A DNA stretch of 64,000 nt. Source: Candidatus Ornithospirochaeta avicola (GTDB taxonomy: Bacteria; Spirochaetota; Spirochaetia; Sphaerochaetales; Sphaerochaetaceae). Made by a program: the position numbers and the translations under genes. The notes under the pieces are model-generated. The model was not told the origin of the DNA. It did no database searches and saw only the letters and a program-made list of their open reading frames with translations. Each line of letters opens with the position of its first letter. Within the stretch, counting starts at the first letter, position 1. Below are positions 1 to 64,000 of this stretch, piece by piece. The stretch covers positions 186,001 through 250,000 of the forward strand of contig DXHU01000023.1 of NCBI GenBank assembly GCA_019113245.1, written 5' to 3'.

Positions 1-502
1 TCTTGACTCCCTCTGGAGCTGCAATTGCATCAAGTCTGATTGACTCGTTCATATCAAGTGCTGATACATCGACTGTGAAGTGATCTGGAAGATCCTTTGG
101 AAGACATTCAATTTCAACTTCGTGGATAACCTGATCGAGAACACCGCCAGCCTTGACACCGACAGGAGTTCCAACAAGCTCAACTCTTACGTGAGTTCTT
201 ACTGCCTGACCTCTTGTGATCTCATAGAAATCGATGTGGTGCACACAGTTCTTGAGAAGGTCTTCCTGGTATGTCTTTACAAATACCTCGTGCTCTTTTT
301 CCCCTACAACAGAAAGTGTGATGAGTGTTGACTCTCCGTATCCTTTCTTGTTGTTCATGAACTCTCTCTCGCTTACAGTGATGTGAAGCGGAGCTGCCTT
401 TCCGTAGATGACTGCAGGAATCCTTCCGCTTCTGAGAAGTCTCCTTGAGCCTCTTGTGCCGAAGTCAGATGTTCTGAGCTCAGCTGAAAGTTTCTTTTCC
501 AT
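1..502 (-). CDS. rplY: 50S ribosomal protein L25/Ctc family (partial, 3' end outside window)
   Basis: This is the 5' part of a bacterial L25/CTC-type ribosomal protein, which binds 5S rRNA. The frame stays open from the ATG at 502 to the window edge (167 codons). It reads MEKKLSAELRTSDFGTRGSR, then RSGRIPAVIYGK, the L25 signature near residues 25-36. A second part (VRVELVGTPVGVKAGGVLDQ, then LPKDLPDHFTVDVS) belongs to the C-terminal TL5/CTC domain, so this is the long two-domain form. An AAGGAG ribosome-binding site lies 7 bases before the ATG (510-515). In many bacteria pth follows this gene, but that region lies outside the window. It is separated from the upstream tRNA by a terminator and about 200 AT-rich bases. 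Confidence 0.93.
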   Translation of the reverse strand, partial: MEKKLSAELRTSDFGTRGSRRLLRSGRIPAVIYGKAAPLHITVSEREFMNNKKGYGESTLITLSVVGEKEHEVFVKTYQEDLLKNCVHHIDFYEITRGQAVRTHVRVELVGTPVGVKAGGVLDQVIHEVEIECLPKDLPDHFTVDVSALDMNESIRLDAIAAPEGVK

Positions 503-698
503 AACTAATCTCCTTATACTCTCATTGGTCATTCCAACTACCATGGAGCAAAGGTACTTTAATACAAAGATGGGAAAAAGTAAAGCATCACAGACAGATA
601 CCTTATGTTTAAAAAATATTGATTAAAAAATATAAATCTATTAGTCCGAAATTAGAGTAATAATTTATAATTTTTATTTATTTACATGATTCAGGCAC
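503..698. other. Intergenic region upstream of rplY
   Basis: This AT-rich stretch of about 200 bases lies between the tRNA-Gln terminator and rplY. It must hold the rplY promoter on the minus strand. Weak matches exist, for example a TTTACT-like -35 around 580-590, but none is convincing. I see no gene in it. Confidence 0.5.
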
Positions 699-725
699 AA
701 AAAAAACGGTACCTTTGAGATACCG
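699..725 (-). terminator. Rho-independent terminator after tRNA-Gln
   Basis: On the minus strand CGGTATC pairs with GGTACCG (one G-U pair) around a TCAAA loop, followed by a run of eight T. It sits immediately downstream of the tRNA and probably ends the ispE-spoVG-tRNA transcript. Confidence 0.85.
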
Positions 726-728
726 CTA

Positions 729-800
729 CAGGGAAGGCAGGATTCGAACCTGCGATGCCGGCACCAAAAACCAGTGCCTTAACCACTTGGCGACTTCCCT
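729..800 (-). tRNA. tRNA-Gln (anticodon UUG)
   Basis: The minus strand folds into a full cloverleaf. The acceptor stem is AGGGAAG with CTTCCCT, the D arm is GCCAAGTGGTTAAGGC, and the anticodon loop TTTTGGT carries the anticodon TTG. The T arm is GCAGG-TTCGAAT-CCTGC and the discriminator base is G. The CCA end is not encoded. It lies 36 bases downstream of spoVG with no visible terminator between them, so it may be processed from the ispE-spoVG transcript. Confidence 0.95.
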
Positions 801-836
801 AACACCGTAAAAAAATAACAGAATAAGAAATATCAT

Positions 837-1088
837 TCAAGCCTGAGAATTATAGGCTGAGACTATCTGCTCTGTCAGTCTTGCCCTGAACTCCTTGTTT
901 ATCGGGTGAACATAATCCTTATATTCTCCGCTGGAGCTTTTCTTGTTCGGCATAGAAAGCAGCAGCTTGCCGTCAACCTCGACTATCCTTATATTGTGAA
1001 CAGCAAGTTCATTATCAAAAGTGACTGACACAAAAGCCCTTAGACATTTATCTTCGACTTTTGTAATTTTCATATCTGTGATTTCCAT
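837..1088 (-). CDS. spoVG: SpoVG family nucleic-acid-binding regulator
   Basis: An 83-residue SpoVG protein, the usual length is 80-100. It begins MEITDMKITKVEDKCLRAFV and contains the family core VTFDNELAVHNIRIVE, then LLLSMPNKK and YKDYVHPINKEFR, the conserved C-terminal signature. SpoVG proteins bind DNA and RNA and modulate expression; in Borrelia SpoVG is a known site-specific DNA-binding protein. An AGGGGA ribosome-binding site stands 5 bases before the ATG. It follows ispE by 27 bases, an arrangement seen in other bacteria, and is probably co-transcribed with it and with the tRNA-Gln. Confidence 0.95.
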   Translation of the reverse strand: MEITDMKITKVEDKCLRAFVSVTFDNELAVHNIRIVEVDGKLLLSMPNKKSSSGEYKDYVHPINKEFRARLTEQIVSAYNSQA

Positions 1089-1115
1089 TTTTCCCCTCAG
1101 ACATTCCTAATTAAA

Positions 1116-1901
1116 CTAAAAAAGAAGAAATCTTGTCAATCTATCGATATTATTGTACTGAGAGACCGGTTTTTGCCTGTTTATGCCGTAATATGTGCTT
1201 CCGCTGCCTGAAAGGGAGAAAAACCCATAACATTCTCTTAACTCTGCTATCTCTTTTTTCTCGCTTACAACAAGCTCAAAATCATTTGTAAGCTTATTAC
1301 TTAAAATAATTTTATCACTTTCTATTTCCTTTTTCTCACGCTTTATTTCATCAAGAATCCTGTATGCTCCGGCTGTATCCACAGAAAAATGAGGGAAGAA
1401 AAGGTCCACAGAACACATGAGGGGCTCCACTTCCTTTATTATCTCTCCCCTTCCTTTCACATGAGCTGCCTTGAAGCCTGAAAGGAAGAAGGGAACATCC
1501 GAGCCTGTCAGAAGAGCAAGATTCATCAGCGTGTCAGAAGATAGGATATTCTCATAATGGCTGTTGAGATAACGTAGGACAGCAGATGCATTGCTGCTTC
1601 CGCCTCCAAGTCCAGCCTTTGAAGGAATATTCTTTTTTATGCTTATTTCAAGACTGAAATTCTTTCTGCTGGCTGAAGAGAAAAGCAAGGCTGCCTTTTC
1701 CATCAGATCCATTTTTCCTTCATCAAGATATGGAGCACTCCTTGCAATTCTTACTTCAGTTCTTTCACTTTCAGAGATTGAAAAATCTATCTCATCGAAT
1801 AAATCCACAAGATGAAAAAATGAGTCTATATTATGAAAACCATCACTTCTTTTCTCATTTACAAAGAGTGCAATATTAATCTTTGCATAGGATCTGACCA
1901 T
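1116..1901 (-). CDS. ispE: 4-diphosphocytidyl-2-C-methyl-D-erythritol kinase
   Basis: IspE phosphorylates CDP-methylerythritol in the non-mevalonate isoprenoid pathway. The protein opens VRSYAKINIALFVNEKRSDG and carries the GHMP-kinase ATP loop PSKAGLGGGSSNA near residue 90. Near the C terminus is the second conserved glycine motif FFSLSGSGSTYYG. At about 261 residues it is at the short end of the family. The frame could start at a GTG at 1913, but GGGAG lies inside that extension, 5 bases before the ATG at 1901, so 1901 is preferred. It heads the minus-strand ispE-spoVG unit. Confidence 0.93.
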   Translation of the reverse strand: MVRSYAKINIALFVNEKRSDGFHNIDSFFHLVDLFDEIDFSISESERTEVRIARSAPYLDEGKMDLMEKAALLFSSASRKNFSLEISIKKNIPSKAGLGGGSSNASAVLRYLNSHYENILSSDTLMNLALLTGSDVPFFLSGFKAAHVKGRGEIIKEVEPLMCSVDLFFPHFSVDTAGAYRILDEIKREKKEIESDKIILSNKLTNDFELVVSEKKEIAELRECYGFFSLSGSGSTYYGINRQKPVSQYNNIDRLTRFLLF

Positions 1902-1961
1902 AAATACTCCCACTAATGATTGTCAGCTCAAAATGCAAAATTTTCAACACTTGTATACATA

Positions 1962-1990
1962 TAGTCATAATTAGCTATTTCTGATATAAT
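1962..1990 (+). promoter_or_regulatory. Promoter of the HAD hydrolase, near-leaderless
   Basis: TAGTCA (1962-1967) and a perfect TATAAT (1985-1990) are 17 bases apart. The -10 ends 12 bases before the ATG at 2003 and there is no ribosome-binding site, so the transcript would have a leader of only about 6 bases. Confidence 0.65.
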
Positions 1991-2002
1991 TTCTCACGCT
2001 CT

Positions 2003-2746
2003 ATGAAAGGTATTGTTATTGATAAGGACGGCACTCTTTTTGACTATGGATATGTTTGGGGAGAAATAATATCCAGACAGGTCAAAAAAGGAGTCGAGAC
2101 ATTTAATCTCAAAAAGGAAGATTTTGATGCGCTGACGGCAAAGCTTGAAAGAATTTTCGGTGTTGACCGCTATGGCAGCAAATATTCCGATGGCATACTT
2201 TTCCGTCATGATCTTTTTCCGCTCAATTTCATGAAAATCCTTTTCTCCTGTTTCCGCTACAGAATAAATCCTTTCAAAATGTATTCTGTCATAATGGAAA
2301 TGGTAAGACATGTATCGGATAACATCGTTGAGGATATAAAGGACAAGGAATTTCCAGAAATCAGGAACATATTCCTTGCTTTGAAGGCACATGGGTATAA
2401 GACAGCAATCGTTACAAACGACTACCTTAAAACAACCATGGCCTTTTTAGAGAAAATGGATATTGCCGATCTTGTTGACACAATAGAATGTGCAGATACA
2501 GGTTCAAAGAAAAAGCCCAACCCTGAGGCAATAAGGAAATTTGCAAGAAAATACTCAATAGATGAAAAGGACATAGTCTGCATCGGAGATACAATAAGCG
2601 ATATGAAATTCTCCCATAATGCAGGCTGCGGATACACTGTTGCAGTGCTCACAGGATCAGGGGACGAAAAAAATCTAAAAAAGCATGCCGATGTCGTTTA
2701 CAGCAGAATTGAGGACATCATGAATGACAAAGTCATCTTCAGCTGA
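2003..2746 (+). CDS. HAD-superfamily phosphatase, phosphoglycolate-phosphatase-like
   Basis: A 247-residue HAD hydrolase with all four motifs: IVIDKDGTLFDYG at the N terminus (nucleophile and acid/base aspartates), the threonine of IVTNDY near residue 138, the lysine in SKKKPNPEA, and VCIGDTISDMKFS near residue 195. The long helical insert after motif I is a C1 cap as in Gph/PGMB proteins. The substrate is not identifiable; small phosphorylated metabolites are usual for the family. The gene has its own near-leaderless promoter and converges on the cysteine synthase gene. The two frames overlap by 8 bases within a palindromic TCAGCTGA, so both proteins end in Phe-Ser. Confidence 0.85.
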   Translation: MKGIVIDKDGTLFDYGYVWGEIISRQVKKGVETFNLKKEDFDALTAKLERIFGVDRYGSKYSDGILFRHDLFPLNFMKILFSCFRYRINPFKMYSVIMEMVRHVSDNIVEDIKDKEFPEIRNIFLALKAHGYKTAIVTNDYLKTTMAFLEKMDIADLVDTIECADTGSKKKPNPEAIRKFARKYSIDEKDIVCIGDTISDMKFSHNAGCGYTVAVLTGSGDEKNLKKHADVVYSRIEDIMNDKVIFS

Positions 2747-3620
2747 ATAATCCTGTTGATTTATAGCGCTCTGCGGAATCAGGAAATACTGTCACCACAT
2801 TTTTTTCTTTCCACCTTGATGCAAGCATTTTTGCAGCACAGGCATTTGCACCCGATGAAAGGCCTGCCGGATATCCCATATCATTTAGTAAGCGAGCCAT
2901 ATTAATTGCATCATCTTCTTTTACAGTAACAAATTCATCTATAAGCGAAACATCCAGATTCTCCGGTATGAAGTTCGCACCTATTCCCTGTATCCTGTGT
3001 GATCCTGAGTAGCCCTTTGTCAGAAGAGGACTTTCATCAGGCTCTGCGGCAACAACATAGAAATCCTTTTTCTTTTCCTTGAAGAAACGCGCACAGCCGG
3101 ATACTGTTCCGCCTGTTCCGAATGCTGATACAAAAACAGAAATAGAAGGGAGAGCAGAAAGAATCTCTGGGGCTGTAGTCTCATAATGAGAGCGTGCATT
3201 GTCTGGATTTGAAAACTGGTTTAAAGAAACAGAGCCCTTTATTTTCCTTCTTATCTCCTCAGCTTGTCTTACAGAGCCAAGCATCCCATCTTCCTTTTTA
3301 GTCAGAACAAGCTCTGCACCATATTCTTCTATCATGTTTCTTCTTTCAGCTGACATACTCTCAGGCATTACTATGATTATCCTGATTCCGAGCTCTCTGC
3401 ATATGGCGGAAGCGGCAATTCCCGTGTTGCCGCTTGTAGCTTCAACAATGACAAAATCCTTGCTACCTTTCTTTTCAATTAAACCCTGTATCATGAAAAA
3501 AGCGGCTCTGTCCTTTATCGAGCCAAATGGATTGTCGCTTTCTATCTTTGCGTACACATTAGCGCCAAGAAACGGTAGAGCCAAAAGTCTTGTATTTCCT
3601 ATTTTTTCAATCACTGACAT
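2739..3620 (-). CDS. cysK: Cysteine synthase, O-acetylserine sulfhydrylase
   Basis: A 293-residue fold-type II PLP enzyme. It has IGNTRLLAL at the N terminus, the PLP lysine in NPFGSIKDRAA near residue 36, the substrate loop EATSGNTG near residue 64, the phosphate-binding FGTGGTVSG near residue 168, and PDSAERYKSTGLF at the C terminus. It would convert O-acetylserine and sulfide to cysteine. A serine acetyltransferase is encoded at 51267-52169, so both steps of the route are in the window. A TATAAT (3627-3632) lies 6 bases upstream of the ATG with no ribosome-binding site, which predicts a leaderless mRNA. A cystathionine beta-synthase-like role is less likely because there is no extra domain. 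Confidence 0.92.
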   Translation of the reverse strand: MSVIEKIGNTRLLALPFLGANVYAKIESDNPFGSIKDRAAFFMIQGLIEKKGSKDFVIVEATSGNTGIAASAICRELGIRIIIVMPESMSAERRNMIEEYGAELVLTKKEDGMLGSVRQAEEIRRKIKGSVSLNQFSNPDNARSHYETTAPEILSALPSISVFVSAFGTGGTVSGCARFFKEKKKDFYVVAAEPDESPLLTKGYSGSHRIQGIGANFIPENLDVSLIDEFVTVKEDDAINMARLLNDMGYPAGLSSGANACAAKMLASRWKEKNVVTVFPDSAERYKSTGLFS

Positions 3621-3626
3621 ACGAAA

Positions 3627-3632
3627 ATTATA
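3627..3632 (-). promoter_or_regulatory. -10 element of cysK, leaderless
   Basis: A perfect TATAAT on the minus strand is followed by six bases (TTTCGT) and then the cysK ATG. No Shine-Dalgarno sequence is present. I see no good -35 at standard spacing. Confidence 0.55.
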
Positions 3633-3690
3633 AATGAAAGCCTTATAAGCGGTATAGTATATCTTAACTATATAGTTAATCTTTGTGTTA

Positions 3691-3720
3691 TTGACACTTA
3701 GCCTTTATTTTGTCAATAAT
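3691..3720 (+). promoter_or_regulatory. Promoter of the acyl-CoA synthetase gene, leaderless
   Basis: A perfect TTGACA (3691-3696), an 18-base spacer and AATAAT (3715-3720) are followed by six bases and then ATG. The element lies inside the longer open frame that begins at 3685 and therefore fixes the real start at 3727. Confidence 0.85.
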
Positions 3721-3726
3721 AGCAGT

Positions 3727-5445
3727 ATGAGTAATTCTTGGGATAAAATTGATGCTTACAGGGGGACTCTGGTCAAAGGAGATTGGCCTACTATCCCCGA
3801 AATGTTCTTAATGTCTCTGGACAAGTTTCCAGAGAGAATCTGTTTCTCTGTCATTGAACCTAAAGAGAAAATCACATATACATACAGCGCTGTATACGAA
3901 AATGTCATGAATCTTGCATCATACCTTTATGACAAAGGCGTGAGAAAAGGTGACAAGGTTGCAATAAACGGCAAGAACAGTCCTGAATGGGCAATATCAT
4001 ATCTTGCTGTCCTGTTTGCAGGAGCCATTGTAGTTCCAATTGATAACCAGATGAAAACCGAGCGTTTCATGAGGCTCAGTGAATTTGCAGGCGTGAGCTT
4101 TGCAATCGTTGACTTTGATGTATCAGAGAAGATGAAAAAGAATTCAAACGCATGGTTTGAATCTCTGAAAGGCGTAGCTCTTCTCAAGGGCAGAAGCACA
4201 GAGTACGAAAGAATCCTGGATGTCAGGAGCTCATCACTTAAAGAGAAAGTCGATGTGGATGCAAATACTCCTGCTGCCATCCTTTTCACAAGCGGAACAA
4301 CAGGAAACGAGAAGGGAGCAGTGCTTTCACATGCAAACATAACAAGCAATGTCTATCAGGCAGCAAACGGAATGGGCGTCAAGGAGACAGATATTCTTTA
4401 TGCTCTTCTTCCGCTCCACCACTCATACTGCTGCACCGCTGTTCTTCTTGAGACAATAATGCATGGTGCTGAATGTCTTTTCGGACACGGCATAGTAGTT
4501 TCCAGAATGATCAACGACCTCAAACAGGGCAAGGTCACAATTTTCATGGGAATACCGCTGCTGTTCAACAAGGTCATTGCAGGAATTATGGATAAAGTCA
4601 AGGCAAAGGGAGCTTTCACTTATGCTCTTATCAAAACCCTCATGGCTTTCAATGGATGGTGCAAGAATACATTTGGAAAGGCACCACTGAGAAATTTCTT
4701 CAACAAGAAAATCCTATCTCAGCTAGGACTTGACCATTCCAGAATCCTCATCTGCGGCGCCGGTCCTCTCAGCCCAACTGTATTCAAGCAGTATCAGCAG
4801 CTTGGACTTAACTTCCTCCAGGGATACGGGCTTACTGAAACAAGCCCTATTCTCACGCTCAATCCTCCAGAGCACTTTAAAATTGAATCTGTAGGACGCG
4901 TGCTCTCATTTATCGACATGATAATTGCAGACAAGGATGAAAATGGAGTTGGAGAAGTAAGAGTAAAAGGTCCGAACATCTGTCTTGGCTACTATAACGA
5001 TGAAGAGAATACAAAGGCCCTCTTTGATGAAAACGGATACCTCAAGACAGGGGATTTAGGAATCCTTGACAGCGAGAACTATCTGATGCTTAAGGGAAGA
5101 GCAAAGAACATCATCGTCACAGAAGGCGGCAAGAACGTGTTCCCTGAAGAAATTGAGGACATGTTCCAGCTCTATTCCCAGATTGAGCAGATTCTAATCC
5201 GCGGTTTCCAGATGAAGAAGGATGTGCCTTGCGAATGTATTGAGGCTGTAATCTATCCAAATGGCGAGTTCTACAAAGACAAGAACAAGAGCAAGGAAGA
5301 AATTGAAAAAGAGATTACAGATATCGTCAATACTGTAAACAAGGATCTTGTCGGCTACAAGAAAATTGAGAAAGTTACATTCGTTGATGAGCCGATGGAG
5401 ATGACCACGACGAAGAAAATCAAGAGAAATACAGTTAAAGCATGA
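3727..5445 (+). CDS. AMP-dependent synthetase, long-chain fatty acid--CoA ligase type
   Basis: A 572-residue ANL-superfamily enzyme that would adenylate a carboxylate and transfer it to CoA. Motifs in order are the P-loop ILFTSGTTGNEKGA near residue 187, GYGLTETSPI near 366, YLKTGDLG near 440 and the hinge-linked KGRAKNIIVTEGGKNVFPEE. The C-terminal catalytic lysine region TTTKKIKRN is present. Similarity in style is to long-chain acyl-CoA synthetases, but the acyl chain cannot be read from the sequence. The start is the ATG at 3727, because a TTGACA/AATAAT promoter ends six bases before it and no ribosome-binding site exists. A strong terminator follows the stop. Confidence 0.88.
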   Translation: MSNSWDKIDAYRGTLVKGDWPTIPEMFLMSLDKFPERICFSVIEPKEKITYTYSAVYENVMNLASYLYDKGVRKGDKVAINGKNSPEWAISYLAVLFAGAIVVPIDNQMKTERFMRLSEFAGVSFAIVDFDVSEKMKKNSNAWFESLKGVALLKGRSTEYERILDVRSSSLKEKVDVDANTPAAILFTSGTTGNEKGAVLSHANITSNVYQAANGMGVKETDILYALLPLHHSYCCTAVLLETIMHGAECLFGHGIVVSRMINDLKQGKVTIFMGIPLLFNKVIAGIMDKVKAKGAFTYALIKTLMAFNGWCKNTFGKAPLRNFFNKKILSQLGLDHSRILICGAGPLSPTVFKQYQQLGLNFLQGYGLTETSPILTLNPPEHFKIESVGRVLSFIDMIIADKDENGVGEVRVKGPNICLGYYNDEENTKALFDENGYLKTGDLGILDSENYLMLKGRAKNIIVTEGGKNVFPEEIEDMFQLYSQIEQILIRGFQMKKDVPCECIEAVIYPNGEFYKDKNKSKEEIEKEITDIVNTVNKDLVGYKKIEKVTFVDEPMEMTTTKKIKRNTVKA

Positions 5446-5448
5446 CTG

Positions 5449-5477
5449 AAAGCTGGCTACGGCCAGCTTTTTTCTTT
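5449..5477 (+). terminator. Rho-independent terminator after acyl-CoA synthetase
   Basis: AAAGCTGGC pairs with GCCAGCTTT around the loop TACG and is followed by TTTCTTTC. It lies just after the stop codon at 5445. Confidence 0.92.
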
Positions 5478-5494
5478 CTAATTAAGAGAAAAAA

Positions 5495-5500
5495 TATTAT
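5495..5500 (+). promoter_or_regulatory. -10 element of the methylthioadenosine operon, leaderless
   Basis: TATTAT ends nine bases before the ATG at 5510, and no ribosome-binding site is present. The -35 region overlaps the T tract of the preceding terminator and is not well matched. Confidence 0.45.
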
Positions 5501-5509
5501 ATTTGTTCT

Positions 5510-6778
5510 ATGAGAACATTAATCAAGAACGCACTTATTGTACCTGTCGACAGAGAAGATGAGCATTACTTCAAAGGCAACATACTTATAGAAAACGGTA
5601 AGATCATCGAGGTTGGAAAGACAGATGAGAAAGCAGATGAGATAGTAGATGCATCTCATATGATTGCAATCCCTGGCCTTATAAACACCCATACACACCT
5701 AGCTATGGTCTTAATGAGAAACTACAAGGACGATATGGAGAATCTTCAGGCCTGGCTTTCTCAGATATTTCCGATTGAAGACAAGCTTAACGGTGATGAC
5801 ATATACGCAGCTTCATTGCTTGGAGCATCTGAGCTCATTATGAGCGGATGCACCACATTTGCTGACATGTATTTCAACTATGACAGGACGCTTGATGCTG
5901 CAAGAAAGGTCGGCATAAAGGCAGTACTCGGACTGACTATCTTCGGAGATGAGAAGGAGACAGAAAAAAGGCTTGCTGATGCTGAACGCAATATGAATCT
6001 TCACCAGGGAGATCCGCGTTACCGTTTTGACCTTGCACCGCATGCAATCTACACATGCACAAAAGGAACATATGAGATGGTGAGGGATTTTGCCAAAGAG
6101 CATAATCTTTTTGTACATACTCACCTGAGTGAAACAAAGAAAGAAGTTGAGGATTCGATAAAAGAATTCGGCATGACTCCAGCTGTTTATCTTGATTCGA
6201 TTAATCTCTTTGATGCAAGGTGCTATGTTGCTCACGGAGTGCATCTGACAGATCAGGAGATGGAGATTCTTAAGAAAAAGAATGTCTCAGTTGCTCATAA
6301 TCCTTCAAGCAACGCAAAGCTACTTTCAGGCACATTCCCGCTCAAAAAAGCCATAAATATCGGTCTCAATGTCTCGCTTGGGACTGACGGAGCAAGCAGC
6401 AATAACAATCTTGATATGTTTGAAGAGATGCATGTAGCCGCTATGATTGCCTCAGCCTCTGGCTATAAAGTGAAAGCCTACGATATTCTCAAAATGGCTA
6501 CAATCAATGGAGCAAGAGCCCTGGGTTATGAGAATGAAAGAGGAAGCATTGAAGAGGGAAAGGATGCAGATATCGTGCTGCTAAATACAGACACACCTTC
6601 CTTCTGTCCGCTTAACAACCCTGTTTCAGCCCTCGTTTTCAGTGCCTCGAGTGAGTGTGTTGATACTGTCCTCGTAAATGGAAAGACTGTGATGAAAAAC
6701 AGAATGCTTACAGGCATTGACATAAAGAGCGTTATGGATAGGCTCAGAATGCAGTGGGAGGATATTAAAAAAAGATAA
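5510..6778 (+). CDS. mtaD: 5'-methylthioadenosine / S-adenosylhomocysteine deaminase
   Basis: A 422-residue amidohydrolase of the TRZ/ATZ group. It has the metal-binding GLINTHTHLAM near residue 60, HTHLSET near 205, VAHGVHL near 243 and the aspartate in LGTDGASSNNNLDMFEEMH near 290. Family members deaminate methylthioadenosine, S-adenosylhomocysteine and related adenosines to the inosine forms. It is the first gene of a three-gene operon with a cupin (1-base gap) and mtnA (1-base gap), which argues for methylthioadenosine as the physiological substrate. Methylthioinosine would then need a phosphorylase, not present in this window, before MtnA can act. Confidence 0.88.
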   Translation: MRTLIKNALIVPVDREDEHYFKGNILIENGKIIEVGKTDEKADEIVDASHMIAIPGLINTHTHLAMVLMRNYKDDMENLQAWLSQIFPIEDKLNGDDIYAASLLGASELIMSGCTTFADMYFNYDRTLDAARKVGIKAVLGLTIFGDEKETEKRLADAERNMNLHQGDPRYRFDLAPHAIYTCTKGTYEMVRDFAKEHNLFVHTHLSETKKEVEDSIKEFGMTPAVYLDSINLFDARCYVAHGVHLTDQEMEILKKKNVSVAHNPSSNAKLLSGTFPLKKAINIGLNVSLGTDGASSNNNLDMFEEMHVAAMIASASGYKVKAYDILKMATINGARALGYENERGSIEEGKDADIVLLNTDTPSFCPLNNPVSALVFSASSECVDTVLVNGKTVMKNRMLTGIDIKSVMDRLRMQWEDIKKR

Positions 6779-6779
6779 A

Positions 6780-7082
6780 ATGTATTTAGCAGACAGGGAT
6801 TTTCTGAAATACCCGCTTTCAGACAAAGCGGAAGAAAAAGAGATAATCAGCGGAGATGTGAATATTTCCCATCTTTATTTTCTGCCAGGTGCAATTGAAA
6901 GCAGGCATGAAAATGAGAGGGATGAATACATGTACATCATAAGCGGAAAGTTTGAGTTTGCAGTAAATGGAGACTCACGAGTGATGGATAAAGGGGACAC
7001 TGTCTATATTCCAAGAGGAAGCAGTCACAGTGTTTTCTGCCTTGAGAAAGGCGAGATGATTTCATTTCAAAGCAGGAGCTGA
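6780..7082 (+). CDS. Small single-domain cupin in the MTA salvage operon
   Basis: A 100-residue protein that is one cupin barrel. Motif 1 is PGAIESRHENERDEYMYIISG, in which the usual second histidine of HxH is asparagine while the first His and the Glu are kept. Motif 2 is GDTVYIPRGSSHSVF with its histidine. It would bind one metal ion. It sits one base after the deaminase and one base before mtnA, so it is almost certainly part of the same pathway. In Rhodospirillum rubrum a cupin releases methanethiol from methylthioxylulose 5-phosphate in MTA metabolism; that is the best functional precedent, but sequence similarity to it was not tested. Confidence 0.75.
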   Translation: MYLADRDFLKYPLSDKAEEKEIISGDVNISHLYFLPGAIESRHENERDEYMYIISGKFEFAVNGDSRVMDKGDTVYIPRGSSHSVFCLEKGEMISFQSRS

Positions 7083-7083
7083 T

Positions 7084-8106
7084 ATGACTGAAGATTTCAA
7101 GACACTGGAATTCAAGAATGGAAAGCTTGTTCTAATTGATCAAAGGAAGCTACCATCCTCACTTGAATATGCAGAGGCATCCTCTGTTGAAGATGTCTAT
7201 TTTGCAATAAAGGACATGATAGTCCGCGGTGCACCGCTGATTGGCGCTGTTGCCGCATATGGAGCATATTTTGCGGCAGTTGAGGCAAAAGGAGATAAAA
7301 ATGTCTTTAATAAAAAGCTTTCTTATCTCCTTTCTTCTCGCCCTACTGCTGTTAATCTTTCATGGGCACTTGAAAGACAGAAAAGGATTGCAGAAAACAC
7401 TGGCCTTGATCCTTCTGCTCTGCTTAAAGAGGCCCTGGCAATCGAGGATGAGGACAGAAAGGTAAACAGAAAGCTCTCACGATACGGGTCTGAAGTCATA
7501 AAAGAGAATGCAAATGTCCTTACTCACTGCAATGCAGGTGCGCTTGCAACATGCGGCTGGGGAACCGCACTTGGCGTGATAAAGGAAGCTTACTGCCAAG
7601 GCAAGAACATACATGTATATGCAGACGAGACAAGACCGAGACTTCAGGGAGCGCGTCTTACATCCTGGGAGCTTGTGAGAGCTGGAATACCGGCAACTTT
7701 AATTCCTGACTCAGCTGCAGCCACACTAATCAGAGAAGGGAAAATCGATGTGATTGTCCTTGGCGCCGACAGAATCACATTAAACGGCGATGTTGCAAAC
7801 AAGCTCGGAACATTCCCGCTCAGCATCATTGCAAAGGAGTATAACATCCCGTTTTATTCAGCAGCTCCAATAAGCACAATAGATTTTTCTTTGGAGGAAG
7901 GAAAGGACATTCCAATTGAAGAAAGAAGCAAGGATGAGGTTATAAAAATAGAAGACTATTATGTTGCGCCAAAGGAAATTATTGTCTTCAATCCTTCATT
8001 TGATGTAACTCCACATGAGAATATTACAGGAATAATAACTGAGCAAGGCATAATATACCCTCCTTTTAAAGAGAATATATTGAAACTGAAAAAAGAGCTT
8101 TGCTGA
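7084..8106 (+). CDS. mtnA: S-methyl-5-thioribose-1-phosphate isomerase
   Basis: A 340-residue member of the eIF2B-like MtnA family, which interconverts methylthioribose 1-phosphate and methylthioribulose 1-phosphate. It has MIVRGAPLIGAVAAYG near residue 45, the catalytic cysteine in THCNAGALATCGWGTALG near residue 157, and the catalytic aspartate in VLGADRITLNGDVANKLGT near residue 228. The length is typical. It is the last gene of the operon and a strong hairpin follows. None of the downstream enzymes of the classical MTA cycle (MtnB, MtnC, MtnD) lies nearby. Confidence 0.93.
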   Translation: MTEDFKTLEFKNGKLVLIDQRKLPSSLEYAEASSVEDVYFAIKDMIVRGAPLIGAVAAYGAYFAAVEAKGDKNVFNKKLSYLLSSRPTAVNLSWALERQKRIAENTGLDPSALLKEALAIEDEDRKVNRKLSRYGSEVIKENANVLTHCNAGALATCGWGTALGVIKEAYCQGKNIHVYADETRPRLQGARLTSWELVRAGIPATLIPDSAAATLIREGKIDVIVLGADRITLNGDVANKLGTFPLSIIAKEYNIPFYSAAPISTIDFSLEEGKDIPIEERSKDEVIKIEDYYVAPKEIIVFNPSFDVTPHENITGIITEQGIIYPPFKENILKLKKELC

Positions 8107-8112
8107 TAAGAA

Positions 8113-8141
8113 AAGGCGGCCTTAAAAGCCGCCTTGCTTTT
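8113..8141. terminator. Terminator between convergent mtnA and mglC
   Basis: AAGGCGGC pairs with GCCGCCTT around a 7-base loop and is followed by GCTTTTTG on the plus strand. The AA-rich flank on the other side makes it plausible for the minus strand too. Confidence 0.85.
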
Positions 8142-8156
8142 TGTCTTTTACTCTTA

Positions 8157-9830
8157 TTATTTCTTCTTGAGATACTTGACTGAGTCAAGAGATACAGCTG
8201 CAAGAATAATAAGACCCTTGAAGACGAACTGAAGGTTAGTATCGATTCCAAGGAATGTAAGACAGTATGTTAGGCTTGTGAAGATGATTACTCCAAAAGC
8301 CGCTCCACCTATTTTTCCGATACCGCCATTGAATGAAATTCCGCCGACAACACATGCAGCAATAGCATCCATCTCATAGCCCTGACCTGTACCAGCAGAT
8401 GCATTTGCTCTGAATGCCTCAAGGAATGCTCCGCAGCCATAGAACACACCGGCCATGATGAACACGCAGAGTGTTACTTTGAATACAGAGATTCCAGATA
8501 CAGCCGCAGCCTCAGCATTACCGCCAACAGCGTACATGTTCTTTCCGAATGTTGTCTTGTTCCAAATCAACCATGCAATTATGATTGCAATGACTGCAGG
8601 GATAATCAGTTTCGGGAATGTAATCCACTGGTTATTCACAACTCCGAGCACCCAGCGTCCGCCAATTGCATTCTTGATTGTGCTGTCAATTGATCCAACC
8701 GGTGTTCCACTTGTTCCATAGAACAGCAGTCCGTAGATTATGAGCTGGTTGGCCATTGTGGAGATAAACGGATGCATCTTGAACCGTGCTGTAAAGAATC
8801 CAGCAATTGCTGCAAAGATTACGCAGAGAACAACTGAAAGCACAAGTGCCATTATAACTCTTGCAAGCATCGGCATTGCAGAGAAATCCCATGGCCCCAT
8901 TCCAAAGAATGAGACGATGTTCATTCCCGGATGGAGAATGAGTCCTGTTGTAAGCGCTCCCAGTGCGACCATTCTTCCAATTGAAAGGTCCGTACCTGCA
9001 AGGAGGATAAGACCTGCAACACCGAGTGCATAGAACATTCTTGTAGAGCTCTGCTCTAAAATTGTGAAGATGTTCGGAAGAGAAAGAAGATTACCCGATC
9101 CGATAAGAGGAGCAACGATGACACATACGATGAAGAATATCAAAATCGCGATGTAAAGACCGTTTGAAAGAAGGAATGATGTGACAGTGAAGTTCCTTAC
9201 AAAGTCCTTCCACTTCATCTTCATATCCTCAACGAAGTTGGTCTTGCCGTTTCTCAGCTCTCTGTTCTTCTGCACATGGTCAACGTATGCCTGATGCTTT
9301 GCAGCCTTACACTTATCCAGCTGTTCCTTAAAGCGGCTCTTTGAGTCAAAGAGTGCGCTCTTAAGCTCGTAGTTGCAGATTGCAATTTCACTTTTAAGCT
9401 CGTCTCCTGAATACTTGCTGTTTATCTCGCCAAGTCTCTTCTCATGATCCGCCTTGATTCCAACGATTTCCTTTTCATAGAATGCTTTTGCACCCTTCAT
9501 TCTCTTGTTCTGTTTCTCGTTGATCGCTGTCTCAATGTCCTTCGAGATCTTGTTCACATAAGCTACAGCTTCCTTGCTTAAAGCAGCAACCTGAGCCTTG
9601 TTCTGCTCAGCAACTACCTTTGCTTCCTCAATCTGCTTGTCAAGCTCAGCAAGCCTTCTGTTTTTATCTTCATCCTGGACAAGCTTGTTCTTCTTTAATG
9701 TGACTTTCTCAATCTTGCAGTCAGAAAGCTTAGTAACGCCATCCTGGCGGAGAGCTCTGAGCTGTTCTGAATATTTCTGCACCTGAAGATCTTCTTCAAG
9801 ATTAGCTATCTTTACCTGATTTTCTGCCAT
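8157..9830 (-). CDS. mglC: Galactose/glucose ABC transporter permease with N-terminal coiled-coil extension
   Basis: A 557-residue protein with two parts. Residues from about 220 on are a normal BPD_transp_2 permease, with multiple membrane segments and FYALGVAGLILLAGTDLSIGR as in MglC/RbsC, plus the cytoplasmic AACVVGGISFNGGIGKIGG loop. Residues 1 to about 215 are an added, highly charged, lysine/glutamate-rich helical region (for example LAELDKQIEEAKVVAEQNKA) predicted to be coiled coil and cytoplasmic. E. coli MglC is about 336 residues and lacks it. It is the last gene of mglBAC, 12 bases after mglA, with a ribosome-binding site (GGAGG) before the ATG. Confidence 0.92.
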   Translation of the reverse strand: MAENQVKIANLEEDLQVQKYSEQLRALRQDGVTKLSDCKIEKVTLKKNKLVQDEDKNRRLAELDKQIEEAKVVAEQNKAQVAALSKEAVAYVNKISKDIETAINEKQNKRMKGAKAFYEKEIVGIKADHEKRLGEINSKYSGDELKSEIAICNYELKSALFDSKSRFKEQLDKCKAAKHQAYVDHVQKNRELRNGKTNFVEDMKMKWKDFVRNFTVTSFLLSNGLYIAILIFFIVCVIVAPLIGSGNLLSLPNIFTILEQSSTRMFYALGVAGLILLAGTDLSIGRMVALGALTTGLILHPGMNIVSFFGMGPWDFSAMPMLARVIMALVLSVVLCVIFAAIAGFFTARFKMHPFISTMANQLIIYGLLFYGTSGTPVGSIDSTIKNAIGGRWVLGVVNNQWITFPKLIIPAVIAIIIAWLIWNKTTFGKNMYAVGGNAEAAAVSGISVFKVTLCVFIMAGVFYGCGAFLEAFRANASAGTGQGYEMDAIAACVVGGISFNGGIGKIGGAAFGVIIFTSLTYCLTFLGIDTNLQFVFKGLIILAAVSLDSVKYLKKK

Positions 9831-9842
9831 ATTTACCTCCTC

Positions 9843-11339
9843 TTACAGATATTTTGCTGATAAGCGCAACAGCTCTTCCTGATTGGTCTCGTTTGTATTC
9901 ACGATTCCTGCAAGCCTGTGGTTGGACATGACTGCAATCCTGTTAGTGATTCCAAGGATCTCAGGCATTTCTGAGGATACTACGATGATTGTCTTACCCT
10001 CCTTTGCCATTTTGATTATCAGCTGATAGATTTCATACTTGGCTCCGACATCAATTCCTCTTGTCGGTTCATCAAGCAGGAAAATCTCAGGTGAGCGCTC
10101 AAGCCATTTACCTATGATTACCTTCTGCTGGTTACCTCCTGAAAGGGATGAGATGAGTTCATCAGGGGAAACACATTTTGTGTTCATGACACTTATTTCC
10201 TTCTTGGTGGCATCCTCCATCTTCTTTCCATCCAGCAGCCTTCTTGTCTTGTAGGCATCAAGGTTTGTAATAGTTGTATTGAATTTAATTGTGTCCTTAC
10301 CGAACATTCCATTGAGCTTTCGCTCTTCTGTCACTAATGCGAAGCTGTGATCCATTGCATCACGGCTTGATGTGAATCTGAGCTTCTTCCCTCCCACTAT
10401 TATATTGCCGCTTGCAATCGTCCTGACTCCAAAAAGGCTCTCTAAGAGCTCGCTTCGTCCTGCTCCGACAAGGCCATAGAGTCCGAATATCTCTCCCTTT
10501 TTTACTGAGAATGAGATATCATGGAGGATTGGAGGAAACTTTGTATTCAGATTTTCTATCTTCAGATACTCCTCACCCGGCTTGTTATCCACATCAGGGA
10601 ATCTCTTGTCCAGAGATCTTCCAACCATTGCAGATATAAGCTCGTTCATGTTCGTATCTTTTACATGCTTCTTGAAAATCATCTTTCCATCTCTGAGAAC
10701 AGCAACGTCATCACAGATTTCAAAGATCTCATCCATTTTGTGTGAGATGTATACAAAAGAAACTCCCTGTTTCCTAAGATCATCTACAATTGAAAAAAGT
10801 TTCTTTACTTCCCTTTCTGTAAGAGAGCTTGTAGGCTCATCCAGAACAATGAGCTTTGCATCATAGCTTACAGCCTTTGCTATCTCAACCATCTGACGCT
10901 GGGATACGCTCATTGTTCTCATGACAGTCTGGGGGTTAACATTCATTTTCAGTCTGGCAAAGAGGTTGTTGCTCTCTTTGAGCATCCTTGCCTCATCTAC
11001 TACTCCGAACTTCAACGGGTAGCGCCCTAAGAAGAGATTATCCATGACTGTGCGGTCAAGGCACTGCTGGAGTTCCTGATGGACCATTGCAACACCATGC
11101 TCAAGAGCTTCCTTAGGATTCTTGAAATCTATAGGAGTCTCTGAAAGAAGAATCTGACCTTCATCCTTGGCATAAATGCCGAAAAGACATTTCATCATGG
11201 TCGACTTACCGGCTCCGTTCTCACCCATCAGACCACATACAGTTCCTTCTTCTACAGTCAGGTTAATACCGTCAAGGACTTTGTTCTTTGCAAAAGATTT
11301 AGATAAATTCCTTATTTCTAGTACAGTTTTACCACTCAT
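9843..11339 (-). CDS. mglA: Galactose/glucose ABC transporter ATP-binding protein
   Basis: A 498-residue tandem ATPase of the MglA/RbsA/XylG type. The first domain has GENGAGKST near residue 40, the signature SVSQRQMVE and the Walker B LIVLDEPTSSL. The second has the relaxed Walker A GLVGAGRSE near residue 295, LSGGNQQKVIIGKW and IFLLDEPTRGIDVG. It would energise the MglC permease. It lies 76 bases after mglB, with a stable hairpin in the gap, and 12 bases before mglC. An AAGGAC ribosome-binding site precedes the ATG. Confidence 0.94.
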   Translation of the reverse strand: MSGKTVLEIRNLSKSFAKNKVLDGINLTVEEGTVCGLMGENGAGKSTMMKCLFGIYAKDEGQILLSETPIDFKNPKEALEHGVAMVHQELQQCLDRTVMDNLFLGRYPLKFGVVDEARMLKESNNLFARLKMNVNPQTVMRTMSVSQRQMVEIAKAVSYDAKLIVLDEPTSSLTEREVKKLFSIVDDLRKQGVSFVYISHKMDEIFEICDDVAVLRDGKMIFKKHVKDTNMNELISAMVGRSLDKRFPDVDNKPGEEYLKIENLNTKFPPILHDISFSVKKGEIFGLYGLVGAGRSELLESLFGVRTIASGNIIVGGKKLRFTSSRDAMDHSFALVTEERKLNGMFGKDTIKFNTTITNLDAYKTRRLLDGKKMEDATKKEISVMNTKCVSPDELISSLSGGNQQKVIIGKWLERSPEIFLLDEPTRGIDVGAKYEIYQLIIKMAKEGKTIIVVSSEMPEILGITNRIAVMSNHRLAGIVNTNETNQEELLRLSAKYL

Positions 11340-11369
11340 TTGTCCTTTTCCCGTGTATTTAATCGAATA

Positions 11370-11395
11370 ATGGCGGATTCGTCTGAATCCGCCAT
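11370..11395 (-). other. Hairpin between mglB and mglA
   Basis: An 11-bp perfect stem (ATGGCGGATTC with GAATCCGCCAT, loop of 4) lies between the binding-protein and ATPase genes. No T run follows, so it looks like a stability or processing element that raises mglB over mglA rather than a full terminator. Confidence 0.75.
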
Positions 11396-11415
11396 AAGTA
11401 CTTCAAGATTCAAGA

Positions 11416-12818
<1,403 letters not shown>

Positions 12819-12842
12819 AAAAAAGCCGCTTTAGCAGCGGCC
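12819..12842 (-). terminator. Rho-independent terminator of the gltX-glyS-tyrS operon
   Basis: On the minus strand GCCGCT pairs with AGCGGC around GCTAA and is followed by TTTTTTC. It lies 22 bases after the tyrS stop. Confidence 0.88.
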
Positions 12843-12864
12843 TGAATCTGAGAAATGCTTCTTA

Positions 12865-14100
12865 TTATTTGACAATCACGCGCATGTAGCGTTTCTTTCC
12901 TGCCTTGAGGATGAACGCACCGTCCTCATTTGCATCAGAAAGACCAATCATGGTCTTCGGGTCTGTAATCTTCTTGCCGTTGATCTCAGCCCCTCCCTGA
13001 ACAACAAGGCGGCGTGCATCTCCGTTTGAGGATGTGAGGCCTGAGAGAGTAAAGAGATTGAGCACTCCCATTTCAAACTGGTCTTTAGCAACTTCTACAC
13101 TCGGCATTCCCTCAATGCTTCCCGATGATGAGAAAAGTGCCTTTGCCGCACTCTCAGCTTTCTCTGCCTCCTCTCTTCCATGGATTATTGCAGTGACTTC
13201 AAATGCAAGGCGTGCCTTGGCATCATTTATATTGACACCTGGTTTTTCATACTCAGCAATCTCTTCTAGCTCCATGAAAGTGAAGAGCTTCATGAGCTTT
13301 ATGACATCACTGTCCTGGACATTTCTCCAGTACTGATAGAAGTCATAGACTGAATACATGTCCTTATCTAGATAGACAGCGCCCTTCTCGCTCTTGCCCA
13401 TCTTCTTTCCGTCACTTGTCATGATCAGGTTAAATGTAAGCCCATATCCTTTTGGAGCATCCATTCTGTCAAGAAGATCTATTCCAGCAACAATGTTCCC
13501 CCACTGGTCAGCTCCACCGATTTGAAGACGGCAGCCATAATCCCTGTTGAGGATATAAAAGTCATAGGACTGGAGAAGCTGGTAATTGAACTCTATGAAC
13601 GAGAGGCCTCTCTCCAAGCGCTGCTTGACTCCTTCGAAAGTGAGCATCCTGTTGACACTGAAATAGCGTCCGATATCACGGAGGAAATCAATATAGTTAA
13701 GATCTGTGAGCCAGGAGGCATTGTTGGCAATCACAGCCTTCCCGTATCCGGGCTTATCTGTATCAATTGAGACTATCCTTGAAAGCTGGCGTGTGATGTT
13801 GTCCGCATTGGCCTTAATCACTTCTTTTGAGAGAATCGGACGCATCTCAGTCTTTCCTGAAGGATCACCGATTAAAGCTGTTCCACCTCCGACAAGAATA
13901 ATCGGATTATGCCCCTCTTTCTGCAGATGATGCATTGCAAAGAAAGGCACAATATGCCCTATGTGAAGGCTCTTTGCTGTAGGATCTGTTCCGCAGTAGA
14001 AAGTAACCGGACCTTCATCCATGAGTTTTGAAAGCCCTTCTGCATCTGTAAAATCCTTGACAAAACCTCTGTCTATAAGTATCTGTAATGCCTTGTTCAT
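12865..14100 (-). CDS. tyrS: Tyrosine--tRNA ligase
   Basis: A class I aminoacyl-tRNA synthetase of 411 residues. It has the HIGH-type motif PTAKSLHIGHIVPF near residue 44, the tyrosine-binding region YQLLQSYDFYILN and GGADQWGNIVAG, and the KMSKS-type KKMGKS. The C-terminal S4-like RNA-binding domain (ARRLVVQGGAEINGKKI) is present. The frame opens one codon earlier at a TTG, but ATG at 14100 with AAAGGG upstream is preferred. It overlaps nothing and starts 3 bases after the glyS stop in a three-synthetase operon. Confidence 0.96.
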   Translation of the reverse strand: MNKALQILIDRGFVKDFTDAEGLSKLMDEGPVTFYCGTDPTAKSLHIGHIVPFFAMHHLQKEGHNPIILVGGGTALIGDPSGKTEMRPILSKEVIKANADNITRQLSRIVSIDTDKPGYGKAVIANNASWLTDLNYIDFLRDIGRYFSVNRMLTFEGVKQRLERGLSFIEFNYQLLQSYDFYILNRDYGCRLQIGGADQWGNIVAGIDLLDRMDAPKGYGLTFNLIMTSDGKKMGKSEKGAVYLDKDMYSVYDFYQYWRNVQDSDVIKLMKLFTFMELEEIAEYEKPGVNINDAKARLAFEVTAIIHGREEAEKAESAAKALFSSSGSIEGMPSVEVAKDQFEMGVLNLFTLSGLTSSNGDARRLVVQGGAEINGKKITDPKTMIGLSDANEDGAFILKAGKKRYMRVIVK

Positions 14101-14103
14101 CAA

Positions 14104-15432
14104 TTAAACCCTTTTATAGCTGTCATTTGCTTCTTTTATGAATGCACTGAGCTTTGATGCATCCACTCTGACCTGTTCCATTGAGTCACGGTAGCGCAGT
14201 GTAACGCTTCCATCTTCCAGTGTCTGATAATCGACAGTGACACAGTACGGAGTTCCTATTTCATCCATTCTTCTGTATCTTCTTCCGATTGCTCCGCTCT
14301 GATCATAGAAAGTCTTGTAGTCAGCTCTCAGATTCTTTTCAAGCTTTGCTGCATACTCAGCAAGCCCATCCTTCTTCACAAGAGGAAGGACTGCAACAGT
14401 AACAGGTGCAATCTGAGGATGGAAATGAAGAACAGTCCTGACATCTCCTTCCGGAGTTTCTTCCTCATCATATGCATCAGAAAGAGCCATAAGGACATTT
14501 CTTGTGAGTCCTGCACTTGTCTCCACTACATACGGGATATAGCGCTCATTTGTCTCAGGATCAAGATAAGTCATATCCTTCTTGCTGAAGTTCTGGTGCT
14601 GTGTAAGGTCATAGTCAGTCCTTGAATGCACACCTTCAAGCTCCTGCCATCCCATCGGGAAGAGGAACTGGATGTCATATGCATCCTTTGCATAGAATGC
14701 AAGCTCATCTGGACCATGCTGATGCCATCTCAATGACTGAGGATCGATTCCCATCTTATGATAGAACTTCATTCTCTCTTCTCTCCAGTACGGGAACCAT
14801 TCGTCCTCAGTGCCCGGTTTGCAGAAGAACTGCATCTCCATCTGCTCGAACTCACATGAGCGGAAAATGAAGCTCTTTGTAGTTATCTCGTTTCTGAAGC
14901 TCTTTCCAATCTGCGCGATTCCGAACGGGATCTTGACTCTGCTTGACTGAAGAACATTCTTGAAATCCACATAGATTCCCTGTGCTGTCTCAGGGCGGAG
15001 ATATATTGTCGATGCGCTGTCCATGCTCGGACCGATGTGGGTCTGGAACATAAGATTGAAATTCCTTGGCTCAGTGAATGTGCCATTGCTTCCGCATACC
15101 GGGCATGGAGCTGAAAGGTCAATCTGGTCTGCACGGAAACGGCTCTTGCACTGCTTGCAGTCAACCATAGGGTCTGTGAAGTTTGAAACATGTCCGCTTG
15201 CTTCCCATACCTTTGAATGCATAAGAATTGAAGCATCAAGACCGACGATGTTGTCATGAAGCTGTGTCATCTCCTTCCACCAGAAATCTCTGATGTTGTT
15301 CTTCAGCTCGACTCCCATCGGACCATAATCATAAGCTCCATTGAGTCCTCCATAGATTTCACTTGACTGGAAAATGAATCCTCTTCTCCTGCAAAGTGAT
15401 ACGATTTTATCCATTGTAGCCTTAGATCCCAT
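14104..15432 (-). CDS. glyS: Glycine--tRNA ligase, single-chain alpha2 type
   Basis: A 442-residue class II synthetase of the homodimeric (eukaryotic/archaeal-like) type rather than the alpha2-beta2 GlyQ/GlyS form. It begins SKATMDKIVSLCRRRGFIFQ and has YGGLNGAYDYGPMGVELK, two CxxC pairs in CKQCKSRF and CPVCGSNG (zinc-ribbon-like), motif 2 RNEITTKSFIFRSCEFEQME and motif 3 with ETSAGLTRNVLMAL. The anticodon-binding domain is at the C terminus. The ATG shares a base with the gltX stop (TAATG), indicating translational coupling. Confidence 0.95.
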   Translation of the reverse strand: MGSKATMDKIVSLCRRRGFIFQSSEIYGGLNGAYDYGPMGVELKNNIRDFWWKEMTQLHDNIVGLDASILMHSKVWEASGHVSNFTDPMVDCKQCKSRFRADQIDLSAPCPVCGSNGTFTEPRNFNLMFQTHIGPSMDSASTIYLRPETAQGIYVDFKNVLQSSRVKIPFGIAQIGKSFRNEITTKSFIFRSCEFEQMEMQFFCKPGTEDEWFPYWREERMKFYHKMGIDPQSLRWHQHGPDELAFYAKDAYDIQFLFPMGWQELEGVHSRTDYDLTQHQNFSKKDMTYLDPETNERYIPYVVETSAGLTRNVLMALSDAYDEEETPEGDVRTVLHFHPQIAPVTVAVLPLVKKDGLAEYAAKLEKNLRADYKTFYDQSGAIGRRYRRMDEIGTPYCVTVDYQTLEDGSVTLRYRDSMEQVRVDASKLSAFIKEANDSYKRV

Positions 15433-16892
15433 TACTTTTCCTCCAGAAATGATATTGCTCTCTTAATCCTTCTCTTTGTCTCATCCATGCCCAGAAGGCG
15501 GACCGAATCAAAAAGAGGAAGAGATACCTGAGAGTTTGTGATTGCGACCCTCAGGGGCTGGAACACGCCATTCACTTTAATTTCCAGCTCTTTTGAAAGC
15601 TCAAGAAGAGCCTCTTCAATCTTTTCTTCTGCTTCTCCTTTTTCTAAAGAGGAAATGAAAATCTCAGATCCTCTTTTTAGAGCAGAAAGAGTCTTCTCCT
15701 CATCACTTCCCTTTGCAACATAGATGCTTCTGTCTGTAACAGGGACATCTTCAAAGAGGAAGGAAGAGAGACTTACTATGTCAGAAAGGGTCTTCATTCT
15801 CTCCTTTGCAGCATGAGCAAGGGAGATAAGCTTCTCCTCATCTGCTTTGAAGCCTGCAGACTCAAGATACGGCTTTATAAGCTGAGCAAGCTCTTCATCG
15901 CTTTTCTGCCTGATGTAATATCCGTTGAACCAATCAAGCTTCTTGTAGTCAAACACTCCAGGAGCCTTGTGGATATTCTCGATTTTAAAGCATTTCTCAA
16001 GATCCTCCTTTGAGAAAATTTCACGCTCTCCATCAAGTGCCCATCCGACAAGAGTTACATAGTTTATTATGGTCTCAGGAAGATAGCCCTTGTCCCTGAA
16101 GTCCTTCACGCTGGTAGAGCCATGCCTCTTTGAGAGTTTCTTCCCATCTTTTCCCATGACCATCGGAAGGTGGCAGTAAACAGGGGGCTCCCATCCGAAT
16201 GCCTGGTATAAAAGGATATGAAGAGGCCCTGAGGGAATCCATTCCTGGGCTCTCATTATATGCGTAATGCCCATCAGGTGGTCATCTACAACATTCGCAA
16301 GATGATATGTCGGATATCCGTCGCTCTTTAACAGCACAGGATCTGGAGAGACATCCTTATTCTTCCTTGTGATGTCTCCCATTATAATGTCATGGAATGT
16401 AGTCTTCCCCTCTGTAGGGACCTTGAGCCTGATTACAGGCTTTATGCCCTGTCTTTCATACTCAGCTCTCTCTTCTTCAGTCAAAGAACGGCAGTGCCTG
16501 TCATATCCCTGATATTCACTCTTGCTTTCCTCCTGCTTCTTTCTCACCTCTTCGAGGCGCTCAGGAGAACAGTAACAATAATAAGCCTTGCCTTCATCGA
16601 CAAGCTGTTTTGCATACTTCTGATATATCTCAAGACGCTCCGACTGGATGTATGGACCGCAAGGTCCACCCTTTATAGGGCCCTCGTCCCATGAGAGGCC
16701 AAGCCATGTGAGTGTCTGGTACAAGTCATCAAGATAAGCAGTGCTGTAGCGCTCCCTGTCAGTATCCTCTACACGCAGGATGAACGAACCGCCGTTGCTC
16801 TTTGCGGCAAAGTAATTGAAGAGTGCCGTGCGCACGCCGCCAATATGCTGGAAGCCTGTCGGGCTTGGAGCATAACGAACTCTGAATTCCAT
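15432..16892 (-). CDS. gltX: Glutamate--tRNA ligase
   Basis: A 486-residue class I GluRS. It begins MEFRVRYAPSPTGFQHIGGV (the HIGH motif is HIGG here) and has KLSKRHGSTSV as the KMSKS loop. The open frame extends upstream to 16952, but the family start is the ATG at 16892, which has GGAGA 7 bases upstream. It is the first gene of gltX-glyS-tyrS. A TAAAAT (16906-16911 on the minus strand) may be its -10. Spirochaetes commonly use the GatCAB route for Gln-tRNA, so this enzyme may be non-discriminating; that is inference. Confidence 0.95.
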   Translation of the reverse strand: MEFRVRYAPSPTGFQHIGGVRTALFNYFAAKSNGGSFILRVEDTDRERYSTAYLDDLYQTLTWLGLSWDEGPIKGGPCGPYIQSERLEIYQKYAKQLVDEGKAYYCYCSPERLEEVRKKQEESKSEYQGYDRHCRSLTEEERAEYERQGIKPVIRLKVPTEGKTTFHDIIMGDITRKNKDVSPDPVLLKSDGYPTYHLANVVDDHLMGITHIMRAQEWIPSGPLHILLYQAFGWEPPVYCHLPMVMGKDGKKLSKRHGSTSVKDFRDKGYLPETIINYVTLVGWALDGEREIFSKEDLEKCFKIENIHKAPGVFDYKKLDWFNGYYIRQKSDEELAQLIKPYLESAGFKADEEKLISLAHAAKERMKTLSDIVSLSSFLFEDVPVTDRSIYVAKGSDEEKTLSALKRGSEIFISSLEKGEAEEKIEEALLELSKELEIKVNGVFQPLRVAITNSQVSLPLFDSVRLLGMDETKRRIKRAISFLEEK

Positions 16893-16948
16893 AAAATATC
16901 TCCGAAAAAATTTTACAAGGACTATAGTAGTTTCTTTTCGTTTTTTTC

Positions 16949-17761
16949 TCAATAAGAAGAAGGAAAAAGGAAGTCTTTTGTAAGAGCTATGGCCTTTTTC
17001 TCTGCATCCTCGCTCTTGTCATAGAAAAGATAGTGTGTGCCGTCCTCGACAAAAGCTATGCTCACATTCGGATTTGAAAAATGCGTGATGTTCCTGACTA
17101 TCTGATCCTCTTTTGCAAGGATTAAAAGAGAGGGAGTGCTGAGAGTCTCTATTTTCTTCCTTGCACTCTTCATAAGGCGCTTTAAAGACAGAAACTGCGA
17201 TGGGTAGAGATGCGACCAGTACTCCTTTCCGAGCATCTCATCATCATCCGGGGCACCCGGATAATGCATTCTGTAACTGCTGTCGCTTTTCCAAGGAAGA
17301 GAGAGAATCTTATTATCTTTTTCAAGACCCTTCAGAAATAAGGTCGGGACATTGCTCTTAAGGCGGAATGCGGGGGCTGCAAGCACTATTTTGTCCGCTT
17401 TTTCGCTAAGGGAAAGAGAGGCTCCCATGCTGTGAGCGACAATGTAAAGCTTTTCGTATCTGTTCCTTAAATCCTCTATTGCAGAGGAAACAAGGCAGAG
17501 CCAGTCCTTTTCGGATGTATGGACAAAATCATCCCCGCTTGTTCCCATTCCTGGAAGGCGCGGACAGTATATGTCTGAATAAGGAGCAAGAGAGGCGGCA
17601 AGCGAGAAAAACTCTCCAGGATACCCTGCATAGCCGTGGACAAGAAGAGTTGCCTCTTTTTTCCCGTCAGTTATCTTAAATGAACGGGCTGCTTTAATTA
17701 CAGGGCTTTTATCGCGGTAGATGCCATCATACCATGAAGAGAAATCAGTATATTCTACCAT
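16949..17761 (-). CDS. Alpha/beta hydrolase, carboxylesterase/monoacylglycerol-lipase-like
   Basis: A 270-residue alpha/beta hydrolase. It shows LVHGYAGYPGEFF (oxyanion region), PRLPGMGTSG, the nucleophile elbow VAHSMGAS near residue 110, the acid in LILAKEDQIV and the histidine in EDGTHYLFYD. No signal peptide, so probably cytoplasmic; the substrate is unknown. The start is the ATG at 17761, which overlaps the stop of the LuxR gene (TCATGGTAG) and has AAGGAAG upstream. It is the last gene of the five-gene operon and the only one with a plain hydrolase fold. A function on lipid, quorum-signal or acylated second messengers would be speculation. Confidence 0.8.
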   Translation of the reverse strand: MVEYTDFSSWYDGIYRDKSPVIKAARSFKITDGKKEATLLVHGYAGYPGEFFSLAASLAPYSDIYCPRLPGMGTSGDDFVHTSEKDWLCLVSSAIEDLRNRYEKLYIVAHSMGASLSLSEKADKIVLAAPAFRLKSNVPTLFLKGLEKDNKILSLPWKSDSSYRMHYPGAPDDDEMLGKEYWSHLYPSQFLSLKRLMKSARKKIETLSTPSLLILAKEDQIVRNITHFSNPNVSIAFVEDGTHYLFYDKSEDAEKKAIALTKDFLFPSSY

Positions 17762-18642
17762 GATGCTTCCTTTAATAGATTCAAAAGGTCTATCCTGCAT
17801 CTGACATCAGTCTTGCTGAAGATGTTTGCAATGTGATTGTTCACGGTATTCACACTTATTGAGAGCTCAGAAGCTATTTCCTTGTTCGTAAGCCCCTTCT
17901 TTATGAGGTTTATTATCTCAACTTCTCTTCCCGTTATATGATACTCCTCAATCATGCGGCTGCTCATGCCTTCTTCTCTTGATCCGCCTTCCTTTCTCTG
18001 GTTCTCAATTGCAATGAACAGAAAGACCATTATCATGACAAAGTAAAAGAGAGCAATCAGTGAGATGAAGATGCTGCTGAGATCGGTAAATATGAACGAG
18101 AGAATCAGAAGGGGAAGCATCGACAGGGATACCACCATGATAGTAAGCGTTACATTCCTTACACTCCTTTCTTCAATCTTCCTTCTTGATACTATCATCA
18201 ATGCGGCTGTGTAGATTATCAGGATGAGGAACACAATATGAAGTAGCGCCCTCAGGTGCATGTCCAGAAAAAGGCCCAACACTGACATGGCCACAAAGAA
18301 AACAGAAAGGATTGAAAAAAGAATCTTCTCGCTGAGATTCATCGGCCGCGCGATTATCCAGTTTATTAAAATCGGAGTGAACACTATTAGAAATGCAGCA
18401 TCAAGAACGGCAAGAAACGCAAATACAAGAGATACCACTGTTCTGCTGAATCCTGTAAATGCGATTGTAGTAAGCTGCAGGAATGTATAGGAAAATACAG
18501 CTCCCATGATGGTCGCCATGAAGACGATAAGATAACGCGACCATGAAAAATTGGCCCTGCGCCCCCAGCAGATTGCGAGCGCAAGGTCCATAGATATTAT
18601 GCTTGTAGCAAATATGCAGATGACTACTGCAATACTTGCCAT
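17755..18642 (-). CDS. Seven-TM membrane-bound LuxR-type transcription factor
   Basis: A 295-residue protein with an N-terminal half of seven predicted membrane helices (roughly residues 1-25, 38-63, 70-98, 103-123, 130-150, 160-183 and 188-209). A cytosolic C-terminal GerE/LuxR helix-turn-helix covers about residues 230-290: ITGREVEIINLIKKGLTNKEI, then SVNTVNNHIANIFSKTDVRC. It would be a one-component membrane sensor-regulator. The start ATG overlaps the RloB-like stop (TGATG), so it is translated in coupling with a putative defence pair. The ligand and target promoters are not visible. Confidence 0.85.
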   Translation of the reverse strand: MASIAVVICIFATSIISMDLALAICWGRRANFSWSRYLIVFMATIMGAVFSYTFLQLTTIAFTGFSRTVVSLVFAFLAVLDAAFLIVFTPILINWIIARPMNLSEKILFSILSVFFVAMSVLGLFLDMHLRALLHIVFLILIIYTAALMIVSRRKIEERSVRNVTLTIMVVSLSMLPLLILSFIFTDLSSIFISLIALFYFVMIMVFLFIAIENQRKEGGSREEGMSSRMIEEYHITGREVEIINLIKKGLTNKEIASELSISVNTVNNHIANIFSKTDVRCRIDLLNLLKEASW

Positions 18643-19277
18643 CACTTGAATGCCTTCTGGTTGTGAGACATGTCAGCCACTCCGCACACATCCTGCACAC
18701 ACTGGTTGAAAACAGGCATTGTCAGGACAGGAAGAGAAAGGCTGTAGCTGTTTGCATCATTGTATGTTCTGGCATTGAGATCTGCCTGAGCATGACGTGG
18801 GAAAAGCATCAAGTGAAGATTGAGGCCCTTTGTAAGTAGCCACTGAGGAGAAAATTCAAAGCCGTTTATCCCACTTTTCACCTCGTCCCGGATCTTCTGG
18901 CTGTCTCCTTCAAAAGCACTCATTCTCTTCAAGTGCAGGAGGAACCAGAGCTCAAAGCACGGATTGAAGTAGATCATCGTGATTCTCTTCTTTGCACAGA
19001 TTTCTTCTGCAGCCTTGACTTCATCTATGTTTGTATTCACATCATCAAAGCCGAAGAGTGCAAACACATGATTGAACTTTCCGCTGTACTTCTTCTTTCC
19101 TGTAATGTCAATCAGCTGCTTCAGGCTGAGTCCTTCGCGTCCTGCCCACTCGACTGTCAGGTTCATGTACCTGCAATCCTTTCTCATCTGATTAAAGTAG
19201 AGTGCCTCGCTCTTTGTCGCAGTGACAAGGAGGATGGTCTCTTTAGCTTCCTGAGTATTCTTCTTTCTCTTGATCAT
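18642..19277 (-). CDS. RloB-like TOPRIM protein with altered catalytic residues
   Basis: A 211-residue protein resembling RloB/AbiLii, the TOPRIM partner of RloA-type ATPases. The family signature FNPCFELWFLLHLKR near residue 104 is intact. The TOPRIM glutamate motif, normally like VCEGEKTE, reads LLVTATKSEALYF near residue 16, so the catalytic Glu is replaced. The DxD motif, normally FDRDD, reads ALFGFDDVN near residue 73, losing its first Asp. It follows the ATPase with no gap (TAA then ATG) and has AGGAGG 8 bases upstream. The family comparison is from memory. A nuclease-dead role or a changed chemistry is inferred. Confidence 0.75.
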   Translation of the reverse strand: MIKRKKNTQEAKETILLVTATKSEALYFNQMRKDCRYMNLTVEWAGREGLSLKQLIDITGKKKYSGKFNHVFALFGFDDVNTNIDEVKAAEEICAKKRITMIYFNPCFELWFLLHLKRMSAFEGDSQKIRDEVKSGINGFEFSPQWLLTKGLNLHLMLFPRHAQADLNARTYNDANSYSLSLPVLTMPVFNQCVQDVCGVADMSHNQKAFK

Positions 19278-20552
19278 TTAGTTTTCCTCCTTCTCTTCAT
19301 CCTCGACAGGAGTGCCGTCATGGACAAAATAGAAATCACTTGTAACAGGCAGAGAACCGAATGCTCCCTGCAGATAGCGGTTGTAGACGCTTGTCCTGCT
19401 TCTTCCCTTGAAATCAGAGAGGGAATAGAAGACTGTGCTCGACTGGCTGTCCTTCTGGGCAAACCAGATTGCATCCTTTCTTAAAAGTCCTTCCTTCAAA
19501 AGGGACGGGTTGCAGTCTACGACGAGCATCTGGCTTCTCTTGTTGCAGTTCTCAAAAATCTCAACGATATGGCAGAGAACATCGGGATGCAAAAGCTGCC
19601 CGAAGTCATCGATTAAAAGAACCTGATCCTTTACAAATGCTGTGAAGAAAGCAATTCCGATTGCTACAAGACGCCTTAATGACAGTGATTCCATGAGGAA
19701 TGTGTTTGAGTATCCATCAACTTTCTTATCATTGACATAAACATGTGTGAATACAACGCTCTTGCTTCCATCCTCCTTGACTCTCACAGCAACTCTCCTG
19801 ATGTCTGTTATATCGACAGACCAGAGATAGTTGACGAGCATGTCGCCCCATCCCGGATGTTTTGAGAGAGCCTCAGCCACAAACTGCTCAGCCTGTGTTC
19901 CAACACCCATAGGAAGAATGTTGAGAGTATTCTCAAACCATGAATACATCCTTCCAGATGTCTCTCCGCCTGAGAGTGCGCTCTCAGAAAGGAAAGTCCT
20001 GCTTTCAGGAAGATTCTTTGCACTCCTCTTCTTCTCGCCCCTGTAAAGCTTTCCAAAGCGGTAGTCATAGCCTTCTGCATCAGATGAGAGCTTTCTCTCA
20101 AACATGAGCTTCTTTGAGTTATTGACAATGAAGTAAAGGCTTTCTGAGAAAATCTTGTCCTTGTTGGCCACAAGGGTGTATCTGCCGATTACAACAGGAT
20201 TCTCCTCATCTCCCTCAATTCCCTTGTCAAGAAGGACATCGATTGAAATCGTTGCCGGTGTAGCCTTGTCTATCCCGTATGCGAACACTGTGCCTGAAAG
20301 GCTTCCTGCAAGCGGATTTGCAATATCGCGCGGGGAAAGAACAATCCTTCTCAAAACCTCAAGAGCTCTCACGAATGAGCTTTTTCCAGCTCCATTCGGA
20401 CCGATTACGGCACTTGTCTTAATCAGACTCATCTTGTCATTGATTCTGATGACCTTGGCAGAATCAAGACGATTGTCCTTAACGGACTCAAAGCAAATGG
20501 TCTGAGGATTCTTGACCGATTTGAAATTCTCAATAGTCATGCTCAAAAGCAT
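19278..20552 (-). CDS. RloA/AbiLi-like AAA ATPase with degenerate signature and Walker B
   Basis: A 424-residue ABC-type/AAA_15-like ATPase starting with LLSMTIENFKSVKNPQTI, the usual opening of this family. Walker A GPNGAGKSS near residue 50 is intact. The signature, normally ES-x-GT-x-R, reads FLMESLSLRRL near 285. Walker B reads VLLIDDFGQLLHP near 310, with Asp in place of the catalytic Glu. The switch position, usually TTHN, reads LVVDCNP near 344. It is thus likely to bind ATP but poor at hydrolysis. AGGAGG stands 7 bases before the ATG at 20552, and the frame overlaps the PHP gene by 10 bases. RloAB/AbiL pairs are phage-defence modules in other bacteria. Confidence 0.78.
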   Translation of the reverse strand: MLLSMTIENFKSVKNPQTICFESVKDNRLDSAKVIRINDKMSLIKTSAVIGPNGAGKSSFVRALEVLRRIVLSPRDIANPLAGSLSGTVFAYGIDKATPATISIDVLLDKGIEGDEENPVVIGRYTLVANKDKIFSESLYFIVNNSKKLMFERKLSSDAEGYDYRFGKLYRGEKKRSAKNLPESRTFLSESALSGGETSGRMYSWFENTLNILPMGVGTQAEQFVAEALSKHPGWGDMLVNYLWSVDITDIRRVAVRVKEDGSKSVVFTHVYVNDKKVDGYSNTFLMESLSLRRLVAIGIAFFTAFVKDQVLLIDDFGQLLHPDVLCHIVEIFENCNKRSQMLVVDCNPSLLKEGLLRKDAIWFAQKDSQSSTVFYSLSDFKGRSRTSVYNRYLQGAFGSLPVTSDFYFVHDGTPVEDEEKEEN

Positions 20553-21205
20553 TGTACTACCTCCTTTATCTCTCTGGATAAATCATTCATTTTCTTCTGT
20601 ATCATGCTGTAGCGCGAAATGACTTCCGCCGCAAAGATAATATCATCTCTGTTTCCATGGCAGTCAGAGGCCACAAGATCTACAACTCCGCTTTCCAGAT
20701 ATTCAAGCACCCTGCCGCCTTTTTTGACTGCCTTTCCGTTTATCTGGATAAGATAGCCCTTATCCTTGAACAGCCTCACCAGCTGACTGTCTGCACTAAG
20801 CCAGCTGTAACGCTCAATATGTGCGATTATCGGCGTCAGCTCAGAAGAAATCGAATCCAGCTTCTCAACAAGATTCACAGGCGCGAAAGCTGTTGAGAAC
20901 TCTAGTAGAATATAACGGCCGGCAATCGGAAGACCTTTTATGAATGCTTCATCCGAGACATAGACTTCGCTTGCCAGAACTGGAAGAAGATCATGATGCT
21001 CAGACATATCTGCTGCTTTTTTAAATGCATCCCTTATGCCTTTTATGTCAGTCACCACAAACGGATTGTAAAGATGCGGTGTAAAACATACTGTATCAAA
21101 TCCACAGGCGCGATAAAGAGAAAGCAGGTCTTCAAGGCTCTCCCAAGTCACTTCCGTGTGGTCGATTGAAGGCAATAGGTGTGCATGTACGTCTATCAGT
21201 CCCAT
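20543..21205 (-). CDS. CpsB/YwqE-like PHP-domain phosphoesterase
   Basis: A 220-residue PHP protein of the CpsB/YwqE (manganese-dependent tyrosine phosphatase) type. It has DVHAHLLPSID at the N terminus, FTPHLYNPF near residue 41, SEVYVSD near 76, IIAHIERYSWL near 127 and VASDCHGNRDD near 180, so the metal ligands are retained. Members dephosphorylate BY-kinases in capsule systems, but no kinase, Wzx/Wzy or glycosyltransferase gene is near. Instead it is the first gene of the operon with RloA- and RloB-like proteins. A TATACT ends six bases before the ATG and there is no ribosome-binding site, so the operon mRNA is predicted to be leaderless. Confidence 0.82.
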   Translation of the reverse strand: MGLIDVHAHLLPSIDHTEVTWESLEDLLSLYRACGFDTVCFTPHLYNPFVVTDIKGIRDAFKKAADMSEHHDLLPVLASEVYVSDEAFIKGLPIAGRYILLEFSTAFAPVNLVEKLDSISSELTPIIAHIERYSWLSADSQLVRLFKDKGYLIQINGKAVKKGGRVLEYLESGVVDLVASDCHGNRDDIIFAAEVISRYSMIQKKMNDLSREIKEVVQCF

Positions 21206-21211
21206 ACCATG

Positions 21212-21241
21212 AGTATAGTTTAAAGGTTGAAAAATTTACAA
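21212..21241 (-). promoter_or_regulatory. Promoter of the PHP-RloAB-LuxR operon, leaderless
   Basis: TTGTAA (21236-21241), an 18-base spacer and TATACT (21212-21217) on the minus strand are followed by six bases and the ATG at 21205. Confidence 0.7.
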
Positions 21242-21262
21242 ATAAAAAAAGATTTTGCCTTT

Positions 21263-21315
21263 TTCCATCATTTGAAGGCATAATCCTGCATCTTTCATGC
21301 CTCAAAATGATGGAA
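21263..21315. repeat. Long imperfect inverted repeat upstream of the PHP operon
   Basis: Arms of 19 bases (21263-21281 and 21297-21315) match at all but two positions when one is reversed and complemented; the outer ten bases TTCCATCATT are perfect. The loop is 15 bases. No T run follows on either strand, so it does not look like a terminator. It lies about 25 bases beyond the -35 of the PHP operon and could be a regulator site or an RNA structure. Confidence 0.7.
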
Positions 21316-21393
21316 TATTAGCAAGGAGTACTACATTTTTGATGTTTTATTCATTTGACTGAGGATATCAAATGAAAAAATTTTTATCAAAAG

Positions 21394-21417
21394 TACGGAA
21401 TTAATTCCGTATTTTTG
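21394..21417. terminator. Hairpin/terminator after the CsgG-like lipoprotein gene
   Basis: A perfect 18-base palindrome TACGGAATTAATTCCGTA has TTTTTG after it on the plus strand and CTTTTG on the minus strand. It lies directly after the stop of the minus-strand lipoprotein gene and may serve both directions. Confidence 0.7.
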
Positions 21418-21419
21418 CA

Positions 21420-22508
21420 TCAGATGTACATTCTGTATATGTTATAGCTGGTATCCCCCTGCTCCCCAGGGCTCTTTCCTTCTATCTGGCTCTGAGCCTC
21501 TTCTGTGCTTTTTTGCATTCTCAAAAACGTGTTTTTAAGCTCAAGAAGTTCACTAGCTCCTGTTTTCTCATATGCCTCATCAAGAATATCAATAGCTTTT
21601 GAGATATCGCTTATTGCATAAAGGAGTGCTGCATTATATGCACTCGGGATATGGGAGGAGGAGGAAAACACAGAATAGAACTCGTTTGCAGCAGCCAGAT
21701 ACTTTCCATCCTTTGCCAGATCATATGCAAGCTCTGCACTCTCATTTTCAGGCTTGTTCTTCATCAGGCTGATATTGCTTGTAACCGTATGCGGGACAAA
21801 GTCAAAGACCATGCTCTTTATTATTCCCCTAATCATGTTGTTGTATGAGTAAAGAGGGGATGGAGGAGAGAACCATGGTCCGGGGATTTGAGCATCATCG
21901 CTGAATGTGCGGCTGAATGAATCAGAGAATATGACTTTGTTTGTCCTGCTGTCTACAAGGGTGTATGAGAATTTGAGCGTGCATGAGACTGAGTAATAAT
22001 AATCTGTGTCTACAACCACAATCTCCTTTCCATCCTCGGCTATGACAATTCTCTCTTTCGACTTTGAATGTATGTATTCATTTATATACATTGTGTCTAT
22101 TGAGGAAAGAAGGACCGCATCGGCACCGAGAGCGGAAAAATCCTCTCCGGGATTATATGAATACTTTATTATGTGATCAGTCTCACGGGGAGAGATGACA
22201 GAAAAATACCTGCTTTCTTCAAGCTGTCTGACAATCTCAGAAGTGGCATAGTCTGCAACAGAGAAAGCAAGATTTGAAGAGTAGCTTGAATAGATTTTCG
22301 AATACATTCTTCCGCTCTCCCTGTCGCTTGTGCGGATGAAGACAGATGGGCGGGAAAAACCTCTGTCAGGAGTCACAGTTGCTACTGCTATGTTCCTGTA
22401 CGGGCCCATGTCGACACGGGATGGAACCATGTATTTGAGATCCACGCTTGTCTGGCAGGATGTGAAGAAAAGAAGAACAAGGGAGCAAAAAAGAATGATT
22501 TTCTTCAT
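21420..22508 (-). CDS. Lipoprotein, CsgG-like N-terminal part with TPR-like tail
   Basis: A 362-residue protein with a lipoprotein signal peptide (FCSLVLLFFTSC, lipidated Cys at residue 18). The next part, GPYRNIAVATVTPDRGFSRP, and the pattern of SVADYATSEIVRQLEESRYF followed by ADAVLLSSID resembles CsgG/LpoB-type periplasmic lipoproteins. After about residue 255 there are two or three TPR-like helix pairs (LAYDLAKDGKYLAAANEFYS, then AYNAALLYAISDISKAIDIL). The precise function is unknown; it is probably anchored in the outer or inner membrane facing the periplasm. The ATG overlaps the stop of the upstream unknown gene (ATGA). Confidence 0.72.
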   Translation of the reverse strand: MKKIILFCSLVLLFFTSCQTSVDLKYMVPSRVDMGPYRNIAVATVTPDRGFSRPSVFIRTSDRESGRMYSKIYSSYSSNLAFSVADYATSEIVRQLEESRYFSVISPRETDHIIKYSYNPGEDFSALGADAVLLSSIDTMYINEYIHSKSKERIVIAEDGKEIVVVDTDYYYSVSCTLKFSYTLVDSRTNKVIFSDSFSRTFSDDAQIPGPWFSPPSPLYSYNNMIRGIIKSMVFDFVPHTVTSNISLMKNKPENESAELAYDLAKDGKYLAAANEFYSVFSSSSHIPSAYNAALLYAISDISKAIDILDEAYEKTGASELLELKNTFLRMQKSTEEAQSQIEGKSPGEQGDTSYNIYRMYI

Positions 22509-23290
22509 ACTATACCTCCAAAGTCCGCATCTCTGAGGCTTTTTATTACAGAAGCAAGACCCTTGTAGTTTCTCTCTGTATTTATGTAAAGGAAAGGAAG
22601 CCCGAGAGAGAATACATAATCCATTGCCCCGCTTCTGTACTGCCTCATCAGAACAGCTGCATTTGGAATTCTGAATGCCTCCTCTGCGCTGTGTGCGATA
22701 ACCAGGTTTATCCTCAGATGGCTTGCTATTCTGCCAATCTCCCCTTCTCTGATCTCTTCGCTGGTGCTTACAAGCACAAGGGGCTTGTCCTGATCGTAAA
22801 AAGGATTATCCGTGTAGCTTGTCACATGCACAAGAGCATCAATTATGTTCTCCCTTGTGTACTCTGCAGTTGATGGAAATGTGAATATCTTCCTTCCATC
22901 CAGAGTATATACCATGTTCATTATATGATTCGGCATTGCCTCAGCTGCAAAATCTTCCTTGTATCTGCTGTCTGATCCAAATCCGAGCATGAGCTTGACA
23001 GGATTGTTGTTCATGACAAGGAACGCTGTATTAAGCACATCCTGTGCATCATATACGATGAACGGTGATTTCTTTGCAACTTCCTCAACAAGGCTCTCAT
23101 AGTCGCTGACCATCGTGAAAAAAGGGATGGCCCTGTTATTCTTCAGTGCGACGCTTTTGAGTCTTTCAAGGTCACATACAGTCATCATGTTGTTTCTCTC
23201 AAGCCTGATCTCAAGATTGAGAGTATCCACTATTTCAAGTAGTTTCTCATCATCGTCTTCAAAGACTGCAAGAAGTGTATAGCTCTGCAT
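22505..23290 (-). CDS. Unknown cytoplasmic protein paired with the lipoprotein
   Basis: A 261-residue protein I do not recognise. It has no signal peptide or membrane segment. It looks like an alpha/beta protein of two similar halves: YTLLAVFEDDDEKLLEIVDT near the start and PLVLVSTSEEIREGEIGRIA near residue 170 both look like a beta strand followed by a helix, as in Rossmann-like folds. VKLMLGFGSDSRYKEDF lies in the middle. A TAATAT hexamer ends six bases before the ATG and no ribosome-binding site is present, so it is predicted leaderless. It is translationally coupled to the lipoprotein gene downstream. Confidence 0.7.
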   Translation of the reverse strand: MQSYTLLAVFEDDDEKLLEIVDTLNLEIRLERNNMMTVCDLERLKSVALKNNRAIPFFTMVSDYESLVEEVAKKSPFIVYDAQDVLNTAFLVMNNNPVKLMLGFGSDSRYKEDFAAEAMPNHIMNMVYTLDGRKIFTFPSTAEYTRENIIDALVHVTSYTDNPFYDQDKPLVLVSTSEEIREGEIGRIASHLRINLVIAHSAEEAFRIPNAAVLMRQYRSGAMDYVFSLGLPFLYINTERNYKGLASVIKSLRDADFGGIV

Positions 23291-23296
23291 AAGCTA

Positions 23297-23302
23297 ATAT
23301 TA
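23297..23302 (-). promoter_or_regulatory. -10 element of the unknown/lipoprotein operon, leaderless
   Basis: TAATAT on the minus strand ends six bases before the ATG at 23290. The -35 region is weak. An inverted repeat, AGCACAG (23302-23308) and CTGTGCT (23324-23330), overlaps it and could be an operator for this divergent region. Confidence 0.45.
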
Positions 23303-23348
23303 GCACAGGAGGATGGAAAAAGTCTGTGCTTTTTCATATCCTTTCCAT

Positions 23349-23510
23349 ATGGAAAATTATTATGAAGATGAGGATCTAGAAGAGGAAGAGGAAAAAATTG
23401 AAAAAGACTGCATCTTCTACACTGACATGAGAAAGTATGTCGATTCTCTTGAAGATGAAGAAGAGCTTCTTGAAGATCTTGAGGATGAAAAATACGATAT
23501 TCTTCCATAA
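23349..23510 (+). CDS. Small, extremely acidic hypothetical protein
   Basis: A 53-residue ORF in which 25 residues are Asp or Glu, with DLEEEEEKIEKD near the start and LEDEEELLEDLEDEKYD near the end. One cysteine is present and there is no signal peptide. It has no ribosome-binding site; a weak CATATC 8 bases upstream could act as a leaderless -10. The frame could begin at 23313, but that extension has an unrelated composition. Highly acidic small proteins are sometimes DNA mimics or chaperone-like, but nothing here proves this, or even that the ORF is translated. It ends just before a palindromic site upstream of the TrpX-type gene. Confidence 0.45.
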   Translation: MENYYEDEDLEEEEEKIEKDCIFYTDMRKYVDSLEDEEELLEDLEDEKYDILP

Positions 23511-23513
23511 AAT

Positions 23514-23527
23514 TGCATAATTATGCA
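23514..23527. promoter_or_regulatory. Perfect 14-bp palindrome upstream of the TrpX-type operon
   Basis: TGCATAATTATGCA is a perfect dyad. It begins four bases after the small acidic ORF and ends 10 bases before the -35 of the transporter operon, where an operator would be expected. Confidence 0.4.
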
Positions 23528-23537
23528 CTTTTTATTC

Positions 23538-23566
23538 TTGAGTCTGCTCTTCTCTTTGTTTATCAT
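23538..23566 (+). promoter_or_regulatory. Promoter of the TrpX-type transporter operon
   Basis: TTGAGT (23538-23543), 17 bases and TATCAT (23561-23566). Transcription would begin about 15 bases before the ATG at 23589, which excludes the longer frame that opens at 23523. Confidence 0.6.
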
Positions 23567-23588
23567 TCAGAAAATAAAGGGAGGCTAT

Positions 23589-24584
23589 ATGAAGAAAATC
23601 ATATTATCTTTACTCGTTCTCACCATTACTTTCTCACTCTTTGCAATGGGTGCAGAAGAGACAAATGACGGGAGCATCAGGATCGGAGTTTCCAAGCTGA
23701 TGAGCCATGCGGCACTCGATGCTGCTGAAAAGGGCATGCAGGATTACCTTGACTCAACTGGGCTTGACATCACATACGATTTCCAGAATGCAAACGGAGA
23801 CATATCATCTGCAGGACAGATTGCGCAGAAATTCAAGGATGACGGGGCTGATATAGTTGTAGGAGTTGCAACACCGACAGCACAGGCTCTTGCAAATGTG
23901 TTCATGGACACTCCTGTTGTATTTACTGCAATCACAGATCCTGTTGATGCTGGACTCATGAGCAATGTAAACGGAGATGAGGGTTCAAACATTGCAGGAG
24001 TATCAGATTTGTCCCCCGTTGAGGAGCAGATAAAGCTCTTCATGGATATAACAGGTGCAAAGACAATCGGAAATGTTTACGCATCGGGAGAAGCAAACGG
24101 CGTTGTGCTGATGAACCTTGCAAAAGAAGCTGTTGAAAAAAATGGAGGAACATTTGTAGAGGCAGCAGTTGCCAATACAAGCGAGGTCATGATGGCAACC
24201 CAGTCCATAATCGACAGGGTTGATGCTGTCTATATAGCAACTGACAACACTGTCATTGCCGCACTTGCAAGCGTTGCTGAAGTATGCAAGGACAGCGGAA
24301 AACCTCTCTTTTCTGCCGACCCGTCAGGAGTTGAAGGTCTTGATGTCCTTATTTCCTGGGGCTTTGACTACTATTCAATCGGAACAGAGACAGGAAAGGT
24401 CATTGAGAAGATTCTGTCTGGCCAGGAGCCGGGAAAGATTGGAACAGTGTACCTCACAGATCCATCTGATTTCGAGCTCTGGTTCAATCTCGATAACGCA
24501 AAGGATCTTGGCATCGAGATAGCTGATGAGTATCTTGACATGGCTGCAGTAATTATAGAAAATGGCCAGAAAATAGAAAAATAA
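23589..24584 (+). CDS. trpX: ABC transporter substrate-binding protein, TrpX/COG2984 family
   Basis: A 331-residue ABC_sub_bind protein. The signal peptide MKKIILSLLVLTITFSLFAM ends before GAEETND, again without a lipobox cysteine. The mature part has IRIGVSKLMSHAALDAAEKG, VVGVATPTAQALANVF and DAVYIATDNTVIAALASVAE, typical of the family that includes TrpX (tryptophan/aromatic amino acids) and related proteins. GGGAGG lies before the ATG at 23589. It is the first gene of a binding protein-permease-ATPase operon. The substrate is inferred from the family only; purines and other amino acids have also been proposed for members of this group. Confidence 0.82.
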   Translation: MKKIILSLLVLTITFSLFAMGAEETNDGSIRIGVSKLMSHAALDAAEKGMQDYLDSTGLDITYDFQNANGDISSAGQIAQKFKDDGADIVVGVATPTAQALANVFMDTPVVFTAITDPVDAGLMSNVNGDEGSNIAGVSDLSPVEEQIKLFMDITGAKTIGNVYASGEANGVVLMNLAKEAVEKNGGTFVEAAVANTSEVMMATQSIIDRVDAVYIATDNTVIAALASVAEVCKDSGKPLFSADPSGVEGLDVLISWGFDYYSIGTETGKVIEKILSGQEPGKIGTVYLTDPSDFELWFNLDNAKDLGIEIADEYLDMAAVIIENGQKIEK

Positions 24585-24608
24585 TATATCATCGTGTTTT
24601 TTCACTTG

Positions 24609-24635
24609 ATTAAGGCCACCGAAAGTGGCCTTAAT
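24609..24635 (+). other. Hairpin between binding-protein and permease genes
   Basis: TTAAGGCCAC pairs with GTGGCCTTAA around CGAAA, a perfect 10-bp stem. Only a short TTAATT follows, so it is a weak attenuator or mRNA-stabilising structure. Confidence 0.75.
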
Positions 24636-24657
24636 TAATTCATATACCGGAGGATTG

Positions 24658-25590
24658 ATGTTAGAAGGAATATTCGTGGAGGGCCTCATTTTTTCCATAA
24701 TGGTCCTCGGCATACTCATAAGCTACAGAATTCTTGATCTTGCGGACCTCACATGTGACGGGTCCTTTGCAACAGGAGCGGCAATTGCCGCAATGGCCAT
24801 AGTAAGCGGAATGGGAGTCTTTACTGCCCTTTTACTTGCCTTCATCGGAGGAATCCTCTGCGGAATGGTTACAGCACTCATTCATACAAGGCTCAGAATT
24901 CCTGGCCTTCTTGCTAGCATACTCACAATGACAATGCTTTATTCAATCAACTTGAGAATACTAGGCAACAAGGCCAACGTGCAGCTGTTAAGAGGAGTTG
25001 AGACTCTCTACCGCTCATTTCCAGAGCATGTTCCGTTTTTATCAAGTGCGGCGGCAAGCCTTCTTATAACACTCATAATAGTTCTGGCAATAAAAATCAT
25101 ATTCGATCTCTTTTTCCGAACAGACCTCGGACTTGCCATCGGAGCACTCGGAGGGAACGAGCAGGTAATAATCTCTCAGGGCATGAATCCGTCAGTGCTC
25201 AAGATAATAGGACTCGGACTTTCAAATGGCCTGATTGCCCTTTCAGGAGGACTTCTTGCCCAGTATCAGGGCTTTGCTGATGCAAATCTTGGACAGGGAA
25301 TGGTCGTTCAGGGCCTTGCTGCCATAATGCTCGGAGAATTCCTGTTCTCATCAAACAAGATCACGCTCATAACTCTCAGGGCAATTTTAGGCGCTATAAT
25401 ATATAAAGCTCTCATGTTCTTCGGAAGAAAGTACGGCTATCTTATCGGAATAACTACAAATGACTTCAAGCTTCTTACAGGAATCCTTGTCATAATCTCC
25501 CTTGCTGTTGCAAAGGCAAGAGCCGCAGGAAGCGCAAAGAGCGCAAGAAGGAAAGCAATCAAGGCAAATATGGGAGGGCACGATGCTTAA
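24658..25590 (+). CDS. trpY: ABC transporter permease, TrpY/COG4120 family
   Basis: A 310-residue membrane protein with about nine hydrophobic segments. It begins MLEGIFVEGLIFSIMVLGIL and has the LivH-like SYRILDLADLTCDGSFATGA near residue 25, as in COG4120 permeases, and ALGGNEQVIISQGMNPSVLK in the cytoplasmic coupling region. The open frame starts earlier at 24625, inside the hairpin, but GGAGG precedes the ATG at 24658, which is also the family start. The end overlaps the ATPase start by 8 bases. Confidence 0.85.
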   Translation: MLEGIFVEGLIFSIMVLGILISYRILDLADLTCDGSFATGAAIAAMAIVSGMGVFTALLLAFIGGILCGMVTALIHTRLRIPGLLASILTMTMLYSINLRILGNKANVQLLRGVETLYRSFPEHVPFLSSAAASLLITLIIVLAIKIIFDLFFRTDLGLAIGALGGNEQVIISQGMNPSVLKIIGLGLSNGLIALSGGLLAQYQGFADANLGQGMVVQGLAAIMLGEFLFSSNKITLITLRAILGAIIYKALMFFGRKYGYLIGITTNDFKLLTGILVIISLAVAKARAAGSAKSARRKAIKANMGGHDA

Positions 25591-26371
25591 GATTGAGAAT
25601 GTCACAAAAGTATTCTTTCCGGGAACAATAAACGAGAAGATGGCCCTTGACAACATAAACCTTGAAGTCAACAAGGGTGATGTAATCTGTGTAATCGGTT
25701 CAAACGGATCTGGAAAGAGCACGCTCTTCAATATGATTGCAGGAACATTTCCTGTAACTAGCGGAAAAATAAGTCTCATGGACAAGGACATTACTAACCT
25801 TGCCGAGTACAAGAGAGCTTTCCAGATAGGAAGAATATTCCAGGATCCTACAAAGGGAACAAGCGCCAACATGTCAATTGCCGACAATATGATTCTTGCA
25901 TATAAAAAAGGCATGAGAGGACTCAGGTTCAGCCTGAACAAGGAGATGAGAGAGCACTTTAAGGAGCTTCTGGAGCCTATTCACCTTTCAGACAGGCTGG
26001 AAGATAATGTGGGACTTCTTTCAGGAGGACAGCGCCAGGCTCTCACTCTCCTGATGACCACGCTCTCTAATCCAAGTCTCATGCTTTTAGATGAGCATAC
26101 TGCCGCACTCGACCCTGTCAATGCAGATATAGTAATGAATCTCACAAAGCGCTATATCGAACGCGACAGGCTGACAGCAATGATGGTCACACACAACATG
26201 CAGTTTGCCATCGACTACGGCAACCGCCTTATAATGATGGATGAAGGACACATAATATTCGACATAAAGGAAGATGAGAAGAAGAAGCTCACTGTTCCTA
26301 TTCTTGTCGATATGTTCAGGAGCGCAAGGAACAAGGAGTTTGCAAACGACGAAGCCCTGCTCACAACATAG
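25583..26371 (+). CDS. trpZ: ABC transporter ATP-binding protein, TrpZ/COG1101 family
   Basis: A 262-residue ATPase with Walker A IGSNGSGKST near residue 40, signature LLSGGQRQALTL near 150, Walker B LMLLDEHTAALDP near 172 (His after the catalytic Glu is the COG1101 habit) and the switch histidine in MMVTHNMQFA. GGGAGG precedes the ATG at 25583, which lies in the last codons of the permease. It completes the TrpXYZ-type importer. The 3' end overlaps the start region of the Y-family polymerase gene. Confidence 0.9.
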   Translation: MLKIENVTKVFFPGTINEKMALDNINLEVNKGDVICVIGSNGSGKSTLFNMIAGTFPVTSGKISLMDKDITNLAEYKRAFQIGRIFQDPTKGTSANMSIADNMILAYKKGMRGLRFSLNKEMREHFKELLEPIHLSDRLEDNVGLLSGGQRQALTLLMTTLSNPSLMLLDEHTAALDPVNADIVMNLTKRYIERDRLTAMMVTHNMQFAIDYGNRLIMMDEGHIIFDIKEDEKKKLTVPILVDMFRSARNKEFANDEALLTT

Positions 26372-27833
26372 GACTTATATCGCAATTGACCTTAAATCAT
26401 TCTATGCATCTGCAGAGTGCATCAAGCTTTCACTTGATCCTCTGGATGCATTTCTTGTAGTTGCAGACAGAGAAAGGACAGAAAAGACAATCTGCCTTGC
26501 TGTCTCCCCTGCTCTCAAGAGCCTAGGAATTTCAGGACGCCCCAGGCTATTTGAGGTAGTCCAGACTGTCAATGGCATCAATAGAAGAAGGTCAGAAAGC
26601 GCAAAAATCAGGGGAAAGACAAGAAGCTACAAAGAATTTTCAGAGCACAAGGATCTGCTCCTTGATTTCATAGCCGCGAAGCCAAACATGGCAGGATACA
26701 TAAAAACAAGCAGCAAGATCTATTCTGTTTATACAAAGTATGTCTCCCCTGATGATATACATGTATACTCAATCGATGAAGTATTTATCGATGCAACTGA
26801 TTACATGAAACTATACAATCTGAGCTCTCATGATTTTGCCAGAATGCTAATAAAAAATGTGCTTGAGGAAACCGGAATAACTGCAACATGCGGAATCGGG
26901 AGCAATTTGTACCTTGCAAAGATTGCAATGGACATTGAGGCAAAGCATATTGATGCTGATGAGGATGGGGTCAGGATTGCTGAGCTTGATGAAGCACAAT
27001 ACCGCAGGAAAATGTGGTCACACAGGCCCCTTACTGATTTCTGGAGAATCGGCAAAGGCATATCTAAAAGCCTTGAGGAAAAGGGAATATACACAATGGG
27101 AGACATTGCACGCTGCTCTCTTGGAAAGGACAGCGACTATTATAACCAGAGTCTGCTTTACAAAATGTTTGGAATAAATGCTGAGCTCTTAATTGACCAT
27201 GCATGGGGATATGAGAGCTGCACTATGAGAGATATCAAAAACTACAGGGCCGAGGACAAGAGCATCTCCTCAGGGCAGGTCCTTCATGAAAGCTATACAT
27301 TCACCAAGGCAAAGATTGTGATAAAAGAGATGGCTGAGTCCCTTGCACTCGATCTTGTAGAAAAGGGCCTTGAGACTGACCAGATAACACTTGCTGTCGG
27401 CTATGATGTTGATAATCTGAAGGATGAGAGGATCAGGGACAAATACAGGCAAGATATAAAGGCTGACTACTATGGAAGAGAAAACATAAAGGGCGTGCAC
27501 TCATCAGCCAGTCTTTACCGCCACACATCCAGTTTGAGCCTAATAAGAAATGAGGCTGTACGCCTATTTGAATCAATTGTCGATGAAGAGCTTCTGATAA
27601 GAAGAATCACAATAGGCTTCAATCACATAAGGACAAAGGGATTTGAGAAAGACTATATCCCGGACCTGTTTAAAGAAGAGAGTCCTGAAGAAAAGGAAGA
27701 AGAAAGCCTTCTTGAAAATGTTGTTGATATAAAGAAGAAGTATGGCAAGAATGCTATTTTGAAGGCTACAAGCCTTATGGAAGGGGCAACAGGGCGAGAA
27801 AGGAATGAGCAGATTGGAGGACATAAGGCATGA
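26340..27833 (+). CDS. Y-family DNA polymerase (UmuC/DinB, UvrX-like)
   Basis: A translesion polymerase of about 497 residues. It has the catalytic IAIDLKSFYASAECI at the N terminus, the steric-gate region with FLVVADRERTEKTICLAVSP, and the second catalytic pair in HVYSIDEVFID. The helix-hairpin-helix region lies near WRIGKGISKSLEEKGIYTMG. The start is uncertain. Relatives begin a few residues before TYIAID, but no ATG or GTG is in frame there. I chose the TTG at 26340, with AAGGA 9 bases upstream; an ATG at 26274 would add 22 residues with no family match. The gene overlaps the end of the ABC ATPase gene and is coupled to yolD by ATGA. Confidence 0.85.
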   Translation: MQTTKPCSQHRTYIAIDLKSFYASAECIKLSLDPLDAFLVVADRERTEKTICLAVSPALKSLGISGRPRLFEVVQTVNGINRRRSESAKIRGKTRSYKEFSEHKDLLLDFIAAKPNMAGYIKTSSKIYSVYTKYVSPDDIHVYSIDEVFIDATDYMKLYNLSSHDFARMLIKNVLEETGITATCGIGSNLYLAKIAMDIEAKHIDADEDGVRIAELDEAQYRRKMWSHRPLTDFWRIGKGISKSLEEKGIYTMGDIARCSLGKDSDYYNQSLLYKMFGINAELLIDHAWGYESCTMRDIKNYRAEDKSISSGQVLHESYTFTKAKIVIKEMAESLALDLVEKGLETDQITLAVGYDVDNLKDERIRDKYRQDIKADYYGRENIKGVHSSASLYRHTSSLSLIRNEAVRLFESIVDEELLIRRITIGFNHIRTKGFEKDYIPDLFKEESPEEKEEESLLENVVDIKKKYGKNAILKATSLMEGATGRERNEQIGGHKA

Positions 27834-28222
27834 AAGAAGACTACTCTGACATAATTCAGACTCCCTACCCATTTGCCTTAATAAGAGAGCGGATGAAGAG
27901 AGAAGACAGGGCAAGTCAGTTCTCTCCTTTTGCAGCGCTTACAGGTTATGAAGATGCAATAAAAGAAGAAGGAAGGATTACCTGCTGCAAGCCGGAACTC
28001 ACTGATGATGAAAAACAGCTGATTGGGAAAACGATAACAGACTCGTATGAAAAGAAAAGAGAAATCAGAATTACATATTTTGTTCCGGATGAAAAGAAAA
28101 AAGGAGGAAGCATCATCTCCTGCTTCTCAGTGATAAAAAAGATTGACCGCGGCAATATGATGATTTTTCTTTCAGATGGAAGAGCAATAAAGATTGAAAA
28201 TATTGTTAAAGCTGAGAGTTAA
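27830..28222 (+). CDS. yolD: YolD-like protein, partner of the Y-family polymerase
   Basis: A 130-residue YolD-like protein with the signature MKREDRASQFSPFAALTGYEDAI at residues 25-47 and a C-terminal half (ITYFVPDEKKKGGS, GRAIKIENIVKAE) typical of the family. YolD-like proteins occur mainly in Firmicutes beside UvrX/YqjW polymerases and probably modulate them. The start overlaps the polymerase stop in ATGA. The pair is a likely acquisition from Firmicutes, although codon use is not visibly different here. Confidence 0.88.
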   Translation: MKEDYSDIIQTPYPFALIRERMKREDRASQFSPFAALTGYEDAIKEEGRITCCKPELTDDEKQLIGKTITDSYEKKREIRITYFVPDEKKKGGSIISCFSVIKKIDRGNMMIFLSDGRAIKIENIVKAES

Positions 28223-28223
28223 A

Positions 28224-28243
28224 ATGGCTCCCGAAGGAGCCAT
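28224..28243. terminator. Hairpin between convergent yolD and FadL-like gene
   Basis: ATGGCTCC pairs with GGAGCCAT around CGAA. No T run follows, so termination may be weak, but it is the only structure between the convergent genes. Confidence 0.6.
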
Positions 28244-28248
28244 ATTCA

Positions 28249-29586
28249 TCACCATCCGATATTAAGTCTTACTGCAAGACCATCAAGAGGAGCTTCACCT
28301 GCATATGCGCCCATCTCATCCCAGAAATAAGCAACATCAAGCTTGAGGACATAAAGGTTAAGTCCTGCTCCCACTGTCCAGTATCCCTGGTTCAGTCCGC
28401 CTCTGATGTCAAGCACGCTCAAGAGCTCAATTTCAGCTCCAATGTTCAGATGATATACAAAATCCTTAAGACCGAAATCCTTTGTCTGGCACATGCCGAC
28501 TACGTCAATAATGTCAAATGCGATTGTCGGACGGAAGAGTGCATTGTCCCACTGCCATGCAAAGCCTAGATCGAGTGAACCGTAATTCTTGATCTTGAAT
28601 TTTCCATCCCCATCCATATCGAAGCTTGCTGCCCAGTCTGAAAGGAATCCTTCATAGTTGTCATAAATCTGCATCTGATAGCCGAAGATATCGAGGTTTC
28701 TGTAAACAACAGCAGCAGTAAAGCCATAAGGCATGTTGAATGTAAGGCCAAGGTCAACAGGAACTGACCATCCCGCTGCAAGCGGCATCTCGTTCAAGAA
28801 AGCCATCGGGTCTGCAGCTGGCCCTTCCTCAGAAGCTGACCCATCGCTGTTGAAACCAAAAGAGGAAAGAACCTTATCGGCATTAATCGGTCCTGTATAT
28901 GCAAGATATGAGAATCTTGCTGCAACTCCTGCATCGATAGAGAAGTCATCAGAAACCTGGAATCTGAGTCCTAGCCCAAGAGTCTCAGTGGCCTTTACCT
29001 CTGCAAAGAGTGCTGCCTTGGTAAAATCAAGCTGTCCTTCTCCTGCAAGGCCAGCCTTTCCGTATGTATAGATGTTTGCCTGCACATTTGTTGCCATTCC
29101 AAATCCGCCGATTGAGAATGAAAGACCTGCATCAACTGTTGCAATCTTTCCAAGCCCCTTCTTCAAAAGGCTGAGAACACCTTTTACAGCTGGTCCAATC
29201 ATATCCTGCATGTCATCTTCACTGCCATTCATATTCATATCAAGAAGAGAAGAAAGGATACTCTCCCCATCAGATCCTGGCTTAATTAGGTCATAAACAT
29301 GGTTGACTGTAACAGCCACACTTGGAAGAGAGAGCTGGAACTTATGATCTGCAAGGGATGCTGGATTGAAGAAGAAGCTGTCAGAATTTGAAGGAAGTGC
29401 AATTCCGACATTTCCCATTCCAAGAGACCTTACACTTGTCGGCATAAGACCATGCTGTACTCTGTCGATGATGAAATCTGTCTGAAGCTCCTTTGAAGGG
29501 TCGACAGGTGCAGTCTCTTCTTCCTGAGCAAAGGCAACAGGAACAAGAACAAGTATTGCAATTAATAATACAAATAGTTTTTTCAT
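28249..29586 (-). CDS. FadL/OmpP1-like outer membrane protein
   Basis: A 445-residue protein with an N-terminal signal peptide (LVLVPVAFA, then QEEE). It has the FadL/PorV-type opening SVRSLGMGNVGIALPSNSDS followed by FFFNPASLADH, a long stretch of alternating hydrophobic strands and a C terminus ending LAVRLNIGW, as expected for a beta barrel. FadL-family proteins import hydrophobic compounds; T. pallidum has several FadL-like proteins. It is coupled to the upstream lipoprotein gene by an ATGA overlap, suggesting the two act together at the outer membrane. The ligand is unknown. Confidence 0.8.
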   Translation of the reverse strand: MKKLFVLLIAILVLVPVAFAQEEETAPVDPSKELQTDFIIDRVQHGLMPTSVRSLGMGNVGIALPSNSDSFFFNPASLADHKFQLSLPSVAVTVNHVYDLIKPGSDGESILSSLLDMNMNGSEDDMQDMIGPAVKGVLSLLKKGLGKIATVDAGLSFSIGGFGMATNVQANIYTYGKAGLAGEGQLDFTKAALFAEVKATETLGLGLRFQVSDDFSIDAGVAARFSYLAYTGPINADKVLSSFGFNSDGSASEEGPAADPMAFLNEMPLAAGWSVPVDLGLTFNMPYGFTAAVVYRNLDIFGYQMQIYDNYEGFLSDWAASFDMDGDGKFKIKNYGSLDLGFAWQWDNALFRPTIAFDIIDVVGMCQTKDFGLKDFVYHLNIGAEIELLSVLDIRGGLNQGYWTVGAGLNLYVLKLDVAYFWDEMGAYAGEAPLDGLAVRLNIGW

Positions 29587-31349
29587 ACTGTCTCTCCTCC
29601 ATCAAAGTAATCTTCTACCCAATTTCTGCTTTTTAAGAAATCTCTTGCTTCATTAAGTGCTTTTTCAATCTCACTGTCTGTCGGTGTCTCGACATCTCCT
29701 GTATCTTCTCCTGCCATCTGAGTAACAAGATCGATAATACTGCTCAAAAGATCTCCGTGAGTAAGCGCAATCTCAGCAGAGTTTATAGCAGCAAGAAGAG
29801 ATGCATTGTTATCAACGACTATTTCATTGATTACATCAATGACATTTTTTGTATTCTCCTCCCCCTCACTTCCAGTAAAGTTAGAGTCATAAGCAAAAGC
29901 AAATACAATGCCCTTGATACTATAAGGCATCTTGATTTTCACAAGGTCGTCAAAAATTTCTTCATGATTTATTACTTCCCCATTTGGACCATATTGCCAA
30001 CTGTCGCCTATTTTTATTTCTTCAATCTTAAGCTTGCTGTCATCCTTGACCCACTGGTTTGAATCTGCAAAATCATTGATGAGTTCAACGATTGTCTCAG
30101 GAAATTTATAGTCATACACCACATCATCAACCTTGACAGAACCTTCCAGCTCAATATATTTATCAAGCCTTCTACCACTCTCTGCTTCTTTTCTGATCAG
30201 CTTATACTGATTCTCAAGCTCATACAAAGCAGAAGTGAGAGCATAATTGAAGAAGACTGAAGGCTCTGCAATGCTCTTGAATTCATCGCTGGCCATGTAA
30301 TCTTCTCCTGCTTTTTCAGCAAATACCATATAGTTGTCAAATGAAGCTTTATAAACAGCAATCGTGTTCATGTAATCAGGATCATTCAAGAATGGAGATA
30401 TTGCTTTATAGTAGTTCCTTAAAACCAGTGCACTCTCTTCAGGAATTCCGATATTATCAAAATCCTTTTCACTTGGTCTATCATCACTACTACTATAATT
30501 AGGAATATCTTCTCCTTCAGCACTAAGAAGCATAAGGCTTCTTGAAGAATATCTAGTCTCTTCTTCTGAAGAAGATGAACTTCCCATTCCGCTTACAACT
30601 GCTCCAATCAGATCATCAAGCCCAATATTCAATGTCGGTGTTATTGCAGATGCAATTACTGCGATATTGTATGCCTCGTTTGCAAGGTTAATATACTCAT
30701 CTTCTATAACACTATCTGAAGTATATGCTGTTGATGCTGCTACAACAAAGCTCTGCATGAGCTGGACTGCAAGTGCCTCTCCCTGAGATACTGTCTTGTT
30801 GTTTGCAATAGTGTTAAGAGAAGAAGCAAGACTACCCATGACTTCTTCAACCTTGTTGATGTCTCCATCACCTTCTCCACTGACACCCTCTTTGAGTTTG
30901 TTGAGAGCTGACTCAAGAACCTTAGCTGTATTCTTTGTCGCTTGCTGCACATCTTGCGGTGCTGCTTTTGCTTTTTCAGCAACAACTGTTTCCTTATCTT
31001 TAGGATTCAAAGTTACTACAGCATTGTAAAGCGTGTTGACAACTTCTTTTCTCTCGCTATCTTCAAGAGGCTTGAGCATTCCGCCGCTCTCGTCAAGAGT
31101 AAAGCCATCTTCAAGAGAAATTTTAACTCCACCGATCTCAACATTTCCACCTTCTACTGTTGCATTTTCATCAACATCTGATGAACTGAGGTTTGTTTCC
31201 TCAGCGGCTTTCTTTGCCTTTGTGTTATCATAAGGAACGATATTAACACCCATCTTACCCATGAAATCCGTAAGGGAATCCATCGAGCATGATGAAAATG
31301 ATAAGATGGAAATCAATATCAGAAAAACTGCTAAAAATTTTCTTCCCAT
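29583..31349 (-). CDS. Large lipoprotein coupled to the FadL-like protein
   Basis: A 588-residue lipoprotein (signal ILISILSFSSC, lipidated Cys at residue 21) that I do not otherwise recognise. It is mostly helical, with a serine-rich low-complexity stretch near residues 255-290 (GMGSSSSSEEETRYSSRS). The N-terminal region has a beta-like segment NVEIGGVKISLEDGFTLDES. AGGAGTG lies before the ATG. It could be a surface or periplasmic accessory to the FadL-like barrel encoded 4 bases into its end. Confidence 0.7.
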   Translation of the reverse strand: MGRKFLAVFLILISILSFSSCSMDSLTDFMGKMGVNIVPYDNTKAKKAAEETNLSSSDVDENATVEGGNVEIGGVKISLEDGFTLDESGGMLKPLEDSERKEVVNTLYNAVVTLNPKDKETVVAEKAKAAPQDVQQATKNTAKVLESALNKLKEGVSGEGDGDINKVEEVMGSLASSLNTIANNKTVSQGEALAVQLMQSFVVAASTAYTSDSVIEDEYINLANEAYNIAVIASAITPTLNIGLDDLIGAVVSGMGSSSSSEEETRYSSRSLMLLSAEGEDIPNYSSSDDRPSEKDFDNIGIPEESALVLRNYYKAISPFLNDPDYMNTIAVYKASFDNYMVFAEKAGEDYMASDEFKSIAEPSVFFNYALTSALYELENQYKLIRKEAESGRRLDKYIELEGSVKVDDVVYDYKFPETIVELINDFADSNQWVKDDSKLKIEEIKIGDSWQYGPNGEVINHEEIFDDLVKIKMPYSIKGIVFAFAYDSNFTGSEGEENTKNVIDVINEIVVDNNASLLAAINSAEIALTHGDLLSSIIDLVTQMAGEDTGDVETPTDSEIEKALNEARDFLKSRNWVEDYFDGGETV

Positions 31350-31434
31350 TTTTCACTCCTGGTTTGTATTATCTGCTTTGTAACTATTGATTGTAAATAT
31401 TGGAAAATTTAAAAATGCAATTTTTTTAAAATCT

Positions 31435-31449
31435 CTTTACAAAGTAAAG
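31435..31449. promoter_or_regulatory. Short inverted repeat in the lipoprotein/MATE divergent region
   Basis: CTTTAC and GTAAAG are separated by AAA. The site lies 24 bases upstream of the MATE ATG and 86 bases from the lipoprotein ATG. It could be an operator, but the arms are short. Confidence 0.25.
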
Positions 31450-31472
31450 CTTATCCAGTACTACAGTCATAT

Positions 31473-32831
31473 ATGAAACGCAATGCTCTGGATAAATCAT
31501 CACTTCTTTTTTCAAATAGATTCCTCGCAACCCTTATTATTCCGCTCCTGATTGAGACGCTCCTGAACGTCACAATCGGCATGATGGATACAATCATGGT
31601 ATCCACAAACGGAGAAGCGGCTGTTTCAGGTGTCAGCCTTGTTGACAGCCTTGCAAACCTTTTTATATTCCTCTTTTCTGCATTTGCAACAGGAGGAGCA
31701 GTAGTTGCGAGCCAGTATCTTGGAAGAAAGGACAAGGAGAATGCATCAGAGAGCGCGAAGCAGCTTCTTTATATATCATTTCTCTTTTCTCTGCTCATTT
31801 CAGTTGTTGTTCTTCTTTTTAACGAACAGCTGATGAGCCTTGTGTTTGGAAAGATTGAAGAGGATGTAGAGTCATTTGCACTCAGCTACCTTACCCCGAT
31901 TGCCCTCTCCTTTCCATTCCTTGCGATAACAAACAGTGCAAATGCAGTCTGCAGAAGCGTCGGAAAAAGCAAGATCACGATGACAGTAAGCCTCGTGATG
32001 AACATTATAAACGTCAGCGGAAACGCGATATTGATCTATATATTCGGCATGGGTCCTCTTGGGGCAGGAATTGCATCTTTGCTTTCAAGAATAACAGCAT
32101 GCGCGATAATGCTTTCTGTGGTATGCGGAAAGAATTTCGAGCTGAGAGTCAAGAAGCTTCTTAAAGTCGAACTCCGCTTTTCAATGATCTTCCGCATTCT
32201 GCGCATTGCGCTTCCTTCCGGAATTGAGAACTGCATATTCCATATCGGAAAGATTCTTGTTACAAGCACAATCAGCACATTCGGAACTGCAAGTATTGCA
32301 GCCTATGCTGTATTCAACAGTCTTGCAACCTTTGCAAACATTCCTGGCTCTGCAATCGGAATGGCAGCTGTGACTGTAATCGGACAGTGCTGCGGAGCAG
32401 GAAATTATGATCAGGCAAAATACTATGCAAGAAAGCTTATCACCCTCACCTTCATATTGCAGGGTCTTACATGTCTTTTAATGTTTGTGCTCACTCCAAA
32501 TCTCGCATCGCTTTATAACCTTTCTGCTGTTGCATACAAGCTGAGCGTGGATACAGTGAGAATATGCCTGATCCAGACATTCATATTCTGGCCTCTTGCA
32601 TTCACCGTGCCGAATTTTTTGAGGGCAAGCGGGGATGTGAAGTTCACAATGCTTGTATCCATAATCTCAATGTGGCTTTTCCGCGTCATGCTTGCGCGCG
32701 TGCTTGGAATCACATTCTCAATGGGGCTTGAGGGTGTCTGCTGGGCAATGTATATTGACTGGTACTGCCGCGGCGCATTCTTTGTCACAAGATGGCTGAA
32801 AGGAAAGTGGAAGGAAAAGACAGTTATCTAG
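31473..32831 (+). CDS. MATE family multidrug/organic-cation efflux pump
   Basis: A 452-residue membrane protein with about twelve helices. It opens with RFLATLIIPLLIETLLNVTI and MMDTIMVSTNGEAAVSGVSL, the N-lobe signature of MATE exporters, and the second lobe begins near FRILRIALPSGIENCIFHIG. It would extrude drugs or metabolites using a proton or sodium gradient. There is no ribosome-binding site; TACAGT 5 bases before the ATG may be the -10 of a leaderless mRNA. The stop shares the tetramer CTAG with the convergent lacI-type gene. Confidence 0.9.
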   Translation: MKRNALDKSSLLFSNRFLATLIIPLLIETLLNVTIGMMDTIMVSTNGEAAVSGVSLVDSLANLFIFLFSAFATGGAVVASQYLGRKDKENASESAKQLLYISFLFSLLISVVVLLFNEQLMSLVFGKIEEDVESFALSYLTPIALSFPFLAITNSANAVCRSVGKSKITMTVSLVMNIINVSGNAILIYIFGMGPLGAGIASLLSRITACAIMLSVVCGKNFELRVKKLLKVELRFSMIFRILRIALPSGIENCIFHIGKILVTSTISTFGTASIAAYAVFNSLATFANIPGSAIGMAAVTVIGQCCGAGNYDQAKYYARKLITLTFILQGLTCLLMFVLTPNLASLYNLSAVAYKLSVDTVRICLIQTFIFWPLAFTVPNFLRASGDVKFTMLVSIISMWLFRVMLARVLGITFSMGLEGVCWAMYIDWYCRGAFFVTRWLKGKWKEKTVI

Positions 32832-33844
32832 CTTTCCTTTCCTATTGTTGATTCTCTTATAATCAGCTCGCTTTTGAGGTATATCGGGCTTATTCTCTCT
32901 TCTCTTTTCTCAATCAGCTTTATTAGCATATCTGATGCTATCGAGCCAAGCTGGCTGACAGGCTGGCTTATTGTCGTAATGCCAGGACTCACAATGGAAG
33001 AGACAAAGATGTTGTCAAAACCGACAACGGCAACATCTTCAGGAATACGGAAGCCAAGTTCGGTTGCAACCTTTATGACAGCTGCCGCCAGAACATCTGA
33101 TATGCAGAAAAAGGCATCGGGCGGGAACTGGGATGAAAGCATGTAATGCGCACTTGCCTTTGCCATGTCAAAATCCATGTCTGCTCCCACCTGACCTATT
33201 ATTGAGTTATCCACTCTGATGTCATGCTCCCTGAGTGCGCTTATGTATCCCTTTTCCCTGTCGCGGGCATATTTGAATGTCCTGGGGCCGTTGAGAAAAG
33301 CAATCTTCTTCTTTCCAATTGAAATAAGATGCTCAGTCGCCTTCCGTGCAGCCTCCTTGTTGTCAATTGTCACAAAGGGGACTGTGGAGTCATCGATGTA
33401 CTCACTGCATGTCACACACGGCACATTTGCACATATCTTTTCAATCTCTTCCTTTGTGACAGAGTTTGCAAGGATTACCCCGGAGCATCTTGTTGCCTTC
33501 ATAAGCTCAAGAAAGTTCGAGATGCTCCTGTCATCATTGAGGGGATTAACATTCAAAAGAAGTGTATAGCCGTTTCTCTCTGCCACAATTCTGGAAGAGT
33601 CTATTATTGGGCTGTAGTAAGGATTTTTGATGGTGGGTACATTGAAAATGATGAAACGCCCGGGGATATCAGGAGCAAAGTCCGCACTGTTTACTTCAAT
33701 CCCCATGGAAGAAAGAGCCTCAAGCACCTTCTTCCTTGTCTGGCTTGTAACCAAATTGGACTTGTTGAACACGCGGGAAATCGTTGACATTGATATTCCA
33801 GATTTCCTGCTTATCTCCTGGTATGTCAGTTTCTTTGTACCCAT
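32828..33844 (-). CDS. LacI-family transcriptional regulator of the sugar operon
   Basis: A 338-residue LacI/GalR protein. The N-terminal helix-turn-helix is LTYQEISRKSGISMSTISRV followed by the hinge helix region. The rest is a periplasmic-binding-protein-like sensor domain with GRFIIFNVPTIKNPYYSPII, CSGVILANSV, FVTIDNKEAARKATEHLIS and ISDVLAAAVIKVATELGFRI. It is the last gene of the ABC/dehydrogenase/isomerase operon, 5 bases after the isomerase, and probably regulates that operon from the promoter near 41240. Its stop overlaps the MATE stop in CTAG. Confidence 0.9.
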   Translation of the reverse strand: MGTKKLTYQEISRKSGISMSTISRVFNKSNLVTSQTRKKVLEALSSMGIEVNSADFAPDIPGRFIIFNVPTIKNPYYSPIIDSSRIVAERNGYTLLLNVNPLNDDRSISNFLELMKATRCSGVILANSVTKEEIEKICANVPCVTCSEYIDDSTVPFVTIDNKEAARKATEHLISIGKKKIAFLNGPRTFKYARDREKGYISALREHDIRVDNSIIGQVGADMDFDMAKASAHYMLSSQFPPDAFFCISDVLAAAVIKVATELGFRIPEDVAVVGFDNIFVSSIVSPGITTISQPVSQLGSIASDMLIKLIEKREERISPIYLKSELIIRESTIGKES

Positions 33845-33849
33845 TTATC

Positions 33850-34842
33850 TCATTTCCTGCTCAGCGCTGAATCAAATGCAACATCGGAGGGGTAGAAATT
33901 CATGCTCTTGACGTACTCGCAGCTTTCAGTTGCACCCCACTTCCTGTCCATGCCGCTGTCTTCCCACTCAACAGAAAGAGGTCCAGTATATCCTGCAGCA
34001 TTAAGCTCTCTGATTATTCCGTCAAAATCAACATCTCCATGTCCGATAGACACGAAATTCCATTTTCTCCTTGTGTCTCCGAACTCAAGGAATGAGCCAA
34101 GTATTCCTGCCATTTCGTTGTCAAACATCTTCACATCCTTCATGTGAACATGGTAAACACGGCTGGAAAACTCTCTGAGGAAGGCAACTTCATTGACCCC
34201 CTGCCATACAAGATGGGACGGGTCATAGTTGAGTCCGAGCGTGGGTCTCCACTCAAATTCGTCAAGAAGACGCTTTGTAGTATAGTAGTCAAAAGCAATC
34301 TCTGTAGGATGGACTTCAAGTGCGAATTTTATCCCGTTCTCATCAAAGACATCGAAAATCGGGCTCCAGAGCTCTTTTATAAGAGCAAAACCTGAATCGA
34401 TCATCTCCTTTGTAGTCTGAGGATATGAATACCATCTTGCCCAGATTGGAGAACCAGTGAAGCCGTTGACTACGCTTACTCCGAATTTCTTTGCAGCAAC
34501 TGCTGTCTTCTTCATCTCATCAATTGCCCATGCCCTTATTTCTTCAGGCTTTCCTTTGACAGCATCGGGAGCAAAGTTATCAAGTCTCTCATCCCAGACA
34601 TCTCCGACACACTGTCCTACAAGGTGAGCACTTATTGCCTTGCACTCAAGGCCATATTTTCTCAGAGTCTCCCATACATGAGGAATGTATGAGTCATCCT
34701 CAAGAGCTTTCTGAACAGAAAAATGTGCGTGTGTTGCAAGCTCAAGGCCCTCATACCCCATTTCCTTTGCCTGACGGCAGAGCTCCTCAAGAGAGAGATC
34801 TCCGAACTGACCGCTTGCAAGTGTGACTATTCTTTTTTCCAT
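33850..34842 (-). CDS. Sugar phosphate isomerase/epimerase-like TIM barrel (first of two)
   Basis: A 330-residue AP-endonuclease-2-family TIM barrel. It has LSLEELCRQAKEMGYEGLEL, ECKAISAHLVGQ, IKFALEVHPTEIAFDYYTT (metal Glu and His), LGLNYDPSHLVWQG, VYHVHMKDVKMF and GPLSVEWEDSGM, in the order typical of these metal-dependent isomerases. The ligands Glu, Asp, His and the last Glu are kept. Relatives are encoded beside Gfo/Idh/MocA dehydrogenases, often in 3-keto-sugar or inositol pathways. It follows the Gfo gene with an 11-base gap containing a ribosome-binding site. Confidence 0.82.
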   Translation of the reverse strand: MEKRIVTLASGQFGDLSLEELCRQAKEMGYEGLELATHAHFSVQKALEDDSYIPHVWETLRKYGLECKAISAHLVGQCVGDVWDERLDNFAPDAVKGKPEEIRAWAIDEMKKTAVAAKKFGVSVVNGFTGSPIWARWYSYPQTTKEMIDSGFALIKELWSPIFDVFDENGIKFALEVHPTEIAFDYYTTKRLLDEFEWRPTLGLNYDPSHLVWQGVNEVAFLREFSSRVYHVHMKDVKMFDNEMAGILGSFLEFGDTRRKWNFVSIGHGDVDFDGIIRELNAAGYTGPLSVEWEDSGMDRKWGATESCEYVKSMNFYPSDVAFDSALSRK

Positions 34843-34853
34843 GTTTCCTCCTT

Positions 34854-35816
34854 TTAAAGATTCTCCAGTATTTCAAGTACCGTAAGAATCTCTTTTTTAT
34901 CAACAATATTCATCTCTTTGTCTCTTATTGATGAATATATGCTTTTAAGCTCTTCATAGTACCATCCGGTGGGAGGTATGTTTATACCTGTAGAAAGCAC
35001 TACAGGATAGCCTATGTTATAGACAATTCTTTCTCCCGATTGAGGATAAGCAATCACATTCTTTCCGTCATTAATGACCATCGCTTTTTCAAAGATTGCT
35101 CTCCATGTGGCTTCAAAAGGAATTGATGCATTCAGCCATGCCGCTTCTGCATCGATCTGGAGATTGCCAGGATAGCTGTAAGAGAAGCTGTAGTACTCAT
35201 CGATGCTGCTTTCCCTTCCCCTCTTTTTATATTCTCTTACAGCAAGAGGCTTGCCAAAGAGAGAGACAATCATATCAAGGTCATGGATGTGGAGGTCAAA
35301 TGGGACAAGACCGCTTTTTTTCTCATCAAGAAGCCATCCTCCTTTTGCCCAGGATGGGCACTCTGAGAGCCTCGTAAAGCGGAGGTAAAGCGCTTCTCCA
35401 AATGTCTTTTTCTCAACAAGCTCTTTAAGGACTGCATACTCTTTTGTAAAGCGGAGGACCTGAGCAACAGTCAGAGAAAGATTATTTTCTTCAGCCAGAG
35501 CATAAAGCTCTTCTGCATCCTTTTTTCTGAGAGCAAGAGGCTTTTCGCAAATCACATGCTTCTTTTTTTCAAGGGCCTCCTTCACATGAGCATAATGCAG
35601 AAATGTAGGTGTTGTGATATCAACCACATCCACATCCTCTTTTTCAAGTGCCTCTGTAATTGAACTGTAGTATCTGAGAGCCTTTTCAGCTGCATATGCT
35701 TTATCGCATTCTGTCAATCCGACTGCTGCAACTATCTTCACATTCTCAAGTGCTTCTGTATTACAATAGTGGACCTTGCCCATTCCCCCAAGACCTACAA
35801 GAAGAGTGCGGATCAT
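34854..35816 (-). CDS. Gfo/Idh/MocA-family oxidoreductase (first of two)
   Basis: A 320-residue NAD(P)-dependent dehydrogenase. The Rossmann start is MIRTLLVGLGGMGKVHYCN, followed by VDVVDITTPTFLHYAHVKEA and the family catalytic VICEKPLAL motif near residue 95. The C-terminal domain begins near GGWLLDEKKSGLVPFDLHIHDLD, with the conserved histidine region. It would oxidise or reduce a sugar, inositol or glycoside. The start overlaps the upstream isomerase stop (ATGA). Confidence 0.85.
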   Translation of the reverse strand: MIRTLLVGLGGMGKVHYCNTEALENVKIVAAVGLTECDKAYAAEKALRYYSSITEALEKEDVDVVDITTPTFLHYAHVKEALEKKKHVICEKPLALRKKDAEELYALAEENNLSLTVAQVLRFTKEYAVLKELVEKKTFGEALYLRFTRLSECPSWAKGGWLLDEKKSGLVPFDLHIHDLDMIVSLFGKPLAVREYKKRGRESSIDEYYSFSYSYPGNLQIDAEAAWLNASIPFEATWRAIFEKAMVINDGKNVIAYPQSGERIVYNIGYPVVLSTGINIPPTGWYYEELKSIYSSIRDKEMNIVDKKEILTVLEILENL

Positions 35817-36628
35817 AGCGTGTACCCCAGACTCTTCAGATAATCTGCGCTCCTGGCTAAAGCTTCATCTACTTCTTCAGCAGAAGATGATCCTTTTTCA
35901 GTGAATTCGATTTCTATTGAAAGCGGTGCACTGTTTCCATTCTCATCAAGGACGCTGAATATTGAAGGAAAATCGACATAACCGTCTCCGAGTGCGGGGA
36001 AATTCCATTCCTTCCTTCCTCCAGCCTTGTCCTTTATGTGCAGGTAGTTTATATCAGAGCATGCATCCTTCACATCCTCTGTGCCCTCAACATCGCCATA
36101 AAAGATAGCATTGGCAGTATCATAACAGATTCCAATCCTGTCTGATTTAATTCTGTCTGTTATCTCCTTTATCCTCTCAGCCCTTGAGTGCTCACCATGT
36201 GTCTCGATTGCGAAATACATGTCATATTTCTCAATAAGGTCCATAAAGGAGCTGATGTTTTCTATAAGCTCATCATCCCCAGTTGTTTTTCTATCCTTTA
36301 TATGAGCCTCTCCTACTGATGAGACTATGTATTTGGAACCGAAGAAATGAGCAAGCTCTATATTGTTGATAAAATCAGGAATACGAGCCTTATCCATCAG
36401 GTTTGTATGCCCTGAAAATCCAAGAGGGATGATATTGCTGCTCTCAAGAAATCTTTTCTTGTCAAGAAGGTCCTTGAAGCTCTCAGCTGGAGATACATGC
36501 TCTGTCCATCCTACGGTGCTTGTCAGCTCCGTATAATGGAATCCTGTCTTCTTTATTCCTTCCACAGCACGATAAAAATCATAGCCATGATAGCAATTGC
36601 TGTTAACAATGATTATTCTGTCTTTCAT
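35813..36628 (-). CDS. Sugar phosphate isomerase/epimerase-like TIM barrel (second)
   Basis: A 271-residue AP-endonuclease-2-family barrel, shorter than its neighbour at 33850. It shows IIPLGFSGHTNLMD, MYFAIETHGEHSRAERIKE (metal Glu), IGICYDTANAIFYG, INYLHIKDKAGG and the last-strand Glu in APLSIEIEFTEKG. The two barrels in the operon differ clearly, so they probably catalyse different steps. ATGA overlaps link it to the Gfo genes on both sides. Confidence 0.82.
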   Translation of the reverse strand: MKDRIIIVNSNCYHGYDFYRAVEGIKKTGFHYTELTSTVGWTEHVSPAESFKDLLDKKRFLESSNIIPLGFSGHTNLMDKARIPDFINNIELAHFFGSKYIVSSVGEAHIKDRKTTGDDELIENISSFMDLIEKYDMYFAIETHGEHSRAERIKEITDRIKSDRIGICYDTANAIFYGDVEGTEDVKDACSDINYLHIKDKAGGRKEWNFPALGDGYVDFPSIFSVLDENGNSAPLSIEIEFTEKGSSSAEEVDEALARSADYLKSLGYTL

Positions 36629-37653
36629 ACAATCTCAATCCTCTTGCCCTTCTCTGATGACTCAAGTGCGGCAAATACAGCCTTCATCGCAGGAAGAACG
36701 CTGTGGCTTGAGATTTCTGCATAGCCGCGCTCCAGCGACAGAATGAACTCATCTATTACCCCGCTGCTTGTCTGATTGTCATTTGTCTGAATCTGATCAG
36801 TGTCAAAATACTCTACTCTTCCATCATCATGAATTACTGTCACAGAATGATCTGGGTCAGAATAGATCTTGACAATTCCCTTTTCCATATAAAGAACTGT
36901 GGAATTGTCTTCAGCACCATAATACGTCCAGCTTGCACTCATCACTCCGACAGCACCGCTTCTCATTTCATATATGCAGATTGCATTGTCATCAACTGAT
37001 ATGAGATTTCCATCAGGACCTTTTTTATCAAGGGTTCTTACTGTTGCAGTCACTGCTCCGACTTCATCATCAAGTATGTAGTCAATTAGGTCTGTCTTAT
37101 GTATTCCAAGATCAGCCATGGCGCCCATGACAGCTTTCTTCTTATCAAAGAACCATGTATTCTTTCCCGGATCCACTGACCAGGTCTCAGGGCCTCCATG
37201 ACCGAATGTGGTCTTGAAGCTTATCACTCTTCCCATCTCTCCAGATGAGACTATCTTGCGTGCCTTCTGATGAGCCTTTGTAAGACGTTGGTTCTGTCCT
37301 ATCATGAGAATCTTGCCGCTTTTTTCTGCCTCTCTATCCATTTCAATGCATTCATCAAGGCTTATCGCCATAGGTTTTTCACACAGCACATTGATTCCTT
37401 TTTTTAGTGCGGCAATTGCATACTGGCTATGAGTGTTGTTGCTTGTGCACACGCTTACTGCATCGAGGGGAAGTGATAAAAGCTCGTCCACGCTTTTGCA
37501 TGCAGTCGCTCCGTATTTTTCAGCAAGAGCCTTTGCTCTGTCATAATTTATGTCAAAGAATGCTTTTATTTCAGCCTTTCCTGATGCTGCATACTCCGGG
37601 ATATGCCTTACCTGTGCTATTTTTCCACATCCTATTATACCGATTCTGTACAT
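36625..37653 (-). CDS. Gfo/Idh/MocA-family oxidoreductase (second)
   Basis: A 342-residue dehydrogenase with YRIGIIGCGKIAQVRHIPEY at the N terminus, AVSVCTSNNTHSQYAIAALK and the catalytic INVLCEKPMAI near residue 92. The substrate domain contains VMGAMADLGIHKTDLIDYIL with the His region of inositol- and glucose-type dehydrogenases. The frame opens one codon earlier at a GTG, but ATG at 37653 overlaps the permease stop as TGATG and has AAGGAG upstream. Confidence 0.86.
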   Translation of the reverse strand: MYRIGIIGCGKIAQVRHIPEYAASGKAEIKAFFDINYDRAKALAEKYGATACKSVDELLSLPLDAVSVCTSNNTHSQYAIAALKKGINVLCEKPMAISLDECIEMDREAEKSGKILMIGQNQRLTKAHQKARKIVSSGEMGRVISFKTTFGHGGPETWSVDPGKNTWFFDKKKAVMGAMADLGIHKTDLIDYILDDEVGAVTATVRTLDKKGPDGNLISVDDNAICIYEMRSGAVGVMSASWTYYGAEDNSTVLYMEKGIVKIYSDPDHSVTVIHDDGRVEYFDTDQIQTNDNQTSSGVIDEFILSLERGYAEISSHSVLPAMKAVFAALESSEKGKRIEIV

Positions 37654-38696
37654 CACACTTTCTCCTTTTTCTGTAGCAACACAGCCGCAATTACAACAAC
37701 ACCCTTGAATGCTTCTCTGAGGAACGGAGGAACTCCAAGAAGGTTCAAAAGGTTGTTCATTACTGCAATTATAAGAACACCCAGGACAGTTCCTCCGATT
37801 GAGCCTCGTCCTCCTGCCATGCTTGTTCCGCCGACTATTACAGCTGCAATTGCATCCATCTCATAGCCGCTTCCTGCGTTCGCATAGTCCATTGCTCCGA
37901 TTCTTGAAACCTGAAGAACGGCTGCAACTGCTACAAGAAGACCCATTATCGTATAAACCCATCTCTTCACTTTCATTGTGTTTATACCTGAAAGCTTGGC
38001 AGCTCTCTCATTTGAGCCGACTGCAAACACATGACGACCGAATGCTGTGTTCTTTGAGATGTAGTACATGATGAATGCAATTATGAGCCAGTATATGATC
38101 GGCATGAACATCTGGCGTCCGATAGTAAGGTTTGCAATCTTTGTAAATCCCATCGGAACGCTCGGATTTGCTGTCTGCATGACCTGCTGTGTTACAGAGC
38201 GACAGATCTTCATCATTCCAAGTGTTGCAATAAATGGAGGAAGCTTTCCAAGCGTGACAAGTATTCCTGTAAACTGTCCAAGAAGGAATCCTGCAATAAG
38301 ACCCATGAGTATGCCTATGAGGTAAGCAAGAGGACCTGTTATTCCGATGCTTGTCAGTATTCCTGTGCTGCTTCCGTCAATGAAGACCATCACAACTGCC
38401 CCGATTGCGACAAGCGTAGAGCCAACGGCGAGGTCTATTCCGCCTGTTATAATTACGAAAGTCATTCCCAGTGCGATTATTCCAATAGTCGCGTTGTTTC
38501 TGAGAATATTAATCCAGTTTCGCATCCACATTGCTATCCATGCTCCAAAAGATCCCTGATCAAAGCCAAGGGCAAGAGTCTGAAGCACGACCATAAGAAT
38601 CAGGGCACAGAAAGTGGAGAACAGAGGATGCTCGCCCCACATTCTTCTAAACCATGTTATAGCCTTTATATTTTCAATTTTACTGAGTTTTTCCAC
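37653..38696 (-). CDS. Ribose/sugar-type ABC transporter permease
   Basis: A 347-residue RbsC-like permease with about eight to ten membrane helices. It has GIIALGMTFVIITGGIDLAVGST, MDAIAAVIVGGTSMAGGRGSIGG (coupling loop) and LLNLLGVPPFLREAFKGVVV. The open frame extends upstream, but GTG at 38696 has GGAGG six bases before it and starts one base after the ATPase stop, so it is taken as the start. It is coupled to the dehydrogenase by TGATG. Confidence 0.9.
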   Translation of the reverse strand: MEKLSKIENIKAITWFRRMWGEHPLFSTFCALILMVVLQTLALGFDQGSFGAWIAMWMRNWINILRNNATIGIIALGMTFVIITGGIDLAVGSTLVAIGAVVMVFIDGSSTGILTSIGITGPLAYLIGILMGLIAGFLLGQFTGILVTLGKLPPFIATLGMMKICRSVTQQVMQTANPSVPMGFTKIANLTIGRQMFMPIIYWLIIAFIMYYISKNTAFGRHVFAVGSNERAAKLSGINTMKVKRWVYTIMGLLVAVAAVLQVSRIGAMDYANAGSGYEMDAIAAVIVGGTSMAGGRGSIGGTVLGVLIIAVMNNLLNLLGVPPFLREAFKGVVVIAAVLLQKKEKV

Positions 38697-38697
38697 C

Positions 38698-40185
38698 TTA
38701 TTCCTCCACTCCCGTTGCAAGTTTCATTATCGTGTTTTCGTTTATCTGGTCCCCTTCCAGCTCGCCCATCATTTTTCCATGATAAAGCACGAAGCATCTG
38801 GAGCAGACACGCATTATCTCCTGAGCTTCAGAAGAAAGGACTATTACAGAGACTCCTTTTTCTGCAAGCTCTGCTATTATCTCGTAAATATCTTCCTTCG
38901 CGCCCACATCAACTCCCTGTGTGGGGTTGTCAAGAACAAGCACATGAGGAGATGATGAGAGCCATTTTGCAAGAACCACCTTCTGCTGGTTTCCTCCTGA
39001 CAAAGAAGTAATCAGATCCTCATTTCTTTCCATCTTAATCCTGAGGTTTTTCTTTTGTTCCTCAAAATCCTTTTCAGTTTTTTCCTTATCGATGAAAAGG
39101 TGGAACTTCCTGTTCCTTGAGAGAGTAACAAGACTTCCGTTTTCCAGAATCGAAAGGTCCTTTATTATTCCGTTTTCCTTTCTGTTTCTCGGAACATATG
39201 CAAGGCCCTCTTCAACAGCCTGGCTTGTGTTTTTCATCCTCTTTTCCTTTCCATTTAAGAACATCTTTCCCTTATACGGGCTTCCATCCCCAAAGAGAGA
39301 TAAAAAGAGCTCGCTTCTTCCGTCTCCTAATAGTCCTGTAAAACCGAGGACCTCCCCTTTATATAAAGAGAAGCTTATGTTTTCAAAATGCCTGCCGTCA
39401 GAAACTGATTCGACACGCAGCACTTCTTCTTTGCTTTCTGTTTTCTTCACTCTGTTCTTTGCATCAATTGCATGACCTACCATCATGCTTGCTATTTCTG
39501 ATGTGGTGACGCTTTTGACAGAGCCGCTTGCAACCATATGACCGTCTCTGAGCACTGTATAGCTGTCGCATATGCTCATGACCTCATTGAGCTTATGAGA
39601 AATGAAGATGATTGCAACCCCTTCACTTTTCAGTCTTCTCATGAATGAAAAGACACGCTCTATCTCCGGGTCTGTAAGACTGGTTGTCGGTTCATCCATG
39701 ATAATGAGTCTGGCATTCATCATCATGGCTCTCATTATTTCCACAATCTGCTTATAGGATGCATCAAGATCTCTCACCATTGCCCTGACATCAAGATCGA
39801 TGCCCATTCTTTCAAATACAGATGCACCCTCTTCCTGCATGCTCTTATGGTCCAGGAAGCACTTGTTCTTTTTCTTCTCGCGTCCTATAAACAGGTTCTC
39901 ATAAATTGCAAGGTCGTTAATCAGATTGAGCTCCTGATGAATGAACGCAATTCCGTTGTCCATGGCATCTTTAGGATTTGAGAAGACGACTTCTTTTCCA
40001 TCCAGGAAAACATGTCCATCATTCTTGTCTATGACTCCTCCAAGGATATTCATCAGTGTGCTTTTTCCTGCTCCGTTCTCACCGAGCAGAGCCTTTATCT
40101 CCCCGCCTTCTATTTCAAAGCTGACCTTGTCAAGCACAAGGTTCGAGCCGAAGGACTTGGAGATTCCTTCCATTTTCAAATTCAT
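38698..40185 (-). CDS. Ribose/sugar-type ABC transporter ATP-binding protein
   Basis: A 495-residue tandem ATPase of the RbsA type: GENGAGKST near residue 37, LDASYKQIVEIMRA as the first signature region and LIIMDEPTTSLTD. The second half has GLLGDGRSE, SLSGGNQQKVVLAKW and VLVLDNPTQGVDVG, in which Asn replaces the Walker B Glu, common in second domains of this family. It lies between the binding-protein and permease genes. Confidence 0.92.
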   Translation of the reverse strand: MNLKMEGISKSFGSNLVLDKVSFEIEGGEIKALLGENGAGKSTLMNILGGVIDKNDGHVFLDGKEVVFSNPKDAMDNGIAFIHQELNLINDLAIYENLFIGREKKKNKCFLDHKSMQEEGASVFERMGIDLDVRAMVRDLDASYKQIVEIMRAMMMNARLIIMDEPTTSLTDPEIERVFSFMRRLKSEGVAIIFISHKLNEVMSICDSYTVLRDGHMVASGSVKSVTTSEIASMMVGHAIDAKNRVKKTESKEEVLRVESVSDGRHFENISFSLYKGEVLGFTGLLGDGRSELFLSLFGDGSPYKGKMFLNGKEKRMKNTSQAVEEGLAYVPRNRKENGIIKDLSILENGSLVTLSRNRKFHLFIDKEKTEKDFEEQKKNLRIKMERNEDLITSLSGGNQQKVVLAKWLSSSPHVLVLDNPTQGVDVGAKEDIYEIIAELAEKGVSVIVLSSEAQEIMRVCSRCFVLYHGKMMGELEGDQINENTIMKLATGVEE

Positions 40186-40210
40186 CTGCTTTCCCTATTT
40201 GTCAAGATAC

Positions 40211-40238
40211 AAAACAGCTGCAGGATCTCTCCTGCAGC
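40211..40238 (-). terminator. Attenuator-type hairpin between binding-protein and ATPase genes
   Basis: On the minus strand GCTGCAGGA pairs with TCCTGCAGC around GAGA and is followed by TGTTTTG. This would stop part of the transcripts after the binding-protein gene. Confidence 0.75.
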
Positions 40239-40248
40239 CGGATAAAAA

Positions 40249-41208
40249 TCAGTACGGAGATGTCTCGTCCAGATAATCCTGGTAATTTGTTCTGTCTACA
40301 ATTGATGTAGGAATGATGTTCTCCATCTCAACGCTCTCACCCTGGAGCAGTGCGTATGCCATGTCAACAGCATCCTCAACCATTACCGGGCTGTAAAGTG
40401 CACTCTGGATCCAGATATCTTCATGCTCTGGCATCATCTTGAAGTATTCCTGAGCTCCACCGCCACCTGTGATGACCTTTATATCTGTTCTTCCTGCCTC
40501 TTCGATAGCCTGAAGAGCACCTATGCTTGTCTCATCATCCATGCTGTATACAGCATCAATATGTGGGTTAGCAACGAGGATATCTGCCATGTCAGCAAGA
40601 CCAGCTTCTCTTGTGAACTGTGTTGCGTATGTGATGTTCTCGATATTCGGAGCAATTTCTGCTACTGTATCAAGATATCCAGCCTTTCTCAGCTCAGCTA
40701 CGCTTCCGCTTGTAGGAACGTCAAGAATTACGACTGTTCCCTCTGTTCCAATCTTGTCAACAATGTACTTTGCGCTCTGGACACCCATGTCATAGTTGTC
40801 ACCAGCTACTCTGTAAACGCCGTCAACGTCAATTACGATATCAAAGTTGACTACTGGGATTCCCTGTGCGATGACGTTCTGGATTGGAACTTCCATTCCT
40901 GTCCACTGAGGGAAACAAACAAGAGCATCAGCTCCCCACAGAAGTGCATCATCGATCTGAGTTGTCATCTCAGCACCGTCATTTGATGTGTAGATTCTGT
41001 AATCGATGAGTCCATCAGCCTTGAGATCCTCACAGCGCTTTTCTGCATAATATGCAACACCTGCACTCCAGCCATGTGTGACTGCCGGTGCGAGAACTCC
41101 GATCTTATAGACATCAGCTTCACCTGATGCACTTTCCTTTTCTCCTCCAGCAAATACTGTTGAGAGAGCGACTAATGCGATGAGCATTGTTAATAATACT
41201 TTTTTCAT
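40249..41208 (-). CDS. Sugar ABC transporter substrate-binding protein
   Basis: A 319-residue type I periplasmic binding protein. The signal peptide MKKVLLTMLIALVALSTVFA ends before GGEKES, with no lipobox cysteine. The mature protein shows YKIGVLAPAVTHGWSAGVAY, a Peripla_BP_4 opening, then ALLWGADALVCFPQWT, NYDMGVQSAKYIVDKIG and DAVYSMDDETSIGALQAIEE. It is first in the eight-gene operon; the substrate is a sugar or polyol that cannot be named from the sequence. AAGGAGG precedes the ATG. Confidence 0.9.
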   Translation of the reverse strand: MKKVLLTMLIALVALSTVFAGGEKESASGEADVYKIGVLAPAVTHGWSAGVAYYAEKRCEDLKADGLIDYRIYTSNDGAEMTTQIDDALLWGADALVCFPQWTGMEVPIQNVIAQGIPVVNFDIVIDVDGVYRVAGDNYDMGVQSAKYIVDKIGTEGTVVILDVPTSGSVAELRKAGYLDTVAEIAPNIENITYATQFTREAGLADMADILVANPHIDAVYSMDDETSIGALQAIEEAGRTDIKVITGGGGAQEYFKMMPEHEDIWIQSALYSPVMVEDAVDMAYALLQGESVEMENIIPTSIVDRTNYQDYLDETSPY

Positions 41209-41235
41209 ATAGCCTCCTTTCTTATTAACAATTTA

Positions 41236-41265
41236 ATTATAGATTGCAGGAAAAAGAGTATGCAA
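41236..41265 (-). promoter_or_regulatory. Promoter of the sugar ABC/dehydrogenase operon
   Basis: TTGCAT (41260-41265), an 18-base spacer and a perfect TATAAT (41236-41241) on the minus strand lie 27 bases before the binding-protein ATG. Confidence 0.75.
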
Positions 41266-41438
41266 ATTTTTTCAGAAAAATTTTTATTTCATTCAGGAAT
41301 TAATGAAAAAACTGAGACTTATTTTATAAATTACTTCTATTTTTTGTTTATTACATAAAAAATTAAAGGAAATAGTAAATTTTTCAAAGTTTTTTGAAAA
41401 TATATTGAAAACAATGTCTTTTCAAGAAAAAATTGAAA
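41266..41438. other. AT-rich intergenic region with inverted repeats
   Basis: There is no gene here. Two clean dyads are present: TTTTCAAA (41381-41388) with TTTGAAAA (41393-41400), and TTGAAAA (41405-41411) with TTTTCAA (41419-41425). They lie 140-190 bases upstream of the sugar-operon promoter and could be regulator sites, but the strong AT bias makes chance dyads likely. Confidence 0.35.
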
Positions 41439-41467
41439 GAAAAAAGTCACGGCAGCACCGTGACTTT
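41439..41467 (-). terminator. Rho-independent terminator of the rplU-rsfS operon
   Basis: On the minus strand AAGTCACGG pairs with CCGTGACTT around TGCTG and runs into TTTTTTC, directly after the rsfS stop. Confidence 0.9.
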
Positions 41468-41469
41468 GC

Positions 41470-41811
41470 TTATAGCTCTTCTGTTTTCTTCCAGAGCTTC
41501 TCAAGATTATAGAACGCTCTCAGCTCAGCGCTCATGAGATGGATTATTATATCCGAGCAGTCTATGAGCTGCCATCCGTCATCAGAGGGACTCTTGTGTC
41601 TGTTTGTCACAGTAATGCCAAGCTCATTGAATAGATCCCAAATCTGATGCACAACACCTTTTAAATGAGCAACGCTTGTGACTGTGCCTATGACGAAACA
41701 GTCAGTGAATGAGCACATTGACTCAAGATCAAGAACCTCGACATCCTTGACTCTGTGGTCCTCAAGATATTCCTTTATTCTTTCTGCTTTGATTTTTATT
41801 TCTTCTTTCAT
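41470..41811 (-). CDS. rsfS: Ribosomal silencing factor RsfS
   Basis: A 113-residue RsfS/Iojap protein, which binds L14 and blocks subunit joining in starvation. It shows VKDVEVLDLESMCSFTDCFV near residue 20, then HKSPSDDGWQLIDCSDIIIH and LEKLW near the end, all standard. It closes the operon rplU-rpmA-obg-nadD/yqeK-lipoprotein-rsfS, a common bacterial order. Confidence 0.94.
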   Translation of the reverse strand: MKEEIKIKAERIKEYLEDHRVKDVEVLDLESMCSFTDCFVIGTVTSVAHLKGVVHQIWDLFNELGITVTNRHKSPSDDGWQLIDCSDIIIHLMSAELRAFYNLEKLWKKTEEL

Positions 41812-41819
41812 GTTTTTCC

Positions 41820-42338
41820 TCAGTTGCCGCTTTCAAGCCAGTATGACACAAACTCTATTGTTTCCTGCCATGATGCATTATACGAAAGGACCACATCAAG
41901 GCTGAGTCTGTTTACCTTCTTGACAGCGAGCATCCTGTCAAGGGCATGGCTATACAGCCCGCTCAGTTTATTAACAAACTCTGTATTCTTCAAGTCCTTT
42001 TTATACAAAAAAAGATTCATTATATCATCATCGCTTGAGCTGATATTCTCCAAGAGTGAAAAAAGATAGTCATTTCTTTCCTTCTCGCTCTCTGAAATGC
42101 TGCTGCACTCTGCATAAGGAAAAAGCGCAGAAAGAGCATCGGCAGAGCTCATCCCGCTTATTTTCTCTATCTTTTTCAGGCTTTCCTCATCCTGGGAGAA
42201 CACTGTCATTTCGTTTTTTGAAAAGATTATTACATCGGCATGCGTATCAGAAGCAATTATATAAGCTTCATCACCTGAAGAGCAGGAAGAGAAAAGAATG
42301 AGTAAAGGAAGAAGCAGGAACATGAATCTAGTCTTCAA
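41820..42338 (-). CDS. Small lipoprotein between nadD and rsfS
   Basis: A lipoprotein of about 172 residues, with n-region MKTRF, hydrophobic MFLLLPLLILF and lipobox FSSC. The rest is helical and acidic, with no family I recognise. I prefer the TTG at 42338, which has AGGAGG five bases upstream and gives a positively charged n-region. An ATG at 42323 is the alternative. The start overlaps the end of the nadD-yqeK gene. In relatives an LytR/CpsA/Psr-type protein is often encoded at this place in the operon; this protein lacks such a domain. Confidence 0.65.
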   Translation of the reverse strand: MKTRFMFLLLPLLILFSSCSSGDEAYIIASDTHADVIIFSKNEMTVFSQDEESLKKIEKISGMSSADALSALFPYAECSSISESEKERNDYLFSLLENISSSDDDIMNLFLYKKDLKNTEFVNKLSGLYSHALDRMLAVKKVNRLSLDVVLSYNASWQETIEFVSYWLESGN

Positions 42339-43494
42339 ACTTTCCTCCTTTTTCAAGATACTCTTTCAGGTGCTCTGTGACAGCTGCGCTTCTTATTCCT
42401 TTTTTATCAAAATACTCATCCTGCCGCTTTATTATATAAAGGACCATTTCCTCAAGGGTTGAAAATGAAAGTATCTTCTTTCTCTCCTTTTCATCTAAGT
42501 GCTTTCTCCCCTCTTCTGCATAGTCAGCAATATATATTGCAGCACCGAGCCTTCCCATATTTGAAGATCCCAGTGTGTGATAGCGCACAGCCTTATGCAT
42601 GTCTGAAGAAGAGAATGGAATATCGGCGCTCATTTTAAGCGATGCATATGGAGCATGGAGCAGCACATCATTCTCCCTTTCTTCGTCAAAGATAGGAAAA
42701 GATGCTTCATCCAGCTCCCTTACAGCCTTCTCTTTTTCAATATAACGGTAGCGGTCATGATGAAGGGCAGAAAGAGATGCCTTCTTCTCATCGAGAGCAA
42801 ATCTCCTCGCAAGAGAAAGGGCCATCTTCTCAACTCCGAGAGTGTGAAGATACCTTGTCTCTTTCATTTCTTTTTTTATTGTTTTCCTGTATTCATCGCT
42901 GTCAGTCATATAGAGATTATTCTTCATAACATATTCTCTCACAAGAGGAGAAAGAAGCAAAGCATTTCCTTTTCTCACTTCACTGCTGCTTGCATCGACC
43001 GTCCTGCTTTTGACTCTGATAATCCATTTAGAGTCCTCGCTTTCTATCTCATAACGCGAGAGGCAGATGAATGTCACATGTTCTTTCAGAAAATCGAAAT
43101 CATGCCATTTGCCAAGGTCTGCAGCAAGATCATCACCAATCAGGAAATATATATGATTTAATGAATATGCATCCAGAAAATAACGCACTGTATCGCTTGT
43201 ATACGATATTCCCTTTCTCTTTCCCTCTATGTCACTTATCGTGATCTCCATTTCTGAATCAGGATAGTATTTTCTGTAATCAGAAAGAGCAAGAGTGAGC
43301 ATTTCTATGCGTTTTTGAAACTCAGCGGGATGAGATGTCTGTTTGAAATTCGAGCAATATGCAGGGATTACTACAAGCTTTCTTATTCCAGAAAGACGTT
43401 CAAGCTCATGAATGATGTTCAGATGCCCGATATGCACCGGATCAAAAGAGCCCCCATAGAGGCATATGTCATTCTTCGTCCCTATAGTATGCAT
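42328..43494 (-). CDS. nadD: NadD-YqeK fusion: nicotinate-nucleotide adenylyltransferase plus HD hydrolase
   Basis: A 388-residue two-domain protein. Residues 1 to about 190 are NadD: ICLYGGSFDPVHIGHLNI, FLIGDDLAADLGKWHDF and the C-terminal SSSEVRKG, for adenylation of nicotinate mononucleotide in NAD synthesis. From about residue 205 it is a YqeK-type HD-domain hydrolase: TRYLHTLGVEKMALSLARRF, ALHHDRYR, then VRYHTLGSSNMG and ADYAEEGRKH. YqeK proteins cleave diadenosine tetraphosphate. The ATG at 43494 lies inside the end of obg. Start choice rests on the family because no clear ribosome-binding site is seen. Confidence 0.9.
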   Translation of the reverse strand: MHTIGTKNDICLYGGSFDPVHIGHLNIIHELERLSGIRKLVVIPAYCSNFKQTSHPAEFQKRIEMLTLALSDYRKYYPDSEMEITISDIEGKRKGISYTSDTVRYFLDAYSLNHIYFLIGDDLAADLGKWHDFDFLKEHVTFICLSRYEIESEDSKWIIRVKSRTVDASSSEVRKGNALLLSPLVREYVMKNNLYMTDSDEYRKTIKKEMKETRYLHTLGVEKMALSLARRFALDEKKASLSALHHDRYRYIEKEKAVRELDEASFPIFDEERENDVLLHAPYASLKMSADIPFSSSDMHKAVRYHTLGSSNMGRLGAAIYIADYAEEGRKHLDEKERKKILSFSTLEEMVLYIIKRQDEYFDKKGIRSAAVTEHLKEYLEKGGKFED

Positions 43495-44518
43495 TATTGT
43501 CGACTTTTGTAGTAAATCCGCCGTCCGTGCTTTTCTGCTCAGGACGTGCAAGATTGAAAAATGCTTTCTTTATCGGCTCGAGAAGCTCATCATCATAAAT
43601 TGAAAGAGGCAGGACTGTTTTGTCCTTATACTTTTCCTTTATGATCCTGTAATTCTCCTCAGCTCCCTCTTCGTCCATCTTTGTGACAATTATTATCTCA
43701 TTCTTTGACGCAAGGTCCTCTGAGTATGCAGCAAGCTCCTTTTTAAGCTTGTCATATGCTGTGACAGAGGATGGATCTGATGCGTCAACAAGATATACCA
43801 GGCCCTTAGTTCTCGAGATATGGCGCAGGAACTTGTATCCCATTCCCGCCCCCTGGCTTGCTCCTTCAATGATTCCTGGGATATCTGCAATCACAATATC
43901 CTCATCGTAATAGCGCATTACACCGAGTACAGGAATCTTTGTAGTAAACGGATATCCTGCGACCTTGCTGCGTGCATTTGTAAGAAGATTGATTAGTGAT
44001 GATTTTCCAGCATTGGGAAAGCCGACAAAGCCCAGGTCCGCTATAACCAGGAGCTCTACCCCGACTCTCATCTCAACTCCCTCTTCCCCTTTCTGGGCAA
44101 ATTTCGGAGCCTGACGGACGGATGTCCTGAAATGCCAGTTGCCAAGTCCGCCCTTTCCTCCGCACAGGAACACAAAGCGATCCATGCCGGTTAAATCCTT
44201 GATGATCTCTCCGCTTGATGCGTCCTTGATTACTGTCCCCGGGGGAACGGGAATCTCGACATCGGCTCCCGCACGCCCAAAGCATCGTGCTCCCGAGCCG
44301 TTCTGCCCGTTCTCAGCACGATAGACCCTGGTCATCTTCAGATGTCCCAGGGTCCTGAGGTTGTCCTTCACGACGAAAACAACATCGCCGCCCTTGCCTC
44401 CGTCCCCACCATCCGGCCCGCCCTTGGGGACGAACTTCTCGCGTCGGAAGCTGACTGCGCCGTTTCCACCTTTTCCGGAGGATATATCAATGTAAGTCTC
44501 GTCGGAAAAACCAAACAT
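43469..44518 (-). CDS. obgE: GTPase Obg (CgtA)
   Basis: A 349-residue Obg GTPase involved in 50S assembly and stress signalling. The glycine-rich OBG domain is clear: ETYIDISSGKGGNGAVSFRR, GGPDGGDGGKGGDVVFVV and GRAGADVEIPVPPGT. The G domain has ADLGFVGFPNAGKSSL near residue 170, DIPGIIEGAS and VTKMDE. The usual C-terminal OCT extension is very short or missing. It starts 2 bases after rpmA. Confidence 0.96.
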   Translation of the reverse strand: MFGFSDETYIDISSGKGGNGAVSFRREKFVPKGGPDGGDGGKGGDVVFVVKDNLRTLGHLKMTRVYRAENGQNGSGARCFGRAGADVEIPVPPGTVIKDASSGEIIKDLTGMDRFVFLCGGKGGLGNWHFRTSVRQAPKFAQKGEEGVEMRVGVELLVIADLGFVGFPNAGKSSLINLLTNARSKVAGYPFTTKIPVLGVMRYYDEDIVIADIPGIIEGASQGAGMGYKFLRHISRTKGLVYLVDASDPSSVTAYDKLKKELAAYSEDLASKNEIIIVTKMDEEGAEENYRIIKEKYKDKTVLPLSIYDDELLEPIKKAFFNLARPEQKSTDGGFTTKVDNNAYYRDEE

Positions 44519-44520
44519 TA

Positions 44521-44778
44521 TTAAGCGTTCACCTCGACAATGTTGCAGTACTTTCTGTTCTTTCTTTCAACGAACTCAACATGTCCAGCAACCTTTGCAA
44601 AGAGTGTATAGTCCTTGCCGAGTCCGCAATTTGCACCCGGATGGATCTTTGTACCTCTCTGGCGAACGATAATCTCGCCTGCGTTTACAAACTGACCGCC
44701 AAATCTCTTGACACCGAGTCTCTGAGCATTGGAGTCTCTTCCGTTCTTTGATGAACCGCCACCTTTCTTATGTGCCAT
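44521..44778 (-). CDS. rpmA: 50S ribosomal protein L27
   Basis: An 85-residue L27 with [20 protein letters not shown] and [20 protein letters not shown], matching the family. The N terminus has no cleavable extension of the Prp-processed type found in Firmicutes. Confidence 0.98.
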
Positions 44779-44790
44779 TTTACTTCCTCC

Positions 44791-45102
44791 TTAGCCCTTA
44801 ATTGAGGAGATTGTGATCTCCTGGTACTGTTCACGATGTCCCTGAGTGCGTCTGTAGCCCTTTCTTCTGTGGAACTTGTAAACCTTGATCTTCTCGCCCT
44901 TTGATACTTCTCCGACTGTTGCTGTAACAGTAGCTCCGTTGATATAAGGAGTTCCGAATACAGCCCCGTCTTCCTTTACGATAGCGAGAACCTTGTCAAT
45001 TTCGTAAGTACTTCCAGCTTCACAGCCGAGCAGATCAACTGTGATCTTTGCTCCCTCTTCAGCCTTGTACTGCTTTCCTTTGATTTCTACTAGTGCGTAC
45101 AT
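44791..45102 (-). CDS. rplU: 50S ribosomal protein L21
   Basis: A 103-residue L21 with MYALVEIKGKQYKAEEGAKI at the N terminus and KVYKFHRRKGYRRTQGHREQ near the C terminus. It is the first gene of the operon. AGGGGACT precedes the ATG and a good promoter lies 27 bases upstream. Confidence 0.98.
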   Translation of the reverse strand: MYALVEIKGKQYKAEEGAKITVDLLGCEAGSTYEIDKVLAIVKEDGAVFGTPYINGATVTATVGEVSKGEKIKVYKFHRRKGYRRTQGHREQYQEITISSIKG

Positions 45103-45128
45103 TATAGTCCCCTATTAAATCTATGCTG

Positions 45129-45157
45129 ATTATTGTCATAAACGAAACTATTTACAA
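45129..45157 (-). promoter_or_regulatory. Promoter of the rplU-rpmA-obg operon
   Basis: TTGTAA (45152-45157), 17 bases and AATAAT (45129-45134) on the minus strand. Confidence 0.65.
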
Positions 45158-45208
45158 CAGCCTTTTCAGTTATTGCCGGGTTATTTGGCCTTTTTTCTGT
45201 TTTTCTAC

Positions 45209-45237
45209 CTACCATTTGGTAGAATTATGTGCTACCA
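45209..45237 (+). promoter_or_regulatory. TetR autoregulatory operator overlapping its -10
   Basis: A perfect dyad CTACCA-TT-TGGTAG (45209-45222) overlaps a TAGAAT -10 (45220-45225). A further half-site CTACCA follows at 45232-45237. The layout fits autorepression by the TetR-type protein encoded 7 bases later. Confidence 0.6.
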
Positions 45238-45244
45238 TTCACTC

Positions 45245-45781
45245 ATGAGCAGAAAGGACGAGATAATAGAAAAAAGCGTTGAGATAATAAGAGATGATGG
45301 TTTTCATGCATTTACAATGGAAAAGCTCAGCTTGTCCCTTGGAATTAAGAAAGCAAGTCTGTATTACTACTTCAAGGGAAAGGATGAGCTTGTCTCATCA
45401 ATTCATGAATATTTTGTGAGAGAGCTTAAAAAGAAGAATTTCTCATTTGATTTCAAGAAAGATGAGAAACTCTGCCTCATTTCACTTTTTGAGCACTATC
45501 TTGAAATCTTCCTCTCTCCGCATTTTTCTTCATATATATCATTTCTTCTTGAAAGCAGGAGCTATATGCCAAGCTCTGATGAGATACTCTCATCACTTTT
45601 TCTGATGATGGAAAGCCAGATTGAAGTCATATTCATGCACTATGGAAGCAGGAAGGCAAAGGAAAAAGCAAGCCTCCTCTCATCTTATCTGATCAGAATC
45701 ATTTCTGACATGATCATAAGTGAAAAGGAGGCTGAAATGGAAAAAATAGAAAGCACTATTTCTTTGTTATCATCACATTGA
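45245..45781 (+). CDS. TetR/AcrR-family transcriptional regulator
   Basis: A 178-residue TetR protein. The DNA-binding domain is IIEKSVEIIRDDGFHAFTME, then LSLSLGIKKASLYYYFKGKD, a classic TetR helix-turn-helix. The C-terminal ligand domain is unspecific. The longer frame from 45173 includes the promoter and operator, so ATG at 45245 is the start; it has no ribosome-binding site and the leader would be about 13 bases. No obvious target gene is adjacent: the divergent neighbour is rplU and the convergent one argS, whose frame it overlaps by 9 bases. Confidence 0.85.
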   Translation: MSRKDEIIEKSVEIIRDDGFHAFTMEKLSLSLGIKKASLYYYFKGKDELVSSIHEYFVRELKKKNFSFDFKKDEKLCLISLFEHYLEIFLSPHFSSYISFLLESRSYMPSSDEILSSLFLMMESQIEVIFMHYGSRKAKEKASLLSSYLIRIISDMIISEKEAEMEKIESTISLLSSH

Positions 45782-47575
45782 CTCAAGGAACGGTATTCCG
45801 AGAAGAACAAAGGCATTCTTCATCACAGTGAGTATCATCGAGACAAGAGAAAGGCGAGCTGCAGAAAGAGGAATGTTTGATGCATCTGCAACCTGATTGT
45901 CGTGATAGTAATGGCTGAATGTCTTTGCCACTTCATAAAGGTATGCTGCAATTACAGACGGATCATATGCATCCCCTGCTTCTTTTACTGCAGCTGGATA
46001 CTGAGAAACAAGCTTGATAAGGCTCTTCTCATCATCAGAAGCAAGAAGCGAGGGATTTATCTCAGCATCCTTGAGGCCGCTGATTGTCTCTGCCTTTCTC
46101 AAAATTGATGAAATACGGGCGCCCATGTATTCAAGATAAGGGCCTGTGTTTCCGTTAAACGATATGCTCTTTTTAGGATCAAATATCATGTCCTTTGTGG
46201 GGCTTACCTGAAGAAGGTAGTAATTGAGGGCGGCAAGAGCAATCTTTCTTGCAACAGAATCAACATCGCCGACAGCACTTTCCCTGTCCTTTGAGATTAT
46301 CTCTTCCTTTGCAAGAGCTGAAAGACTCTCAAGCAGATCATCTGCATCAACTACAGTTCCTTCCCTGCTCTTCATCTTTCCTTCCGGCAGATTGACCATG
46401 CCGTATGAGAGATGGTAAAGCTCATCTGCCCAGCTGTATCCAAGCTTCTTTAAAATATAGAAGAGAGCTTTGAAATGGTACTGCTGCTCGCTTGCTACGA
46501 CATAAATCAGTCTGTCAAAAGGCCAGTCCTCATGACGGCGGATAGCAGTTCCAACATCCTGTGTGATATATATCGTTGTCCCGTCCTTTCTCAAAAGCAC
46601 TTTTTTATCCAGCCCGATTTCTTTGAGGTCTATCTGCACCGATCCATCTTCTGTGCGGAAGAAAACTCCGTCCTCAAGACCTTTGAGAATCTCCGCCTTG
46701 CCGTATTTATATGTCTCGCTCTCATAGTAATAGCGGTCGAAGCTGATTCCCATGTTCTTATAGCTCTCATAAAGTCCGTCAAGAGTCCACCCATTCATCA
46801 GATTCCAGAGCTTTATAGTCTCTTCATCCCCCTCTTCCCATGCCCTCAGCATTGCCTGAGCCTGCACTTCAGGAGAGTTCTTCATGATCTCATCAGCCTC
46901 TTGATTGTGCCCTTCATTTCTGAGCTTCTCAGCCTTTTCTTCTGTCTCTTTCTGCCAGGAAGCAAACTTCACATAATAACGGCCTACAAAATGATCTCCT
47001 TTTTCTCCTGTTGAAGAAGGAGTCTCGCCGTTTGAGAAGACTTTATATGCAAGCATGCTTTTGCAGATATGGACACCACGGTTGTTGATAAGATTGACCT
47101 TCATCACTTCAGCACCGTTTGCCTTCAGTATTCTTGAAACTGCCTCTCCCAGGCTGTCATTCCTCATATGTCCGAGGTGAAGTGGCTTGTTCGTATTCGG
47201 ACAGGAGAACTCAAGCATTATTTTCTTGCCATTCAGGCCCTCTCCGCGTCCATAAAGAGATCCTTCCTTTTTTACCTTTTCAAGAAGCGGAAGATAAATT
47301 GACTGAATGTTGAGAGCAACATTCAGATATGCTCCTGCTGTATTCATCTCTCCTTCCGGATGCTCAGATGAGAGAATCTCATTCATGACCTCAGAGGCAA
47401 TTATCTGAGGAGCCTTTCTCGCGCTCTTGCTGAACGGAAAAAGAGGAAATGCTATATCTCCCATCTCGCTTTTGGGAGGATTTGTCATGTTTATATCAGT
47501 TTCATTCAATCCGTAAAGCTTGTTGACAGCTTTTATCACAGCAGCTTTCCAGCTGTTTTTCAGACTATCTAGCAT
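45773..47575 (-). CDS. argS: Arginine--tRNA ligase
   Basis: A 600-residue class I ArgRS with the Add-1 N-terminal domain, the HIGH motif in SCPNTNKPLHLGHMRNDSLG near residue 130, the KMSKS-like GKMKSREG near 393 and the DALR C-terminal domain. The frame opens 12 bases earlier at a TTG that is part of the ribosome-binding site; GGAGA before the ATG at 47575 fixes the start. The promoter overlaps the 20-bp repeat described at 47612. Confidence 0.96.
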   Translation of the reverse strand: MLDSLKNSWKAAVIKAVNKLYGLNETDINMTNPPKSEMGDIAFPLFPFSKSARKAPQIIASEVMNEILSSEHPEGEMNTAGAYLNVALNIQSIYLPLLEKVKKEGSLYGRGEGLNGKKIMLEFSCPNTNKPLHLGHMRNDSLGEAVSRILKANGAEVMKVNLINNRGVHICKSMLAYKVFSNGETPSSTGEKGDHFVGRYYVKFASWQKETEEKAEKLRNEGHNQEADEIMKNSPEVQAQAMLRAWEEGDEETIKLWNLMNGWTLDGLYESYKNMGISFDRYYYESETYKYGKAEILKGLEDGVFFRTEDGSVQIDLKEIGLDKKVLLRKDGTTIYITQDVGTAIRRHEDWPFDRLIYVVASEQQYHFKALFYILKKLGYSWADELYHLSYGMVNLPEGKMKSREGTVVDADDLLESLSALAKEEIISKDRESAVGDVDSVARKIALAALNYYLLQVSPTKDMIFDPKKSISFNGNTGPYLEYMGARISSILRKAETISGLKDAEINPSLLASDDEKSLIKLVSQYPAAVKEAGDAYDPSVIAAYLYEVAKTFSHYYHDNQVADASNIPLSAARLSLVSMILTVMKNAFVLLGIPFLESM

Positions 47576-47597
47576 ATTTATCTCCAAATACCAGAAT

Positions 47598-47626
47598 ACT
47601 ATATAGAAAAGCTAGATGCTTTTCAA
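47598..47626 (-). promoter_or_regulatory. argS promoter
   Basis: TTGAAA (47621-47626), 17 bases and TATAGT (47598-47603) on the minus strand. The -35 lies inside the direct repeat shared with the end of birA. Confidence 0.6.
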
Positions 47627-47631
47627 GTTGA
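47612..47631. repeat. Direct repeat copy 1 (argS side)
   Basis: The 20-mer ctagatgcttttcaagttga occurs here and again, in the same orientation, at 50249-50268. The two copies bracket the 819-residue lipoprotein gene. This copy lies in the argS promoter. Confidence 0.95.
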
Positions 47632-47696
47632 CATATGCTTCATGCTTCAACTCATATTGCGCAACGCAATTCACTTTTGTAAGTAGTATTCCCATT

Positions 47697-50156
47697 TCAG
47701 ATATCTGTTTCAGCTTTTATAAACCAGGTGTCTTTATACTTTTCATAAACTTTAGCCACATCGGCAAAGCATTCGTAAAGCAGGCTGGACCCTCCAGCAA
47801 CGCCGTAATTGCTGCCTTTTGCTGTTATATCTGCATTACCTTGAGGATCAATTATCCTGATTCCGCTCCAGAGATTATTCTTCACAATATTCTCTATGCT
47901 TGTCATCTTATTGCCATTTGCATCCAGATATCTCACAGAACCCAGACATGACAGTACACCAGTGATTTCAAACGCATTGTAACCGTACACTTTATCAAGG
48001 ATGAAATCTATGTCATGAACCTCAATATTCTTAAAAAACACACCGAAGTCCCGTGTACCCGGAGTCTGCTGTACATTTCTCGAAGCATCTCCTACAAGAA
48101 TGGCAGCACTTCCATCCTCATAGACATATATTTGCCTCATATCATCAGTTCCCTTGATAGAAACATTCTCGATAGTATAAGGCACTTCATTATAGGACAA
48201 GTTCAATGCATGAGATCCGATTATAGCTCCAATCGGGTGACTGTTATCGCCTCTAGGTGGGTCCACGACAAGTCCTTCAATATTCAGATTGCTGAGTTTC
48301 TTGCCGTTGTGATATGTTGTTCCTGCCACCCATGCGAGAAGACCTGTATCTGTTTTAAAATTATAGAATGTATGGTCATTGCCATAGAAATTGCAGGAAA
48401 ATTCTATATCAGAGGTGCCAAGACCTTTGAAATTTCTGCCTCCAAAATCAAGGTCATTCTCAATATGTATGCCATGAGCTATTGCATCAGACTTTGCATA
48501 TAGACAATTGCTTGGTTGCAGATCATCCATGTAAATGGGCACACCAAGACCATATAGCTGAGCTGCAGTATATATATGATATCCCTCAGGATAAGACTTA
48601 TCATTATCATACCACGAAGTGTCTGCCGCTCCGTTCCACTTCACTTCCCTGTATACAGGGACTATGGTTGCACTACTATTCAGGTTCTCAACCATATCTC
48701 CATCAAATGTATTGTTCATTGTCAGATAAACAGGAGAGGAAGCCCTTGTATAACCGTAAATCTCATAGCCATACTCTGCGCATTCTGCAGAATCCTTCAT
48801 TATCTGAGAAAACTCTGTGACAAGATTTACAGACTCGCCAGTATCATAATCATATTGGTGGAACTCTCCATCATGATAAATCTTCAGATTCCATGCTTCT
48901 TCCCATCCTGCCCATAGCTCAACATCCTCAGTCATTTTGATACTGGTGACCCTGTATTTTTCAGCACAGCTTGGATCTGTATACCAGCCTAGGAATCTGT
49001 AGCCATCCCTGTAAATATTCTCAAGTTCTATTACTTCACCATAATCAAATCTTTTTTGATTCTCAAAATTCTCCACTCCATCAACATTCTTATAAGTTAA
49101 GGTGAATTCAAAAGGAACAAACTTACAATAAAGGACAATATCTCCGTATTCAGGTTTTGTCTTTTCCATCCGGTCAGCCCAATATCCTCCACGAGATGTG
49201 AAAAAGTTTTTAGAGTGATTTCCGTCACGAATGATATCGTATATTGTCAAATCACGAATTTCATCAGCTGAATGGTATAAAGGAAGGTTGTATTTCTCAA
49301 TCTCCTCTTCAGTCAAATCATCATATTTTATAGCGTACCTTATAGCTTCATATTTTGCATAAAGATTAATATCACCTGTTGTACCTGCAGGAATGCAGGT
49401 CCATTGTTCTGAGCTATATCCAGGATCCGAATACCATCCGATGAAATTATAATATTCTTTTGGCATAGCTTCTTTCAGCTTAATGTCAACAGGAGAGAGA
49501 CCTGTATAAGTATCAGAATACATAATTCGGCTTTCATAATTGTAATAGGTAATATTATATTGCTTTTTATCAGTTATTGCATAAAACCGTTCAACAGGAT
49601 CTGTTGCCCATGATATTCTTTCATTGTAACCATCACTTTTAAGATCCCCTTCATTCTGCCAACTAATCAGGGACAATCCTTCTAACGAAGGTTTCATTTC
49701 TATAAGTTTTTCCTCAGAGATTAAGGAATGATTAACATAATCATCTTCCCCTATCTCCTCAGCTGTGATTATTTCTTTATAGAGCAATGTCTCAAATTCA
49801 CTGTCAAGATAGTACTCCAATGTGATTACAGCCTCTGAGCCGCTCTTGCGCTCCAGAAGCGGAGTAAAAATGCAAGAGGCATCTACAGTATATGGGAAAG
49901 TTACAGCCTGACCATCTTTTCCTGTCACGGACCATCCTGTGATTTTGTATAGCGGATTCAGACGAACATTTGCCTTCAGATCATTTTCAGTTAGCACTGA
50001 TGTACCATCAAAATAAAATGGGTATGTGTTATATGAAATTTTGCCTGAAATGCCATCCGTGTCAAAATCGACAACAAATAATTGATTATCTCCAATCATA
50101 TCACAGGAAGAAAACAGAAGGATTGATGATAGTAATACCAGAAAAATCTTTCTCAT
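47697..50156 (-). CDS. Large surface lipoprotein with Listeria-Bacteroides (InlB-B-like) repeats, predicted phase-variable
   Basis: An 819-residue lipoprotein (signal LVLLSSILLFSSC, Cys at residue 18). At least two List-Bact repeats are visible: YNFIGWYSDPGYSSEQW and YRFLGWYTDPSCAEKYRVTS, each ending in a strand such as INLYAKYE or VELWAGWE, plus weaker copies near LSLISWQNE. The C-terminal half has GLUG-like beta-helix features (HIENDLDFGGRNFKGLG, GLLAWVAG, IGAIIGSHAL). Such proteins are usually adhesins or surface antigens. A G9 tract lies 4 bases before the ATG, at the predicted transcription start. The gene is bracketed by a 20-bp direct repeat. There is no ordinary ribosome-binding site unless the G tract acts as one. 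Confidence 0.85.
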   Translation of the reverse strand: MRKIFLVLLSSILLFSSCDMIGDNQLFVVDFDTDGISGKISYNTYPFYFDGTSVLTENDLKANVRLNPLYKITGWSVTGKDGQAVTFPYTVDASCIFTPLLERKSGSEAVITLEYYLDSEFETLLYKEIITAEEIGEDDYVNHSLISEEKLIEMKPSLEGLSLISWQNEGDLKSDGYNERISWATDPVERFYAITDKKQYNITYYNYESRIMYSDTYTGLSPVDIKLKEAMPKEYYNFIGWYSDPGYSSEQWTCIPAGTTGDINLYAKYEAIRYAIKYDDLTEEEIEKYNLPLYHSADEIRDLTIYDIIRDGNHSKNFFTSRGGYWADRMEKTKPEYGDIVLYCKFVPFEFTLTYKNVDGVENFENQKRFDYGEVIELENIYRDGYRFLGWYTDPSCAEKYRVTSIKMTEDVELWAGWEEAWNLKIYHDGEFHQYDYDTGESVNLVTEFSQIMKDSAECAEYGYEIYGYTRASSPVYLTMNNTFDGDMVENLNSSATIVPVYREVKWNGAADTSWYDNDKSYPEGYHIYTAAQLYGLGVPIYMDDLQPSNCLYAKSDAIAHGIHIENDLDFGGRNFKGLGTSDIEFSCNFYGNDHTFYNFKTDTGLLAWVAGTTYHNGKKLSNLNIEGLVVDPPRGDNSHPIGAIIGSHALNLSYNEVPYTIENVSIKGTDDMRQIYVYEDGSAAILVGDASRNVQQTPGTRDFGVFFKNIEVHDIDFILDKVYGYNAFEITGVLSCLGSVRYLDANGNKMTSIENIVKNNLWSGIRIIDPQGNADITAKGSNYGVAGGSSLLYECFADVAKVYEKYKDTWFIKAETDI

Positions 50157-50159
50157 AGA

Positions 50160-50204
50160 CCCCCCCCCGTGTCAATTATATGGCAGATGCCTCAGACAAA
50201 GCAA
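50160..50204 (-). promoter_or_regulatory. Promoter with G9 homopolymer at the predicted start point
   Basis: On the minus strand TTGCTT (50199-50204), 18 bases, perfect TATAAT (50175-50180), TGACAC, nine G (50160-50168), TCT and ATG. Slippage in the tract would change the initiation region or leader, as for tpr genes of T. pallidum. Confidence 0.75.
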
Positions 50205-50248
50205 TGCAAGAATCCAGATTAAGGAGAAAATAATAGAGGAAAACAAGC

Positions 50249-50268
50249 CTAGATGCTTTTCAAGTTGA
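50249..50268. repeat. Direct repeat copy 2 (birA 3' end)
   Basis: This is an identical copy of the 20-mer at 47612-47631. Here it encodes the last codons and stop of birA (Asn-Leu-Lys-Ser-Ile-stop). Confidence 0.95.
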
Positions 50269-51187
50269 GACTCACCTCTCCGCTTGAGAGTACCTCCTCT
50301 TTCCCATCTTCTGCAATAACTACAAGGTGAGCCATCTCATCAACATCCTTTGCGAGAGCAGAAAAGACTTTGCCGTTTCTGACATATTTTATTTTCTTGC
50401 CAAGGATGAAGCATCTTTTCCTGTATTCTGAAATGAAATCGTTTTGAGAAGAGAGGAGGAATGTGATTATATCCTTCAAAAGCACAATGCGGTCAGTCTT
50501 CTTTCCGGACTCGTCATAGACTGTCGTTATTATATCCCATAGCTCCTCAGGGTATGATGACCTGCTGCTGTTTACATTTATGCCGATACCTACTATCACA
50601 CTCTCCAGGCGTTGCAGCTCCATATTCAGAATTCCCTCAGAAAGTATTCCTGAGCACTTCTTTCCTTTTATGTAAACATCATTGACCCACTTTATCTGGC
50701 AATCAAGTCCTGTGTTCTTTTCTATTGCAGTGCTGACTGCAACAGCCGCCTTTGCTGTTATTAAAGCAGGATCTGATATGAATGAAGAGGGAATCAGAAT
50801 TGAAAAATAAAGGCCGCCAGAAGGAGAAGAGAAACTTCTTCCAAGCCTTCCTCTTCCACCATTTTGAACAAGAGACAGGCAGAGCGTTATTCTCTCACTC
50901 TTTTTCTCAAGGCTTTTGAGAACCTTGTTTGTGCTGTCCGTTTGCGTGAGAAATATTATGTCAAAGTCCGGGAACATGCTTTTGAGAGCAATCTCGTTCA
51001 GCATATCTGCTTTATCGAGGATGTAGCCCTTGTTCTTTATCCCCTCTATTTTATAGCCCTCATCTCTGAGAGCGGAAACAGCCTTGTTTATATTCATCCT
51101 TGAGCAGGAAAAACGTTCTGCAAGAGCTTCCCCTGATATAAATGACTGCTCTGAATAAAGGCATTGGAGGATATCGTCTTTAAGCAT
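50249..51187 (-). CDS. birA: Bifunctional biotin--[acetyl-CoA-carboxylase] ligase / biotin operon repressor
   Basis: A BirA of about 312 residues with an N-terminal winged helix (AERFSCSRMNINKAVSALRD) and the ligase domain: SLVQNGGRGRLGRSFSSPSGGLYFS contains the GRGRxG biotinoyl-AMP loop, followed by IKWVNDVYIKGKKCSGIL. The C-terminal SH3-like domain is present. The frame extends to 51214, but TTAACA-16-TATTAT lies inside that extension and ends six bases before the ATG at 51187, so MLKDDILQ is the start, without a ribosome-binding site. The last seven codons overlap the 20-bp repeat. Confidence 0.92.
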   Translation of the reverse strand: MLKDDILQCLYSEQSFISGEALAERFSCSRMNINKAVSALRDEGYKIEGIKNKGYILDKADMLNEIALKSMFPDFDIIFLTQTDSTNKVLKSLEKKSERITLCLSLVQNGGRGRLGRSFSSPSGGLYFSILIPSSFISDPALITAKAAVAVSTAIEKNTGLDCQIKWVNDVYIKGKKCSGILSEGILNMELQRLESVIVGIGINVNSSRSSYPEELWDIITTVYDESGKKTDRIVLLKDIITFLLSSQNDFISEYRKRCFILGKKIKYVRNGKVFSALAKDVDEMAHLVVIAEDGKEEVLSSGEVSLNLKSI

Positions 51188-51193
51188 GTCTCT

Positions 51194-51221
51194 ATAATAC
51201 CTCTTAGCCCTCATCTGTTAA
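51194..51221 (-). promoter_or_regulatory. birA promoter, leaderless
   Basis: TTAACA (51216-51221), 16 bases and TATTAT (51194-51199) on the minus strand, then six bases and the ATG at 51187. Confidence 0.75.
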
Positions 51222-51266
51222 AGGAGGCAGTAGAAAAAAAGAATCAATTTCACTACCATTAATCAT

Positions 51267-52169
51267 ATGTATTACTCATGCGACAAATTCATCCCAAGCT
51301 ACATAGATTCATTTAACAGGAACAAGAGGAACACAGAGAACAAAAGAGGGCTGGTGCTGCCGAAAATGGAAGACATTGAAAGCCTTGAGAACGAAGTGTT
51401 CGCGCTCTTCTTTCCAGGCCTTTCAGGAGGAGAGACGAGAAGCAAGCTCATTTCAATCATCTCATACCATATGGAGAATGTGACAAGACTTCTTGCAGAC
51501 TCTGTCTTCCTTGCTCTCAGCTATGAGGACAAGGGTGAAAGCTCTTCATCAGCGCTTGAGGAAAAGACAGTGAAAATCGTAGATGCTGTTGCATCAAAGC
51601 TCAAGGACATCAGAGCTGATTTGAAGCTTGATGCTGAAAGCGGCTTCAACGGAGACCCTGCAAGCAAGAGCATACATGAGATAATCCTTTCATATCCTTC
51701 GATGATAGCTCTCTCTGCATACCGTGTGGCACATGAGCTTTATGAGCTTTCTGTTCCGCTTATTCCTCGCATGATGAGCGAGATTGTCCATAGAAAGACA
51801 GGAATCGACATACATCCCGGAGCAAAAATCGGCAAGAGCTTCTTCATCGACCATGGGACCGGTGTTGTGATTGGAGAAACAGCTGTAATCGGGGACAATG
51901 TGAAAATCTATCAGGGGGTGACACTTGGTGCGCTCTCGTTCAAGAAAGACTCGTGCGGAGCGCTGATAAAAGGAATAAAAAGGCATCCTACAGTCGAAGA
52001 TAATGTGACTATTTATTCAAACACATCAATACTTGGCGATGTGAGGATAGGACACAACAGCATAATCGGAACATCTGTAAGGATCACCACAGACATTCCT
52101 GCCTACAGTCTTGTAACCGCACCGCGTCCAGATATCAGAATCCGCGACATAAGAGAAAAAAGGGACTAG
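51267..52169 (+). CDS. cysE: Serine O-acetyltransferase
   Basis: A 300-residue SATase, the EpsC/CysE type with an extended N-terminal helical domain. The left-handed beta-helix C terminus carries GIDIHPGAKIGKSFFIDHGT, GVVIGETAVIGDNVKIYQGV and LGDVRIGHNSIIGTSVRIT; the catalytic Asp-His pair is in FIDHGTG. It makes O-acetylserine for the cysteine synthase encoded at 2739-3620. The mRNA looks leaderless: TAGAAA (51231-51236), 17 bases, TACCAT (51254-51259), seven bases, ATG, and no ribosome-binding site. The stop shares CTAG with mtaB. Confidence 0.9.
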   Translation: MYYSCDKFIPSYIDSFNRNKRNTENKRGLVLPKMEDIESLENEVFALFFPGLSGGETRSKLISIISYHMENVTRLLADSVFLALSYEDKGESSSSALEEKTVKIVDAVASKLKDIRADLKLDAESGFNGDPASKSIHEIILSYPSMIALSAYRVAHELYELSVPLIPRMMSEIVHRKTGIDIHPGAKIGKSFFIDHGTGVVIGETAVIGDNVKIYQGVTLGALSFKKDSCGALIKGIKRHPTVEDNVTIYSNTSILGDVRIGHNSIIGTSVRITTDIPAYSLVTAPRPDIRIRDIREKRD

Positions 52170-53437
52170 ATAATTCTTACAGCCGGCGGATTTATCTTGT
52201 ACAGCACTCCATATAACAGCTCTCCGCTTTCATGGCTTCTGCTGCTTTCAACCTTCACCTTAAGATAGTTTCCGCTTGTCCCCCATCCGTTTTTCTCATA
52301 AATGACTTCAACTCTTTTCCCTTCCTGACGGGCAATGTATTTTCTTGTCTGTATTTCAGAAAGCCTTCTGAGCTCCTCAGCACGCTTGTCGCGCACCCTC
52401 TCCTCGCTCTTGTCCTTTGCCCCAAAGAGCGCTGTTTTTTCCCTGGGAGAGTATGGAAAGACATGGAAGGCAGCAAAATCCATTTTAAGGAGAAAATCCT
52501 TTGTCATCTGATAATCCTCTTCCTCCTCTCCAGGAAGCCCTGTGATAATATCGCAGGAGATGAAAGGATCGTCCTTTTTCTCCCTTATTTTCCTGACTAT
52601 GTATTCAATCTCATCTATCTGGTATTTTCTCTCAACACGAGCAAGGACCTTGTTGCTCGCACTCTGGACGGGCAGATGGAAATGAGGCATTATCCTCGGA
52701 TCTGAGAACGTGTCTATCAGACGATCATCGACATTGTCAGCCTCAAGGGATGAAAAGCGTATTCTCATATCAGGGCCAAGACTTGAAAGAAGAGCTTCCA
52801 CAAGAGGAGCAAGCCCGCCTTCGTTATGGTTATACATTGTAAGGTTGACTCCGGTAAGCATTATCTCATGGTAGCCGTCTTCTTCTATCTTTTTTGCTCT
52901 CTTTACAACTTCATCAACAGGAAGGCTCACGCTCTTTCCGCGCGCAACTGATGTCTGGCAGAAAGCGCAGTGGTTGTCGCACCCATCCTGGATTTTTAGG
53001 TATGCACGGCTGTGATAAGAAAACACATCTGCATCAAACACAAATGGATCTGTTTCCCTTTTCTCAAATGAGAAGATGGCGGATGGATTTCTCCCGTTTT
53101 CATTCAGATAAAGGGGAAGAGAAAGGAGGCTTCCCTTCTCCTTGAGAGAGAAAACCCTTATGTTCTTTCCAAGTGCTCCTATCTCATTTTCCTTCATCTG
53201 GGCATAGCATCCTGTGACAACAACTGCCTCAGCACATTTTTGAAAAAGTCTTATCATGCGTCTGGCCTTCTGTTCTGCCTTGCTTGTGACTGTGCATGTG
53301 TTTACAACTATCAGGGAAGCGTTTCTATAATCCTTTTGAATATCAAAGCCGCCTGTTCTGAAGGCCTGGCTTATCGCCTCGCTTTCTGCCTGATTAAGAC
53401 GGCAGCCAAGTGTGTAGACATAAACAGAGTCAATCAT
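52166..53437 (-). CDS. mtaB: tRNA (N6-threonylcarbamoyladenosine) methylthiotransferase, MtaB type
   Basis: A 423-residue radical-SAM methylthiotransferase. The N-terminal cluster cysteines are in YTLGCRLNQAES, VVNTCTVTSKAEQKARR and VVTGCYAQ. The SAM cluster is DGCDNHCAFCQTSVARG (CxxxCxxC) near residue 150. A TRAM-like C terminus follows. The R-R-M-I-R after the second motif and overall length favour MtaB over MiaB. It is translationally coupled to tyrA upstream by an ATGA overlap. Confidence 0.9.
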   Translation of the reverse strand: MIDSVYVYTLGCRLNQAESEAISQAFRTGGFDIQKDYRNASLIVVNTCTVTSKAEQKARRMIRLFQKCAEAVVVTGCYAQMKENEIGALGKNIRVFSLKEKGSLLSLPLYLNENGRNPSAIFSFEKRETDPFVFDADVFSYHSRAYLKIQDGCDNHCAFCQTSVARGKSVSLPVDEVVKRAKKIEEDGYHEIMLTGVNLTMYNHNEGGLAPLVEALLSSLGPDMRIRFSSLEADNVDDRLIDTFSDPRIMPHFHLPVQSASNKVLARVERKYQIDEIEYIVRKIREKKDDPFISCDIITGLPGEEEEDYQMTKDFLLKMDFAAFHVFPYSPREKTALFGAKDKSEERVRDKRAEELRRLSEIQTRKYIARQEGKRVEVIYEKNGWGTSGNYLKVKVESSRSHESGELLYGVLYKINPPAVRII

Positions 53438-54162
53438 TCTTCATTCTCCATAAGGTCGTTTAAAACCTTTTCTACAGCAAACTGAAGGGAAAGCCTCATC
53501 TCCTTTGCATATGGATTAAAGCGCTGGAGATCATAAAAGAGTTCAAGTGAGTCATTGCATGTCTGGCTGACTATCTGCATCAGCGTCCTGTATCCCTTTG
53601 TTGCTATCTCTGTATCTTTCATGTTCATCTTGTCAAGCACACGGCCTACAAAGTGCGTAACCCCTTGAGAGTATGCAGCTTCCCTGTCATGCTCAAGACT
53701 TGTCATCTCAAGGATCTTGAAGCCAAAGGGCTCAAGAGCTTTTTTCAGAGCAAGATAGCGCTCGCTGTTTCTGTCTTTTGCACAGAAGACAAAAGGAAGA
53801 CCTTTGCATCCGGATGCGGCGCTGTCAGGGCCGAACATCGGATGAGTTGGGATTATCTCATTTTTCTTTATGTGCTTTCTCATCCACTTTTCAGGCTCTG
53901 TCTTGACAGAGCAAGTGTCGAGCACCACTGTGTTTTCCCCTATCTTATCCTTTACGCGCTCAAGAAGGCTCTCAAAGCTCCTGATTGATACACAGAAGAA
54001 AAGATAGTCCGCAGAAAGCACCTCATCCTCTGAAACGATGCGTACATTTTCAGGAGCATCATGCTTTGAGCGGGAATAGGCGATGACATCAAAGCCTCCC
54101 TTTGCAAGGAGGGATGAGAAAAAGGATCCGAATCTGCCAAGTCCGTAAACACCTGCTATCAT
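53434..54162 (-). CDS. tyrA: Prephenate dehydrogenase (TyrA-like)
   Basis: A 242-residue NAD(P)-dependent dehydrogenase starting MIAGVYGLGRFGSFFSSLLA (Rossmann glycines). It has VVLDTCSVKTEPEKWM and IPTHPMFGPDSA, the conserved catalytic histidine region of prephenate/arogenate dehydrogenases near residue 105. A helical dimerisation domain follows. It acts in tyrosine synthesis. The frame extends to 54201, but the promoter TTGCAA-17-TATTTT lies within that extension and ends seven bases before the ATG at 54162; no ribosome-binding site exists. Confidence 0.88.
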   Translation of the reverse strand: MIAGVYGLGRFGSFFSSLLAKGGFDVIAYSRSKHDAPENVRIVSEDEVLSADYLFFCVSIRSFESLLERVKDKIGENTVVLDTCSVKTEPEKWMRKHIKKNEIIPTHPMFGPDSAASGCKGLPFVFCAKDRNSERYLALKKALEPFGFKILEMTSLEHDREAAYSQGVTHFVGRVLDKMNMKDTEIATKGYRTLMQIVSQTCNDSLELFYDLQRFNPYAKEMRLSLQFAVEKVLNDLMENEE

Positions 54163-54169
54163 GGAAAAG

Positions 54170-54198
54170 AAAATATCTGCTTTTTGCAAAATTTGCAA
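54170..54198 (-). promoter_or_regulatory. tyrA promoter, leaderless
   Basis: TTGCAA (54193-54198), 17 bases and TATTTT (54170-54175) on the minus strand, seven bases before the ATG. Confidence 0.6.
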
Positions 54199-54219
54199 CA
54201 AAGACCTGTTTGATGAATC

Positions 54220-54248
54220 TTAACAAAAGGCAAAGTCAGTAATATAAT
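54220..54248 (+). promoter_or_regulatory. pta promoter
   Basis: TTAACA (54220-54225), 17 bases and a perfect TATAAT (54243-54248). The leader of about 27 bases carries CCAGGAG before the ATG, so this gene has a conventional leader. Confidence 0.85.
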
Positions 54249-54281
54249 TATTTCCAGTTTAAATTCCAGGAGAAAAGAAAG

Positions 54282-55280
54282 ATGAGCAATTTCAGTGAAA
54301 TAATGAAGAAAAAGGCAAAAAAAGCCCAGAAAACTCTCGTTCTTGCAGAAGGAACAGAAGAGAGAACACTGCAAGCTGCAAGAAAGATCAAGGACCAGGA
54401 TCTTGCAAAGGATGTCATTCTTGTAGGAAAAGAGGATGATGTCAAAAAAGCAGCAGCGGCCCTCGGTGTAAGCCTTGAAGGAATTCTGATTTCAGACCCG
54501 GAAAAGAGCGAATATCTTGATCAGTTTGCAAACGAGTATTATGAGATGAGGAAGCACAAGGGAATGAGCCAGGAGCAGGCAAGAGTTGACATACTCGACC
54601 GCCTCCGCTGGGGTGCAATGCTTGTGCACATGGACAAGGCAGATGCCATGGTTGCAGGAGCAGTAAGCACAACTGCTGATGTTCTCAGAGCCGCATTTGC
54701 AATCATAAAGTGCCGCAAGGGAATAAAGAGCGCATCAAGCTGCTTTGTAATGGCTACAGACAAGAAAGAATATGGAGCAAACGGTTCATTCATATTCTCA
54801 GACTGCGCAACAATTCCTAACCCGACTGCAGAACAGCTTGCAGAGATTGCTGAGCTTGCTGCAGACAGCTGCAGGACATTCATCGGCGCTGAGCCGTATG
54901 TATCACTGCTTTCATACTCCACTAAGGGCTCTGCAAAAGGAGATATGATTGACAAGGTCACAGCAGCACTTGCACTTGTAAAGGAAAAGTGCCCTGATCT
55001 TCATGTTGACGGAGAGCTTCAGGCTGATGCTTCAATGGTTCCATCTGTTGCAGCCCTCAAAGCACCGGGCTCTGATGTTGCAGGAAAGGCAAATGTCCTT
55101 GTATTCCCTGACCTTCAGGCAGGAAACATCGGCTACAAGCTTGTACAGCGCCTTGCAGGAGCTGAAGCATACGGACCGATTCTCCAGGGCTTTGCAAAGC
55201 CGATAAGCGACCTCTCCCGCGGATGCTCTGTTGACGACATTGTCGTAACAAGCGCAATCACACTGGCTCAGGCAGAATGA
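54282..55280 (+). CDS. pta: Phosphate acetyltransferase
   Basis: A 332-residue PTA_PTB protein that exchanges acetyl-CoA and acetyl phosphate in acetate metabolism. It begins SNFSEIMKKKAKKAQKTLVL with AEGTEERTLQAA, and has MLVHMDKADAMVAGAVSTTA near residue 110, SSCFVMATDKKEYGANGSFI, then PGSDVAGKANVLVFPDLQAG and GNIGYKLVQRLAGAEAYGPI near the C terminus. This is the short form without the N-terminal P-loop domain. It has its own strong promoter and terminator. Confidence 0.95.
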   Translation: MSNFSEIMKKKAKKAQKTLVLAEGTEERTLQAARKIKDQDLAKDVILVGKEDDVKKAAAALGVSLEGILISDPEKSEYLDQFANEYYEMRKHKGMSQEQARVDILDRLRWGAMLVHMDKADAMVAGAVSTTADVLRAAFAIIKCRKGIKSASSCFVMATDKKEYGANGSFIFSDCATIPNPTAEQLAEIAELAADSCRTFIGAEPYVSLLSYSTKGSAKGDMIDKVTAALALVKEKCPDLHVDGELQADASMVPSVAALKAPGSDVAGKANVLVFPDLQAGNIGYKLVQRLAGAEAYGPILQGFAKPISDLSRGCSVDDIVVTSAITLAQAE

Positions 55281-55305
55281 GTAAGTGAAAAAAATGCTCA
55301 GATAG

Positions 55306-55334
55306 ACGGATGGATTTTCCCATCCGTTTTTTTA
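55306..55334 (+). terminator. Rho-independent terminator of pta
   Basis: ACGGATGG pairs with CCATCCGT around ATTTTC, followed by TTTTTTATTTTTC. Its T tract contains the stop of the convergent ksgA gene. Confidence 0.92.
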
Positions 55335-56195
55335 TTTTTCAAGGCGGGAAAAGAAAATGGATGCAAGGGACAAAAGTTCGTCAAAAGAAAAGTCCTCTGC
55401 CCTCTCAGATCCGGTCAGCCCTGCTTTTTTTATAAGCTCATCAAGTTCTTCCTTTGTAAAGTCTGGAGAGCAGAATGTCCTCAGGTTGTTCTTTATGTTC
55501 TTCCTTCTCTGAAGGAAAACGGCTCTGTTGAAAGAGATGAAGAAGGATCTCATAAAAGGAGGTACAAGAACTTTTTCCCTCTTCTTCATCACGACAACGG
55601 CAGAATCCACATTCGGGGAAGGATAGAAGCTTGTGCTCTTTATAACCTTTTCAAGACTTACTTCATAATCCATCTGGCACAGGATGGAAAATGATGAATA
55701 AGAAGAGCTCTTGTTTTTTGCCACCATGCGCTCAACAACTTCCTTCTGCAGTGTGAAGACCATGCGTCGCGGTGTGACATCATTCTCAATAAGGCGTGCA
55801 ATTATTATACTTCCGACATTGTACGGCAGGTTTCCTGCAATGAGGGAAGGCTTTACATTAATTGAAAAAAGAGTCTTCAGCGCATCACCTGGAACAAGAT
55901 GGAAATTCTCCTCATCCCTAAATGCCTTGTTCTTCAGCAGAGAGCAGAATCCGTTGTCGATTTCAAAAGAGTATACATCCTTTGCCTTTTTGATCATCAG
56001 TGCAGTAATTGCTCCAAGCCCGGGACCGATTTCAAATACAGTGTCCGTGCTCTCTATCTCGAGAGAAGAGACAATGAATTCTCTTGCGCTTTCAGACAGA
56101 AGGAAATTCTGCCCGAATTTTTTGCTCATCGCAAGAGAATTCTCCTCCAGTATTTTCTTTATTTCAGATGCACTTGAATAATTGAGATTCCACAC
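55332..56195 (-). CDS. ksgA: 16S rRNA dimethyladenosine transferase
   Basis: A 287-residue KsgA/RsmA that dimethylates two adenosines in the 3' end of 16S rRNA. It has SKKFGQNFLLSE near residue 24, the SAM motif VFEIGPGLGAITALM near 56 and the catalytic motif IAGNLPYNVGS near 118. The start is a GTG at 56195, because the residues before KKFGQNFL (SSASEIKKILEENSLAMS) are part of the family. It follows comEC by 10 bases. Confidence 0.95.
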   Translation of the reverse strand: MWNLNYSSASEIKKILEENSLAMSKKFGQNFLLSESAREFIVSSLEIESTDTVFEIGPGLGAITALMIKKAKDVYSFEIDNGFCSLLKNKAFRDEENFHLVPGDALKTLFSINVKPSLIAGNLPYNVGSIIIARLIENDVTPRRMVFTLQKEVVERMVAKNKSSSYSSFSILCQMDYEVSLEKVIKSTSFYPSPNVDSAVVVMKKREKVLVPPFMRSFFISFNRAVFLQRRKNIKNNLRTFCSPDFTKEELDELIKKAGLTGSERAEDFSFDELLSLASIFFSRLEK

Positions 56196-56205
56196 AAGGT
56201 GAATG

Positions 56206-57516
56206 TTATCTTTTATCCTTCATTTTTGCAATTGATATTGCATAAAGCAGGAATGTGAGGAAAAAGAGAATCAGAAGAGGTGCAATGCTTTCAAAGGAAA
56301 AAGAAAGAAAAGGAGATGAAGAAATCATGTAAATAAGATTGTAAAGCCAGCTTAAAAGAAAGGAAAAAGGGGGAAGCAGAACAGAGATAATTGAAATGAA
56401 CATATATAGAGTCACTAAAGGAGAGATTAGCGGTGTGTATATTATTCCTGAAAGGCTGTATGAAGAAAAAAGATGAAATGAATAAAAAGTCGTGAAAAGG
56501 ACTGCCGAGATGGAAATCACAATGCTGGAAAAAGGATATGAAAAAACACGTTTGAAAAGAGAAGTGAGGCCATCATATAAAAAAGCCATTCCCGAAAGGG
56601 CAAGATAGCTCAGCATTGCAGATGCGCTTATAATGCTGCCAGGATCCAGAGCATTATGGATTATTATCACAAGGATAAAGCGTTCGCTTTTGTCCATACC
56701 GGGAAGAAAAACATCAGAGCAGTATTTTATGAAAGCGCGCATGATTGATGGCCTCCACGATGCTGTGTATGTAAAGACAAGGAGCGGTAGAAGCAGAGCT
56801 TTCCCGCTTTTTCTCTTATCTTTGAAAAAGAAATTTAAAATGGGGAGCATGAATGAGCTGATTATCACAAGATGCATTCCAGAAAGCGCATAGATATGCA
56901 TCAGACCTTTTTCCCGCGAAAGAATCATAAGAGAGCCCTCTGCGCTGTCAGAAGTGCCTAAAAGGAGCATGAGTGCAAGCTCACTCTCATTCTCCCCTGC
57001 ACCTTTGAGTGCCTTTCTTATATATGAAATTGTCTTTCTTCTGAAGTCCGCTCCTTTGTTTTTTTCCACCCTCCTGGTACTCTCTGCAATGAATATGTTT
57101 TCTCCATAGAAGCGGCCGCTTGCATGAAAGACATCTCCTTTCATGACTTCCCCCAGCGGTGAGATTACATATATCTTTCCTTCAGCTGAAGAGATTGTTC
57201 CCACTTCATCCTTAGCAGCAATGAGAGATGCATCCGTCCCGCTTTTCCTTTTCTCTCTGACCTTCTGATCGTATAAGGCGGAAAAATAGATTTCTCTGAC
57301 TGAAGAAGGCTCAAGAGAAATACGGACATCCGTCTTTGTAAGCGCATTTGAGAATGTGATGTAAAGCATGCATAAAAATAAAATCCTTCTTTTGTTCCTC
57401 TCTCCCTTAATGAATATGAAAAGAAAAAGGAAAAGTGGAAGAAAAAAGAAGGAAAGCGAGAAAAGTGAGGGCAAAAATGCTGCTAAATAGAATAAAGAAG
57501 CGACAATTATGTACAC
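56206..57516 (-). CDS. comEC: ComEC/Rec2-like competence membrane protein, without metallo-beta-lactamase domain
   Basis: A 436-residue multi-pass membrane protein. It has an N-terminal hydrophobic region, a soluble OB-like part (EGKIYVISPLGEVMKGDVFH) and the Competence domain with MHIYALSGMHLVIISSFMLP near residue 215, the diagnostic SGxH motif, followed by WRPSIMRAFI. Full ComEC proteins of about 750 residues carry a C-terminal metallo-beta-lactamase-like nuclease, absent here. It may form a DNA-uptake channel. The start is a GTG with no good ribosome-binding site. Confidence 0.83.
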   Translation of the reverse strand: MYIIVASLFYLAAFLPSLFSLSFFFLPLFLFLFIFIKGERNKRRILFLCMLYITFSNALTKTDVRISLEPSSVREIYFSALYDQKVREKRKSGTDASLIAAKDEVGTISSAEGKIYVISPLGEVMKGDVFHASGRFYGENIFIAESTRRVEKNKGADFRRKTISYIRKALKGAGENESELALMLLLGTSDSAEGSLMILSREKGLMHIYALSGMHLVIISSFMLPILNFFFKDKRKSGKALLLPLLVFTYTASWRPSIMRAFIKYCSDVFLPGMDKSERFILVIIIHNALDPGSIISASAMLSYLALSGMAFLYDGLTSLFKRVFSYPFSSIVISISAVLFTTFYSFHLFSSYSLSGIIYTPLISPLVTLYMFISIISVLLPPFSFLLSWLYNLIYMISSSPFLSFSFESIAPLLILFFLTFLLYAISIAKMKDKR

Positions 57517-57547
57517 ATAAGAAGAGAGGCTTTTCCCCTATTAACGG

Positions 57548-58246
57548 TCAAGGCAGAATCTCATAGCCTGAAAGAATTGTCTTGTATGTGAAAAAAAGAG
57601 CCCTGTCCATCTTTCTTTCTCTGATAAAATGAGTTGTCCTTTCACTCTCATCTCTCATAAGAGCCTTAAAAAGCGCCCTGTCTTCTCTTTTTATGCTCTG
57701 AGTCAGGAAAAGACGAAATTCTAGAAACAGATCCTCCTCATTCTTGTTTATAAGGATTTTCTTGTCTCCTTTGCCTTCTTTAAGTAATGAATAAAGCTCC
57801 TCGATATCCCGGATGAAGACAAGATATGTGTTTTCTGCCATTTCAATTTTTCTTCTAATTTCCTCTTCTTTTTCTTTTATCAAGGAGGCCTTGACATCAT
57901 GCTTCTTTATGAAGAAATAAAACAGGAGGGAAAGGATGAGGGCTACGGCTATCTCATCGACAAGCGGAATGCTGTCTCTTATTCCGACACTGCCGATGAA
58001 GTAGACAATGAGAAATATAATGGCCGAGAGAATAAGGTGGAAAATATATCTCTTTTCCTGAAACCATGTGATGACAAGAGCATGGAGATCCTCAGAAAGC
58101 ATCTTTTCCACCTCAGATGAATCCTCTGATGAAATAAGAGAAGATGAAAAGACTTTGAATTCAGTACATTCGAGGCTGTCCATTTCCTTTTCAGGAAGGC
58201 TCGAGAAGAGCCTCTTCCTGTCAAGGAAAATGAAATATGCATGCAT
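57548..58246 (-). CDS. Unknown protein with two membrane helices
   Basis: A 232-residue protein with two hydrophobic segments near residues 70-90 (FHLILSAIIFLIVYFIGSVG) and 97-112 (EIAVALILSLLFYFF). The flanking parts are highly charged and likely cytoplasmic. I recognise no family. The start overlaps the stop of the phosphohexomutase gene (TGATG), and comEC begins 31 bases after its stop, so the three are probably one transcript. Confidence 0.65.
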   Translation of the reverse strand: MHAYFIFLDRKRLFSSLPEKEMDSLECTEFKVFSSSLISSEDSSEVEKMLSEDLHALVITWFQEKRYIFHLILSAIIFLIVYFIGSVGIRDSIPLVDEIAVALILSLLFYFFIKKHDVKASLIKEKEEEIRRKIEMAENTYLVFIRDIEELYSLLKEGKGDKKILINKNEEDLFLEFRLFLTQSIKREDRALFKALMRDESERTTHFIRERKMDRALFFTYKTILSGYEILP

Positions 58247-59961
58247 CAGAGCGCGTCCTTGAAATCCTTTATTATGCTTGGAAGCCTCTGCTCAAGTGCA
58301 GCTCTTCCGTCAGCACCTTCACTAAGGAAGATATAGTACTTGATCTTAGGCTCTGTTCCGCTTGGACGGATTACAAGCTTTTCACCGGATAAGAAGCGGA
58401 TTACAAGCACATCAGACTTCGGGAACCCGCTGTTTTCCTTCATCAGGTCCGTAACGCTCTCAACAGTGCGTCCAACAAGAACAGAACCCTTTTCAAGACT
58501 TCTGTAGCCCTTCATTATCGCTTCCATCTTCGCCTTTCCGCTTGAGCCTTCATAATCATTTGAGAACACGACTTCAGTGCTGTAACCGTAGGATGCATAG
58601 ATTGCATCAAGGCGCTGATTGAGGCTGATTCCGCGGGAAGCATAATAGCACATCATCTCAACTGCACAGATTGCAGATGATACTGCATCCTTATCGCGAA
58701 CATGAGGAACAGTCAAAAATCCATAGCTTTCCTCACAGCCAAAGAGGAAGTACTCCTTGTCGTTTTCCCCGCTGACAGTCTTTTCTATCTCTTGAGCAAT
58801 GTATTTGAATCCTGTCAGCACATCGCGGCATACAGCTCCATTCTTTTCTGCTATCTTTCTTACAAGATCAGTTGTCACAAGGCTCTTTACCACAAGAGGC
58901 TTCTTGTCCTTTATTCCCCTTTCAAGCTCTGTGACAAGAAGATAATCTGCCAGAAGAGTTGCAATCTGGTTTCCTGTAAGAAGCTGGTATTCGCTCTTAT
59001 CCTCATTTTTCGGAATGGCAATTCCAAGTCTGTCCGCATCAGGGTCGGTGCCAAGGACTATGTCTGCCTTAATATTCTTTGCAAGCTCGATTACGCTGCT
59101 CATTGCCTCAGCTGACTCAGGGTTTGGAAGCTTTACTGTCGGGAAGGCTCCGTCAGGATCCTTCTGCGAAGAGACAACATGCGTCTCGATTCCAAAGTCA
59201 GATAGCATCTTTGTCACAGGTACATATCCTGTGCCGTGAAGCGGTGTGTAAGCAACCTTTATCTTCGCACCGTTTACATACTCAGGCCTTCTCAGACTGT
59301 CTTTCACCATCTGGTAATAAGCCTCATCGACCTCAGCTGGAACTGAAGAGAGAATTCCTTTTTCTCTTGCCTCCGCCTCGCTCATGCTCTTTATCTGGTC
59401 CGGCTTTACGCTGTTTGCCCTTTTTGCGATTTCTATATCATGAGGAGGCGTGACCTGTCCTCCGTCCTGCCAGTAAACCTTATAGCCGTTATATTTGCTC
59501 GGGTTGTGGCTTGCTGTGATTACAATTCCGCTTGTTGTCTTCAGATATCTTAGAGCAAATGACAGCATCGGAACCGGATGAAGAGTGTCATACAAGTATG
59601 TCCTGACTCCGTTTGCAGCAAGAACAAGTGCAGCTGAGAGTGCAAACTCCTTTGAATAATGCCTTGAGTCGTATGCTATGGTGCATGACGGATTTTCCTG
59701 ACTTTTGAGATAGTCTGCAAGACCCTGGCTCACTTTTTCCACCATGAAGGTGTTGATTCTGTTGGTGCCTCCCCCAATCACACCGCGCATGCCGGCTGTC
59801 CCGAATGAAAGGGATGTATAGAACCTCTCATATAGATCATCATAATCCTCTTTCTCAAGAGACGAGATGACTTCCCTTTTGAAGTTCTCGTTCTTCTCGC
59901 TCTTTATATAAAGCTCAGCTTTCTCCCTTATTTCATTCTTGGTTTTCTCATCCAGTGCCAT
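58246..59961 (-). CDS. Phosphoglucomutase/phosphomannomutase
   Basis: A 571-residue alpha-D-phosphohexomutase. It has SFGTAGMRGVIGGGTNRINT near residue 52, the catalytic serine in GIVITASHNPSKYNGYKVY near 145, the metal loop LGTDPDADRLGIA near 305, the sugar-binding GCEESYGF and the C-terminal phosphate-binding VIRPSGTEPKIKYYI. It interconverts hexose 1- and 6-phosphates. TATAAT (59980-59985 on the minus strand) and GGAGG give it a promoter and ribosome-binding site between it and gph. Confidence 0.93.
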   Translation of the reverse strand: MALDEKTKNEIREKAELYIKSEKNENFKREVISSLEKEDYDDLYERFYTSLSFGTAGMRGVIGGGTNRINTFMVEKVSQGLADYLKSQENPSCTIAYDSRHYSKEFALSAALVLAANGVRTYLYDTLHPVPMLSFALRYLKTTSGIVITASHNPSKYNGYKVYWQDGGQVTPPHDIEIAKRANSVKPDQIKSMSEAEAREKGILSSVPAEVDEAYYQMVKDSLRRPEYVNGAKIKVAYTPLHGTGYVPVTKMLSDFGIETHVVSSQKDPDGAFPTVKLPNPESAEAMSSVIELAKNIKADIVLGTDPDADRLGIAIPKNEDKSEYQLLTGNQIATLLADYLLVTELERGIKDKKPLVVKSLVTTDLVRKIAEKNGAVCRDVLTGFKYIAQEIEKTVSGENDKEYFLFGCEESYGFLTVPHVRDKDAVSSAICAVEMMCYYASRGISLNQRLDAIYASYGYSTEVVFSNDYEGSSGKAKMEAIMKGYRSLEKGSVLVGRTVESVTDLMKENSGFPKSDVLVIRFLSGEKLVIRPSGTEPKIKYYIFLSEGADGRAALEQRLPSIIKDFKDAL

Positions 59962-59980
59962 TTTGTTCCTCCATTTTTCA

Positions 59981-60661
59981 TTATAGCATCACTTTAGCCA
60001 CTTTCTCTATTTCTTTTTCCAGCTCAGCAACACTCTTTATTGTTTTTTTAACACCAATTTTCCTAAGCTCTGCTTCGCTTTTATACCCGTATGATACTAT
60101 AATCGGGTAAGCTCCGGCGTTGAGAGCTGTCATGTAATCGACATCGCTGTCTCCGACTATTATTGTCCTCTCAGCCTTGCTCTCAATGTTAGACAGGACT
60201 TCAAGCGTAAGGGCCCTGTCTGGCTTAAGAGCACTTGATGGCCTCTTTCCACGGACAAATGAAAACCGGACACTGGGGAAAAATGTCATGACAAGCGCCT
60301 TTGCTATAGACTCATCCTTGTTTGTGAGAACACATACCTTGATGCCGCGGGAGACAAGCTTCATCAGCAGGCTCTCTATCCCCTTATAAGGCTCTGTCAA
60401 ATTCGCGGCATTCTTTGAGTAATACGAAATAAGAATTAAAAGAGCCTTCTCTGTCTCCTTCTCTGCAAGGCTTAATCCTCCTTTATCGGCAAGGGCACTC
60501 TTTATTGCATTTTTCAACCCGGATCCCACATAATGCCTGATATCATCTTCAGAGGCAGTTTTAAGTCCATAGCAGCAGAGTGTGTAGTTTACAGCATTTC
60601 TTATATCAGCAAGGGTATTCAATATTGTCCCGTCAAGGTCAAAAACAATCGTGTCGAACAT
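59981..60661 (-). CDS. gph: HAD-family phosphatase, phosphoglycolate-phosphatase-like
   Basis: A 226-residue HAD hydrolase: FDTIVFDLDGTILNTLADIR at the N terminus, VCVLTNKDES near residue 110, lysine in SSALKPDRA and TIIVGDSDVDYMTALNAGA near 170. The C1 cap is of the Gph/PGM-beta type. The substrate may be phosphoglycolate or a sugar phosphate; the neighbour is a phosphohexomutase. TATTAT ends nine bases before the ATG and no ribosome-binding site is visible. Confidence 0.87.
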   Translation of the reverse strand: MFDTIVFDLDGTILNTLADIRNAVNYTLCCYGLKTASEDDIRHYVGSGLKNAIKSALADKGGLSLAEKETEKALLILISYYSKNAANLTEPYKGIESLLMKLVSRGIKVCVLTNKDESIAKALVMTFFPSVRFSFVRGKRPSSALKPDRALTLEVLSNIESKAERTIIVGDSDVDYMTALNAGAYPIIVSYGYKSEAELRKIGVKKTIKSVAELEKEIEKVAKVML

Positions 60662-60729
60662 AAGTAAAGGATAATAGCTGCATCTATTTTTCTCAACACT
60701 CTACACAAAAATAATGCATGTGGATTATC

Positions 60730-61971
60730 ATGAAAGGCATGTATACAATCAAGCTGAAAGAAGGAAAGGAAAAGCAGGCTCTTTTCCATCATCCATGGGT
60801 ATTCTCCGGTGCTATAAAAAGCATAAATCCCCCTTATAAAGAAGCAGGACTTGCCTCTGTATGCTCAAGCGACGGTGCTTTTGTCGCTTATGGCTACTAT
60901 GATGAGAAAAGCCATATTATCCTTCATCTTCTCTCTTGGCAGAAGGACATCATCCCAGATGATGAGTTTGTATACAGGAAAGCTGTTGAGGCAGTTGAAA
61001 GAAGAAAAGATTTCTTTTCTGACAGCAGCTCTACAAATGCTTTCCGTCTGATTCACGGAGAGGCTGACTTCCTTCCTGGTGTTGCAGCCGACTGGTATAA
61101 CGGATATATAAAGATCATCTACTCTTCCCGCTTTGCATATTCAAAGCTGCCTGTCATAGCTGAAGCGCTTGCTAAGACTCTGAAAGTAAAGCTCATTGCG
61201 GCAAATGCAGACAGGGAATATGCATCAAGTGAAGCCCTCGATATGAAAACCAGATATTTCATAGACGGATTAGAAGCGAAGATAAAGGAAGATGAGCTTG
61301 ATGATGTAAGGATTAATGAGAACGGGATTATCTACTCAGTTTCTCTCCGCCAGGGACAGAAAAGCGGTTTTTACTGCGACCAGAGAGATAACCGCATGAT
61401 AGCAGAACTCTATGCAGGAGGCCGCCATGTCCTTGATGTCTGCTCCTACACAGGATCATTTACTCTCCATGCCCTGAGAGCAGGAGCAGAGAGCGTGAAG
61501 GCAATTGATTCATCACAGTCCGTTCTGCGTCATCTTCTGTACCAGGTGAACATAAATGAGGAAGAGAAGACCATACCAGAGGGCTCAAGGGAAAAAGTTG
61601 AAATCCTTTCGGGTGACTGCTTTGAAGCATTGAGAAAGGAAAAAGATGATTATTATGACCTTATAATCCTTGACCCGCCGAAGCTTGCCAAGACAAAGGG
61701 TGCGCTTGAGAAGGCTGAGCGCGCATACAAGGATATAAACCGTGTTGCGATGAACAAGATAAGAAACAACGGGATACTAATTTCTTTCAGCTGTTCTGCC
61801 TCGCTTACAAGAGAAGAACTGAGAAAGGTCCTGTCCTGGGCAAGCAAGGATGCGCATGCAGAAATCCAGATAATCAGGAATCTGTTTCAGGCAGAAGATC
61901 ACCCGGTGCGTCTGTCATTCCCTGAAAGTGAGTATCTCAAAGGCTTTGTAATGAAGGTGATCAAAGCCTAG
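60730..61971 (+). CDS. Class I SAM-dependent rRNA methyltransferase, RlmI-like with PUA domain
   Basis: A methyltransferase of about 413 residues, similar to RlmI/YccW. An N-terminal PUA domain opens YTIKLKEGKEKQALFHHPWV. The catalytic domain has SGFYCDQRDNRMIAELY, the SAM motif VLDVCSYTGSFTLHALRAGA near residue 240 and the motif LIILDPPKLAKTKG near 315, then FSCSASL with the cysteine of 5-methylcytosine enzymes. The frame begins at 60718, but AATAAT (60710-60715) would place the transcript start after that ATG, so 60730 or 60739 is more likely. The stop shares CTAG with corA. Confidence 0.88.
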   Translation: MKGMYTIKLKEGKEKQALFHHPWVFSGAIKSINPPYKEAGLASVCSSDGAFVAYGYYDEKSHIILHLLSWQKDIIPDDEFVYRKAVEAVERRKDFFSDSSSTNAFRLIHGEADFLPGVAADWYNGYIKIIYSSRFAYSKLPVIAEALAKTLKVKLIAANADREYASSEALDMKTRYFIDGLEAKIKEDELDDVRINENGIIYSVSLRQGQKSGFYCDQRDNRMIAELYAGGRHVLDVCSYTGSFTLHALRAGAESVKAIDSSQSVLRHLLYQVNINEEEKTIPEGSREKVEILSGDCFEALRKEKDDYYDLIILDPPKLAKTKGALEKAERAYKDINRVAMNKIRNNGILISFSCSASLTREELRKVLSWASKDAHAEIQIIRNLFQAEDHPVRLSFPESEYLKGFVMKVIKA

Positions 61972-62981
61972 TCTTCTTTATCTAGCTGGGCTTTCTTGCG
62001 CATGAGATACTTTCTCTCACTTGCGCTCTTCTTTTTGTTTTTCCTGCTGTTTGCCTTTATTATCTGCTTGTTTCTCCTGTCAGATATCACCCAGGCGCCA
62101 ATTAGGGCAACAGCCAGGCAGATGAAGATCAGGAAAATCCAAGCAAACGGGCTTTCCATTCCGGGAATCGGAACATTCATGCCGAAAAATCCTGTAATGA
62201 ATGTCGGGAACATCAGTGCAATTGATATCACAGTCAGCCTCTTGATTATGAGGTTGTTGTTGTTCCCTATGACGGAGGCAAATGCATCCATCGTTCCTGT
62301 CAGGATATCTGAATATATGTTTGCCATCTGGATAGCCTGTTTGTTATCTGTAATTGCATCCTCAAGGAACTCCTCTTCCTCTTCATTGTTCAGGCGGAAA
62401 AACGGAGTCTTTCCAAGCTTTTCAAGAAGCATCTCGTTTCCAGTGAGGCTTGTAGTGAAATATACAAGGGACTTCTGAATCTGCAGAAGCTGTATAAGCT
62501 CATAATTCATGACAGATTTATGCAGCTGTTCCTCAACAAGGTCCTTCTGTCTGTTGATATACTTCAGCAGTCTGATGAATACAAGCGCCGTGCGCCCAAG
62601 GATTGAAATCACAAGTCCTTCCTTGTAATCAACAGGACAGCTTCTGATCTTCCTCTTTGCAATATCATCAATTATGACATTGTCTTCCTTGCATATTGTT
62701 ATTATCTTGTCCGGAAAGAGTATGATGCCTAGAGGAATGCATGTCTTAATCAGAGGATCCTCCTCATCATCGTTGTCAGAGGGTATTCTGCAGATGATGA
62801 CTGTATACTCATCCTCTTTCTCGATTCTTGCCTGCTCGTCCTGGTCCATGATATCCGCAAGCACTTCGCTTGAAATCGAATACTCATCGCTGAGTGTCTT
62901 CACGTCATCGCGTGTGATGTCACGGGCATCAATCCATGTATAATTCTGTCGTGGTGATAAATCTGTTCTCTTTACTATCAT
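61968..62981 (-). CDS. corA: CorA-family magnesium/cobalt transporter
   Basis: A 337-residue CorA. The large cytoplasmic N-terminal domain is followed by two C-terminal helices with the signature FFGMNVPIPGM near residue 285 and a basic tail. It forms a pentameric channel for Mg2+ and related ions. The gene starts 36 bases after the stop of a 21-codon leader ORF that has its own ribosome-binding site, which suggests translation-dependent control of the transporter. AGGGG lies before the ATG, partly inside a possible CTGG/CCAG hairpin. Confidence 0.93.
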   Translation of the reverse strand: MIVKRTDLSPRQNYTWIDARDITRDDVKTLSDEYSISSEVLADIMDQDEQARIEKEDEYTVIICRIPSDNDDEEDPLIKTCIPLGIILFPDKIITICKEDNVIIDDIAKRKIRSCPVDYKEGLVISILGRTALVFIRLLKYINRQKDLVEEQLHKSVMNYELIQLLQIQKSLVYFTTSLTGNEMLLEKLGKTPFFRLNNEEEEEFLEDAITDNKQAIQMANIYSDILTGTMDAFASVIGNNNNLIIKRLTVISIALMFPTFITGFFGMNVPIPGMESPFAWIFLIFICLAVALIGAWVISDRRNKQIIKANSRKNKKKSASERKYLMRKKAQLDKED

Positions 62982-63017
62982 TTCTGGCCCCTGTGCCCAG
63001 AGACCGCATGAACGAAA

Positions 63018-63083
63018 TCAGAGGACTCTGGACGATTTTGAGATAATCTTGTTTTCAGGTAAAGGATAACTGCCGTCGTCCAT
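63018..63083 (-). CDS. Leader peptide ORF upstream of corA
   Basis: A 21-codon ORF on the minus strand, reading MDDGSYPLPENK and ending in SSRVL before TGA. GAGGAG lies 7 bases before its ATG and a plausible promoter lies 31 bases upstream. The acidic, proline-containing start (Met-Asp-Asp ... Pro-Leu-Pro) resembles the design of Salmonella MgtL, which begins Met-Glu-Pro-Asp-Pro and controls an Mg2+ transporter through ribosome behaviour at low Mg2+. The last codons (TCC AGA G) can pair with CTCTGG just downstream, whose CTGG could instead pair with CCAG beside the corA ribosome-binding site. The regulatory model is inference. Confidence 0.6.
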   Translation of the reverse strand: MDDGSYPLPENKIISKSSRVL

Positions 63084-63113
63084 ATAACTCTCCTCTAAAA
63101 ATTTTCCATAGAC

Positions 63114-63142
63114 ATACTACCACCAATAAGGGAAAATGAAAA
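63114..63142 (-). promoter_or_regulatory. Promoter of the corA leader and corA
   Basis: TTTTCA (63137-63142), 17 bases and TAGTAT (63114-63119) on the minus strand. Confidence 0.5.
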
Positions 63143-63270
63143 CCTTATTTTACATGTTACTCATTTGTTTAATGCACAATAAATTACTGAAAAGCATCCT
63201 GCTGAGCAAAACAATTTTTCATCTTTTTATTTCTTTTTTTCTGTCACTTTTTGCATTCTGATGCTATTAC
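63143..63270. other. Intergenic region between corA and the outer-membrane-like gene
   Basis: About 130 AT-rich bases without an ORF. Nothing beyond the flanking divergent promoters is evident. Confidence 0.4.
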
Positions 63271-63283
63271 TATAATAAAGGAG
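63271..63283 (+). promoter_or_regulatory. -10 element and ribosome-binding site of the outer-membrane-like gene
   Basis: A perfect TATAAT (63271-63276) is followed closely by AAGGAG (63278-63283) and an ATG at 63290. That ATG reads only Met-Lys-Asn before a stop, because the A run after it is one base short of the main frame. Confidence 0.6.
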
Positions 63284-63312
63284 CAAGATATGAAAAACTA
63301 ATAACATTACTT

Positions 63313-63810
63313 ATGATTCTCCTTGCAGCAACTTCTCTTTTCGCAGCAAGGAACATCGATGTGGATCTCTCACTTATGGGAGAGCTCAACAGTCTGAGCC
63401 TTAATGTGCGTGATAACAAGAATTCTGATGCTAAGCTTACTTTCAACATCAATCTCGATGTAAGAGGAAACATCTACTTTGACGGCGAGAACGGTATGTT
63501 CATCGAGCTTGGATACAACATGGAAGAAGGTGATGCTATCACGATTGCAGCAGGATATGCATACAAGCTTCCAGTTGAATCTTTGGATCTTGCACTCCAG
63601 GTAGGTCCTCATTTCATTGTTAAAGGAAAGAACTGTGATTTCGGCTTTGACCTTGATGCAGACTTCATCTATTCGATGACAAAAACAATCTTCCTTACAT
63701 TCGGTGCAGGAATTGACCTGAATTTCCTCACATTCGGTCAGCAGAAAGCAAGTACATATTTTGACATGACACTTGCAGCACCGCGCTTCGGACTCGGATT
63801 CTCATTCTGA
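63313..63810 (+). CDS. Small outer-membrane beta-barrel-like protein with a start-proximal frame disruption
   Basis: A 165-residue protein with a short hydrophobic start (MILLAATSLFA, then ARNIDVDLSL), repeated amphipathic strands such as MFIELGYNMEEGDAITIAAG and a final aromatic residue in FGLGFSF, typical of outer membrane barrels. The well-placed ribosome-binding site belongs to the ATG at 63290, which is out of frame. Adding one A to the run 63293-63297 would join them and give MKKLITLLMILLAATSLFA, a normal signal peptide. It is either a real single-base frameshift, a slippage-controlled gene or a sequencing error. As it stands translation must begin at 63313 without a ribosome-binding site. 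Confidence 0.72.
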   Translation: MILLAATSLFAARNIDVDLSLMGELNSLSLNVRDNKNSDAKLTFNINLDVRGNIYFDGENGMFIELGYNMEEGDAITIAAGYAYKLPVESLDLALQVGPHFIVKGKNCDFGFDLDADFIYSMTKTIFLTFGAGIDLNFLTFGQQKASTYFDMTLAAPRFGLGFSF

Positions 63811-63830
63811 CAAGAGCAAAAGACTCGATT

Positions 63831-63862
63831 ATGGCCCGCTTTCTTGCGAGGCCATTTTCTTC
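63831..63862 (+). terminator. Terminator after the outer-membrane-like gene
   Basis: ATGGCC-CGC pairs with GCG-A-GGCCAT (one bulged A) around TTTCTT, followed by TTTCTTC. Confidence 0.75.
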
Positions 63863-64000
63863 AGTATAAAAATGCCAGAGAAATGAATCCGTATGCACCG
63901 ATACCTGCAATGGAGACATATTCTTCTTTATGAATATCTGCACCGCTTCCTTCTTCCCTGAAATCCTGATAAAGCAGATCTGAATAAAACATAAACGGAA
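63861..64000 (-). CDS. C-terminal end of a hypothetical protein (partial, 5' end outside window)
   Basis: One minus-strand frame stays open from the window edge to a TGA at 63861. It encodes about 45 residues, PFMFYSDLLYQDFREEGSGA followed by a hydrophobic end (YVSIAGIGAYGFISLAFLY). The hydrophobic, aromatic C terminus could be a last membrane helix or barrel strand. It lies convergent to the outer-membrane-like gene with a hairpin between. No family can be assigned from so little sequence. Confidence 0.55.
   Translation of the reverse strand, partial: PFMFYSDLLYQDFREEGSGADIHKEEYVSIAGIGAYGFISLAFLY

Follow-up and report, generated by a model that had tools for sequence, protein, structure and literature searches.

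The closest described relatives of the locus analysed here are the AbiL/RloAB pairs, in which two adjacent genes encode an AAA_21-type ATPase and then RloB; the two core proteins of our locus match the profiles of these systems over their full length. Rapid turnover is the general expectation for defence genes. A comparable two-gene arrangement, an ABC ATPase with a TOPRIM partner, is found in PARIS (AriA-AriB), where the TOPRIM RNase AriB needs E26 for tRNA cleavage and is inactivated by the E26A change (PMC12409363). Passage from defence to a cellular role has been described for Cran1 of Saccharolobus, an OLD-type ATPase (PMC12796447).

Layout of the locus and its accessory genes

The window is a stretch of 64,000 nt (contig DXHU01000023.1 of assembly GCA_019113245.1, positions 186,001-250,000 of the forward strand) from Candidatus Ornithospirochaeta avicola, of the Sphaerochaetaceae. 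Five genes occupy 16949-21205 of its minus strand (Table 1), and both the ORFs and the junctions proposed in an earlier note on this DNA were confirmed: the PHP stop and the RloA start overlap by 10 bp (20543/20552), RloA and RloB abut (19278/19277), RloB and the LuxR gene have one base in common (18642/18642), and the LuxR and hydrolase genes overlap by 7 bp (17755/17761).

Table 1. Features of the locus and its flanks (window coordinates).
Feature	Coordinates	Strand	Details
gltX (glutamyl-tRNA synthetase), downstream neighbour	15432..16895	-	followed by glyS, tyrS
Putative own promoter of gltX	16952-16924	-	
Alpha/beta hydrolase	16949..17761	-	270 aa; Abhydrolase_6 PF12697 3.8e-14
Membrane LuxR-family regulator	17755..18642	-	295 aa; 7 predicted TM helices and C-terminal GerE HTH, PF00196 4.4e-15
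RloB-type protein, pseudo-TOPRIM	18642..19277	-	211 aa; PF13707 RloB 1.2e-12
RloA/AbiLi-type ABC-like ATPase	19278..20552	-	424 aa; AAA_21 2.9e-14 (Pfam); AbiLi 1.2e-57 (PADLOC)
PHP phosphoesterase, CpsB/CapC-type	20543..21205	-	220 aa, first gene of operon; CpsB_CapC PF19567 2.8e-21
Putative sigma-70-like promoter TTGTAA-18-TATACT	21212..21241	-	directly upstream of PHP; consensus match only
Terminator-like hairpin	21394..21411	-	3' of LP gene; divides LP from operon
LP lipoprotein gene	21420..22508	-	362 aa, upstream of PHP; no Pfam family

When upstream sequences were compared across species, a TATAAT-like box was similarly placed in most PHP-bearing loci, and the leader of the PHP operon had no Rfam match. 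The LP gene is probably a separate transcription unit, and gltX, judging from its putative promoter, is probably driven on its own. A 19-bp inverted repeat upstream of PHP was considered as a LuxR operator or common motif and rejected, being kept in the near relative G062 and absent from the other loci; within the genome, the PHP-upstream pair and three sites with two mismatches were the only occurrences.

The conserved residues of the PHP protein (H7, H9, D15, H44, E80, E102, H129, R132, D181, H183) match those of Cps4B (H5, H7, D14, H42, E80, E108, H136, R139, D199, H201; PMC2777267), including the metal ligands and the counterpart of Arg139 that mark CpsB/CapC proteins. No CpsB-family gene other than PHP was found in the genome, and a Wzz/BY-kinase is encoded there as well (C23:258849, with Wzz, GNVR and AAA_31). 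Across genomes the presence of PHP tracks that of the BY-kinase (p 1e-6 by Fisher's test; p 0.06 by a sign test on the independent pairs, 5:0), and the protein is predicted to act as the protein-tyrosine phosphatase in an exopolysaccharide system of the BY-kinase type. The LuxR protein combines a GerE HTH with multiple TM helices: hydropathy places seven hydrophobic segments ahead of the HTH in the window protein and in six relatives, and the HTH is nearly invariant among 20 orthologues. In the hydrolase, the Ser-Asp-His set is intact and lies in invariant columns (S111, within HSMG, D219 and H243). The catalytic degeneracy described in the earlier note holds for RloA and RloB and does not extend to PHP or the hydrolase, which keep their catalytic residues.

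Catalytic motifs of RloA and RloB

The assignment of the two core proteins to the RloA/RloB families stood up, as the AbiLi profile was matched by 23/23 RloA orthologues tested and PF13707 by 22/22 RloB orthologues tested. In the window, RloB scores 48.8 bits against a Pfam gathering cut-off of 31.5 and gives an AbiLii match in PADLOC (1.7e-11); the AriA profile of PARIS matches the ATPase weakly.

Among the ATP-site elements of AbiL/RloAB, RloA keeps an intact Walker A (GPNGAGKS), but Walker B reads DD where ordinary homologues have DE, the signature reads ESLSLRRL where the ordinary form is ESxG(T), and DCNP replaces the (T/S)H(N/D) H-loop, so that the H-loop His is gone. In the alignment the Sphaerochaetaceae orthologues likewise keep Walker A, and the three changes (DD, DCNP, and ESLSLRRL or a close variant of it) are fixed among them, whereas ordinary RloA proteins of the same class, taken as controls, keep DE and ESxG in 28/28. 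Ordinary copies with intact motifs coexist in genomes that carry the derived pair. Because OLD-type ATPases tolerate an H-loop Asn, an altered Walker B and a degenerate signature (PMC7049728), loss of hydrolysis by RloA is only probable. A sequence search of the PDB returned generic P-loops only, and the best fold matches of the predicted model (pLDDT 83) were PtuA, Rad50 and SMC heads.

The partner has changed likewise. In the aligned RloB orthologues neither the catalytic Glu of TOPRIM (EG) nor the DxD remains, whereas the Glu motif is kept in the recognisable ordinary partners of the same class, and two new conserved motifs, RKDCRYxN(L/M)TV and CGxADxxHNQK, are present. The RloB model (pLDDT 93) has an alternating beta-alpha core; the PDB yielded neither a solved homologue by sequence nor a significant fold match to the model, and we infer a TOPRIM-like fold from the Pfam match and the predicted topology.

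Distribution and inheritance of the pair

Orthologues of RloA occur in 125/139 Sphaerochaetaceae genomes and 17/22 genera (the 130/139 genomes with RloA matches overstate this, as five hold only ordinary homologues), and also in two neighbouring spirochaete orders, f3 and f4, with the same motifs lost. Throughout these 17 genera, and in all three orders, the frames are intact, as they were said to be in the window. RloA and RloB stood together at 80/80 loci in the genome contigs examined, and the syntenic block adjoining gltX-glyS-tyrS is the same across the family, where the gene order is thus kept and is not due to chance.

An obligate five-gene system is nevertheless ruled out by partial losses. 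PHP follows the BY-kinase, and nine tested genomes hold RloAB with neither PHP nor Wzz. The LuxR gene outlasts RloAB in three genera, so these do not form one inseparable pathway; secondary loss of RloAB in reduced genomes leaves LP-LuxR-gltX, the LP gene being a constant syntenic neighbour that still adjoins LuxR there. In genus g22, RloA-RloB-gltX are found alone, with neither LuxR nor hydrolase, and RloB and gltX are spaced by 4 bp or overlap by 1 bp. A nucleotidyltransferase, a Wzz/BY-kinase and a CpsB phosphatase precede the pair in orders f3 and f4, and on this ground the origin of RloAB is linked to surface polysaccharide control. This older exopolysaccharide cluster explains the CpsB partner; the link is not obligatory, since RloAB persists where PHP and the BY-kinase are both missing.

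Derived RloA proteins form one clade (support 100) with a long stem, of length 1.64 where the end branches have a median of 0.32, and the RloA and GltX trees are broadly congruent. In the closest pair of genomes, the window's own (G000) and G062, dN/dS is 0.010 for RloA, 0.006 for RloB and 0.026 for GltX. A mobile-element reading was discarded, as no RloB match was found on plasmids and phage matches to RloA are ordinary homologues only (23-32% identity). RloAB is inherited vertically, under strong purifying selection. That it is a fixed, repurposed pair predicted to have no nuclease function is well supported by the single long-stem clade, this constraint, the changes in Walker B, H-loop and TOPRIM motifs, and the intact ordinary controls. 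A new cellular role for it is almost certain. Both checks that the earlier note had set as able to overturn its reading, on gene order in related genomes and on the RloA/RloB profile matches, came out in its favour. The pair was thus rightly called retained and repurposed, and of the two functions first offered, signalling or defence, defence is now the less likely half.

Proposed function and comparison with known systems

With moderate confidence, we favour the explanation that RloAB is a former defence pair turned into a vertically inherited cellular complex that likely serves envelope or surface-polysaccharide regulation. An RloA/RloB pair of AbiL type would have ceased to act as a defence nuclease in an ancestor of the three spirochaete orders. 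RloA would bind ATP and hydrolyse it slowly or not at all, and its ATP-dependent oligomer may hold RloB, which, devoid of nuclease activity, would bind nucleic acid or a protein partner through a conserved basic/polar surface (RKDCRY, CGxADxxHNQK). The complex would then be a nucleotide-dependent switch or scaffold and not a toxin. Envelope or polysaccharide regulation appears to be the process most likely served because the oldest detectable neighbourhood comprises the nucleotidyltransferase, Wzz/BY-kinase, CpsB phosphatase, membrane LuxR regulator and hydrolase.

A different cellular role, in translation or tRNA housekeeping, would have the pair keep its ancestral RNA-binding side without cutting and work with tRNA or glutamyl-tRNA synthetase. 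The constant neighbourhood of gltX-glyS-tyrS in the family, proximity to gltX in order f3, the isolated RloA-RloB-gltX of g22 and the action of the related AriB on tRNA (PMC12409363) agree with it. We hold it unlikely, however: gltX probably has its own promoter, gaps between RloAB and gltX reach 5 kb with inserted genes, the f4 pair is not beside gltX, and the synthetase cluster, unchanged in genera without RloAB, may be merely a stable neighbourhood.

Continued defence or abortive infection, permanent in the lineage, with new catalytic residues in place of the lost ones, seems distinctly improbable. The AbiLi and RloB profiles do match, the new conserved polar residues could form a new active site, and the ordinary relatives (AbiL, PARIS, OLD) serve in defence, but the derived pair is vertical, syntenic, slowly evolving and absent from plasmids and phages, it lies in a housekeeping neighbourhood and not a defence island, and the same genomes hold ordinary copies with intact motifs. 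Nor do we give much credence to the idea that the pair serves the BY-kinase/CpsB polysaccharide machinery alone, as its dedicated accessory; such a role would account for the cluster common to f3 and f4 and for the co-occurrence of the first operon gene with Wzz/BY-kinase, but not for the nine genomes with neither PHP nor Wzz or for g22. A decaying, functionless relic held by its neighbours, as lost catalytic motifs and loss of the locus in reduced genomes might suggest, is practically refuted by the selection data (dN/dS ~0.01); the intact frames and conserved new motifs also speak against it.

If RloAB is an envelope complex, as we favour, a whole spirochaete clade would have made a core regulatory complex from an ATPase/TOPRIM pair that once acted against phages and has since been rewritten at both active sites. 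Such a pseudo-ATPase/pseudo-nuclease switch would be of a new kind; we offer this tentatively. The pair is fixed across three orders under selection about as strong as that on a tRNA synthetase, and it is a clean case for studying how immune machines become cellular, with controls at hand in the ordinary copies that these genomes also carry. Defence annotation by AbiL profiles could miscall most Sphaerochaetaceae as AbiL-positive, and a testable gene set is supplied for envelope regulation in this group of non-helical spirochaetes.

Among the described systems, CpsB/Wzb-Wzc polysaccharide control resembles the locus in its PHP protein with the Cps4B metal-ligand set and its Wzz/BY-kinase. We know of no CpsB locus that carries an RloAB pair, and none was found in the literature consulted. 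PtuA (Septu, retron), Rad50 and SMC heads, similar to RloA in predicted fold, have an HNH nuclease, Mre11 and kleisins as partners, and not a degenerate TOPRIM protein. In Cran1 both ATPase and nickase are active, whereas the spirochaete pair has lost its nuclease site and has its ATPase and TOPRIM-like parts on separate genes. Unlike PARIS, RloB lacks the Glu equivalent to AriB E26 in the alignment, and nothing in the setting of the spirochaete locus points to anti-restriction or defence. From AbiL/RloAB itself the pair differs in the loss of the TOPRIM Glu and DxD, in the replacement of the Walker B Glu, ESxG and H-loop His, and in being vertical instead of sporadic, in a fixed neighbourhood tied to envelope regulation.

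Architecture of the operon

The earlier note described five genes joined by overlapping or abutting junctions, and this arrangement was confirmed in the window sequence, with all five on the minus strand. The products, in order of transcription, were assigned as a CpsB_CapC phosphatase (PHP), an AAA_21 ATPase (RloA), RloB, a LuxR-type HTH protein with seven predicted TM helices (LuxR) and an alpha/beta hydrolase; PADLOC profiles matched AbiLi (1.2e-57) and AbiLii (1.7e-11). The end of a promoter-like site lies 7 bases upstream of the PHP start, and most PHP-bearing relatives have a TATAAT-like box close to that start. Across relatives, the gaps among the five genes are small, whereas tens of bases to 5 kb precede gltX (glutamyl-tRNA synthetase), such that the five genes likely form a single transcription unit. 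The entire spacer between the upstream lipoprotein gene (LP) and PHP folds much better than shuffled sequences (z -5.2).

Features in and around the operon and in compared loci (L) and genomes (G)
Feature	Source	Position	Strand	Remarks
Five-gene operon	window	16949-21205	minus	
Terminator-like hairpin	window	21411-21394	minus	3' of LP
Near-perfect inverted repeat	window	21263-21315		upstream of PHP; 19-bp arms, 2 mismatches, 15-base loop; also in G062, absent from other loci
261-aa protein without Pfam family	window	22505-23290		upstream of LP; only in some close relatives
CobO/BtuR-type adenosyltransferase gene	L046	10919-11452		between LP and PHP; several genera, other loci also
CobO/BtuR-type adenosyltransferase gene	L055	7454-7999		as above
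RloA with low-complexity insert	G186, L176	7155-8597		GTA and GTAA residue repeats
Wzz/BY-kinase and Poly_export/SLBB pair	window's genome (G000), C23, L231	7762-11678		next to pyr genes; ~53 kb from operon, just beyond window
Four CpsB-family genes in 5.5 kb	G079, C1	2643774-2649250		apart from RloAB operon

Altered motifs in RloA and RloB

In 35 aligned Sphaerochaetaceae members, RloA keeps an intact Walker A (GPNGAGKS; GPNGVGKS in genus g21), but the other motifs have changed: DD(F/Y)G replaces DE in Walker B, ESLSLRRL replaces ESxGT in the signature (ESLSMKRL in g21, ESFSLRRL in one member) and DCNP replaces THN/SHD in the H-loop; DDFG and DCNP recurred in 80/80 further loci. In RloB, the TOPRIM Glu and DxD have disappeared, and RKDCRY and CGxADxxHNQK have arisen as conserved motifs. 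By contrast, all 28 ordinary RloA controls of the same class, some from genomes also bearing the derived pair, have DE and ESxG, most with the H-loop His, and their recognisable RloB partners retain EG. The window's genome itself encodes a second, ordinary RloA-type ATPase (L067, contig C8) with DE and the H-loop His intact.

In the tree, the derived proteins group as a single clade (100*) whose stem carries 1.64 changes per column versus a median end branch of 0.32, a burst of change followed by constraint. Since OLD-type ATPases are tolerant of atypical residues in the ATP site (PMC7049728), slow or absent hydrolysis by RloA is only what we infer, and loss of the TOPRIM Glu from RloB is the stronger evidence, because E26A abolishes AriB activity (PMC12409363). 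The RloA model (pLDDT 83) matched PtuA, Rad50 and SMC heads; the RloB model, predicted confidently (pLDDT 93), shows beta-alpha alternation in its core and gave no significant structural match in the PDB, where no solved relative was found by sequence either.

Inheritance and gene loss

The window's genome is 1.5 Mb and belongs to Sphaerochaetaceae, its relatives among named collections being Candidatus Ornithospirochaeta, Bullifex porci, Pleomorphochaeta and Sphaerochaeta. RloA searches matched 130 of 139 family genomes; five of these hold nothing but ordinary homologues (best E above 1e-25) and are excluded, leaving orthologues in 125 genomes and 17/22 genera. The block LP-(PHP)-RloA-RloB-(LuxR)-(hydrolase)-gltX-glyS-tyrS is preserved across 34 sampled loci, bracketed genes being missing from some, the RloA tree is broadly congruent with that of GltX, with shorter end branches, and dN/dS between G000 and G062 is 0.010 for RloA, 0.006 for RloB and 0.026 for GltX. 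The pair is thus vertically inherited under strong purifying selection.

RloA and RloB occur together in 80/80 loci of named public genomes, and neither was seen without the other among derived loci, contig ends aside. One inseparable five-gene system is ruled out by loci keeping RloAB or LuxR without other members: nine of the genomes tested have RloAB but neither PHP nor Wzz, and genus g22 retains the pair while lacking both LuxR and hydrolase. The g22 loci L064, L065 and L066 hold RloA-RloB-gltX alone, with an RloB-gltX gap of 4 bp in L064 and a 1 bp overlap in L065. Genera g8, g14 and g18 have reduced genomes, and their locus reads LP-LuxR-gltX (L193, L196, L197, L198, L200, L204), a deletion that spares LuxR and takes PHP, RloA, RloB and hydrolase; as the GltX tree groups these genera with the pair-bearing g21, this absence is most simply read as secondary loss.

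When 395 genomes from across the class were sampled, the only non-members of the family with the derived form belonged to two small orders, f3 (G140, G186) and f4 (G141, G167), beyond which scores fall to those of ordinary homologues. Their RloB likewise lacks the TOPRIM acids, and their RloA has DD without the H-loop His.

Possible role and relation to known systems

Family, pairing, synteny, motif changes and selection are the established layer of our explanation. Beyond it, we propose that RloA/RloB is a nucleotide-dependent, non-cutting complex, in which RloA would bind ATP and hydrolyse it weakly and RloB would be a binding rather than a cutting partner. A non-nuclease cellular function is very probable; service in envelope or surface-polysaccharide regulation is suggested tentatively, at somewhat under even confidence. 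In f3 and f4, a sugar-nucleotide-type nucleotidyltransferase, a Wzz/GNVR/AAA_31 BY-kinase and PHP precede the pair, LuxR lying downstream of it in f3 and upstream, together with the hydrolase, in f4. In Sphaerochaetaceae the BY-kinase and Poly_export/SLBB protein lie away from the operon (~50 kb in G000, G093 and G110), adjoining pyr genes in the loci examined. CpsB-family genes are nearly always single copy and located in the operon, and PHP carries the Cps4B metal-ligand set (PMC2777267). CpsB-family gene and Wzz/BY-kinase were both present in 23 genomes, both absent in 11 and discordant in 3 (Fisher p 1e-6); independent pairs gave 5:0 (sign p 0.06).

The first rival to this explanation is a role in tRNA or translation, favoured by the gltX neighbourhood and the RloB-gltX overlap in g22. 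The pair might instead be an altered defence system, or an accessory of the BY-kinase; a relic is the last rival.

Our literature search found no published description of the derived pair or its operon. Its descent from AbiL/RloAB is clear; however, the catalytic features that define AbiL/RloAB were tested in the derived pair and proved altered or missing, and the name AbiL defence system should therefore not be applied to it. Cran1 (PMC12796447) offers a precedent for an OLD ATPase in a non-defence role, although its nuclease is active.
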